Shown here piece by piece: positions 1 to 42,738 of a DNA stretch of 42,738 bases (its first letter is position 1; each line of letters opens with the position of its first letter). Location: positions 1 through 42,738 of the forward strand of contig JANXAS010000010.1 of the NCBI GenBank assembly GCA_025062195.1, read 5' to 3'. A program made the position numbers and the translations under genes. This DNA comes from Armatimonadota bacterium (GTDB lineage: Bacteria > Armatimonadota > Fervidibacteria > Fervidibacterales > Thermosaccharophagaceae). Under the pieces are notes generated by a model that had not been told where the DNA came from, did no database searches, and worked only from the letters and a program-made list of their open reading frames with translations.

Positions 1-45
1 GCAAGTAAAATGGTAACACTGCGCTTTGCACCAATTTAACGCCAC

Positions 46-116
46 TGTGCTTTCGCTTCGTGGCTAACTACGAACCTAACAAACAAAGTTTGTAGTAAAT
101 AGTAAAGAGTAATTTC
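46..116. repeat. Possible end fragment of the palindromic repeat family
   Basis: GTAGTAAATAGTAAAGAG ahead of position 116 resembles the outer arm of copies B and C (AAGTAAAGAGC). TGCTTTCGCTTCGTGGC near 49-65 resembles a segment of copy C read on the other strand (TGCTTTCGCTGCAAGGTGGC). The left part is weak or may lie outside the window, so this assignment is tentative. Confidence 0.3.
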
Positions 117-195
117 TTGAAATGGAATAAATATCAAAAACTTGTCTTCAAGTGAGCTGAGGCTTTGCTTGATAGCAGCCCTGCCTTGCGAGATT

Positions 196-1245
196 TTAAG
201 GTGATATTGGTGGAATCATCAATCCACACTTCTCATCAAGCCCAAACATCAAGTTCATGTTTTGAATGGCATTACTTGCAGCACCCTTTGCTAAGTTATC
301 AATTGCTGAGACAGCTATAGCGCATTTTGTTCGTTCGTCAATAAATATATTTACATCACAAAAGTTTGACCCAATTACCCCTTTTAACCTTGGCTCAACT
401 CCGATGGGCAAAACTCGCACAAATGGCTCATTCTTATATGCCTGCTTGTAAGCCTCATGTAACTCAGATGCAGATATATCCTCTTCAAGTAGCACATAAG
501 CCGTCGTTAATATGCCACGGCTAACCGGTAAAAGGTGTGGTGTGAAAGTGACTCTGATGTTCCTCCCAGCAATGTAGGATAGTTCTTGTTCAATCTCGGG
601 TGTGTGCCTGTGTGTTGCAATCCCATAGGGTTTGAAATCACCAAAAACTTCCGGGTAGTGATAATCAATGGTTGTTTTTGACCTGCCAGCACCAGATACG
701 CCGGATTTGCTGTCAATTACAATGTGCTCCGAGTGCAAAATCTTAAGCCTTAGCAAAGGCAACAATGCAAGTATGGCTGAAACTGGATAACAGCCGGGGT
801 TAGCAACAAGCTTTGCATCTCGTATCCGGTCACGATAAACTTCGGGCAAACCATAGACAGCCTCTTCAAGCAAGTGCGGTGCATTATGCCTTGTGCGATA
901 CCATGACTCAAAAGTAGCAACATCTTTGAGCCTGAAATCGGCGCTTAAGTCAATCACGCGCAAGTCCATATCAAGCAATTTTGCAGCTATGCTCATAGCA
1001 ACACCATGAGGGACTGCAAGGAAAGCAACATCCACATCTTTTGCCAACTTAATTTCATCCATTGGCATACACTTTAATTCGCCAAATTGACGCAAGTTTG
1101 GATGAACCTGTTCAAGTGGCAATTCTTCCTCTGATGTTAGCCGCATTAAGTGAACAAGCTCAACTTCGGGATGATGCATAAGAAAACGCACTAATTCGCC
1201 ACCGGTATATCCAGTAGCACCGACTATGCCGACTTTAACTGGCAT
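196..1245 (-). CDS. argC: N-acetyl-gamma-glutamyl-phosphate reductase
   Basis: Third step of arginine biosynthesis: NADPH-dependent reduction of N-acetylglutamyl phosphate to the semialdehyde, in the cytosol. The 349-aa protein has the usual family length. It opens with a Rossmann fold (GATGYTGGELVRFL near residue 9) and carries the active-site cysteine in NPGCYPVSA (about residue 150) and a conserved HRHTPEIEQE segment (about residue 215). The ATG is preceded by a strong AGGAGGG ribosome-binding site at a good distance. It is the last minus-strand gene in the window, separated from the wall hydrolase upstream by about 600 nt, so it probably has its own promoter. A 10-bp inverted repeat abuts its ribosome-binding site and may be regulatory. 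No other arg gene is in view. Confidence 0.97.
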   Translation of the reverse strand: MPVKVGIVGATGYTGGELVRFLMHHPEVELVHLMRLTSEEELPLEQVHPNLRQFGELKCMPMDEIKLAKDVDVAFLAVPHGVAMSIAAKLLDMDLRVIDLSADFRLKDVATFESWYRTRHNAPHLLEEAVYGLPEVYRDRIRDAKLVANPGCYPVSAILALLPLLRLKILHSEHIVIDSKSGVSGAGRSKTTIDYHYPEVFGDFKPYGIATHRHTPEIEQELSYIAGRNIRVTFTPHLLPVSRGILTTAYVLLEEDISASELHEAYKQAYKNEPFVRVLPIGVEPRLKGVIGSNFCDVNIFIDERTKCAIAVSAIDNLAKGAASNAIQNMNLMFGLDEKCGLMIPPISP

Positions 1246-1256
1246 TGTTTACCCTC

Positions 1257-1290
1257 CTGAGTCAAAGTTTTTTGATTATTTTTGACTCAG
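1257..1290 (-). promoter_or_regulatory. Inverted repeat abutting the argC ribosome-binding site
   Basis: Perfect 10-bp arms (CTGAGTCAAA at 1257-1266 and its complement at 1281-1290) flank a 14-nt A/T-rich loop. In the argC transcript the 3' arm runs directly into the GAGGG Shine-Dalgarno sequence. It has no U-tract, so it does not look like a terminator. It could be an operator or a translation-controlling hairpin. It is not an obvious match to the ArgR box I know. Confidence 0.45.
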
Positions 1291-1312
1291 CGACACCCCT
1301 GCCTTCACAATA

Positions 1313-1508
1313 TGATCTTTGTTAATACCTTTATCCAAACCATGTTATGGGCTTTATACCACAGTATCTTATGGGTATTTTGAGCTTTGTCTTAAGATGG
1401 CGGAAAAATTTTTGCCAAATAAATTCGGCTCTCATTAGTTTCGTCATCAACTGTTGGCTTAAGCCAATAGCATGTTAATTTCATACTAACAAGTTTTTGA
1501 ATAAAGCG
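1313..1508 (-). repeat. Palindromic repeat family, copy A (inverted, degenerate)
   Basis: The core 1340-1474 aligns along its length with the reverse complement of copy B (6714-6934). Shared blocks include the end motif CCATG.TAT.GGCTTTA, the central AAATAAATT.GGC.CTCAT, then GTTTCGTCATCAAC and GGCTTAAGCCAATAGCATG (1456-1474). The two ends of the core are themselves inverted repeats. The outer arms (GATCTTTG at 1314-1321 and TGAATAAAGCG at 1498-1508) are weaker than in copies B and C. Confidence 0.6.
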
Positions 1509-1842
1509 TGTTAATATTATTTTCAAAAGTGATAACAATTTTTAAAATTAAGGCAGCACCCAACCTACGTAGCGTCTCAGCTTTTCCTCAGCAGTCTTTT
1601 AAATTTCGTCGCCCACAAGAGGTAACGCTACGCTGCAAGAGTTCTTTCGCTTCGTGATTCAAGCGATATTCATGACCAGGATGTATATGTTGCTTTAATT
1701 TTTTGAATGTTACTTTGCTATAGTTTCATTCTATGCCATGAAATCTGCGATGTCCATGTTGCAAGATTGAAAACAGTCAAAATTAGCAGATATTCGACAA
1801 ATAGTGAATCTGAAGGAGAATACAAGAAATCCGATGTTTAAA

Positions 1843-3165
1843 TTACCTTAGCACGCAAAGGAGATTTTTAAAATAGCGCGGTTCGTAAAGAGAACTTATA
1901 GTAACCTTGCCATGTCTTCCAGAGGCATGGATAAATTTGCCGTCGCCAATGTAAATACCACAGTGGTTTGCTCTTACACCATTATTTGAGAAATAAACCC
2001 TATCACCCGGTTGAATTTGGCTCAAATTAATCGGGACACCATACCTCAGCTGCTCAGTTGCTGTTCTTGGAAGTTTAATCCCGAAAGTTCTATACACCTT
2101 TTGGACAAGTGCCGAGCAGTCAATTCCATTTATTGAATTGCCACCATACTTATATGGGACATTCAAGTAGCGCATTGCTTCATTAACGATGGCATATCCG
2201 AGGGAATTGTGAATTGAACTCATAAAGCGAGTTACGCCACCAAAAGAGGTATACTGCACATCCGTGAAACTCACCCTTCTATCGGTCAAAGTAACTGCAT
2301 TCTCTTGCATCCATCCAATAGCTCCATTAATCATAAGCACGCCTAACCATCCTGATTTCCTTCCAACCACCACAAGTTTTCTGCCGGGTTGGCATGTATA
2401 GTAGCGTGTTGAATTTTTACTTGGTGCCGAGTAAATTGCACTTCTAACCTTAACCACGCCAACAATGGCAAAATCTCGGCTGAATGTCTGCAAGTTTGAA
2501 ATTGGCGAAACTTTTCGGCTATAATGCGGCAAATTTTCCCTCGCAATATTGCTGATGTTAACTTCGTTAGTATTGGCGTTATTATTTACTTTTTTGCCAT
2601 CTATCTGCCTTAAATTTGAGTTACTTTGAGCTTTCCTATCAATGTTGCCTTCAACACCGATTATAATTGGAACAAGCACAGTCATACCCGATTTGAGATT
2701 CTCCTTCGCTACGATGTGTTTATTTGCATCACAGAGAATTTTTATAGGGACTTTGAAATTCTTCGCAATCATCTCAAGCGTCTCGCCATCTTTGGCTTCG
2801 TAGATCCAGAAGGCATTTACCTTTGTTTGATTTGAATGGTTCGTGCTACTGTCTTGACTTTCACCTTTTTTAGTTATAGCCATCTCACCACTATGAAGTG
2901 GCAACGGCACAATAAGTGTTTTTCCACTCGCAAGAGGCATATCCTCAGAAATACCAATACCCTTATTGGCAGCACAAAGTTGCTCAACTGTGATCCCATA
3001 TTGTGAGGCAATTGACTTTAAAGTCTCACCATGTTGAACAGTATGCAATTTGTATACCATGCCATTTGCCCACAAAAAATTGTGGGAAAAAATAGGAATA
3101 AAAATGAAAAAATGGGAAACGATTAATAATGTCCCCTTTCCACACCACCTTGCCACCACTGGCAT
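1843..3165 (-). CDS. Exported LysM / SH3 / NlpC-P60 peptidoglycan endopeptidase
   Basis: A secreted cell-wall hydrolase expected to cleave peptide stems of peptidoglycan. An N-terminal hydrophobic segment (about residues 10-28) looks like a signal peptide or anchor. Two LysM repeats follow (HTVQHGETLKSIASQYGIT and a second with DGETLEMIAKNFKVP), then a bacterial SH3-like region and a C-terminal NlpC/P60 domain. The catalytic Cys is in GIDCSALV, the His in NHCGIYIG, and a third polar residue in IHASGRHGKV. I place the start at 3165 because GAAGGTGAT lies just upstream; an in-frame ATG 24 nt further up lacks a good site. It lies only about 60 nt after rpsI and is likely read through from the ribosomal cluster. 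LysM plus P60 is common; the exact substrate is unknown. Confidence 0.88.
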   Translation of the reverse strand: MPVVARWCGKGTLLIVSHFFIFIPIFSHNFLWANGMVYKLHTVQHGETLKSIASQYGITVEQLCAANKGIGISEDMPLASGKTLIVPLPLHSGEMAITKKGESQDSSTNHSNQTKVNAFWIYEAKDGETLEMIAKNFKVPIKILCDANKHIVAKENLKSGMTVLVPIIIGVEGNIDRKAQSNSNLRQIDGKKVNNNANTNEVNISNIARENLPHYSRKVSPISNLQTFSRDFAIVGVVKVRSAIYSAPSKNSTRYYTCQPGRKLVVVGRKSGWLGVLMINGAIGWMQENAVTLTDRRVSFTDVQYTSFGGVTRFMSSIHNSLGYAIVNEAMRYLNVPYKYGGNSINGIDCSALVQKVYRTFGIKLPRTATEQLRYGVPINLSQIQPGDRVYFSNNGVRANHCGIYIGDGKFIHASGRHGKVTISSLYEPRYFKNLLCVLR

Positions 3166-3227
3166 AATGCCATCACCTTCTACATGCATCCTAAGGCATA
3201 GTTAACAATATCTTACCATACAAATTA

Positions 3228-3806
3228 TTAACGCTTACGGAATTGGAAGCCACGCCTTGCACGCTTCCTTCCATATTTTTTCCGTTCCTTAACTCTTGGA
3301 TCACGAGTTAAAAGACCTGCCTTACGCAATACAGGACGAAGAGATGGATCATATGCCACAAGTGCCCTGGCTATACCATGACGAAGCGCTTCAGCTTGCC
3401 CAGTTAAACCACCGCCTTTTGCTGTCGCTTTAACATCAAATAGTCCAAAAGTCTGTGTGACCATAAAAGGCTCAAGCACACGATGAACGAGCGAATATCT
3501 GCAAAGATAATCCGAAATTGGTCTATCATTAACATAAACATTACCATTCCCTTCCGGTATCAACCACACCCTCGCAATTGACTCTTTCCGTCTTCCAGTG
3601 GCATAGAAGCGCTGCGCCAAGGTTGATGCTTTAATCTCTCTCAGAACACTACCAGTTTCCTCTACAGAGGTTTTTATATCTTCCATGCCTGTTTGCTCCC
3701 TCAATGTCTCCACTTCGGAACTTTTAGAAACCTCATCACTTGAAACTGCTGTTTGGGTTGACTCATCATGCAGACCTTTGGTTTCCTCGTAGTTCTCTTC
3801 CAGCAT
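3228..3806 (-). CDS. rpsI: 30S ribosomal protein S9 with acidic N-terminal extension
   Basis: S9 contacts P-site tRNA with its C-terminal tail. The S9 core starts near residue 62 ([18 protein letters not shown]) and ends with the typical basic tail [17 protein letters not shown]. The protein is 192 aa against about 130 for the family: the first 60 or so residues are an extra Glu/Ser/Thr-rich segment of unknown role. Its ATG overlaps the rplM stop codon (TAATG), with GGAGG upstream, so the long form is translationally coupled to rplM and probably real. Confidence 0.95.
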
Positions 3807-4291
3807 TATTTATCGCCTCCCACTGCATCGTTGACTCGCATGGTTTTTTCAAGCTTGCGAATGTCAATTGGTATTGGTTGCTGCGCTTGATGTGGATGCA
3901 CCGGACCACGATAAACACGCAACTTCTTTATCATTTTCCTGCCAAGCCTGTTCTTGGGCAACATGCGCTCAACAGCGAGAATTATAGCCTGTTCAGGACG
4001 ATTTTGAAGCATCCATTTGTAGTTATATGCCCATAAGTTGCCAGGATAACCAGAATGCCGATAGTGAAATTTTTGAACAAGTTTTTCCCCAGTAAGAACA
4101 ACTTTCTCCGCATTGACTACAATAACATGGTCACCTACATCTATATTTGGTTGCCACTCTGGCTTATGCTTCCCAATCAGAAGGTATGCAACTGCACTCG
4201 CAAGCCTTCCAAGCCTCATATCAGTAGCATCAACAATATACCATTTCCTTTTAACTTGTTTGGGCTTAATATATGTCGTGCAATTCTTCAT
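3806..4291 (-). CDS. rplM: 50S ribosomal protein L13
   Basis: Early-assembly large-subunit protein. Family hallmarks are [16 protein letters not shown] near the start, [15 protein letters not shown] in the middle and [11 protein letters not shown] towards the C-terminus. I chose the ATG at 4291 because GGGGGAGG is spaced correctly for it; an in-frame ATG 6 nt upstream is almost on top of that site. It forms the usual pair with rpsI, with overlapping stop and start. About 180 nt separate it from truA, so a separate promoter is possible, though none is clear. Confidence 0.97.
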
Positions 4292-4473
4292 GTTCATTCC
4301 TCCCCCGATTCAAGCACGTTCATACGACCACCGGCACTTTTGATTTTGAGCTATTTTCCAAAAATCTGGCAACTTTTGGGCAAACACCCGCCCACCAAAA
4401 TACCCTTGAAAACTGCCATTTATTCCACAAAGTTTATATAATTGATGTATGAAATTTAAATAGCCATCCTTGC

Positions 4474-5235
4474 CTAAAATTTAACCTTTACAAGGCATAA
4501 TCCTTTAGCAGGCGCAGTTGGACCTGCGGCTTTTCTATCTCTCGCTTCAAGTATATACTTGACATCTAAAGGCTTTATCCTTCCAAGCCCAACTTCCACA
4601 AGCGTTCCAACAATTATCCTTGCCATATGATAAAGGAAAGCATTTGCCTCAATTGTTATACTAACAAACCTTCCCCTTCTTGCGCACTTTATGCCAAATA
4701 TTTGTCTGACAGTGCTGCCAAGATTGCTCCCACTTGCATGAAATGACCTAAAATCATGTATTCCTATCAGATAATTTGCTGCTTCTTGCATAGCATCAAC
4801 ATTAAGGTAATTTGGTATGTGCCATGTATATTTTCTCATTAAAACAGACGGACATTTCCCATTGTCAATTAAATATCGGTAAACCCTACTTTTAGCTTTA
4901 TATCTTGGGTGAAAATCGCAACCAACCTCTCTTGCAATTTTGACCACCACATCGTCAGGTAAATGGCTATTTATTGCCGGAATAAATGAATTAATTGGCA
5001 TCCTACTGCTTGTGACAAACTTTACAACCTGATATACCGCATGGACTCCTCCATCAGTCCTGCCAGAGAATTGAAGTTTTACAGGGTGTTTTACAACCTT
5101 CTCAATTGCCCTTTCCAAAACATCCTGCACAGTGCGAGCATTAGCTTGTTTTTGAAAACCGCTAAAATTTGTCCCATCGTATTCAACTATTAGCATAATA
5201 TGCCTTTCTTTTCGGCTCTCATTAACCCCTCTCAT
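4474..5235 (-). CDS. truA: tRNA pseudouridine(38-40) synthase TruA
   Basis: Isomerises uridines 38-40 in the anticodon arm of tRNAs. The catalytic aspartate is in GRTDGGVHAVYQ (the family usually reads GRTDAGVHA), preceded by VEYDGTNFSGFQKQ near the N-terminus. Length (253 aa) is normal. The start is uncertain: ATG at 5235 has GGAG 3 nt before it and keeps the usual residues before the EYDG motif. A TTG at 5244 and an ATG at 5196 with AAAGG upstream are alternatives. It follows rplQ by 12 nt, the common rpoA-rplQ-truA order. Confidence 0.95.
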   Translation of the reverse strand: MRGVNESRKERHIMLIVEYDGTNFSGFQKQANARTVQDVLERAIEKVVKHPVKLQFSGRTDGGVHAVYQVVKFVTSSRMPINSFIPAINSHLPDDVVVKIAREVGCDFHPRYKAKSRVYRYLIDNGKCPSVLMRKYTWHIPNYLNVDAMQEAANYLIGIHDFRSFHASGSNLGSTVRQIFGIKCARRGRFVSITIEANAFLYHMARIIVGTLVEVGLGRIKPLDVKYILEARDRKAAGPTAPAKGLCLVKVKF

Positions 5236-5247
5236 TTTCTCCAAAAA

Positions 5248-5610
5248 TCATTCAACGAGCATTATAACTGCCATCTGAGCGCCGTCTCCTCTTCTTATAC
5301 CCGTCCTTATAATCCTTGTGTATCCTCCGTCTCTATCGCGATATCTTGGGGCAATTTCGTTAAATATTTTGCTGACAACCTTCCGTTGCAGCGGATTTGG
5401 TATCATTCTGCGAACAAGGCGACGGGAATGAATTGTGTCCTCCTTCGCAATCGTAATTAACTTTTCAGCTATACGGCGAACTTCCTTCGCTTTCTGCAAA
5501 GTTGTCTCTATGCGTTCATGTATGAAAAGGGAAGCAGTTAGGTTTTTCAATAATGCCATTCGTTGATCGGCAGGTCGCCCCAAACCTTTACGTTCTTTTC
5601 GGTGTCGCAT
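5248..5610 (-). CDS. rplQ: 50S ribosomal protein L17
   Basis: Lines the outside of the peptide exit tunnel. It begins with the family signature MRHRKERKGLGRPADQR and contains the conserved ERIETTLQKAKEVRRIAEKLI segment. At 120 aa it has normal bacterial length. The ATG at 5610 has AGGTGA 6 nt upstream; a GTG two codons earlier lies inside that site and is less likely. It sits between rpoA and truA in the standard alpha-operon order. Confidence 0.97.
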   Translation of the reverse strand: MRHRKERKGLGRPADQRMALLKNLTASLFIHERIETTLQKAKEVRRIAEKLITIAKEDTIHSRRLVRRMIPNPLQRKVVSKIFNEIAPRYRDRDGGYTRIIRTGIRRGDGAQMAVIMLVE

Positions 5611-5630
5611 AAGCACTCACCTATCAGCAG

Positions 5631-6596
5631 TTATTTCTCGCTTTCCTTTAATTTTAACCCAAAACTATCCAAAACCTTCACAACCTCCATTAAGGCTTGC
5701 CTCCTAAACCCCTTAATACTTAGAAGTTCCTCCTCGGTTTTGCTGACCAAATCTCCGAGTGTTCGTATACCACTTTGAATAAGGATATTTGTAACTCTTT
5801 TATCTAAACCAGTTGTCTCAATTAAACGATCAAGCAAAGCCTCGGTCGGAACTAACCCTCCCATACTTGAAACTGGCACAAACGGGCGAGGCAATCCGAG
5901 TCCGAAGAACAATCTAAAATGATCAACTAACAAACATGCAGCTTCAACAATTGCTTGGTCAATATTAATAGCTCCATTTGACCATACTTCAAGTATTAAA
6001 CGCTCATAATTGCTCGCTGTCCCGACCCTTGTTGGCTCAACTGCGAAATTAACCCGTTTTATTGGGGCAAATATAGCGTCAACCGGAATAAGACCTATCT
6101 CCAATTTGCTCCTATCAACTGCATCAGCTGGAGTATACCCTTTCCCAACCTCTATTACTAATTCCATTGATAACCTTGCCTTTTCATCAGTTAACTCTGC
6201 GATATGAAGTTCTGGGTTTACAACCTCATATCCTATTGGCATTCTGATATCAGCTCCAGTCACTTCTCCCCTACCACGAACTGCTACTGAAGCCTTTTGA
6301 GGTCTTGAAGTATCAGCTGTATCATTCACTTTTATAGCCAAATCTTTAATGTTGAGAATTATTTCAATTACATCTTCTTTCACGCCAGGTATAGTGGTAT
6401 ATTCGTGCAAAACTCCATCAATTTTTATGAAAGTTACTGCAGCACCGAGAATCTCGTTTAATAGAACTCGCCTTAATGCGTTACCCACAGTAGTGCCCAT
6501 TCCGGCATCTAATGGTGTTACCTCATAACGAGCATACTTTTCATCTCCAGTTAGCTTTCGTATTTTAGGCATTCTTTCAATTTGTTGGTTTATCAT
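5631..6596 (-). CDS. rpoA: RNA polymerase subunit alpha
   Basis: Assembly platform of RNA polymerase. The N-terminal domain has the conserved YEVTPLDAGMGTTVGNALRRVLL stretch in two parts: TPLDAGMGTTVGNALRR and the LLNEILGAAVTFIKIDGV that follows. The C-terminal domain (about residues 255-315) has the helix-hairpin-helix promoter- and activator-binding region around RTLGDLVSKTEEELLSIKGF. Length 321 aa is typical. I use the ATG at 6596, which has GGGGGAAG upstream, rather than an in-frame TTG 27 nt earlier that lies next to the predicted -10 box. About 480 nt separate it from rpsD, and it appears to have its own promoter. Confidence 0.98.
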   Translation of the reverse strand: MINQQIERMPKIRKLTGDEKYARYEVTPLDAGMGTTVGNALRRVLLNEILGAAVTFIKIDGVLHEYTTIPGVKEDVIEIILNIKDLAIKVNDTADTSRPQKASVAVRGRGEVTGADIRMPIGYEVVNPELHIAELTDEKARLSMELVIEVGKGYTPADAVDRSKLEIGLIPVDAIFAPIKRVNFAVEPTRVGTASNYERLILEVWSNGAINIDQAIVEAACLLVDHFRLFFGLGLPRPFVPVSSMGGLVPTEALLDRLIETTGLDKRVTNILIQSGIRTLGDLVSKTEEELLSIKGFRRQALMEVVKVLDSFGLKLKESEK

Positions 6597-6622
6597 CACA
6601 ACACTTCCCCCTTTACTTGCCA

Positions 6623-6651
6623 ATTATAGTATACAATCTAACTTGTTACAG
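6623..6651 (-). promoter_or_regulatory. Probable rpoA promoter
   Basis: On the minus strand a perfect TATAAT (6623-6628) lies 17 bp downstream of CTGTAA (6646-6651), a 3/6 match to TTGACA. Transcription would begin near 6616 and leave a leader of about 20 nt that contains the rpoA ribosome-binding site. It lies between repeat copy B and rpoA, so rpoA-rplQ-truA may be expressed partly independently of rpsD. Confidence 0.5.
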
Positions 6652-6713
6652 AACAGCCAAATTACTGGACAAAGAATCCCCCCATTTTTATGCATAAGCT
6701 CTTCAATGCAAAG

Positions 6714-6934
6714 TTAGCTCTTTACTACAAAGTTTTTTGGTGCTCTGCTACCCATGCCAATGGCTTTAGCCAGTGGTTGATGACAAACAAAATGAGCGCC
6801 CAATTTATTCAGCGATAATTTTCCACACCGTCTAAAGACGGCGCTCATGGGTTTCGTCAGGGACTATGGGCTAAAGCCAATAGCATGGTTGTAAAAAAGC
6901 ATTCACCAACAACATTTGAAGCAAAGAGCAATAA
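6714..6934 (+). repeat. Palindromic repeat family, copy B (rpsD/rpoA gap)
   Basis: Nested inverted repeats span about 220 bp. Outer arms: GCTCTTTAC (6717-6725) against GCAAAGAGC (6921-6929), with similarity continuing about 25 bp inward to GTTGGTG-like sequence. Middle arms: GGCTTTAGC (6762-6770) against GCTAAAGCC (6870-6878), with flanking CCATG ends. Inner arms: ATGAGCGCC (6792-6800) against GGCGCTCAT (6840-6848). Copy C shares the outer and middle arms; the inner arms differ in sequence but still pair. There is no coding capacity and no clear target-site duplication. It could be a MITE-like element or a conserved RNA hairpin. The rest of the 6624-7080 gap holds only the rpoA promoter candidate. 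Confidence 0.75.
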
Positions 6935-7080
6935 AGCTTTTGGCTACTCATTTATGGCAAAAGTTTAAACATAGGACAGCAAATTTAAGCGGAAAAAGAT
7001 GTTATTATTTCCCTCTAAAACTCTTACAAGTTTGGCATCAGATAATGGAACACTTATATTTTGCAGTAAAGTCATTCAAA

Positions 7081-7722
7081 TTAGCGCGAATAAAACTCCA
7101 CGATAAGTTGCTCATTAACTGGAACATCTATTTGATCCCTTGTCGGGAGCGCCAAGACTCTTCCTTCATAATTGTTTATGTCCCTTAATAGCCATGGCGG
7201 TATTGACCAACTTCCAGTCATCTCAATTGCCTCTTGAATCTCAGGAATATCCATACTTTTGTCCGTTATCTTTATAACATCCCCAACATCAACAATGTAG
7301 GAAGGAATATCAACTATTCTGCCATTCACAAGGACATGTCTATGCCTTACAAGTTGCCTTGCATGCCTCCTTGAAAGAGCAAATCCCAATCGGTATACAA
7401 CATTATCTAAACGCCTTTCAAGCAACTGAAGCAAATGTTCGCCCACAAGTCCCCTCGCTCTTTTTGCCTGTTTCTCTGCCATTTCAAAGAAGCGCTTGAA
7501 TTGATTCTCTGTCATATTGTAGATACGCTTTGCTTTTTGCTTTTCCCGCAACCTAAGCCCATAATCTGTAGGTTTCTTAACACGCTTTAGTTCGGGGTTA
7601 ATCCCCGGAGGATATGAGCGATTTTCAAGAGTGCACTTTGTCAGGCATTTATTTCCCTTTAGAAATAGTTTTACACCTTCACGGCGACAAAGCCTACATA
7701 CAGGTCCAATATATCTGCCCAT
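7081..7722 (-). CDS. rpsD: 30S ribosomal protein S4, zinc-binding form
   Basis: Primary 16S rRNA-binding protein that nucleates 30S assembly. It begins [16 protein letters not shown] and has four N-terminal cysteines (CRLC, then CLTKC) that form the zinc-binding version of S4. The S4 RNA-binding domain is at about residues 100-160 ([20 protein letters not shown]). At 213 aa it is of normal length. The start at 7722 has GGTGAT upstream; the longer reading would run into rpsK. It is followed by an unusually long gap containing repeat copy B. Confidence 0.97.
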
Positions 7723-7754
7723 TTTCTCATCACCATCGCCAATAGAAATTGAAT

Positions 7755-8141
7755 TTACACCCGCCTTCGTCCTGCAGGACGGCATCCATTGTGAGGAGTT
7801 GGCGTTATGTCTTTAACAAACTCAATCCTAAAGCCAAGGGATTCAAGCGCTCTAACTGCTGTTTCCCTTCCTGATCCCGGTCCCTTCACATATACTTGCA
7901 AACTCTTAACCCCAATGTCTAACGCTCTCTTGCCAGCAGCCTGTGCCGCCATCTGTGCTGCAAAAGGAGTCCCTTTTTTTGTCCCTTTAAATCCAACAGT
8001 TCCACTACTCGCCCAACATAATGTATTGCCTTCTAAATCTGTTATTGTAACAATGGTGTTGTTATAAGTTGACTGAATATGTGCAATTGCACTGGTGATT
8101 CCTCTGCGCTTTGGTCTTGAGCGTCCGCCCTTACGCGCCAT
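7755..8141 (-). CDS. rpsK: 30S ribosomal protein S11
   Basis: Platform protein near the E-site and the anti-Shine-Dalgarno end of 16S rRNA. It has the family's [20 protein letters not shown] segment near residue 22, [20 protein letters not shown] in the middle and the C-terminal [16 protein letters not shown] end. 128 aa, normal. AGAGGTGAT precedes the ATG. It lies 32 nt before rpsD, but is separated from rpsM by the palindromic element copy C. Confidence 0.98.
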
Positions 8142-8164
8142 TTAGCATCACCTCTAAAAGAATT

Positions 8165-8402
8165 TTTCGCTCTTTACTTCAAAATATGTTGATGGTTGCC
8201 TTTGTAAAACTGCGCTATAGGCTTTAGCACCGACAAATTTTGGGCTCTCTAAAGCGTGCGCCTTTCAATACACCGAATTTCAGCAGCTATAGAGAGCCAC
8301 CTTGCAGCGAAAGCATCTGTTGCTAAAGTCAGATATGGCAAAACACCAACAAACTTTAGTATAGAATATTTCCACCAACAATGATTGCAGTAAAGAGCGA
8401 AA
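8165..8402 (+). repeat. Palindromic repeat family, copy C (rpsM/rpsK gap)
   Basis: Fills the whole rpsM-rpsK spacer. The outer arms GCTCTTTAC (8169-8177) and GTAAAGAGC (8390-8398) are perfect complements, with imperfect pairing continuing inward to GTTGATGG against CCACCAAC. Middle arms: GGCTTTAGC (8220-8228) against GCTAAAGTC (8322-8330). Inner arms: GGCTCTCTA (8243-8251) against TAGAGAGCC (8290-8298). The three-stem layout and the outer and middle arm sequences match copy B. The element ends about 24 nt before rpsK and 6 nt after the rpsM stop, so it would be transcribed within the alpha operon mRNA. Confidence 0.75.
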
Positions 8403-8407
8403 TGGCG

Positions 8408-8785
8408 CTATCTCCTTCTGCCCTTCTTTGCACCGACTGTCTTACGAGGACCTTTACGAGTGCGCGCGTTTGTGCGCGTTCTTTGACCTCTAACAGGCAA
8501 GCCTCTAAGATGCCTTATCCCACGGTAACACCGTATATCTATCAAACGCTTTATATCTTCCGCAACTTTTCTCCTAAGATCGCCCTCAACTGTCAAATTG
8601 CGGTCAATGTAATCTCTTATCCGTGCAAGTTCCTCGTCGGTAAGTTCTTTAACACGCTTGTCGGGCGAAATTCCAGTTTCCGTTAGTATCTTTTGGCTTG
8701 TTGACCTACCGATTCCATATATGTATGTTAATGCAATTTCTACACGCTTATTATCAGGAATCTCAACACCAGCTACACGAGCCAT
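8408..8785 (-). CDS. rpsM: 30S ribosomal protein S13
   Basis: Head protein bridging to the 50S subunit and contacting P-site tRNA. It begins [21 protein letters not shown]-type sequence with the [12 protein letters not shown] helix-turn motif, and ends in the basic tail containing [19 protein letters not shown]. 125 aa, typical length. AAGGAGGG precedes the ATG. It directly follows rpmJ. Confidence 0.98.
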
Positions 8786-8800
8786 TAATATTCCCTCCTT

Positions 8801-8917
8801 TTATTTGCCTTGTCTTTGTTTGTGCTTTGGATTTTCACAAATTACATAGTATTTCCCTTTTCTTCGGATTATTTGGCACTTATCGCATATGCGCTTTATT
8901 GACGGTCTAACTTTCAT
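8801..8917 (-). CDS. rpmJ: 50S ribosomal protein L36, zinc-binding form
   Basis: A short gene of 38 codons plus stop. The product begins [20 protein letters not shown] and continues with [18 protein letters not shown], the classic L36 sequence. The zinc ligands are C11, C14, C27 and H32. GGAGGG lies 6-7 nt before the ATG. It sits between infA and rpsM, as in most bacteria. This is the C+ (zinc) version; no C- paralogue is in the window. Confidence 0.98.
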
Positions 8918-8931
8918 ACAATTCCCTCCGC

Positions 8932-9147
8932 TCACTTCAACCGGTATATTATTCTGCCTCTTTTGGGATCATATGGGGAGATTTCCACTTTCACCCTATC
9001 TCCGGGGACTATACGGATGAAATGAACCCTTATTTTCCCGGAAATATGTGCCAAAATTTCGTGTCCCCCCTCAATTTCAACCCTGAATACCGCATTAGGT
9101 AAGCATTCTTTAACAACTCCTTCAACTTCCAATTTCTCTTTCGGCAT
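8932..9147 (-). CDS. infA: Translation initiation factor IF-1
   Basis: Binds the 30S A-site during initiation. The 71-aa product is an S1-like OB fold with family motifs [24 protein letters not shown] and [15 protein letters not shown] at the C-terminus. The start at 9147 ([10 protein letters not shown]) has AGAGGTG upstream and gives the usual length; an in-frame ATG 24 nt earlier is less likely. It lies 14 nt after map and 14 nt before rpmJ. Confidence 0.97.
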
Positions 9148-9161
9148 ATCTACACACCTCT

Positions 9162-9980
9162 TTATAAACATTCACTAATACGCCACAAATCATCCTCATC
9201 GTTTGGACCAAGAGTTAATATCATAACTCCATTTTCTGTAATTGCGATTGTGTGCTCAAAATGGGCTGAGTAACTTCCATCCGCCGTTACCACAGTCCAG
9301 CCATCGCTTAGATAAGTTACTTCATGCGTCCCAACATTTATCATCGGCTCTATACATAATGTCATTCCAGAAGTTAAGATAATGTCATCCACCATTTTTG
9401 TAAAATAATGTGGAACTTCTGGCTTTTCGTGGAGTCTTTTCCCAATGCCATGCCCGACCAAATCCCGAACTACATGAAAACCCCTCATTTCAACATAATT
9501 TTGAATTGCAGCACCAATTCTGGAAAGAGGTTTTCCGGGCGAAACCTCATTTATCCCAATCCAAAGAGCATTTAAGGCAGTTTTGACCAAATTTTTGTGA
9601 ATTTCGCTCACCTCCCCAACAGGAACTGTTATTGCAGCATCGGCATGGTATCCATCCCAACATGCAGCTGTATCTAATCCCACAATATCGCCTTCTTTCA
9701 GGGGTCTATCGTTAGGTATTGCATGGACTACCTGCTCATTCACTGCTATGCATGTTGAAGCTGGGTATCCCTTATATCCGAGAAATGATGGGATTGCCCC
9801 ACATTTCCTTATATAATTCTCCGCCAGTTTATCAAGGTAAAGTGGCGTAACTCCGGGGCGGATGGCTGAAGCCATTTCCTTTAACGCCCCGTAAACTATT
9901 GCGCCGGCAATCCGCATCTTTCTGATCTCTTCCCGACCCTTTAAAATTATCCCCTTTTCCTTCCCAAATATTCGGCGCAT
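9162..9980 (-). CDS. map: Methionine aminopeptidase, type I
   Basis: Removes the initiator methionine from nascent proteins. The pita-bread fold metal ligands are visible: D103 (GLDTAA), D114 (YHADAA), a His in [12 protein letters not shown], a Glu in LCIEPMIN and a Glu in AHFEHTIAI; the substrate-binding His is H86 (VVHAIPND). The protein is 272 aa, with about 20 residues before the usual first helix. The ATG at 9980 comes just after the adk stop (TAA then ATG 2 nt on), with AGAGGG upstream. Reading further upstream would invade adk. Confidence 0.97.
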
Positions 9981-9981
9981 T

Positions 9982-10650
9982 TTACGAACCCTCTTGAATA
10001 AACTCAAGGACCTTTTCAATCCTTTGCTCCACCTCTTCAATGCTTCCTGACCCATTTACGAAGTGTAAAAGCCCCTTTTCCGCATAATACACTACAAGAG
10101 GCTTTGTTTGCTCATGATATACTTGCAGTCTCCTTTTAATAACATCTGGTTTATCATCCTCCCTTTGAATCAATTTATTGCCACATAAATCGCAAATTTC
10201 ATCCACTTTTGGGGGATTGTAAACCAGATGATAAACAAAGCCACAACTTTTGCAGATCCTTCTACCCGATAAGCGTTGAATAATTTCGTCCTCACTCACA
10301 TCAATAAAGAAGACAGCGGTCAATGTAAGGTGCATTTGATTTAACAAATTGTCAAGTTCCCTTGCTTGGTTATCCGTCCTTGGGAAACCATCAAGAACAA
10401 AGCCATTCCTTCCAGAACTCGGGACGATTTCTAATCTTGATTTAAGCGCTTCTATAGTGAGATGATCTGGGACAAGTTCACCCCTTTTCAGATACTTCTC
10501 GGCTTCTTTTCCCAACTTAGTCCCATGTTGAATCTCATCACGAAATATATCTCCAGTGGCAAGATGCATTAGATTATGCTTTCGAGCAATGATAGACGCT
10601 TGTGTTCCTTTACCTGAGCCGGGTGGTCCGAGAAAAATGAGATTTATCAT
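9982..10650 (-). CDS. adk: Adenylate kinase with zinc LID
   Basis: Interconverts 2 ADP with ATP plus AMP. The P-loop GPPGSGKGTQ is near residue 8, the AMP-binding region contains ATGDIFRDE, and DGFPRT is at about residue 87. The LID domain carries a four-cysteine zinc knuckle (CKSCG and CDLCG), as in Gram-positive and many thermophilic enzymes. 222 aa. The ATG at 10650 has AAGGTGA 6 nt upstream; that site overlaps the secY stop, so the two are coupled. Gene order secY-adk-map-infA is standard. Confidence 0.98.
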   Translation of the reverse strand: MINLIFLGPPGSGKGTQASIIARKHNLMHLATGDIFRDEIQHGTKLGKEAEKYLKRGELVPDHLTIEALKSRLEIVPSSGRNGFVLDGFPRTDNQARELDNLLNQMHLTLTAVFFIDVSEDEIIQRLSGRRICKSCGFVYHLVYNPPKVDEICDLCGNKLIQREDDKPDVIKRRLQVYHEQTKPLVVYYAEKGLLHFVNGSGSIEEVEQRIEKVLEFIQEGS

Positions 10651-10656
10651 TACCAC

Positions 10657-11997
10657 TCACCTTATCAGCCTCTCATATTGCCGAGATAGCAATTGCGCTT
10701 CAAGTTGTAGCATGGTTTCAAGAGCAACTCCAACAACAATTAGAATGGATGTTCCACCAGCTATATCATACAAAGGCAAACCTGTCCAGTGCGGGACAAG
10801 AAACTCAAGGACAGCAATTATACCGAGGAATGTAGCTCCCCCAAAAGTAATTCTTGTCAATACTCTGTCTATATAGTGCACAGTTGGAGCTCCAGGTCTA
10901 ACGCCGGGAATTACACCTCCCCATTTTCGCAAATTGTCAGCCAAGTCAGATGGATTGAAAACAACAGCTGTATAAAAATATGTGAAAGCGACTACGAGCA
11001 AAAAGTAAAGAAACAAGCCGATATTGCTGCTACCCGGGTAAAAAATTTCTCGTATATGCCCACCAACTGCTCCCATATCAACTTTGCCCAAAAGAGGGAG
11101 TGTTATTTCTGTTCCCGGTCTGAAGATTGGAATCATTGAGGTTAAAGTGCCAGGAAACATAGCCACTGATATAGCGAAGATTATGGGTATAACTCCGGCA
11201 GTATTTACGCGCAGCGGTAAATGGCTTGTTCTACCCATCATTCTTGTTCCAACCATTCTGCGCGTATATTGAACCGGGATTCGCCTTTCACCTTGCTGAA
11301 CAAAGACAATAAACATCACCGTAAGCAAGAAGAATCCTAATAAAATAACTACATTCATCCATTCAACAGAACGAGTTACAAGCAGACCATAAACTTGAGC
11401 AACATCTGTTGGCAAACGCATCATAATACCAGCAAATATTATCAAAGAAACGCCATTTCCAACCCCTCTTTCCGTTATTAATTCGCCCATCCACATCAAT
11501 GCAGCTGTTCCAGCAGCAAGAGTTAAAACTATACGCCAATTATTCAAGTTTAGCAGATGGACATCTCTTATCGCGCCGGTCTGCTGAAAAATGAACAAGA
11601 ATCCCCATGCCTGCAATATGGACGAAATGAGGGTGAGCATCCTTGTTAACTTTGCTATCCTCCGCCTGCCCCACTCGCCTTCCTTTTGCCACTGTTCAAT
11701 TGTCGGTATAGCGACTGCAAGCAGTTGCATTATAATAGACGCATTTATATACGGCATTATGCCCAAAGCAAATATGGAAAATCTTGTAAGAGCGCCTCCG
11801 GAAAAAAGGTTAATTAATTTTAGCAATCCACCACCAAAACCCTGAGCAAAAGCTTCACTTAAAGCTTTTGTATCAACACCTGGAACTGGAACATGTGCCC
11901 CGAATGCATAAACAGCAAACATAGCAAATACAAACAGAACTCTTGCGCGCAAATCAGGCAGCTTTAAAGCTGATTTAACATTTTCAAGCAAACGCAC
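10657..11997 (-). CDS. secY: Preprotein translocase channel SecY
   Basis: Central pore of the Sec translocon in the inner membrane. The 446-aa protein has about ten hydrophobic segments, starting at residue 19 or so. Characteristic stretches are FSGGALTRFSIFALGIMPYI in the plug/TM2 region, LITERGVGNGVSLIIFAGI, and the cytosolic loop QQGERRIPVQYTRRM before a late-TM region with NPSDLADNLRKWGG. It uses a GTG start that overlaps the rplO stop by one base, with GAGGTGAT upstream. It is coupled to rplO and followed by adk. Confidence 0.98.
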   Translation of the reverse strand: MRLLENVKSALKLPDLRARVLFVFAMFAVYAFGAHVPVPGVDTKALSEAFAQGFGGGLLKLINLFSGGALTRFSIFALGIMPYINASIIMQLLAVAIPTIEQWQKEGEWGRRRIAKLTRMLTLISSILQAWGFLFIFQQTGAIRDVHLLNLNNWRIVLTLAAGTAALMWMGELITERGVGNGVSLIIFAGIMMRLPTDVAQVYGLLVTRSVEWMNVVILLGFFLLTVMFIVFVQQGERRIPVQYTRRMVGTRMMGRTSHLPLRVNTAGVIPIIFAISVAMFPGTLTSMIPIFRPGTEITLPLLGKVDMGAVGGHIREIFYPGSSNIGLFLYFLLVVAFTYFYTAVVFNPSDLADNLRKWGGVIPGVRPGAPTVHYIDRVLTRITFGGATFLGIIAVLEFLVPHWTGLPLYDIAGGTSILIVVGVALETMLQLEAQLLSRQYERLIR

Positions 11998-12458
11998 TAT
12001 CTAATCACCTCAACTTTTCCTCCTGCTGCTTCTATTTTACTTTTAGCGGATTTGCTAAAATAGTGAGCTTTAACTATCAATGGTTTGGTTAACTCACCAT
12101 CGCCGAGGATGCGCAATCCATCACCTATTTCATCTATTATTCCTTCTTCTAACAGGAATTGAGGTGTTATTTCAGTATTTTGTGGAAATTGATTGAGCTG
12201 TTTTAGGTTAACAAAAGCATAATTTCTCCGAAATGGTTCCCTTGGCATAGCCTTTTTTGACACCCCTCTCAGCTTTGGCACACGCTTATACAGTGGCGTT
12301 TGACCCCCTTCAAACCATGAAGGGACATTCTCCCTCGCTTTTTGACCTTTTGTGCCACGACCGCATGTTTTACCCTGTCCTGCAGCTATTCCTCTACCAA
12401 CACGCTTACATTTATTTTTTGCACCATGTGCGGGTTTAAGAGAACTTAACTTCAACAC
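11997..12458 (-). CDS. rplO: 50S ribosomal protein L15
   Basis: Late-assembly large-subunit protein. The N-terminal glycine-rich rRNA-binding tail is evident ([20 protein letters not shown]), followed by [14 protein letters not shown]. 153 aa, usual size. The likely start is GTG at 12456-12458 with AAGGAGTGAT upstream; a TTG directly after it is a possible alternative. Its stop overlaps the secY start codon. Confidence 0.97.
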
Positions 12459-12464
12459 AAAACA

Positions 12465-12686
12465 TCACTCCTTGACAGAATTGACTTCCTCAACATCAAG
12501 TAAGTGCTGGATTTTTCTAATCATGCCACGAATACTTGGGTTATTCGGTTTTACAACGACACGATTAATCCTCGTCAACCCAAGTGCTTTCGCTGTCGCT
12601 TTCTGATCCTTCGGATACCCTATCAGGCTCTTCTTCAACCGAAGTTTCAGATATTTTGCTTCCAACTTGTTGCATTGCCAACTCAT
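12465..12686 (-). CDS. rpmD: 50S ribosomal protein L30, start embedded in rpsE
   Basis: The L30 core is clear: [19 protein letters not shown], then [20 protein letters not shown] and an [13 protein letters not shown] end. The 5' part lies inside the 3' end of rpsE in a different frame. Starts considered: ATG 12686 and TTG 12692, both served by AAGGAGG at 12697-12703; and TTG 12665, which gives a more typical L30 N-terminus but has no good site. With ATG 12686 the protein is 73 aa, slightly longer than the usual 60. Every choice leaves an overlap with rpsE of at least 99 nt. Confidence 0.93.
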
Positions 12687-13218
12687 CCTCAATAAGCCTC
12701 CTTTTTACTTTTGCTGGCATTGGGAGATCTTGAACCCTAATCCCACGCATTTCTGCCACTTCCATTGGGGAGCGCAATTGCTTTAAAGCCATGATAGTTG
12801 CCCACACAGTGTTAACTTTATTTCTTGAGCCAAAAGTCTTTGTTAACACATTTTTAACCCCTAAAACATCCATAACTGCTCTCACTGGACCGCTTGCAAT
12901 AACTCCTGTCCCAGCACCTGCCGGTTTCAAAAGCACACGAGTTGTGCAAGCTTTTCCGACAACTTCATGGGGAATTGTATCCCCAACCAATGGAACTTCA
13001 ATCATATCTTTACACGCCCTCTCGTAAGCCTTCCTAACTGCTTCTGGAACCGTTAACGCCTTTCCAATTGCTGCTCCGACCTTTCCTTTTCCATCCCCAA
13101 TCACCACGAGCGCACGAAATGAGAGCCTTTTACCCCCCTTATGTGTCTTTGAAACACGCCTTATTTCAATTACTCTTTCCTCATATTGCACCTGGCGCTC
13201 TTCCATTTGCAAATCCAT
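12565..13218 (-). CDS. rpsE: 30S ribosomal protein S5 with C-terminal tail overlapping rpmD
   Basis: Decoding-fidelity protein at the mRNA entry side. The conserved double-stranded RNA-binding and S5-C domains run from about residue 14 to 170 ([55 protein letters not shown]). The family usually ends soon after this, near 165-175 residues. Here the frame stays open for about 45 more codons across the start of rpmD, giving an acidic, Ser/Glu/Asp-rich tail that ends STWVDED. Total 217 aa. GGGGAGAG precedes the ATG. The overlap is described in the findings. Confidence 0.96.
12697..12706 (-). promoter_or_regulatory. rpmD: Shine-Dalgarno for rpmD inside rpsE
   Basis: The minus strand reads AAAAAGGAGG here, a near-perfect anti-16S match, within the rpsE codons for Val-Lys-Arg-Arg. 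The in-frame rpmD starts TTG (12692) and ATG (12686) follow 4 and 10 nt later. It supports initiation of L30 within the S5 coding region. Confidence 0.7.
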
Positions 13219-13236
13219 TGTTTTCTCTCCCCTTTA

Positions 13237-13608
13237 CTAAAATTCTATTCCCTCGCTTCTTACGGCATCAGCAAGCGCTTTAACACGACCATGATACGCA
13301 TGCCCACCCCTGTCAAATACAACCCTTTTTATACCTTTCTCTAAGGCTCTTTTGGCTATAAGTTGTCCAACAAGCTTTGCAGCTTCCACATTTCCACCAT
13401 GCTTAATCTTGCCTGCTATTTCTTTATCAAGTGTTGAGGCTGAAACAATGGTATGCCCTGCCAAGTCATCAATCATCTGGGCATAAATGTGGTTTAAGCT
13501 CCCAAAAACTGCTAATCTTGGTCTTTCAGGTGTTCCAAAGATTTTTTTCCGTATACGCCAATGCCTTCTTCTCCTTCGCTCTGACCTTGTTTTATATTTG
13601 ACTGCCAT
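13237..13608 (-). CDS. rplR: 50S ribosomal protein L18
   Basis: 5S rRNA-binding protein of the central protuberance. Family features are [20 protein letters not shown] at the N-terminus, then [17 protein letters not shown], and [19 protein letters not shown] at the C-terminus. 123 aa, normal. AGAGGTGTTAAGG precedes the ATG. It lies between rplF and rpsE as in the standard spc operon. Confidence 0.98.
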
Positions 13609-13622
13609 TCCCTTAACACCTC

Positions 13623-14198
13623 TTACTTACCTCTTGCTTGTTTGCCTGGCTTTAAGCGAACAATTTCATCAGCATATCTTATACCTTTACCTTTGTATGG
13701 TTCAACTTTTCGCAACATCCTTATTTTTGCAGCAACATCACCCACAAGTTGCTTATCTATACCATTCACGGCTATTCTTGCCGAAAGATACTGGTTTTGC
13801 TGCGTTGGAGTGAAGGTTTCAACCTCAAAGCGTATTCCCTCCGGAGCCTCAAATACGACTGGATGTGAAAAACCAAGATATAACCTCAACTTATTTGGGC
13901 TAATTAATTCAACCTTATAACCCATTCCCCTAACCTCAAGCAATTTCCGAAAGCCCTTTGTCACACCTTCAATCATATTGGCTATCAAAGTTCTTGTTAA
14001 CCCATGCAATGACTTGTGGAAACGGCTATCAGAAGGGCGCTCAACTATTATTTGGCTATCATCTTTGCGAATTATCATATCCAAATGAAAACTTTGCTCA
14101 ATTTTTCCCCTCGGACCTTCAACAGTTATCTTGTTTCCGTCTATTTGCACCGTTACCTCTTTAGGTATAGGTATCGGTTTCCTCCCAATTCTTGACAT
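13623..14198 (-). CDS. rplF: 50S ribosomal protein L6
   Basis: Located near the GTPase-associated centre. It begins [18 protein letters not shown] with the first L6 repeat, and has the second repeat ending in [19 protein letters not shown], the family signature before a basic tail. 191 aa, slightly longer than the usual 178-180 because of its C-terminal end. GGAGGGAT precedes the ATG. Confidence 0.98.
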
Positions 14199-14216
14199 TT
14201 TTATCCCTCCATTACA

Positions 14217-14615
14217 TCACCATACGTATGCCAAAACTTCACCGCCGATTTTCTTCCTGCGTGCCTCTATATCGGACATTATTCCCTGGGAAGTTGAGAG
14301 TATAGCAATTCCCAAGCCATCTTGCACCCTTGGTATTTCATTAGCTTTCACATAAACTCGCCTTCCTGGCTTACTTACCCGCTTTATGCCAGTTATAACT
14401 GGTTTTTTCCCATCAATATAGCGAAGATATATAATCAGGATGCCCTGCTTTTTATCCCGGACAAGCTTGTAATCAGAAATATAACCATTTTCCCTCAAAA
14501 CTCTCGCAATTTCCCTCTTAACATTTGACGCAGGTATTCTCACCCTGCTTAACTTCGCTCGAGATGCATTTTTAATTTGAACCAACATATCAGCAATAGG
14601 ATCAGTAACAGCCAT
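14217..14615 (-). CDS. rpsH: 30S ribosomal protein S8
   Basis: Binds the central domain of 16S rRNA and in many bacteria represses spc-operon translation. It begins MAVTDPIADMLVQIKNASRA and ends with a conserved STSQGIMSDIEARRKKIGGE segment. 132 aa, usual length. GAGGTGAG lies about 9-11 nt before the ATG, slightly far but the only reasonable start. Confidence 0.98.
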   Translation of the reverse strand: MAVTDPIADMLVQIKNASRAKLSRVRIPASNVKREIARVLRENGYISDYKLVRDKKQGILIIYLRYIDGKKPVITGIKRVSKPGRRVYVKANEIPRVQDGLGIAILSTSQGIMSDIEARRKKIGGEVLAYVW

Positions 14616-14642
14616 TTCAACAACTCACCTCATTTCCTTATT

Positions 14643-14828
14643 TTACCAGCTTGCCTTCTTTACCCCAGGTATTAGACCTTGACTTGCAAGTTCTCTAAGG
14701 CATATCCTGCAGAGCCCAAACTTACGAAAGTAAGCCCTCGCACGCCCACATCTCTTGCAGCGATTAACCTTTCTAACCTTGAACTTGGGTTCCTTTTGAG
14801 CCTTAACAAGATGTGCTTTTCTGGGCAT
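14643..14828 (-). CDS. rpsN: 30S ribosomal protein S14, zinc type
   Basis: Short 61-aa S14 of the zinc (type Z) class, with CKRCG and CRIC as the zinc-binding pairs. The last residues, [11 protein letters not shown], match the family end. The ATG at 14828 gives the exact length of the class; another ATG directly before it is possible. AAAGGTGA, which includes the rplE stop codon, serves as the ribosome-binding site, so it is coupled to rplE. Confidence 0.97.
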
Positions 14829-14833
14829 CATTA

Positions 14834-15400
14834 TCACCTTTTACCATCATTTCGGAATGGCATACCGAGAGCCTTCAATAGCGCAAGCGCTTCCTCGTCT
14901 GTTTCTGCACTCGTAACTATAGTTACATTCATGCCTCTAACTTTCCCGATATCATCATAACTCAATTCCGGAAAAATCAATTGCTCCTCAATTCCTAAGT
15001 TATAGTTGCCATGCCCATCAAATGCATCTGTAGGTAGCCCTTTAAAATCACGAATCCTTGGCAATGCTGCATTAATTAATCTGTCAAGGAATTCCCACAT
15101 TCTTGCTCGTCTCAATGTTACAACGCAACCAACGGTTTGACCCCTCCTCAACTTAAACCCAGCAATTGACCGTTTCGCTCTCCTTACTGCCGGTTTCTGC
15201 CCAGTTATCATTGCCAACTCTTTCATTGCATAATCCAAATGCTTCGCATCGTCCTTCGCATCTCCCACACCAACATTGACCACTACTTTAATCGGCTTTG
15301 GCACCTGCATGACATTTTTATAGCCAAATTGCTTCATCAAGATGGGCACAACCTCATTTTCCCATTTTTCTCTTAATCTTGGCTTATACCCGCCACGCAT
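14834..15400 (-). CDS. rplE: 50S ribosomal protein L5
   Basis: Binds 5S rRNA and contacts P-site tRNA. Recognisable segments are [59 protein letters not shown] and [16 protein letters not shown]. The ATG at 15400 has GAGGAG about 10 nt upstream and gives 188 aa. An ATG at 15421 overlaps the rplX stop (ATGATGA) but has no clear site; both are possible. Confidence 0.97.
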
Positions 15401-15417
15401 TTCAAATCCACTCCTCA

Positions 15418-15750
15418 TCATTCATCAATTAGCTCACCACATTTTTTACATGCTCTAACCTTCCTTCCATCAACGGTAAAAGTCTTTTTAATGCGAATTG
15501 GGCGATCACAGTGCGGACAAATAAGCATAACTTTGCACCTTGGTATTGGCATAGGAACCTGGATTCTTCCGCTCTGAACCTGTAAAGTCCTTGACCTTTG
15601 AAAGCGTTGATGTTTCCATCTCAAGTTAACGCCTTCAACAACTACCTTGCCTTCTCTCGGCATCGTTTTTATTACCCTGCCTCTTTTGCCCTTATCAATT
15701 CCTGAAATTACAACAACAGTATCGCCAGTTTTTATACCCAAACTTGGCAT
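15418..15750 (-). CDS. rplX: 50S ribosomal protein L24 with zinc-ribbon-like end
   Basis: Assembly initiator protein with an N-terminal KOW motif ([20 protein letters not shown]). The C-terminal third has paired cysteines, CPHC and CKKC, about 25 residues apart, a putative zinc ribbon seen in many bacterial L24 proteins. 110 aa. It is followed by rplE with overlapping or closely spaced signals. Confidence 0.97.
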
Positions 15751-15762
15751 TTTAATTCCACC

Positions 15763-16128
15763 TCACACAACTTCTGGGGCAAGCGATATTATCTTCAAAA
15801 ACTCCTTCCTTAGTTCCCTTGCAACAGGTCCAAATACCCTTGTTCCAATCGGGTTGTTCTGATGGTCTATTATAACAGCTGCATTTTCGTCAAATCGCAA
15901 ATATGAGCCGTCTGGACGCCTAATCCCATATTTGGTTCTAACAATTACAGCTTTCACCACATCACCTTTTGAAATTGTAGTTCCGGGGACAGCATCTTTA
16001 ACCGAAGCAACAATGACATCGCCAATGTTGCCGCACCTTACACTCCCGCCCTTTAGAACCCTGATACACATTATCTCTCTTGCTCCCGAATTATCCGCTA
16101 CTTTTAGCCTTGTTTGTGGCATTATCAT
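15763..16128 (-). CDS. rplN: 50S ribosomal protein L14
   Basis: Forms inter-subunit bridges with 16S rRNA. It begins with the family [20 protein letters not shown] segment and contains [20 protein letters not shown] and the [13 protein letters not shown] signature. 121 aa, exact family size. AGGAG lies about 10 nt before the first ATG. Its upstream neighbour is the EF-G paralogue rather than rpsQ, an unusual interruption of the spc operon. Confidence 0.98.
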
Positions 16129-16150
16129 GAAATATCAACTCCTATCACTT

Positions 16151-18229
16151 CTAATCACTTGTCTTTTTTCTTGCTTCTGCGATTATTTTTTCCGCTAAGT
16201 GTGTTGGAACTTCCTCATAATGTGAAAACCTCATCGTATACTGGCCACGACCCCTTGTCAACGACCTTAATGTAGTTGCATACCGTTGCATCTCAGCAAG
16301 AGGAACTAATGCGTGTATTTTTTGCATTCCATTTATAGACTCCATCCCGAGTATCTTTCCCCTTTTTCCGTTTAAATCACCGATTATATCCCCCATGTTC
16401 TCTTCTGGCACTATTATCTCAACTTCCATAATCGGCTCAAGTAAGTAGGGCTCACACTGTGCCATTGCATTACGAAATGCAATAATCCCAGCATTTTTAA
16501 AAGCTATATCGGATGAATCAACCTCGTGATGCTTACCATCAAACAATGTAACTTTCACATCCACAACCGGATAACCGGCAAGAACACCTTGTTGCATCGC
16601 CTCAATGACCCCTTTTTCAACCGATGGTATAAATTTGCTCGGTATTACACCACCGACTATCGCATCAACAAACTCATACCCTTCTCCACGCTCAAGCGGC
16701 TCCACTTCAAGCCATACCACACCATATTGCCCTCTTCCACCAGTTTGGCGAATGTATCTTCCCTCGCTTCTTCCCTTCTTTCGGATAGTTTCTTTGTATG
16801 GTATTTTAGGCAAAGTGACCTCAACATCGGCGCCAAATTTTCGCTTTAAGCGCTCAACGGCAACCTCAAGGTGTAGGTCGCCCAACCCTGCAATTATCGT
16901 TTCTCCAGTCTCATTGTTCCTATACCATTTAAACGATCCATCCTCTTCTTGCAGTCTTTGTAGCCCACTTAAAAGTTTATCTTCATCGCCCCTTGTTTTT
17001 GGATGAATCGCCATTTCCATTACTGGTGTTGGGAATTCTATCGGCGGCAAAAGCAGCGGGCGAGTTTCGTCACAGAGTGTATGACCAGTGCGGGTAACCT
17101 CCAATTTAGCAACTGCTCCTATTTGCCCTGCACGAACTATCCCAACCGACTCAATATTTTTGCCCTGAGGGATGAAGAGTTGCCCTATACGCTCACGCCT
17201 ACCCTCATTTGCGTTAAATACGACAGAATCTGAGGATATTGTCCCAGAAAACACGCAAAAGTAATTAATGCGCCCAACATATGGATCAGTTACAGTTTTG
17301 AAAACCAATGCTGCAAGCGGTTCATTTTGATTCGGAGTTAATCTAATTACTTCACCATCCCCAGGCGCCTTAGCTTCAATTGCGGGGCGCATAGCAGGTG
17401 AAGGGACAAAGTCAACAATGTAGTCAAGAAGGAGAGAAATCCCAACACAATTTGAGCTTGAACCGCATAAAACAGGCACTGCCGAACCCGATGAGATAAC
17501 ATCTAAAAGACCTTGCTTAATTTCCGCATCACTCAACTCTTGTCCTTCAATATACTTTTCAAGCAGCTCATCGCTGCTTTCCGCGGCGACTTCGACAATC
17601 TGCTCCCGATGTTTTGCGACCTTTTCCGAAATTTCTTCCGGAATTTCGCACTCAATCGGCTCCCCACGCTCGGTAAAAGTGAATGCTTTCTGAGAGATAA
17701 TATCAACAACACCATTAAACTTGGATCTCTCCCCAATCGGCAAAGTGAGCAAAATGAGCCTTGTTTTAAGCCTTTCTTTAGCCTGTGATAACAGGCTTTC
17801 AAAATCAGCCCTCTCACTGTCCAGTTTTGTAACAAAGACTAATCTCGCAAGCCCATATTCACGCGCTTTAACCCACAACCTTTCTGCTTGGAACTCAACA
17901 CTACCGCTTGCATCCAAAACGAGAACAGCTCCATCCACAACGCGCAATGCCGCATAAGCATCTCCGACAAAGTCAATACCACCTGGTGTGTCAATTATGT
18001 TAATTAAGCAACCACGCCAATTGCAATATCCAACAGCAAGATTTATGCTATGTTGCCTCTGTTTTTCATCCTCCTCGTAATCAAAGACGCTTGTTCCCCT
18101 CTCAACTTTGCCTTGCCTATCAACCATTTTAGCAACCCACAATATAGCATCTGCCAACGAAGTTTTTCCCGAGCCACCTTGACCAATTAAAGCTATGTTT
18201 CTTATTGCCTCAGGTTCTATTAATTCCAT
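16151..18229 (-). CDS. EF-G paralogue (EF-G-2 type translational GTPase) inside the spc operon
   Basis: A 692-aa protein with the five EF-G domains. G1 is GQGGSGKTSL, not the [10 protein letters not shown] of canonical EF-G. G3 reads DTPGGIDF, so the catalytic His of DTPGH is Gly. G4 reads VTKLD, with Thr in place of the NKxD Asn. Domain IV and V stretches are well kept ([39 protein letters not shown]). From memory, Thermus thermophilus EF-G-2 has the same TKLD and also lacks the G3 His, so this is that family rather than a decayed fusA. Its function is uncertain: ribosome-stimulated GTPase, translocation or recycling under special conditions. The ATG at 18229 has GAGGTGA upstream overlapping the rpsQ stop, so it is coupled to rpsQ; rplN follows after 22 nt. 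Confidence 0.9.
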   Translation of the reverse strand: MELIEPEAIRNIALIGQGGSGKTSLADAILWVAKMVDRQGKVERGTSVFDYEEDEKQRQHSINLAVGYCNWRGCLINIIDTPGGIDFVGDAYAALRVVDGAVLVLDASGSVEFQAERLWVKAREYGLARLVFVTKLDSERADFESLLSQAKERLKTRLILLTLPIGERSKFNGVVDIISQKAFTFTERGEPIECEIPEEISEKVAKHREQIVEVAAESSDELLEKYIEGQELSDAEIKQGLLDVISSGSAVPVLCGSSSNCVGISLLLDYIVDFVPSPAMRPAIEAKAPGDGEVIRLTPNQNEPLAALVFKTVTDPYVGRINYFCVFSGTISSDSVVFNANEGRRERIGQLFIPQGKNIESVGIVRAGQIGAVAKLEVTRTGHTLCDETRPLLLPPIEFPTPVMEMAIHPKTRGDEDKLLSGLQRLQEEDGSFKWYRNNETGETIIAGLGDLHLEVAVERLKRKFGADVEVTLPKIPYKETIRKKGRSEGRYIRQTGGRGQYGVVWLEVEPLERGEGYEFVDAIVGGVIPSKFIPSVEKGVIEAMQQGVLAGYPVVDVKVTLFDGKHHEVDSSDIAFKNAGIIAFRNAMAQCEPYLLEPIMEVEIIVPEENMGDIIGDLNGKRGKILGMESINGMQKIHALVPLAEMQRYATTLRSLTRGRGQYTMRFSHYEEVPTHLAEKIIAEARKKTSD

Positions 18230-18234
18230 CTCTT

Positions 18235-18585
18235 TCACCTCTCAACTTCGCCTTCTTGCCCCTCATGAAGTTCAGGCGGAATTACCGCTGATTCTTCCGC
18301 TTCCTTTGCAGCCACAGGAACTGCTATTTTTGCCCTTTCAATTATGCGAACCACACGCCACCTCTTTAGCTTGCTTAGTGGTCTTGTTTCTACGATTTCA
18401 ACGATATCTCCTACACGGCATTCATTGTTTTCGTCGTGAGCGTAATATTTTTTTCGCTTGCGCAAGACCTTTTTGTATAATGGATGGCGAATAAGCCTCT
18501 CTACGACCACAACGACAGTTTTATTCATCTTATCGCTAACGACTACCCCTATTCTTCTTTTCCTTCTTCCTCTTTGAATTCCCAC
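18235..18585 (-). CDS. rpsQ: 30S ribosomal protein S17 with C-terminal extension
   Basis: Primary 16S rRNA-binding protein with an OB fold: [19 protein letters not shown], then the [19 protein letters not shown] stretch and [19 protein letters not shown]. The S17 core ends near residue 85. About 30 extra residues follow, rich in Glu and Ala, ending EGQEGEVER. The stop codon overlaps the ribosome-binding region of the EF-G paralogue downstream. Confidence 0.97.
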
Positions 18586-18597
18586 AACTTTCCCCCC

Positions 18598-18819
18598 TTA
18601 TTCAATTCCGAGCAGCTCTCTTTCCCTCAGGATCGTAAGGATACGAGCTAATTTACGCTTTAACAATTTGATTCGTGCAACATTAGTTTGACTAAAAGTT
18701 GCCACTTGTGCCCTCGTCATAAACAATTCCTTTCTTGTTTCATCAAGCTCTTTCAACAGTTCCTCAGTTGAAAGTTGCCTGAGGTTTCGCAATTGTTCTC
18801 GGCGCTTCTCATCAGACAT
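18598..18819 (-). CDS. rpmC: 50S ribosomal protein L29
   Basis: A two-helix protein beside the exit tunnel, part of the SRP and trigger-factor docking site. It has the family [20 protein letters not shown] helix and [20 protein letters not shown]. With the ATG at 18819 (AGAGGTG upstream) it is 73 aa. The start lies within the end of rplP, overlapping by 8 nt. Confidence 0.97.
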
Positions 18820-19234
18820 GAGGGAGCACCTCTTTTGAAACAATACGAGTCTTTATCGGCAATTTGTGAGAAGCTCTCCTTAAAGCCTCCACAGCCACAT
18901 CGCTTGAAACGCCAGCAATCTCAAACAGTATAGTGCCTCTTTTTACGACAGCTACATATTCTTCTGGGTCGCCTTTACCTCCTCCCATCCGACTTTCCAA
19001 TGGCTTTTTCGTAACGGGTTTGTAAGGGAAGATACGAATCCATATTCTTGCCTCCCTGCGAACATAATTAGCAATTGCTACCCTGGCAGCTTCTATCTGC
19101 CGTGCTGTGACCCATCCAGGCTCAAGCGCTTGAATTGCAAACTCGCCGCTAACAATCCTGTTTGTTCTTGTAGCCATCCCTTTGCATGTTCCTCGCTGCT
19201 CTTTGCGATATTTACGCTTCCTCGGCTGCAGCAT
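18812..19234 (-). CDS. rplP: 50S ribosomal protein L16
   Basis: Positions A-site tRNA near the peptidyl transferase centre. It begins [19 protein letters not shown] and has [20 protein letters not shown] and the [19 protein letters not shown] signature. 140 aa, normal. The ATG at 19234 lies 23 nt inside the end of rpsC, with GGAGGAAG from the rpsC acidic tail codons acting as ribosome-binding site. Confidence 0.97.
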
Positions 19235-19955
19235 CTTCAGCTTCCTCCTCAAGCTCGGTGGCAGCAACGAGAAGCCTTGGCGCTATCGGCTTACCAGCCT
19301 TCGCTGCAAGCACCAAGCGTTCTTCGGCTTTTTCTATAATATCACCGCGATAAATCCACACATGCACACCTATCATGCCATATTTTGTTTTCGCTTCAGC
19401 AAACCCATAATCAATATCCGCTCTCAAGGTATGCAGCGGGACTTTGCCATCCATCAAGCTTTCGTCTCGCGCAAGCTCAGCTCCCCCAAGCCTTCCACTT
19501 ACAATTATCTTTATGCCCTGTGCCCCAGCATTCATTGACCTCAATACTGCTTGACGCATTGCCCTTCTCCAAGAAACCCGCCTTTCAATCTGTTGAGCTA
19601 CATTCTCTGCTACAAGTTGAGCCTCAACTTCTGGATTCTCTACCTCTTTCACAGTTATATGTATTTCCCGCTTTGTCATCTCTTCAAGTTCACGCTTTAA
19701 TTGATCAACACCCCTCCCTCTGTGTCCAATAACCATTCCCGGACGGGCAGCATAAATTGTTATGATAACGAGCTTTGATTTGCGCTCAATTTCAATCCTT
19801 GGAATTCCAGCTTCCTTTAACTTTCGTTTAATATAGTCTCGGATTTTGAAATCTTCCTCCAAATATTCTTGATACTGCTTATCTGCAAACCACTTGCTTT
19901 GCCAATCCTTGTTTATACCCACCCTCAATCCAACTGGGTTAACCTTTTGTCCCAT
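19212..19955 (-). CDS. rpsC: 30S ribosomal protein S3
   Basis: mRNA-entry protein with helicase activity at the 30S neck. It begins [13 protein letters not shown] and has a KH domain around [20 protein letters not shown], and the C-terminal S3 domain with [13 protein letters not shown] and [14 protein letters not shown]. 247 aa, with a short Glu/Ala-rich C-terminal tail ([12 protein letters not shown]) that overlaps rplP. GGAGGTGA precedes the chosen ATG. Confidence 0.98.
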
Positions 19956-19968
19956 GATTTCACCTCCG

Positions 19969-20310
19969 CTATTCCTCACCAACAGATTGAATTATTACAG
20001 TTATATGGCTTGTTCGCTTGCGGATCATATCCGCTCTTCCACGAGCCCTTGGCATCCATCTCTTTAGCATCGGACCCTGATCAACAATCACATTTTTCAC
20101 ATATAGGCTTTTTCTGTCAATTTCATAATCATTTTCAGCATTTCCAACGGCGCACTTTAGAATTTTGTGAATGTACTTGGCAGGTTTTGAAGGAATTGTT
20201 AAAAGTATATCTAAAGCCTCGTCAACATGCTTCCCTTTAACTAACTCTGCCACTCTTCTGGCTTTTTGTGGCGAAACCCTTACATATCGCCTAATACTTT
20301 TTACCTCCAT
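19969..20310 (-). CDS. rplV: 50S ribosomal protein L22
   Basis: Lines the peptide exit tunnel. It has [20 protein letters not shown] at the N-terminus, then the conserved [15 protein letters not shown] helix and the tunnel beta-hairpin around [16 protein letters not shown]. 113 aa, usual length. AGAGGGG precedes the ATG. No macrolide-resistance-type insertion is visible in the hairpin. Confidence 0.98.
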
Positions 20311-20326
20311 TTTTAACCCCTCTTTT

Positions 20327-20611
20327 CTACTTCAACGCTGTTGAGCGCTCGGTTGGTTCTCCATGCTTTCTGTGACCTCTTGTTGGGGCAAACTCACCAA
20401 GCTTATGCCCAACCATAGCCTCCGTAATGTATACAGGCACATGCCTTCTGCCATCATAAACAGCAATGGTATGCCCAACCATCTCGGGAAAGATCGTTGA
20501 GCGGCGTGACCAAGTCTTTATGACGCGCTTTTCACCGGTTCGGTTCATTTCCCTTATCTTTTTGAGCAATTTTATGTCACAGAATGGTCCTTTCTTCAGC
20601 GAGCGCCCCAT
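20327..20611 (-). CDS. rpsS: 30S ribosomal protein S19
   Basis: Head protein contacting S13 and the A-site finger bridge. It begins [18 protein letters not shown] and has [20 protein letters not shown] and the [17 protein letters not shown] signature. 94 aa from the ATG at 20611, which has GGGGGGAT upstream; an in-frame ATG 18 nt earlier would sit before that site. Confidence 0.98.
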
Positions 20612-20636
20612 AAAAATCCCCCCATACAATCAGCTT

Positions 20637-21500
20637 TTATCTTTGTTCTTTCAACCTTCTATCACCATAGCCTGTCCTTCTGCGCTTTATTATGAATTTG
20701 CTTGACGGCTTTCGTTCTTTCCTCGTTTTTACCCCGAGTGTCTTCCAACCCCATGGCGATTTTGGCGCATCCATGCCAATTGGCGCCTTACCTTCGCCAC
20801 CTCCATGCGGATGGTCGTCAACATTCATCGCTTTTCCTCTAACATGCGGTTTAAGTCCCATATGCCTTGCTCGCCCTGCTTTCCCAATTACTATTAGCTC
20901 GTGATCAACATTCCCAACTCTTCCTATTGTTGCCTTACATTTCACATTAATTAACCTGACCTCTCCAGATGGCAATTTAACATGGGCATATTTCCCCTCC
21001 TTTGCCATAAGTTGAGCTGCCGCTCCGGCAGCTCTGACAAGCTGTCCACCTTTACCCGGTTCAAGTTCAATGTTGTGTATGAAAGTTCCATCTGGGATTT
21101 TTTCAAGCGGCAGGGCATTACCCGGCTTTATTTCGGAATCCTCCCCAGACATTAAGATATCCCCTACCTTCACACCTTCCGGCCAAAGTATATATCTCTT
21201 TTCACCATCAGCATATTCAAGCAATGCAATTCTTGCCGACCTATTTGGATCATATTCAATTGCTACAACCCTCGCTGGCACACCATCTTTATCCCGCTTG
21301 AAGTCAATTATTCGGTAAAATCTTTTATTTCCACCGCCTCTAAACCTGACGGTAACTTTACCTTGATTATTTCGCCCAGCACGCTTCTTAAGTGGCTCAA
21401 TTAACGACTTTTCCGGCTCACTTTTTGTTACCTCTTCAAATGTTGATGTTGTCATAAACCTCTGTCCGGGCGTAATTGGCTTTTTCAATTTTATAGGCAT
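20637..21500 (-). CDS. rplB: 50S ribosomal protein L2
   Basis: Essential for subunit joining and peptidyl transfer. It contains [20 protein letters not shown], the conserved central [20 protein letters not shown] stretch and the catalytic-region His in [14 protein letters not shown]. 287 aa, slightly above the usual 275. The ATG at 21500 has GAGGGGG about 10 nt upstream; the longer frame would overlap rplW. Confidence 0.98.
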
Positions 21501-21514
21501 AGCTTTCGTCCCCC

Positions 21515-21817
21515 TCACACCTCAAATATGTCTATTTTTTGCCCATCCTTCACCTTAACTATTGCTTTTTTCCATCTGGCTGTTCTGCCTCGGCTGAGCC
21601 ATCTCATTCCCCGCGGTTTGCCCTTAACAATCATAACATTAACCCACTCAACATCAACATTAAATAATTTTTCAACAGCTCGTCTAATTTCTGGTTTTGT
21701 AGCATCTAACCGCACTTTAAATGTATACTGATTTAACTCAGCAGCTAATTTTGCGCTTTTCTCGGTCAAGACTGGTCTTATCACTATGTTTGATGGATCT
21801 CGCCTAATACTTGTCAT
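21515..21817 (-). CDS. rplW: 50S ribosomal protein L23
   Basis: Exit-tunnel protein that docks trigger factor and SRP. It has [39 protein letters not shown] and [15 protein letters not shown]. 100 aa. Its ATG overlaps the rplD stop (ATGA), the classic sign of translational coupling. Confidence 0.97.
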
Positions 21818-22443
21818 ATTGCAATCCTCTCCTTTACTATTCTATCCATAGCATCACAAGTCGTTAAAATTTTTTCGGCATTGATTAGATCGTATGTTGA
21901 AGGTTGATAGTATGGTAGCATGAATACATTTGGCAGATTCCTTGCAGATAGGTAAACATTATGATCAAACTCCCTCATTAAAAGCAAGATTTTTTCCCCG
22001 CTTATATCGAGAGCTTTTAGCAGTTGATGAATCTGTTTTGTTTTTGGTCTTTCAAATTCAAGCCTATCAAGCAAAACTACACTTTTGCTTTTTATTTTGT
22101 CTATCCAAGCCATTTTTATTGCCTGCCTGCGCATGTTTTTGTTTATCTTTAAATCCCAATCAAGTGGCTTTGGGGTATGCACCTTACCACCACCGCGCCA
22201 TTGGGGGGCTCTTATAGAGCCATGCCTTGCTCTACCTGTCCCTTTTTGCGCCCATGGCTTTCTTCCCCCTCCTCTGACTTCCTTACGAGTTTTCGTTGAA
22301 TGTGTCCCTTGCCTCTTATTAGAAAGATGTGCCACAATAACTTGATGTATAAGTGACTTATTTATCTTAACATCTAATAACTCGTCCGGAACAGTGTAAA
22401 TTCCTACTTGTTTTCCCTCAAGGTTATAAACTGGTATATCCAT
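21814..22443 (-). CDS. rplD: 50S ribosomal protein L4
   Basis: Assembly protein with a long loop reaching the exit tunnel. The loop signature is present (GGGRKPWAQKGTGRARHGS, then RAPQWRGGGKVHTPKP). 209 aa. In some bacteria L4 represses the S10 operon; nothing here shows that directly. The ATG at 22443 has ACGGTGAT upstream. Residues past the loop are typical of the family but less conserved. Confidence 0.97.
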   Translation of the reverse strand: MDIPVYNLEGKQVGIYTVPDELLDVKINKSLIHQVIVAHLSNKRQGTHSTKTRKEVRGGGRKPWAQKGTGRARHGSIRAPQWRGGGKVHTPKPLDWDLKINKNMRRQAIKMAWIDKIKSKSVVLLDRLEFERPKTKQIHQLLKALDISGEKILLLMREFDHNVYLSARNLPNVFMLPYYQPSTYDLINAEKILTTCDAMDRIVKERIAI

Positions 22444-22459
22444 GCTAATCACCGTCTTT

Positions 22460-23083
22460 TTATGGTTTATCTGCCTGTATTTTCACTATACTCCCCTTCC
22501 ATCCCGGCACACTGCCTTTCAAAAGGAGAAGATGATTTTCTGAATCCACACCTACAACTTTAAGCCCACGAATTGTGACCGTCTTTCCCCCATATCTTCC
22601 AGGCATTCTATGTCCTTTAAAGACACGCTGTGGACCTTGTGGTCCGAGAGACGCCGGTTGACGATGGTATCTTGACCCATGCGAATCCCTCTGACCACTC
22701 ATACCCCATCGTTTCATCACTCCGGCGAATCCCCTGCCCTTTGAAGTTCCTGTAACTTTTACTATGTCGCCGGGTTTAAATGAGCTAACAGTTATCTCTT
22801 CCCCAACCTCTACATTTATTTCATCAGGTATACGAAACTCACACAAAAACTTCATTGGTGGCAATCCTGCTTTTTTGAAATGACCGCGCATTGGTTTATT
22901 TGCTTTCCTTTCTCGAATTGGTAAATAACCAAGTTGAACAGCAGAATACCCATCTTTTTGGACGGTTTTTCTCTGGACTACAAAGCATGGACCTGCCTGA
23001 ATGACCGTCACTGGAGTATGCTGACCATCTTCAGTAAATATGGAAGTCATCCCAACTTTTCTGCCAATTATTGACTTTATCAT
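22460..23083 (-). CDS. rplC: 50S ribosomal protein L3
   Basis: Early-assembly protein reaching the peptidyl transferase centre. It begins MIKSIIGRKVGMTSIF and has VKVTGTSKGRGFAGVMKRWG and the finger-loop signature SHGSRYHRQPASLG. 207 aa, usual length. TTGGAGGG precedes the ATG at 23083. No mutation of the kind linked to pleuromutilin resistance can be judged by eye. Confidence 0.97.
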   Translation of the reverse strand: MIKSIIGRKVGMTSIFTEDGQHTPVTVIQAGPCFVVQRKTVQKDGYSAVQLGYLPIRERKANKPMRGHFKKAGLPPMKFLCEFRIPDEINVEVGEEITVSSFKPGDIVKVTGTSKGRGFAGVMKRWGMSGQRDSHGSRYHRQPASLGPQGPQRVFKGHRMPGRYGGKTVTIRGLKVVGVDSENHLLLLKGSVPGWKGSIVKIQADKP

Positions 23084-23102
23084 CCTAATACCCTCCAAGG
23101 AT

Positions 23103-23411
23103 TCACAGTTTAATTTCTATATCAACCCCACTTGGCAAATCAAGTTTACTCAGCCTTTCAATCGTCTCCGCTGTAGCATTGATTATATCAATCAAGCGTT
23201 TATGTATCCTCATTTCAAAATGTTCCATTGACTCTTTATCAATGAACGGAGACCTAATTACACACCAAACTTTTCTATCAGTTGGTAAAGGGATAGGACC
23301 TCTAACCTTCGCACCTGTTTCACGGGCAACTTTAGCAATATCTTGTGCTGATTTATCCACTAACTTGTGATCAAAAGCCTTCAATTTGATTCTGATTCTC
23401 TCCTCAGCCAT
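23103..23411 (-). CDS. rpsJ: 30S ribosomal protein S10
   Basis: Head protein that also partners NusB in antitermination. Features: [20 protein letters not shown], then [20 protein letters not shown] and the [13 protein letters not shown] stretch. 102 aa. It follows fusA directly (about 17 nt); in many bacteria tuf lies between the two. GGGGGTAAG is 9-10 nt upstream of the ATG. Confidence 0.98.
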
Positions 23412-23428
23412 TTGAGATACTTACCCCC

Positions 23429-25603
23429 CTATGCACAAGTCCCAATAACCTTTTCTCCCTCAATTGATGAAAAAATATCAATTGTGCTATAACCACGCCT
23501 CAAAATGATCTGCTTTGCAACTTCTGGAGGCACGGGAGCATAGCGATCTGGCTCCATTGTGTAAACTGCCCTACCTTGAGTCAATGAGCGCAATTGAGTC
23601 GCATATCCGAAAACCTCAGCTAATGGAACTTCCGCATCAATAATGGTGACTTCTCCGACACCTTCTCTCATTCCTTTAATAGAAGCTCTCCTTGCGTTTA
23701 AATCCGCAAGAACCTCACCAATATACTCTTTTGGCGTTATAATTTCAAGCCTCATGATCGGCTCTAAAAGCACCATTTTAGCCATCTTGCACGCATTTTT
23801 GAAGGCTTCCATTGCAGCAATTTTGAAGGCATATTCTGAAGAATCAACTTCATGATACGAGCCGCCAATTAGAACAACCTTTACATCCACAACAGGATAT
23901 CCAGCAAGTATTCCTCTATCAGCAGCTTCACGAACACCAGCTTCAACCGCCGGTATGAAAGCCTCGGGTATTAAGCCGCCTTTAATTGAAACTTCAAACT
24001 CTATTCCCTTGCCTCGTCCTAATGGTTGGACATGCAAAAATACATGTCCGTATTGCCCACGCCCTCCAGTTTGGCGAATATACTTACCCTCCCCAACAGC
24101 GGAATTCAATATAGTTTCCTGATATGCAACCTGCGGCTGACCAAAGCGGGCAATGACACCAAATTCCCTGCGAAGCCTGTCTTCAGCTATCTCAAGATGC
24201 AACTCTCCCATACCAGCTAAAATTGTTTGACCGGTTTCCTTGTCAAACTTTAGCCATAATGTTGGATCTTCATGAACAAGCTTCAAAAGCGCTTGCATCA
24301 GCTTTTCCTCTTCGGCTTTTGTTCTCGGCTCAACAGCCTTAAATATGACCGGTTCTGGGAATTCAATATGCTCAAGTAGAATGGGATGCCCTGGAGCTCC
24401 AAGGGTATCTCCAGTAAATGTATTTCGTAACCCAACGAGGGCAACGATATCGCCTGCTCTTGCTTCCTCAATTTCCTCCCTATAATTGGCATGCATACGC
24501 AATATACGAGAAACTCGCTCCCTGTATCCCCTTGAGAAATTGCTTACTACTTCCCCATTTCTTAAAACGCCGCTATAAATTCTAACATAAGTCAGACGAC
24601 CAACATATGGGTCGGTTTGTATTTTAAAAGCCAAAGCACAGAGAGATTCATCTTCAACCAATCGCCTTCTTATCCTATCACCATTCTCTGGGTTGACACC
24701 CTCCACAAATCCTATGTCAAGGGGAGATGGAAGGAAGTCAACAACAGCATCAAGTAGGGGTTGAACACCCCTGTTTTTCAAACTTGCCCCGCAAAGCACG
24801 GGAACAATTTCACTGCGAATCGTTTGCCTCCTTATAGAAGCACGCAAGTCATCCGGGGAAATTGCACCATCTTCAAGATATTTTTCGAGCAACTCGTCAT
24901 CGTTTTCAACGACCCATTCAATCAACGCTTTTCTAAAAATCTCAGCAATTGGTTCTATACTTGCTGGTATAGGTTCATAACGCATAACGGTTCCAAGCTC
25001 ATCTTCCCAATAAATTGCACGATACTCAACAAGGTCAATAATTCCCTCAAAATCTTCGCCCTGCCCAATTGGTATCTGGATAAGAAGCGCTTTACACTTT
25101 AACCGCTCACGCATCTGGTGCACAACTGAGTGAAAGTCCGCACCAACTCTATCAAGTTTGTTTATGTATGCAATCCTCGGCACCTTGTATTTGTTCGCTT
25201 GCCTCCACACTGTTTCTGTCTGAGGTTGCACTCCCCCAACACCGCACAAAATCACAATTGCTCCATCAAGAACCCTTAAAGACCTTTCAACCTCCGCTGT
25301 AAAGTCAACATGCCCTGGAGTGTCAATTATGTTAATTCGGTAAATTTTTTCACAGGTGCCAGCTACCCTTTTCCAATAGCAAGTCGTCGCCGCAGAAGTT
25401 ATTGTTATTCCCCTCTCTTTCTCCTGTTGCATCCAATCCATTGTGGCAGTTCCTTCATCAACTTCACCAATTCGGCGCACACGACCTGTATAAAACAATA
25501 TCCTCTCCGTAGTGGTCGTCTTGCCCGCGTCTATATGCGCCACTATACCTATGTTCCTGGTCATCTCAAGCGGCAACCTATCTTCCAATTTCATTTCATC
25601 CAT
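23429..25603 (-). CDS. fusA: Elongation factor G
   Basis: The canonical translocase GTPase: G1 [13 protein letters not shown], switch [15 protein letters not shown]3 DTPGHVDF with the catalytic His, and G4 INKLD. Domain IV keeps [14 protein letters not shown] and [13 protein letters not shown]. 724 aa, slightly longer than the usual 690-705, with a C-terminal extension after the [18 protein letters not shown] end region. The ATG at 25603 has GGTG about 7 nt upstream; one two codons earlier is too close to it. It lies 12 nt after rpsG, the standard str-operon order, but tuf does not follow it. Confidence 0.98.
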
Positions 25604-25615
25604 AAGCATACACCA

Positions 25616-26089
25616 TTAGAACCAACGGTAATGAGCGAACGCCCTATTAGCTTCGGCTATCCTGTGCACTTCCTCCTTTATTCTAACCGCACCGCCTTGA
25701 TTGTTGGATGCATCAATTATTTCGTCTGCGAGCCTGTGAGCCATTGTCTTGCCCTTGCGTTGCCTTGCCGCCTGAACAAGCCAACGGAGCGCCAAACTGA
25801 CCCGCCTTGTTGGACGAACTTCCATTGGAACTTGATATGTTGCACCACCAACGCGCCTTGGACGAACTTCAACTACAGGCATGACATTGCGTATTGCATT
25901 GGCAAGCACATCAAGCGGGTCTCGCTTGGTTCGCTGATGTATCAGCAACAGAGAACCATACATGATTTTTTCAGCGATGCTTTTTTTTCCCCTGCGCATT
26001 ATCTGGTTAATGAGCTTCTGTATGAGCACGCTCCCATAGACAGGATCTGGTGGAATTTCCCTCGGTGGGGCTGGAGCCCTCCTTGGCAT
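25616..26089 (-). CDS. rpsG: 30S ribosomal protein S7
   Basis: Head-assembly initiator at the E-site. It has [20 protein letters not shown], then [20 protein letters not shown] and [20 protein letters not shown], and ends AFAHYRWF. 157 aa; the N-terminus is Pro/Arg-rich ([14 protein letters not shown]) where most families have a short MPRR lead. GAGGTGA precedes the ATG. Confidence 0.98.
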
Positions 26090-26126
26090 TTCTCATTCAC
26101 CTCATCCTATCAATTCGTAACACCGA

Positions 26127-26546
26127 TTAGGACTTTGGTCTTTTAGCGCCGTAAACTGAGCGAGCCTTCCTTCTGCCATCAACACCGGCGCAATCAAGCG
26201 CCCCTCTGACGACCTTGTATCTTATGCCCGGGAGATCTTTAACCCGTCCACCCCTTACAAGCACGACGCTGTGTTCCTGCAAGTTATGCCCTATGCCCGG
26301 AATGTAGGCGGTAATGATACGCCTATTACTTAGGCGCACCTTGGCAATCTTGCGCAAAGCCGAGTTCGGTTTCTTCGGCGTCATAGTTCGCACCGCTATG
26401 CACACACCGCGCAACATTGGTGCACCTTGTGAGTCATAAACAAGCTTTCCCTTGAGAGCATTGTAACGGTATTTAAGAGCCGGCGTCTTTGTGCGGTGCT
26501 TCTTTGGCTTACGAGCACCCTTTACCATCTGGTTGATTGTCGGCAT
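26127..26546 (-). CDS. rpsL: 30S ribosomal protein S12
   Basis: Decoding-centre protein and first gene of the cluster. It begins [20 protein letters not shown] and has [20 protein letters not shown] and the [19 protein letters not shown] signature. The lysines whose substitution gives streptomycin resistance (in TPKKPNS and GRVKDLPG) are wild type. 139 aa. GAGGGTGAT precedes the ATG. A terminator-like hairpin lies about 50 nt upstream in its leader. Confidence 0.98.
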
Positions 26547-26592
26547 CTCACAATCACCCTCTTATGCCATTTTGATCACAACTTCGCATCGC

Positions 26593-26628
26593 AAAAAATT
26601 GCCCCTCTGGCTGTGCCAGAGGGGCAAT
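26593..26628 (-). terminator. Intrinsic terminator or attenuator in the rpsL leader
   Basis: A perfect 14-bp stem (26598-26611 with 26615-26628) has a 3-nt loop, and on the minus strand is followed by six U residues (26593-26598, A-run on the plus strand). It points towards rpsL and ends about 47 nt before its start codon. No minus-strand gene lies upstream for at least 800 nt, so it is more likely an attenuator within the leader than the end of another operon. Confidence 0.75.
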
Positions 26629-26657
26629 GGATAAGCAGCCCTTTTTCAAACAATGAC

Positions 26658-26710
26658 TCAGGGCGCTTTGCAGCGAATGCATTGCATTCGCTGTCTCCCA
26701 TGCCCTCTGA
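26658..26710 (-). promoter_or_regulatory. Palindrome in the rpsL upstream region
   Basis: A 21-nt palindrome with perfect 10-bp arms (AGCGAATGCA, 26672-26681, with 26683-26692) is enclosed by TCAGGGC (26658-26664) and GCCCTCTGA (26702-26710), which also pair. It lies upstream of the terminator-like hairpin in the same leader. It could be an operator or the first helix of an RNA regulatory structure. Confidence 0.4.
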
Positions 26711-26719
26711 CGACACAGC

Positions 26720-26725
26720 ATGATA
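26720..26725 (-). promoter_or_regulatory. Weak -10 candidate for the rpsL transcript
   Basis: The minus strand reads TATCAT here, a 5/6 match to TATAAT, but no good -35 lies 16-18 bp upstream. If used, transcripts would carry a leader of about 165 nt containing the palindrome and the terminator-like hairpin. Confidence 0.2.
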
Positions 26726-26728
26726 ACA

Positions 26729-27400
26729 CACTATATGTCTTCTGATGCACCTTATCGGTGATCACCATCAGCGTGGTTAAGGACTTCATGGTTGAAACCA
26801 CAGTGGCTTAAGATGACACACGCAATGCAGAACCACTGATGACGCCCGGATGTTACAACCGCTCTTTCATTTTAGCGTGATGATGTTCTCTTGTAAAGTC
26901 AGCTGCTTATACCCAAAGCCGTCAGTTTGCCTGCAGTTAAGTTGAATGACCCAACCATATAGGTCTGGTTGATACAGCCTGAGCCGAGTTGAGTTTAAGG
27001 GAGCGGCAAAATCAATGCATCCAATGTAGCGCAAAAGAGAGAAGTGTAAAGAAGCGGTTGATGGTGTTCTCTCGCCGGATATAGTCGACAGCAATCCTGC
27101 GCCAGCTTATTGCGATTGCATCGGCTAAGCGAGTTTGCAACTCATCCACTCTGCAACCTCAGCAGGCTAACTAATACATTACTCAAGCGTCGTTTACAGC
27201 CTCAATCAGAAAAGACAGGGCTTAGATCAACGAGCAGAGCGGTGTGAACTGTTAACATTGTGAGCGATTTGGAGGTGGTGCGGACAAGGGTGCGATAAAT
27301 TTTTGAGCTCATCTCACGCACCTTTGCTGCCACCGTTCATGACGCACCTTTCGCCCTAATTGGAAGGGCGCATTGCTGCAGAGCGAGCGCTATAGGGTAT
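26729..27400. other. Divergent intergenic region without a recognised gene
   Basis: About 670 nt between the rpsL leader and the sugar-gene promoter. Short reading frames here have unrelated-looking translations and no ribosome-binding sites. Visible structure: GGTGATCACC (26757-26766) within a CTGATG/CATCAG inverted repeat, and a CGCCC/GGGCG hairpin near 27352-27371. I looked for tRNA, tmRNA, RNase P and SRP RNA hallmarks and saw none. Confidence 0.4.
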
Positions 27401-27429
27401 TTGACACAGATTACTTTCCAGCGCATCAT
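27401..27429 (+). promoter_or_regulatory. Promoter of the sugar isomerase gene
   Basis: A perfect TTGACA (27401-27406) is followed after 17 bp by CATCAT (27424-27429), a 4/6 match to TATAAT. Initiation near 27436 would give a leader of about 40 nt carrying the GGGGAGG ribosome-binding site. The -10 is weak, which suits a regulated gene. Confidence 0.5.
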
Positions 27430-27476
27430 ACTTATTGGTTGCGACTACATCCTTATGGAAGGGGAGGTGGATAAGG

Positions 27477-28469
27477 ATGCGTCCAGTGACGCTATTCACA
27501 GGTCAGTGGGCTGATATGCCTCTTGAAACCATCGCACAGAAGGCGAGTGAGTGGGGTTATGATGGACTTGAACTTGCTTGCTGGGGAGATCACTTTGATG
27601 TGCGCAAAGCTGTTGAGGACCCAAAGTATTGTGAGGAGCGCAAACAACTTCTTGCAAGATATGGTCTCAATGTGTGGGCTATTAGCAATCACCTTGTAGG
27701 ACAAGCTGTGCTTGACCCGATTGATGAGCGCCATAAAGCTATCCTCCCCGAGCATGTTTGGGGAGATGGCAATCCGGACGGAGTCCGAGAGAGAGCAATT
27801 GAGGAGATGAAGCTAACAGCAAGGGCTGCAAAAAACTTGGGCGTGCAAGTGGTGAATGGATTTACTGGATCACCGATTTGGCATCTTGTCTATCCATTTC
27901 CGCCAGTGCCGCCACAGATGATCGAGGATGGGTTTAAGAAGTTTGCTCAATTGTGGAAGCCCATACTGGATGAGTTCCAAGAATGCGGTGTGAAATTTGC
28001 CCTTGAAGTTCACCCGACAGAAATCGCTTTTGACTTACACACCGCAAGGAAAGCGCTTGAGGCTGTAGATTATCATCCGGCATTCGGTTTCAATTTTGAT
28101 CCCAGCCACCTGCACTGGCAGGGTGTTGACCCAGTCAAATTCATTTACGAGTTTCCGGATCGCATATTCCACATGCATGTGAAGGATGCCATCACAACGC
28201 TTGATGGAAGAAGCGGCATCCTCTCTTCACACTTACCCTTCGGAGACCCAAGAAGGGGTTGGGATTTCCGTTCCCCGGGGAGGGGCGGAATTAATTTTGA
28301 AGAAATAATTCGCGCCCTAAATAACATAGGCTATAACGGTCCGCTATCGGTTGAATGGGAAGACAGCGGCATGGATAGGGAGCATGGCGCAAAAGAGGCT
28401 TGCGAGTTTGTCCGCAGACTACAATTCAAGCCATCCGAGATAAGGTTTGAGGCTGCGTTTGAGAGGTAA
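27477..28469 (+). CDS. TIM-barrel sugar phosphate isomerase/epimerase-like protein
   Basis: A 330-aa protein of the xylose isomerase-like TIM-barrel (AP endonuclease 2) superfamily. It begins [20 protein letters not shown] and has the family [15 protein letters not shown] segment. Probable metal and substrate ligands are the Glu in [10 protein letters not shown], Asp and His in [12 protein letters not shown], His in [10 protein letters not shown], and the Glu in [10 protein letters not shown]. The ATG at 27477 follows GGGGAGGTGG. It is followed by a strong terminator and then by L-rhamnose isomerase, so a role in sugar or polyol breakdown is likely. Exact substrate unknown; relatives include inosose dehydratase and tagatose or xylulose epimerases. 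Confidence 0.85.
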
Positions 28470-28493
28470 AAAGAAAGCCGCAAACGCAAAGCC

Positions 28494-28537
28494 AAGAGCC
28501 AGCACCATTTTAACATGTGTGTGGTGCTGGCTCTTTT
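28494..28537 (+). terminator. Intrinsic terminator after the sugar isomerase gene
   Basis: A 14-bp perfect stem (28494-28507 with 28522-28535, GAGCCAGCACCA core) and a 14-nt loop are followed by a short T-run. It starts about 25 nt after the stop codon. It separates this gene from rhaI, which must then have its own promoter or depend on readthrough. Confidence 0.75.
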
Positions 28538-28801
28538 CCGCTATTCGCTCTCATGTGCCCGATGAACATAATTATGAAATTCTTCACACCGCCCTTAACT
28601 CGCGAAACCGAGGCAGCAATAGCGAGTGCAACCCTGAAAAGTTCCAAGCCATAAAAGGCGCTCTGAAACCATGGACAGCGCAATTGAAAACTGCGCCTCA
28701 AGTTGCATTCAGGGGGGACAAAATACGCACGCTTGCGTGGTGAAGAAACACCTCAAGAAAAAACTTCGGAGCCAGCAAAGGAACTTCAGGGGGTGGGAAA
28801 C
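28538..28801 (+). other. Spacer upstream of rhaI
   Basis: About 260 nt with no gene I can support. A possible promoter is TTCGCT-17 bp-CATAAT (about 28544-28572), a weak -35 with a 5/6 -10. A CACGC/GCGTG inverted repeat lies near 28728-28739. AGGGGGTGGG just before 28802 is the rhaI ribosome-binding site. Confidence 0.3.
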
Positions 28802-30028
28802 ATGAGGAGGCGATACAAGGAAGAGTATGAAATCCTTATCGAGAGGTTGTCCGAGAAGGGGCTTAACGTTGATGCGATAAAGGCGAGGCTGAAAGCGCTT
28901 GAGATTGAAACGCCGTCATGGGCATATGCTGACTCAGGAACTCGCTTCGGAATTTTTTATCAACCGGGTGCTGCGGTGACCATTCAGGAAAAGCTTGAGG
29001 ATGCAGCTCAAGTTCACAAGTTTACCGGCATAGCACCATCAGTGGCGGTGCATGTGCTTTGGGACTTCCCGGATGGCAAAGTGGATGGCGTAAAGGAATA
29101 TGCAGAACAACTCGGCTTGAGGATTGGCTCAGTCAACCCAAATGTTTTCCAAGACCAATGCTACAAATACGGAAGCGTAGCAAGCCCCGATCCGGAAGTC
29201 AGAAGGCGCGCTGTAAAGCATATCATTGATTCAATTGAGATAGCCAAGCAAGTTGGCTCAAATATCTTGAGCCTCTGGTTTGCTGACGGAACTAACCATC
29301 CAGGTCAGGATGATTTCCGAAGGCGCAAGAACCGCATAGTTGAGTGCTTGCAAGAGGTATATGAAGCGATGCCCGAGGATATGACAATGCTTATTGAATA
29401 CAAATTCTTTGAACCAGCCTTCTACCACACTGACATAGCTGACTGGGGGATGGCTTATGTGTTCGCACAAAAATGCGGTGAGAGGGCAAAGGTGCTCGTT
29501 GACTTGGGACACCACCCGCACGGGACAAACATTGAACATGTCGTCGCTTTCCTAATTGATGAGGGCAAGCTCGGCGGCTTCCACTTCAACAACCGAAAGT
29601 ATGCGGATGACGACTTGACAACCGGCTCAATCAACCCATACGAACTGTTTCTCATCCTCAAGGAAATAGTGGCTGCTGAAGAGGAGGCAAATTTTAAGGT
29701 GGCATTTATGGTTGACCAAGCTGCAAACATAAAGCCGAAGATTGAGGAAATGATTCAGACTATAGTCAACATCCAAATAGCGTATGCAAAGGCATTGCTC
29801 ATCCCGAGGGATAAACTTTTTGAAGCCCAGGAAAGATGCGATGTTGTCATGGCGGAGCAAATACTCCAAGATGCATTCAATGCCGATGTCATGCCATTAA
29901 TTATGACCGTGCGTGAGGAAATGGGAGTGCCGCTTGACCCACTTATGGCATATAGACAAAGCGGATATCAACAGAGAATTGAGCGAGAGAGGGGCATCAG
30001 AAAGGGAGCAGGTGGGCTTGGGGCTTAA
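28802..30028 (+). CDS. rhaI: L-rhamnose isomerase, Pseudomonas stutzeri type
   Basis: Interconverts L-rhamnose and L-rhamnulose; enzymes of this type often act on several rare sugars. The 408-aa sequence matches the family closely: [15 protein letters not shown], the metal-ligand Glu in [23 protein letters not shown], and [13 protein letters not shown] with the His and Asp ligands. The C-terminal region has the family [15 protein letters not shown]. The start at 28802 follows AGGGGGTGGG; the longer in-frame reading has no such site. It is encoded next to a TIM-barrel sugar isomerase. No rhamnulokinase or aldolase is in the window. No terminator with a T-tract follows. Confidence 0.9.
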
Positions 30029-30064
30029 CTCCTGCAACTGCTAAGCAATTCCAAAATGGATGGA

Positions 30065-30104
30065 ACACCAATTGGTGAAGTGCAGCACCTAACCAATTGG
30101 GTGT
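30065..30104. other. Inverted repeat between the convergent rhaI and ArsA-family genes
   Basis: ACACCAATTGGT (30065-30076) pairs with ACCAATTGGGTGT (30092-30104), with one extra base and a 15-nt loop. No T-run follows on either strand, so it is only a weak candidate for a bidirectional terminator between the convergent genes. Confidence 0.35.
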
Positions 30105-30131
30105 GCCAAATGTGTAATCCGATGAGCAGTT

Positions 30132-31322
30132 TCACCTCGCCTTTCTCTGTGCGCCTCGTCTATCAGCAAATCGGATATGAAGCTTGCCCTCAACGAACTT
30201 AGCACCAACCGCTTCAAGGCGAGCGAGCGTCATCGGCAAAATGATGTTGCGTTTGAAGTTTCCAATCCTGATTATAAGCTCGTCCCCCTTCTGATAAAGC
30301 TCAACTTCACTGCGCGACACAAACGGCAGCGTGAGCACAAGCGCATATCCATCGCTATCCTTGAGCACTTGCATTGGTTCATCCTGAGCAAATATCCGTG
30401 TTGGATCGCTATCTCCAAATGTCTCATATGCCATTTTTCGTAGGCTCTCTATGCCAACCACTTCGTGTTCGTAAAATCTGACCTTGAATATCGGCAAGTT
30501 CGGAAACGATGCCTCAACCTCTTCCAAGTAAGCCTCTTGCACTCTTTTCCATTCGGAGAAATATGAGTCGGCGACTTCTTCGGGAAAAACTTTGTTTGCG
30601 ATGATGGCATCGGTGTGAAAGCCAAAGAGGTTTAGGTATGTGTAAGCGCGCCTTGTTTCCTGTATGACCATTCTTTCCGGATTAAGCACGAGGCGTATTG
30701 TTGTCACCTGTGAACTGAGCAATATGTCACGCATCTCATCCACATTCGCATACATGCGCTGTATAGTATCAAAAACAGCATCGTCAGGGAGGGGCACTGA
30801 AAATATCTCCCGCTTAAACCTGCGAATTGTGCCAACAACATACCTCTCCACATGGAAAAGACGCCTCATATACCACTGCAATACCTCGGGGAAGTTGAGC
30901 AGCCGAATCGTAGCGCCTGTCGGGGCGCAGTCAACGATGAGCACATCAAACTCCTTGCTCTCATAAAACTGTTTGACCTTGAGGAGGCTGAACAGCTCAT
31001 CCATTCCGGGCAGCACAGCGAGCTCTTCGGCAGCAACTTCATCAAGCCCCTGCGAGGCGAAGAGAGTGGTGAGATAGTCCTTTGCAGCAGCCCAGTTCTC
31101 CTCAATCTCGGCAAACGGGTCTATCTCCATGCCAAAAAGTCCATCACAAATCTCTGTGGGTTCAGCCCCAAGCTTCATGTTAAACGAATCGGAGAGAGAA
31201 TGAGCTGGGTCTGTGCTCATGACCAAAGTTCTGTAGCCAAGCTCAGCACACAATAATCCGGTCGCTGCACTTACGCTTGTTTTTCCCACACCACCTTTAC
31301 CCGTATAGAGGATGATGCGCAT
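30132..31322 (-). CDS. ArsA/Get3-family ATPase with C-terminal alpha-crystallin-like domain
   Basis: A 396-aa soluble ATPase of the SIMIBI class. The deviant P-loop GKGGVGKTSVSAATG is near residue 8; STDPAHSLSDSF and VDCAPTGATIRLLNFP are the switch regions. The last 90 or so residues (from about DEPMQVLKDSDGYALVLTLP) form beta-rich sequence like an HSP20/alpha-crystallin domain, as in ArsA_HSP20 proteins and the Get3d subgroup. There is no arsB, arsD or arsC nearby, so arsenite export is unlikely; a targeting or chaperone-type role is more plausible. The ATG at 31322 has GGGGTGAAAGG upstream. It follows the oxidoreductase gene by 68 nt on the same strand. Confidence 0.88.
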   Translation of the reverse strand: MRIILYTGKGGVGKTSVSAATGLLCAELGYRTLVMSTDPAHSLSDSFNMKLGAEPTEICDGLFGMEIDPFAEIEENWAAAKDYLTTLFASQGLDEVAAEELAVLPGMDELFSLLKVKQFYESKEFDVLIVDCAPTGATIRLLNFPEVLQWYMRRLFHVERYVVGTIRRFKREIFSVPLPDDAVFDTIQRMYANVDEMRDILLSSQVTTIRLVLNPERMVIQETRRAYTYLNLFGFHTDAIIANKVFPEEVADSYFSEWKRVQEAYLEEVEASFPNLPIFKVRFYEHEVVGIESLRKMAYETFGDSDPTRIFAQDEPMQVLKDSDGYALVLTLPFVSRSEVELYQKGDELIIRIGNFKRNIILPMTLARLEAVGAKFVEGKLHIRFADRRGAQRKAR

Positions 31323-31390
31323 ATTCCTTTCACCCCTCAAATTGATCTCAAACAACTCACAACTTAAATTGGCTGCAACGCATACACAAC

Positions 31391-32299
31391 TCAAACAATC
31401 ACCGGCTGAGGGCTCCCACCACAACGCATTGAACGCATAGCTGCTTCAATGAACGCCACGATCTCCAAACTCTCTTGGATATCAAGCGGTGGCTTCCCCG
31501 TTTGGAACATCTCAACGACGCGCTTGAGCAGCTCACGGTAAATGAACCTTGTATCAATGCTGCTCGCGATTATTTTGCGCTCACAAAATGCTGTAAAGCC
31601 ATACCCGTGCACCCCAGACCTTGTCCCCCTGACCGTGCCAATGCGCCCGTCAGCCCATATTCCAATAACTACCTCAGCGCCCTCCTGCCATGCGCACCAA
31701 ACCTGCCTACATCCTCTTCCCATCAACGCATACAATGTCTCAACAGCGTGAATGCCGTAGTGAAACAGCCCGGGATTGCGCTCATGGTATGGTGCAGGGC
31801 TGTATGCATCAGCCCCAAGCACTGCGCCATACTCGTCGGCACGCGCTTTTAACTCTTGAACTTCAACAGCATAGCGAAGTGATGAGGAGGTAAACAATGG
31901 CACACCCTTCTCCTCGGCGAGTTCAGCCAACCTTTTCGCCTGCTCAAACGAGCATGTGAATGGCTTGTCAATGAATGTCGGTATGCCAGCTTCAATGAAT
32001 GGCAGTGCACGCTCATAATGGACGCTACCATCAACCGACTCAATCATCACAGCATCAATCATGTCCAACATATCCTTTAAGTCATCAACCTGCCTAACGC
32101 CGAGCTCCTCTCTAAGCACGCGCGCAAACTCCTTAACTTCTTCATCACTGCGAATGGCTGAAGAGCCAGCCCAGAAACAAACAACCCTTGCACCCTCAAC
32201 CCACTGCCCCTCGCCTATGTTAATCCGATTGAGACGCTTCGTAAACTCAATGGCGTGCGTTGTATCCACATCCACTATACCAACTCGCACCTCACCCAT
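31391..32299 (-). CDS. Gfo/Idh/MocA-like NAD(P)-dependent oxidoreductase
   Basis: A 302-aa protein with an N-terminal Rossmann domain (VRVGIVDVDTTHAIEF; the usual GxGxxG is replaced) and the family EAGIPTFIDKPF motif, where the Lys is the catalytic or cofactor-contact residue of the EKP-type signature. The C-terminal half includes FHYGIHAVETLYALMG, with a likely catalytic His. Such enzymes oxidise or reduce sugars and cyclitols. Its gene neighbours (sugar isomerases) fit that. GGGGGTGTG precedes the ATG. The altered nucleotide motif makes the cofactor uncertain. Confidence 0.82.
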   Translation of the reverse strand: MGEVRVGIVDVDTTHAIEFTKRLNRINIGEGQWVEGARVVCFWAGSSAIRSDEEVKEFARVLREELGVRQVDDLKDMLDMIDAVMIESVDGSVHYERALPFIEAGIPTFIDKPFTCSFEQAKRLAELAEEKGVPLFTSSSLRYAVEVQELKARADEYGAVLGADAYSPAPYHERNPGLFHYGIHAVETLYALMGRGCRQVWCAWQEGAEVVIGIWADGRIGTVRGTRSGVHGYGFTAFCERKIIASSIDTRFIYRELLKRVVEMFQTGKPPLDIQESLEIVAFIEAAMRSMRCGGSPQPVIV

Positions 32300-32430
32300 A
32301 ATTCACACCCCCTTGAGTGAATCATTTGGCTGATGCTGTATTGAACGCTCAAGAGCATTAGGACAATCATGGCGGCACCCAAAAGCATGGTCAAACACGA
32401 TGCTGCTACAATGCTCAATGGTGACCGATT

Positions 32431-34569
32431 ATGAGCGCCAAAGAAAAGCCCCTAAAAACATTCATCACATACATGCGTGAGTATAGCCTTCTTTGGCACC
32501 ACATAGCAAAGGGATTGAAACTTGATGTCATTCCACCTAACCCGCCAAGCAGGCAAACCATTGATCTGGCTAAGGGTTGCGGACTTGATTATTGGTGCTA
32601 TGACTTACGCCTAATATTCGCCAACATGCTCGCTGGGGCAATGAACGGCGGTGAGATTTTTATTGTTCCGGGAGGACCGGGAACTTGTATGCTTGGACAC
32701 ACAACTGCAGTGCTCATAAAACCGATGATTGAAAAAATCGCCGCCAAAAAGGTTGAGTGGGTTATCGTCAATATTAACCCTGCCATAATTTTTCGCACGG
32801 CTTTCCTTTCATTGCTAAATGAAGCCAAGCAACTTCGCAGGCTCTCACAGCGCGAAAATGTAAGCGATCTGAAACTGCTCGGTCTGATCCTCAATGGCTT
32901 GAGAAAGATAAAACTATATGCACACCTAAACGCGTTTGTTATAGAGCATTTGCACGCTGTAAATGACCACGATGCAGCTATGTCTATCCTAAAGGATGCA
33001 TATCGTGATATGCTGAACGCCGATTCCCGCAGCGAAATTGAAGAAGTGCACCGGAAAGCGGTTGAACGCTTGAAATGTTTGCTATGCCAACGGGAGCCGA
33101 GCGTAAGGGTCGCAATCATCGGCGATTTTTACACGACTATGCTCAGTGGCTTCCCATCATTTGACCTGCTTCGCTTCGTTTCCTCACAGATGCAAGCACA
33201 GCTTGTATGCGTCATGGACTGGTGGTCGTTTATAAACCCTTTTGGCGACCTATGGGGCAACGGCAACTATCGTGAAGGGTTGCGCATACTCGGGCAGCGC
33301 ATCACCGGCTCAGACATCATCACAGTCTGTGCGGCATTGAAAGCCCGCAACAGGGGCGTTGATGGCATCATCCACCTGAGTGCTTTCGGGTGCACGCCTG
33401 AAGCGACGGCTATCGGAGCCCTCAACTTTTTCAGGGACAAGCACAAGCTGCCGCCAATATGCAGCATCTCGTTTGACGAACACACGCAACCAGACGCAAT
33501 TAAGGTCAGAGTTGAAGCATTCATAGATACACTGGTATTCAACAAATCCGGGCGCCCCAAAAAATTTGACAGCATTGCTTCGGCAAGCAAACTGAGGAGC
33601 ACTGTTAGCGAAGGCGCTCGTTCAAAGAGCAACAACGAAATAATCATTGGGATTGATGTGGGTTCAATAACGGCAAAAGTTGTCTTGCTTGATGCCGCAA
33701 GCTTGCGATTGATCTACAAGTCGTATGAGAGGATACATGGCAATCCCATTGAGACACTGCGGTGCATGCTTGCGGAGGCGGGAAAACATTGCAATGGGAA
33801 AGTCATCTCCGTAGGTGTGACCGGCAGCGGGCGTGAACTTATTGGTGCATTTGTTGGAGCTGATGTTATACGAAACGAAGTCACAGCACACGCTATAGCT
33901 ATCAGCCATGAAATCCCTTCCGCTAAGACTGTCTTTGAAATTGGGGGACAAGATGCAAAGCTGATACTGCTCCAAGATGGAGCGCCCGTTGGCTTCGCAA
34001 TGAATAGCGTGTGTGCAGCCGGCACTGGCGCTTTCCTTGACCATCAAGCTGCTCGCCTCGGAATACCGATTGAAGCGTTCGGAGAGATCGCAAAGAGGGC
34101 AAAGAGGAGAGCAAGGATAGGGGGAAGATGCACAGTATTCGCCGAGAGCGACATGATACTACGCCAACAAGCTGGACAGCCAATTGAGGAGTTGATTGCT
34201 GGGCTGTGCAGCGCACTTGTCCGAAACTATTTCAACAATGTTGTCTCCGGGAGGAGCATAAAACCGCCTTACATTCTCTGTGGCGGCGTCGCTGCCAATA
34301 GCGCCATAAAGGATGCATTTGAAGAGATGTTGCGCCACGAGGTCTATGTGCCGGAGCATTTCAATGTTATTGGTGCAATAGGCGCTGCATTGCTTGCAGC
34401 CGGCGCATGCCCTCAGGAAACCTCATTCAGAGGTTTTGAGCTACCACCGTTGGATTCTGTAGCCGATTCATTTGAATGTGATGGGTGCTCAAATCGTTGT
34501 CTCATACGGCGCTTCATATCGTCAACGGGAGTAGAGACCTGCGTAGGCAGCATGTGCTATCGTTGGTGA
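32431..34569 (+). CDS. 2-hydroxyacyl-CoA dehydratase activase-type ATPase fused to a DUF2229-like domain
   Basis: A 712-aa protein. Residues about 30-400 resemble the DUF2229/HgdB-like half of activase-related proteins (SRQTIDLAKGCGLDYWCYDL, then IVPGGPGTCMLGHTTAVL). From about residue 405 an ASKHA ATPase domain follows: IIGIDVGSITAKVVLLD, VFEIGGQDAKLI, and the [4Fe-4S] ligands in SVCAAGTGAFLDHQAARLG and GRCTVFAESDMIL; then ILCGGVAANSAIKDAF. The tail has four more cysteines (CDGCSNRC, CVGSMC). In the long relatives I know the activase part comes first; here it is last. No hydroxyacyl-CoA dehydratase alpha or beta gene is adjacent, so the substrate is unknown. ATG follows GGTGA. Confidence 0.82.
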   Translation: MSAKEKPLKTFITYMREYSLLWHHIAKGLKLDVIPPNPPSRQTIDLAKGCGLDYWCYDLRLIFANMLAGAMNGGEIFIVPGGPGTCMLGHTTAVLIKPMIEKIAAKKVEWVIVNINPAIIFRTAFLSLLNEAKQLRRLSQRENVSDLKLLGLILNGLRKIKLYAHLNAFVIEHLHAVNDHDAAMSILKDAYRDMLNADSRSEIEEVHRKAVERLKCLLCQREPSVRVAIIGDFYTTMLSGFPSFDLLRFVSSQMQAQLVCVMDWWSFINPFGDLWGNGNYREGLRILGQRITGSDIITVCAALKARNRGVDGIIHLSAFGCTPEATAIGALNFFRDKHKLPPICSISFDEHTQPDAIKVRVEAFIDTLVFNKSGRPKKFDSIASASKLRSTVSEGARSKSNNEIIIGIDVGSITAKVVLLDAASLRLIYKSYERIHGNPIETLRCMLAEAGKHCNGKVISVGVTGSGRELIGAFVGADVIRNEVTAHAIAISHEIPSAKTVFEIGGQDAKLILLQDGAPVGFAMNSVCAAGTGAFLDHQAARLGIPIEAFGEIAKRAKRRARIGGRCTVFAESDMILRQQAGQPIEELIAGLCSALVRNYFNNVVSGRSIKPPYILCGGVAANSAIKDAFEEMLRHEVYVPEHFNVIGAIGAALLAAGACPQETSFRGFELPPLDSVADSFECDGCSNRCLIRRFISSTGVETCVGSMCYRW

Positions 34570-34669
34570 GTTGCAACGCTGTCTGGCAGTGCAAACGCCG
34601 CAAACAACGAAATGAAAAAGGGAAGACTATAGCCCGTCCGGATTTTTAAACGCATAAGATGCACACATA

Positions 34670-36421
34670 TCACCTCATCACTCGCCGCAAAAGACGCAAG
34701 TGGACGATCCTGGTCAACCCCCAGATGGCACCCATGAGGAGCAGCGAGCCAATGAGCAACTTGACCCTTAACAGGCGAGGATAAAATGAAATGGGCGATA
34801 GAAGTTGAGTTGCGTGAATGACGCCGATGCACAACATGAGCGATAGCAATACATGCCCGGCGAAGGCGAACAATTCAATCCTTGATGGCGTGCTCAAAAA
34901 TGGCGATGTGCAAAAGACGAGGGTTGAAATCGCCACACCAATGATGAAACCAAACGACGCACTCACCCCCCATAACATGGGCAGTAAAGCTGTAAAGCCA
35001 ATCGCTACCAAACCAATTGAGGCGAGCATTAATAGCGACTTTGAAAAGACACTTAAAAAACCGCCCTCTGTTCCCGAAATGGTTTCATCCGATGAACTTA
35101 AGATCAAAATGATGAGCGGAACTAAAGACAGCGCACCTATGCATGCACTTGCGAACACGATCGGTGAGTGTGGTGGAAGAACAATTGCACGAGAGTGCCT
35201 TTCATATAGCAGGCGCATCGCCAATACCAATATGGGCAAGACCGATAATAGCGCTACACGCCAAAGCCGCCTCTCATGAAGCTTTGAGCCCTCTTGACCA
35301 AAAAAGTTTGTAAACGCACCAACGGATAAAACAGCGGGTAGAAAGCCGATGCTCGCAAGCCCAACACCATATCCATGTTCAGCCGCATACGCTATGGCTA
35401 TCATACCGAGCGTGAGCAATGCTATAGCTATACCTAACTGCTGCAATGTAAATTCATCTCTTTCGCTCGCTGCCCTCTGACGGTAAAGCAACGAGGACAA
35501 CGCCACAGCGAATATGGATGCAAATGCCCCAAGTATGAAAAGATTAGCATACGACCTTATGCTCACATGGGTGAACAGGCTCCCAACGATGATAAACGCA
35601 AGCGCCGCAACAATTGGGTGCACAAGATGGCTTACTTTAATCCAGCCTCTGCCCACAAGAAGAATTGCGCCGCTGGCTACATGCCATCCAATTAGCAACG
35701 ATGCTGACAGAGCTATTGGATAGGCAACGATTAGAGTTCTTGTCCCCTTAGATTCCGGACGATGCATGGCGATGGCGAGCGTCATCATGAGAGTTGCCAC
35801 CGCAATTGATGCCATGGTATGCATGGCTGACGATGAACACAAGAAAAGATTGCGGCTCTTTTCATCCTGTGCGCCCCGTGTTGAGCTGACAATCGCTGTC
35901 ACTACAAATATGAGCGACATAAGGGCTACCGAAAACGCACAACCGCTGAATGACTCACTCGGTGCAGCCAACTGGAGATTCAACAGTTGCGCAAAAAGAG
36001 TTGAGAGAGCCACTGGGACAACAGCGAGGGAAACACAAAGAAGCCAACCCGCTGTAATGCCACTTAGAGTATTACTGCTTAAGGCTGCGAGAAATGTCAT
36101 AACATCATTAAGCAATGCTAACGGGATGCCGAAGGAAAGCCATGCCAGCGGGAGAGATATGGCAAGGGCTTGCCCCGGTGAAAACGGCGAGGCTTTAATG
36201 GCACTTAGTATGCTGATGATAGCGACCACAAGAGCGCTCAGCAAAAGCGATGTCAAGCTGATTCGTCTTATTTCCGCTCTCGCTGCCTTTAACCTGTTTC
36301 GCTCTTCGTCAGGCAGTGCTTTGACCGATTTATGCAGGTGCCAAAACAAAACGACCACCAGACCAACGCTGAAAAAGCTCATAAGCGCCCCCACAATTTG
36401 TGTTGCTTTCACCCAACTCAT
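34670..36421 (-). CDS. Large polytopic membrane protein, possibly an inactive membrane-pyrophosphatase relative
   Basis: A 583-aa protein with about 14-16 hydrophobic segments. I do not recognise it with certainty. By eye the order and spacing of helices resemble a membrane pyrophosphatase: an amphipathic stretch after the first helix (LPDEERNRLKAARAEIRRIS), an LPLAWLSFGIPLALL helix, a YPIALSASLLIGW helix and a late GYGVGLASIGFLP helix like the YGIAxAAxGMLS helix of HppA. The catalytic Asp-rich loop of pyrophosphatases (DNVGDNVGDCAG) is absent, so it would be inactive. The ATG at 36421 is about 9 nt after GGGGG; a second ATG lies 9 nt upstream. It is divergent from the exported protein gene. 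Confidence 0.6.
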   Translation of the reverse strand: MSWVKATQIVGALMSFFSVGLVVVLFWHLHKSVKALPDEERNRLKAARAEIRRISLTSLLLSALVVAIISILSAIKASPFSPGQALAISLPLAWLSFGIPLALLNDVMTFLAALSSNTLSGITAGWLLCVSLAVVPVALSTLFAQLLNLQLAAPSESFSGCAFSVALMSLIFVVTAIVSSTRGAQDEKSRNLFLCSSSAMHTMASIAVATLMMTLAIAMHRPESKGTRTLIVAYPIALSASLLIGWHVASGAILLVGRGWIKVSHLVHPIVAALAFIIVGSLFTHVSIRSYANLFILGAFASIFAVALSSLLYRQRAASERDEFTLQQLGIAIALLTLGMIAIAYAAEHGYGVGLASIGFLPAVLSVGAFTNFFGQEGSKLHERRLWRVALLSVLPILVLAMRLLYERHSRAIVLPPHSPIVFASACIGALSLVPLIILILSSSDETISGTEGGFLSVFSKSLLMLASIGLVAIGFTALLPMLWGVSASFGFIIGVAISTLVFCTSPFLSTPSRIELFAFAGHVLLSLMLCIGVIHATQLLSPISFYPRLLRVKLLIGSLLLMGAIWGLTRIVHLRLLRRVMR

Positions 36422-36623
36422 GCTCCTCATCCCCCATGTCAGCACATTCAGCGTGCTGTGATAAATCAACCCCCGAGAGTTTAGTGTAAATGCAATGCCG
36501 GCGCTTGAACACAGCGTTCCCTGCGACACTATTTGACATGAAATGATTACGGCGCTAAGTTGTTATTAGCCTTTAAGGAGATTCAATGGGGTTGGTCAAA
36601 ATCTTGAGGGGGTGAAAACGGTT

Positions 36624-38576
36624 ATGTGCCGTAAAATGACTATCGCTTTAAGTTGCCTCCTATTTCTGAGCAGCGTTAGCACAGCTCAGCTGCGCCGCGC
36701 TTTCCTTCCGAAGCGCCCGGCTCTTGAATTCCTGAAGGGAGATGTTGTCGTCATCTCAAACTCGGTCACACTGTATAACGAATTTCGCACCAAGCTGCCG
36801 GAGGCAGCTCAAGCAACCTTTGTTAACCTCTCCGAACTCCCAAAACAAATTGCCGAAATTCGCGGTGCTGCAAAGCATGTCGTCTTCATCATTGACTGGA
36901 CAAAGGAGCCATTCCCTGTAGAGCACCGTGAGCTTCTCCCGTATGATATTCGTCTTATACGGGACATGGATGTCGTTCTTGCTGGGGATGTGAACCAGAT
37001 TGAGCGCAAGCCATATGTGCGCCTGCTCATCTCAGCACCAAGTCACAACTCCGCCTGTGAAGCCATTGAAAGATTGAGCGAGCTTGAAGTTCGTGAGATA
37101 GCCGACTTAAAGATGCAACGCATATGGCAGGTGCCTTTGCTCGTCGTGGTTACAAACGCCGGAGAAGAAACCATCGCCATATTCGGTGAGAGAATCAAAG
37201 CTGATTTCACATGGGTGACATTGGACAAGCTCCCGAAGGTTGAACGGCTACTCGCCACCGAGACGGAAGTTTACATTCTCACCGGCGAACAGCCTATACC
37301 GCGCGCAATAAAGGAGAAATTACCTTATCCGATTGATGTGCTCAGGCAAAACCAAAGCGTCCTTGTGCGCGCAAGCAAAGGGGGCAAGTATTATCGCATT
37401 CTGTTCTATTCTCCTAACGCGCACTTCTTGAACCATCTTGTCTCACTGTATGAGCATATTGAGGAGATACCGAGTGAGCCGCGCTTGATACTTCACCTTG
37501 ATTTGAGCCATGTGAAGAGATTGCTTTTGTTCCCATTCTCGGATGCGCCCGCTATAAGACCATATGTGATGCAGTTCGGGGAGCAGGTCGTCGATGCTGT
37601 GAAGAAAGCAGGTCTGGTTGAGGAGCTGCTGATTGCCAACCCACAAATGTTTGAGGATGCTGTTGCATGGGATACTTACCGCTCCGGGAATATACCGACT
37701 GAAGTTGCAAAACAGCTCTGTGAGAAACATGGCTGCGATGCTATACTCGCAGGACATATAGCGGGCGTTGATGCCATCTCCATCACCAGCCAGGGCTTGA
37801 CAAGCCGCCCAAGCCCAGCAGCTGACAGAAGAGTTTGGCAGATAAAGACAGAGAGGCAACAGCGAGTGAGCCTATTCGTTGAAGCGCGCCTGTTTGATGG
37901 GCGAACGGGAAGGTTGATATGGAGCAGCCGATTTGAGGGCACAGGCATCAGTAAGCAACCCATCTATACATCAATGCCGATTGAATCCCGCGAACCACCG
38001 CAAGTTCAACCGGAGCAAATTGAGAGGCAGGTGCTTGATACATCGCTATATCGCACTGCTGCATCGGACGCCATAGTCCAACTTGTCAGGGCATTGCGCG
38101 GCGAAATGATATGGGCTGCACGCCCGAGAATTACCCCGGCTATCACACTAATCCAACCTGCACCACCCATAGCAAGGGAAGGGCAAGTGGGCGCTGTTGA
38201 GGACAAGTTCGTTTACATAGATATCGGCAAGGACGCCGGAATAAAAGTAGGAGATGAGTTTACGGTCATCAGGCGCGTGCGCTTTCAGACGGCTCGTGGC
38301 GAACGCATAATTGAGGAGCCAGTTGGAATGATACGGGCTATTGAGGTTATGCAGGACATGGCAAAGGCTGTGATCATTGAAGTTGAGGAAGGCATGCAAA
38401 TCAAGCCACAAGACATAGTCAGGCTCAGAATACCGCCACCCGAAGTGACGAAGCAAAAGACAAAAGAGGAACAAGGCGTTAAACAACCTAAAGAGACAAG
38501 GGAACAAGCCCAAGAGCAGCAGGGGGATGTCAATAAACGAGCAGAAGAAAAGCAGCCGGAGGAAAAGGGGGAGTAG
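36624..38576 (+). CDS. Exported protein with a FlgT-C-like domain and charged tail
   Basis: A 650-aa protein with an N-terminal signal peptide (hydrophobic core ALSCLLFLSSVS, cleavage likely after STA). Domains in order: an uncharacterised region of about 270 residues; an LpoB/TolB-like region with HGCDAILAGHIAGVDAI and SLFVEARLFDGRTGRLIWSS; a segment AVEDKFVYIDIGKDAGIKVG with GDEFTVIRR and VGMIRAIEVMQDMAKAVI, like the FlgT C-terminal domain; and a Lys/Glu/Gln-rich tail from about residue 610. It probably lies in the periplasm or cell envelope; function unknown. The ATG at 36624 follows GAGGGGGTGA; a GTG 12 nt upstream is an alternative. Confidence 0.7.
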   Translation: MCRKMTIALSCLLFLSSVSTAQLRRAFLPKRPALEFLKGDVVVISNSVTLYNEFRTKLPEAAQATFVNLSELPKQIAEIRGAAKHVVFIIDWTKEPFPVEHRELLPYDIRLIRDMDVVLAGDVNQIERKPYVRLLISAPSHNSACEAIERLSELEVREIADLKMQRIWQVPLLVVVTNAGEETIAIFGERIKADFTWVTLDKLPKVERLLATETEVYILTGEQPIPRAIKEKLPYPIDVLRQNQSVLVRASKGGKYYRILFYSPNAHFLNHLVSLYEHIEEIPSEPRLILHLDLSHVKRLLLFPFSDAPAIRPYVMQFGEQVVDAVKKAGLVEELLIANPQMFEDAVAWDTYRSGNIPTEVAKQLCEKHGCDAILAGHIAGVDAISITSQGLTSRPSPAADRRVWQIKTERQQRVSLFVEARLFDGRTGRLIWSSRFEGTGISKQPIYTSMPIESREPPQVQPEQIERQVLDTSLYRTAASDAIVQLVRALRGEMIWAARPRITPAITLIQPAPPIAREGQVGAVEDKFVYIDIGKDAGIKVGDEFTVIRRVRFQTARGERIIEEPVGMIRAIEVMQDMAKAVIIEVEEGMQIKPQDIVRLRIPPPEVTKQKTKEEQGVKQPKETREQAQEQQGDVNKRAEEKQPEEKGE

Positions 38577-39031
38577 AGAGGAACCCTAAAATCCATCCGG
38601 AAAGATAGCCAACGGTGATCGCCTCGCAAATGGCGTCCCAATTTCACATCTTGTAACAAGTTGCGATGCAAATGAAAATGCGCCCGAAATAGTTCGGGCA
38701 GACTCCGTCCAACCTGACTTTGCTGTGGTGTTCGCATTACCAGTTTGACGAGCGCGAGCATCTTCGGCTGCGAGATTTTTGTGGTGGGTTGTCCAGACCA
38801 ATGTCCACACTGCTTTTGCGGCGCCAACTTCTCGCGCTCAGCGGCTTACTGAAACCATCCCCAAATCACGCTCATTTAGACCACCGACCCGTTCACATTG
38901 CCATGACAACGGCGCATTGGCTATGGGTGAGCTTGAATAACATGGCTGAGTGGAATGCGCCCAAAAGGATTCGGACAGATCACCCCTCTTCCTACCTCCG
39001 CATCATTCACATGTTTGCATTGTCACTTCGT
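38577..39031. other. 455-nt region without a supported gene
   Basis: Lies between the exported protein gene and the acetyltransferase stop. Short frames here have no good start sites or recognisable domains. A GCCCGAA/TTCGGGC inverted repeat (38682-38699) has no T-run on either side and is a poor terminator. Nothing else is recognised. Confidence 0.4.
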
Positions 39032-39568
39032 TCATGCGAGACGCTTTAGCATGCGCACCCAGTAGTAGCCTTCGCCGACCTCTTCAAAGCCGACCTTGAG
39101 ATACCATTCTCTTGCCACTGTATTTCCAGCTCCAACCCACAAGCTCGCCCACTCGCATTTTTTCTCAACAGCGTATTCAATGGCTCGCTTTATAAGCTTC
39201 TTTCCTATGCCCTTACGCTGGTAGCGCTTGTGCACTACAACTTCATGTATCTCGGCAGTGCGACCTATGCGCTTGTCCCACCAATCCGTATGAACGGACA
39301 CAAAACCAACAACCTCGCCGTTTAACTCCGCCACGAAAAAGCCACCTGGGTCACCACGATAAAGCCAGCGCATATAGCCACGAATGTCGCTGCCGGATGT
39401 GTATGCATAGTCCTCAAGCCCTTCATAAGCGGATCGGTAAACGCTGACAAGCTTGTTCAGCTCCTCAGGCTTGACTCGCCTTATGATGACTAAGTCGCCT
39501 ATGCTTCCTTCGGAATCGGTTTGCATGCATTCCCTGTCACCATCTTCACTCATATCTTTTAAGCTCAT
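39032..39568 (-). CDS. GNAT-family N-acetyltransferase
   Basis: A 178-aa protein with the GNAT fold: GGFFVAELNGEVVGFVSVH (beta strands), EIHEVVVHKRYQRKGIGKKL (the acetyl-CoA-binding V-x-x-x-x-R/Q-x-x-G-x-G/A motif), then LWVGAGNTVAREWYLKVGFE. The substrate is unknown; the last motif resembles RimI-like and small-molecule acetyltransferases. The first 25 or so residues are acidic and may not belong to the core. The ATG has GAGGTG about 11 nt upstream; an internal start is possible. Confidence 0.88.
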   Translation of the reverse strand: MSLKDMSEDGDRECMQTDSEGSIGDLVIIRRVKPEELNKLVSVYRSAYEGLEDYAYTSGSDIRGYMRWLYRGDPGGFFVAELNGEVVGFVSVHTDWWDKRIGRTAEIHEVVVHKRYQRKGIGKKLIKRAIEYAVEKKCEWASLWVGAGNTVAREWYLKVGFEEVGEGYYWVRMLKRLA

Positions 39569-39732
39569 GGTGGGCTAACACCTCGCTCAACTTTCGGTGT
39601 AATGAGCCTGCAAATAAGACACACAATTGATGGAATTGATGGAGAGCACCTCAAGGAAGAATTGGGGAGCATCCTCCGAACTTCTCTTGTTCTGACAACC
39701 ACTTTCAGTTGGAGCTCTAACTTAACCATTGC

Positions 39733-40800
39733 TCATGCCAGACGGAGCACAGTATCAAGCGCAGCTGCAACTTGGTTTGGGGTTATCATTCGCATGCATG
39801 TCCACTCTCCGCGACATACTGGATGCCTGTAGCACGGACGACATGGTAATTCATGCTCAATGATGTGCACACCGGTTGCCATCCGCCACTTGAGCGAACT
39901 CGTCGGTCCGTAAAGGATGAGCGTTGGTGTCCCCATAGCATAGCCTACATGCACTGGAAATGAGTCAACGCCAACAACTGCGCTTGCCAACCCGATAAGC
40001 TGTGCCGATTCTCGCACCGAAAGAAAGCCACCAAAGGAACACATTGGCGAGCGGCTATGACTCAGGATAGCATTAAGCAGCGGCAAATCGCTTTTCCCGC
40101 CAATGAGTGCGGTTGGCATCTCATATCGCTTATAAATTTCATCAGCTAACTCAACCCAGTATTCGTTCAACCAGTGCTTGTGAATCCACCTTGTTGCCGG
40201 AGCAAACACCACAAACTGCTTTGGCGAAAGCCCCCGCAAGTTTAGCAGCTCATTCACCCTTTTACGCTCTTCATCTCTAATTGGTATCAGCATCCTGTGA
40301 CGCTCAACATCTGCATCAATTCCGAGCGCCCTGAGAAGCTGCAAAGACATATCGCAGGGATGCAGCGATGGTTCTTTCACGACTCTGTGAGTCATGACGA
40401 ATTTGGCACCCTCTCTGCTGTCCGCAAAACCAACACGATACCGTGCCCCAGACAAAAGTGATACGATTGCACTCTTGAGCAAGCCTTGCGGGTCAATCGC
40501 AAGCTCATATCGTTCACGCCTTAGCTCACGAATCAACCTGACAAAGCCGAGCAAACTTCTATCCCATGAATGCACCCTGCTTAGATGCGGATTGCCCTCA
40601 ATTAGAGGCGCATAAGATGATTCCACTGCCCATCCGATGTAGGCATCCGGGAGAGCTTCCCTCAGCGCCTGCGCCATAGGGGTTGCCATCAGGACATCGC
40701 CGAGCGAACTCAATCGCACAATTAGGATGCGCTTAAATGACCGCCCATCTAAGGGTAACCTCTTAGGGCACCCTTCACAGCATTTATCAGCACGCCGCAT
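39733..40800 (-). CDS. Glycosyltransferase family 9 (heptosyltransferase-like)
   Basis: A 355-aa GT-B enzyme similar to ADP-heptose:LPS heptosyltransferases. N-terminal half: ILIVRLSSLGDVLMATPMAQ and AIDPQGLLKSAIVS. C-terminal half: FAPATRWIHKHWLNEYW, AVVGVDSFPVHVGYAMGTP, LILYGPTSSLKW and the Cys-containing CRPCYRHPVC. The family makes LPS inner core or other envelope glycans, so a diderm envelope is suggested. The protein has an extra cysteine-rich start (CCEGC). The ATG at 40800 lies 7 nt after the pilC stop; there is no strong ribosome-binding site. Confidence 0.9.
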   Translation of the reverse strand: MRRADKCCEGCPKRLPLDGRSFKRILIVRLSSLGDVLMATPMAQALREALPDAYIGWAVESSYAPLIEGNPHLSRVHSWDRSLLGFVRLIRELRRERYELAIDPQGLLKSAIVSLLSGARYRVGFADSREGAKFVMTHRVVKEPSLHPCDMSLQLLRALGIDADVERHRMLIPIRDEERKRVNELLNLRGLSPKQFVVFAPATRWIHKHWLNEYWVELADEIYKRYEMPTALIGGKSDLPLLNAILSHSRSPMCSFGGFLSVRESAQLIGLASAVVGVDSFPVHVGYAMGTPTLILYGPTSSLKWRMATGVHIIEHELPCRPCYRHPVCRGEWTCMRMITPNQVAAALDTVLRLA

Positions 40801-40807
40801 TTTGGGA

Positions 40808-42067
40808 TTACTCGCCTTCGCCCTCGCCACCTTCGCCGGAAAGCTTTTGTATGATTGCTATAAGCGGCATAAATACGGAGAGGATAATGAACAAAACAAC
40901 ACCGCCAAGAAGAACTATTAGCACTGGCTCAATCGTCGCAGCTAAGCTCTCAAGCCTTGCATCAACTTCGCTCTCGTAGAAGTCGGCTATCTTTTGCAGC
41001 ATCTGATCAAGCGAACCTGTCTCCTCACCAACAGCAATCATGTGGACAACCATGGGCGGGAAGAGCTTACTGTTCTCAAGTGGGTCGGCGATTCGTGAAC
41101 CCTCTCTCACCGCCATCCTTGCGTCTATTATTGCTTTGGCGACAATGTCATTGCCTATTGCCTCCGCGCATGTATCCATCGCCTGAAGTATCGGCACACC
41201 GCTGTTTATGAGCGTCCCAAATGTCCTTGCAAAGCGCGCCAAAGCAACCATGTGGTTAATTGGTCCGAGTATGGGCACATGAAGTTTGAGCCAGTCATAT
41301 TGCTTTTTGCCGGTGCGTGTGCGTATGTAGTTAAGGAATGCTATAGCGAACAAGGCAACACCTATGAAAACCATCCACCATTTCGTCAACAGGAAGTCAC
41401 TGAAGGCTTTCAACATGCGAGTTAGGATTGGGAATTCCTCAGGTTTGAGTTCAAGCTCTTCAAACAACTTCATAAACTTTGGAACTACGAATGTGCATAG
41501 GAAGATAACAACACCAATTGCGAACACGGTGACTATGGTCGGGTATGTCATTGCTGACTTCACTTTGCGGCGCAACTCCAAGTCCTTCTCCAAGAATGTA
41601 GCCATCCTATCAAGGGTCTCATCAAGGACACCGCCAACTTCGCCAGCTCTGACAAGCCCGACAAACAAGTTAGAGAAGACCTTCGGATAATCTGCAAGCG
41701 CCCTTGAAAATGACATACCCTCTTGCACCTTTTGGGCGACCTCACGAATTATCTGTGCAAGGCGCGGGCTTGGCGACTGCTTCTCAAGCACAGAGAGAGC
41801 ACGCACAAGTGACACACCCGCATTTATGAGTGTGGCAAGCTGCCTGCAGAATATCGCAAGGTGAGCCAACTTAACCCTACCGAATACAAGCTTTGGTCCA
41901 GCCTTCTTAGGTGCTGCAGCTGCTGCTTCCTTCTCCTGCTTTATCTGTGTGACCCAATAGCCGCGCTCCTTAAGCAACCTGCGCAGTATTTCTGCGTTCT
42001 CTGCCTCCTCAGTTCCCCGTATGACCTGACCTTGAGCATTGCGAGCCACATAACTGAATACCGGCAT
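40808..42067 (-). CDS. pilC: Type IV pilus / type II secretion inner-membrane platform protein
   Basis: GspF/PilC-family protein (419 aa), the membrane platform that couples the cytosolic ATPase to pilus assembly. Two T2SSF domains: FCRQLATLINAGVSLVRALS with VGLVRAGEVGGVLDETLDRM, and FARTFGTLINSGVPILQAMD with MIAVGEETGSLDQMLQKIAD. Three membrane segments (about residues 170-190, 220-250 and 380-410). It ends in a Gly/Glu repeat tail (GEGGEGEGE). The ATG at 42067 has GAGGTGAT upstream, which includes the pilT stop, so it is coupled to pilT. Confidence 0.95.
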   Translation of the reverse strand: MPVFSYVARNAQGQVIRGTEEAENAEILRRLLKERGYWVTQIKQEKEAAAAAPKKAGPKLVFGRVKLAHLAIFCRQLATLINAGVSLVRALSVLEKQSPSPRLAQIIREVAQKVQEGMSFSRALADYPKVFSNLFVGLVRAGEVGGVLDETLDRMATFLEKDLELRRKVKSAMTYPTIVTVFAIGVVIFLCTFVVPKFMKLFEELELKPEEFPILTRMLKAFSDFLLTKWWMVFIGVALFAIAFLNYIRTRTGKKQYDWLKLHVPILGPINHMVALARFARTFGTLINSGVPILQAMDTCAEAIGNDIVAKAIIDARMAVREGSRIADPLENSKLFPPMVVHMIAVGEETGSLDQMLQKIADFYESEVDARLESLAATIEPVLIVLLGGVVLFIILSVFMPLIAIIQKLSGEGGEGEGE

Positions 42068-42072
42068 TTTAA

Positions 42073-42738
42073 TCACCTCACTTGGACGCCAGCGTCTGCG
42101 AGCATCTTCTTCAGCTCCTCTGGACGCTGTGCCCTTGCCATCGCGTCTTCATATGTAATTATGCCTTGCAAGTAAAGGTCACGCAAAGCTTGATCCATTG
42201 TTTGCATGCCATATTCACCGCTCGTTTGTATGATTGACGGAATTTGATGCGTTTTACCCTCTCGTATCAAGTTGCGTATAGCTGGCGTTGCAATCATTAT
42301 CTCCATTGCAGCTACTCTTCCTCGCCCGGAAGCCCTCGGCAATAGCTGCTGTGAGAGGACTGCCACAAGGTTGTTGGATAGCTGAACCCTGATTTGAGCC
42401 TGCTGCTCTGCCGGGAACACATCAATTATTCGGTCAATCGTCTCTGCCGAATTGTTTGTGTGCAATGTCGCAAGCACTAAGTGACCAGTTTCAGCAGCAG
42501 TTATAGCCGTTGCAATCGTTTCAAGGTCTCGCATCTCACCTACAAGTATCACATCTGGGTCTTCACGCAGTGCGCTCCTTAAAGCCTTCGCGAAGGAGAG
42601 TGTATCTTGACCTATCTCTCGCTGGTTGATGATGCACTTCTTGTGCGTGTGCATATATTCAATCGGGTCTTCAATTGTGATCACATGTCTGCTATCAACA
42701 TTGTTCAAATGATCAATCATCGCAGCGAGCGTCGTTGA
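42073..42738 (-). CDS. pilT: Twitching motility ATPase PilT, 5' end beyond the window
   Basis: Partial: 221 residues to the stop, beginning in the Walker A region (the last codons read STTLAAMID) and running off the window edge. The Asp box ITIEDPIEYMH, Walker B SALREDPDVILVGEMRD and His box ETGHLVLATLHTNNSAETID are seen. The C-terminal part (QQLLPRASGRGRVAAMEIMI and GEYGMQTMDQALRDLY) is PilT-like rather than PilB-like. It powers pilus retraction. It lies directly upstream of pilC. Confidence 0.95.
   Translation of the reverse strand, partial: STTLAAMIDHLNNVDSRHVITIEDPIEYMHTHKKCIINQREIGQDTLSFAKALRSALREDPDVILVGEMRDLETIATAITAAETGHLVLATLHTNNSAETIDRIIDVFPAEQQAQIRVQLSNNLVAVLSQQLLPRASGRGRVAAMEIMIATPAIRNLIREGKTHQIPSIIQTSGEYGMQTMDQALRDLYLQGIITYEDAMARAQRPEELKKMLADAGVQVR

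Follow-up and report, generated by a model that had tools for sequence, protein, structure and literature searches.

Background

Transcription attenuators in the leader of rpsL have been predicted before, in the part of the survey by Naville and Gautheret (2010; PMC2965389) that concerns this gene and cites Merino and Yanofsky. Such leaders were drawn for Listeria, Xanthomonas, Pseudomonas and Rickettsia, with no globally conserved sequence or structure between them (PMC2965389), and rpsL attenuators have so far been seen only as scattered leaders that are mutually unlike. A structured RNA also precedes rpsL in Candidatus Pelagibacter ubique (the rpsL motif, PMC2704228), where it heads a fused str-S10-spc cluster and folds into a three-stem junction; it has been found only in Pelagibacter and in marine metagenomes, is situated between rpoC and rpsL, and fails the terminator criteria of the 2010 survey. 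A choice between terminator and antiterminator is made by the L10(L12)4 and L20 leaders of B. subtilis, which serve other ribosomal protein operons and whose ligand is known (described or cited in PMC10931766). Finally, the str operon of E. coli is under feedback by S7, a translational control exerted at a site between rpsL and rpsG (PMC10931766). Armatimonadetes do not appear in the main text of a survey that presents 20 new ribosomal leaders (PMC7247131), and our search of the open-access literature for this phylum together with leaders or cis-regulatory RNA found nothing. The control of the fused str-S10-spc-alpha cluster is poorly known outside the model phyla.

The window considered here (the whole stretch of DNA that was analysed, 42,738 nucleotides) comes from an uncultured Armatimonadota bacterium, whose fusA has its best match in a record named Armatimonadetes. 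We think that the 5' leader of its rpsL gene very probably contains a conditional transcription attenuator, which would thus control the whole supercluster of ribosomal protein genes. Four elements of this proposal, namely the terminator, its place in the transcript, its mutually exclusive pairing with another strand and its recurrence in the phylum, are supported by sequence comparison and folding.

Like the rpsL leaders of PMC2965389, the predicted device combines a terminator and a proposed antiterminator before rpsL, and it heads the same operon; unlike them, it occurs phylum-wide, has no Rfam family, and often carries a GCCCCUC/GAGGGGC core with an RGGRGGC partner strand. Like the Pelagibacter motif, it is a predicted structured RNA before rpsL at the head of a fused cluster, and its putative junction would have three stems, but (comparing by position) the neighbour of rpsL is a divergent isomerase-like gene instead of rpoC. 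It resembles the two B. subtilis leaders in the choice between two folds before a ribosomal protein operon, although these leaders control other operons with a known ligand, and it concerns the same genes as the S7 feedback of E. coli, except that here feedback is only proposed and the device lies upstream of rpsL. As in an rpsL-leader attenuator, an intrinsic terminator is predicted within the leader and, according to sequence comparison and folding, an antiterminator would exclude it; as in a ribosomal protein leader, the device would stand upstream of a ribosomal protein operon and within its transcript. The Armatimonadota switch is thus, in its predicted function, an rpsL attenuator, and by sequence and structure it is a group of its own. 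A known RNA family can be rejected, since neither the window nor any of 18 related loci reaches the gathering score of an Rfam 15 model, and nothing relevant appears around the leader at E values up to 10. The suggestion of the earlier note on this DNA that the hairpin might belong to a new ribosomal protein leader fits both this result and the position of the device, the binding of a ribosomal protein being putative.

This adds a candidate RNA family without an Rfam match. Most families of a single phylum retain a recognisable version of the switch, whose sequence varies enough for it to be defined and for tests in any cultured member.

The leader of rpsL in the window

The gene rpsL (ribosomal protein S12, Pfam PF00164; 26127-26546), the first of the controlled cluster, lies on the minus strand, so that upstream means higher coordinates. 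The hairpin (26598-26628, minus strand) is a perfect 14-bp stem with an ACA loop, ATTGCCCCTCTGGC-ACA-GCCAGAGGGGCAAT. Its U run (26593-26598, minus strand) has six T, made of the T at 26597-26593 and the last base of the stem, and is separated by 46 nt from the rpsL ATG at 26546, much as the earlier note had described. The second palindrome that it placed just upstream is also present, with 10-bp arms, at 26693-26671 on the minus strand (P2, CAGCGAATGC-AAT-GCATTCGCTG), and appears in both the terminator and the antiterminator folds. In 145 kb of the same genome (the window and 20 small contigs), 219 hairpins are terminator-like, and that of rpsL, with -26.9 kcal/mol, has the lowest energy, the next having -24.1. 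The leader (323 nt) folds with a z-score of -5.45. A repeat element is ruled out, since hairpin and leader are each unique in the genome, the hairpin sequence occurring once in 3.4 Mb.

It had been said that no minus-strand gene lies upstream, and none ends at the hairpin; rpsL is separated from a divergent xylose-isomerase-like gene, which starts at +27435, by 888 nt without a convincing gene. Just 3' of this gene (27435-28469), at 28496-28533 on the plus strand, lies the second-strongest terminator-like hairpin of the stretch examined, probably its ordinary terminator.

The predicted promoter is of the sigma-70 type (TTTACA-17-TAAAAT, 26869-26897, minus strand), with 10 of 12 consensus matches and a start at about 26862, which would give rpsL a 5' leader of about 316 nt (26547-26862, minus strand). 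Of 127 genomes, 110 have a promoter of this type with at least 10 of 12 matches in the 330 nt 5' of the hairpin, against 1.9% in mononucleotide shuffles. Members of one family place it at almost the same distance from the hairpin (f5, about 163 nt; f18, about 119 nt; f21 and f26, about 230 nt). The 240 nt of the window is similar to the distances in f21, f26, f41 and f45 (215-236 nt). Conversely, a predicted promoter of this strength between hairpin and rpsL is found in none of the 100 type A genomes. As promoters lie 5' of the hairpin and none lies between it and rpsL, the hairpin is probably inside the rpsL transcript. A constitutive terminator at this place would shut off an essential cluster, and we therefore infer that termination must be conditional, promoter and termination both being predicted.

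Recurrence of the terminator in Armatimonadota

Regions upstream of rpsL were gathered from 131 Armatimonadota genomes, and terminators (a hairpin of -10 kcal/mol or lower, with at least four T out of six, at most 200 nt before rpsL) were counted over 130 of them. Such a terminator precedes rpsL on the same strand in 105 of the 130 genomes, representing 37 of 41 families. The other strand of these regions has one in 26 of 130, and dinucleotide shuffles in 19%; the strict hairpin before rpsL is missing in the remaining 25 genomes. Many genomes have in common a CCCCUC...GAGGGG core in this terminator. We rejected the idea that the core is a genome-wide terminator signature, because each genome has only 0-10 hairpins with exactly GCCCCTC/GAGGGGC, often no more than with the reversed pattern, and the single one in the genome of the window is that of rpsL. 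Inspection by eye had suggested that the sequence following the U run is conserved, but only 21 of 100 genomes had it, and a search with the f18 motif pattern gained little. The same device in other phyla was likewise rejected: among about 80 loci, mostly from outside Armatimonadota, hairpins were few and the core almost absent, and L033, which did match clearly, is recorded as Armatimonadetes.

Four genomes of the same order were compared, all from another family than that of the window. In f2, the closest family compared (G001, G002 and G004), there is no terminator before rpsL, while promoter-led leaders are kept, and the attenuator has probably been lost. The copy in the window therefore cannot be checked by close relatives. 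The f2 loci L002, L003 and L004, which correspond to G002, G001 and G004, respectively, retain promoter-like sites before rpsL; sequestration of the Shine-Dalgarno sequence as a substitute was not above shuffles in this family. A second layout was observed in G008, G012, G192, G022 and G030, where the -10 box is followed at once by a strong hairpin, which would stand at the extreme 5' end of the RNA and has no partner strand upstream.

Predicted pairing of an upstream strand with the terminator

When the leader is cut at 26612, it is predicted to fold into a helix of 17 pairs that encloses P2 and P3 in a three-way junction. The purine-rich 5' strand of this helix (P1, UGU C GUCAGAGGGCA UG GGA, 26696-26715, minus strand) pairs with 26631-26612, that is, with a candidate antiterminator 3' strand (26612-26631, minus strand, from folding) that overlaps the 5' arm and loop of the terminator; in detail, 26715-26713, 26711-26701 and 26698-26696 pair with 26631-26629, 26626-26625 and 26623-26612. 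P3 (AAGCGCCCU...AGGGCUGCUU, 26633-26668, minus strand, also from folding) is the second enclosed hairpin. In this model the palindrome is thus one of two hairpins within the antiterminator helix, and no device of its own. For the window, folding predicts an antiterminator that arises while the 5' arm is emerging and gives way to the terminator when the 3' arm has been synthesised. Sequence further upstream can also cover the antiterminator strand, a single-sequence prediction to which we give little weight.

None of 200 shuffled upstream sequences paired as well as the window's own strand. In a wider swap test, the terminator 5' arm and loop of each of the 100 type A genomes was paired with the stretch 30-105 nt upstream, its own or one swapped in from another family, with correction for row and column means. 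Own pairing was stronger by a mean of -1.65 kcal/mol over 30 families, 23 of them negative (Wilcoxon p = 0.0003), and the effect in the window, -8.2 kcal/mol, was the largest of the 30. It should be said that 30 of 130 genomes with a candidate hairpin were omitted by judgement, on account of a hairpin that was doubtful, departed widely from the expected form or followed a -10 box directly, and that thirteen hairpin boundaries were placed by hand. Control windows further 5' gave a null result (p = 0.24 and 0.52), as did the reversed arm (p = 0.15).

Family alignments cut before the 3' arm of the terminator assume the antiterminator fold in f5, f18, f21 and f24. Covariation was examined on an alignment of 11 sequences from f18 and f40, in which the terminator covaries clearly: none of 500 shuffles equalled it in cells paired, double changes or score. 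In the same alignment the antiterminator pairs in 88% of cells, as against 32-48% when slid, and its covariation score was equalled by 9 of 500 shuffles; by doubly changed pairs it is not separable from shuffles (135 of 500). The main sequence kept between families, as judged by k-mers, is the partner strand itself (AGGGGG, AGGAGGC and similar). We did not find a common protein-binding aptamer, as the cross-family k-mers show no conserved sequence beyond the antiterminator strands.

Proposed mechanism and alternatives

Taken together, the phylum-wide terminator, the promoters placed only 5' of the hairpin and the matched upstream strand support the attenuation device that the earlier note had suspected. 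Transcription would start near 26862, and the strand 26715-26696 would pair with 26631-26612 in a long antiterminator helix enclosing P2 and P3. As long as this helix persists, RNA polymerase would continue into rpsL. Blocking or displacing the helix would allow the 14-bp hairpin to form, and transcription would then end 46 nt short of the gene, at the U run. The attenuator would respond to a signal, for which we propose, because of the position and by analogy with other ribosomal protein leaders, a ribosomal protein of the cluster, whose excess would favour termination; we give this identification about an even chance. A more speculative idea, which we regard as possible but rather doubtful, is that of one ancestral attenuator that has governed the supercluster since early in the phylum, whose sensor is the antiterminator helix and its junction, without a separate 5' aptamer. 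In this reading, because nothing but the pair of strands in competition for the terminator is kept across families, the ligand, a ribosomal protein or the transcription machinery itself, would read the helix directly.

In a variant of our preferred explanation, the attenuator has no dedicated ligand and reads transcription speed, pausing, nucleotide levels or general factors, NusA and NusG among them. This variant, which we consider a tentative alternative, agrees with the kinetic order of antiterminator and terminator and with the antiterminator itself being the only conserved candidate, no aptamer being found besides; on the other hand, in known leaders of ribosomal protein operons the signal, where it is established, is a ribosomal protein (PMC10931766).

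The other explanations fare much worse. That the hairpin, a very strong intrinsic terminator, is an ordinary unregulated one shielding the cluster from upstream or antisense transcription seems to us quite improbable: with the only good promoters 5' of it, an essential cluster would be silenced, no minus-strand gene ends there, and an upstream strand is matched to each terminator. Attenuation by a leader peptide, with a ribosome on a short ORF picking between the two folds, could use an open frame of 55 codons (26721-26554, minus strand) that spans the whole switch and stops just before rpsL. This frame, however, has no Shine-Dalgarno sequence, ORFs led by such a sequence reach the switch in 49 of 95 genomes against about 56 expected from shuffles, and frames are broken by indels in the family alignments, so that we hold this explanation to be highly improbable. 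Least probable of all is that the hairpin closes the 3' end of an independent small RNA (26862-26593), rpsL being transcribed from elsewhere, since, even if promoter and terminator do bracket about 270 nt, there is no second promoter before rpsL, the 5' part lacks sequence conservation between families, and the terminator and its partner strand stay beside rpsL phylum-wide.

The cluster downstream of the proposed attenuator

Under the preferred reading, a conditional attenuator, the genes placed under control form a near-unbroken run of minus-strand ORFs, ribosomal protein and associated genes, from rpsL to about 3.2 kb, consistent in size with the more than 35 genes that had been claimed. S12, S7, an EF-G paralogue, RpoA, L13 and S9 were identified by Pfam, the others being read from their translations. 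The gap between rpsL and rpsG is 37 nt in the window.

Two further features of the cluster may be mentioned. A second EF-G-like GTPase (16151-18238, minus strand, 695 aa, with Pfam EF-G domains) is located inside it, between the apparent rpsQ and rplN genes. The S12 protein (26127-26546, minus strand) has 139 aa. Since the Pfam S12 model covers only residues 40-138, there may be an insertion close to the N terminus; the longer form is found in many, not all, of the Armatimonadota matches.
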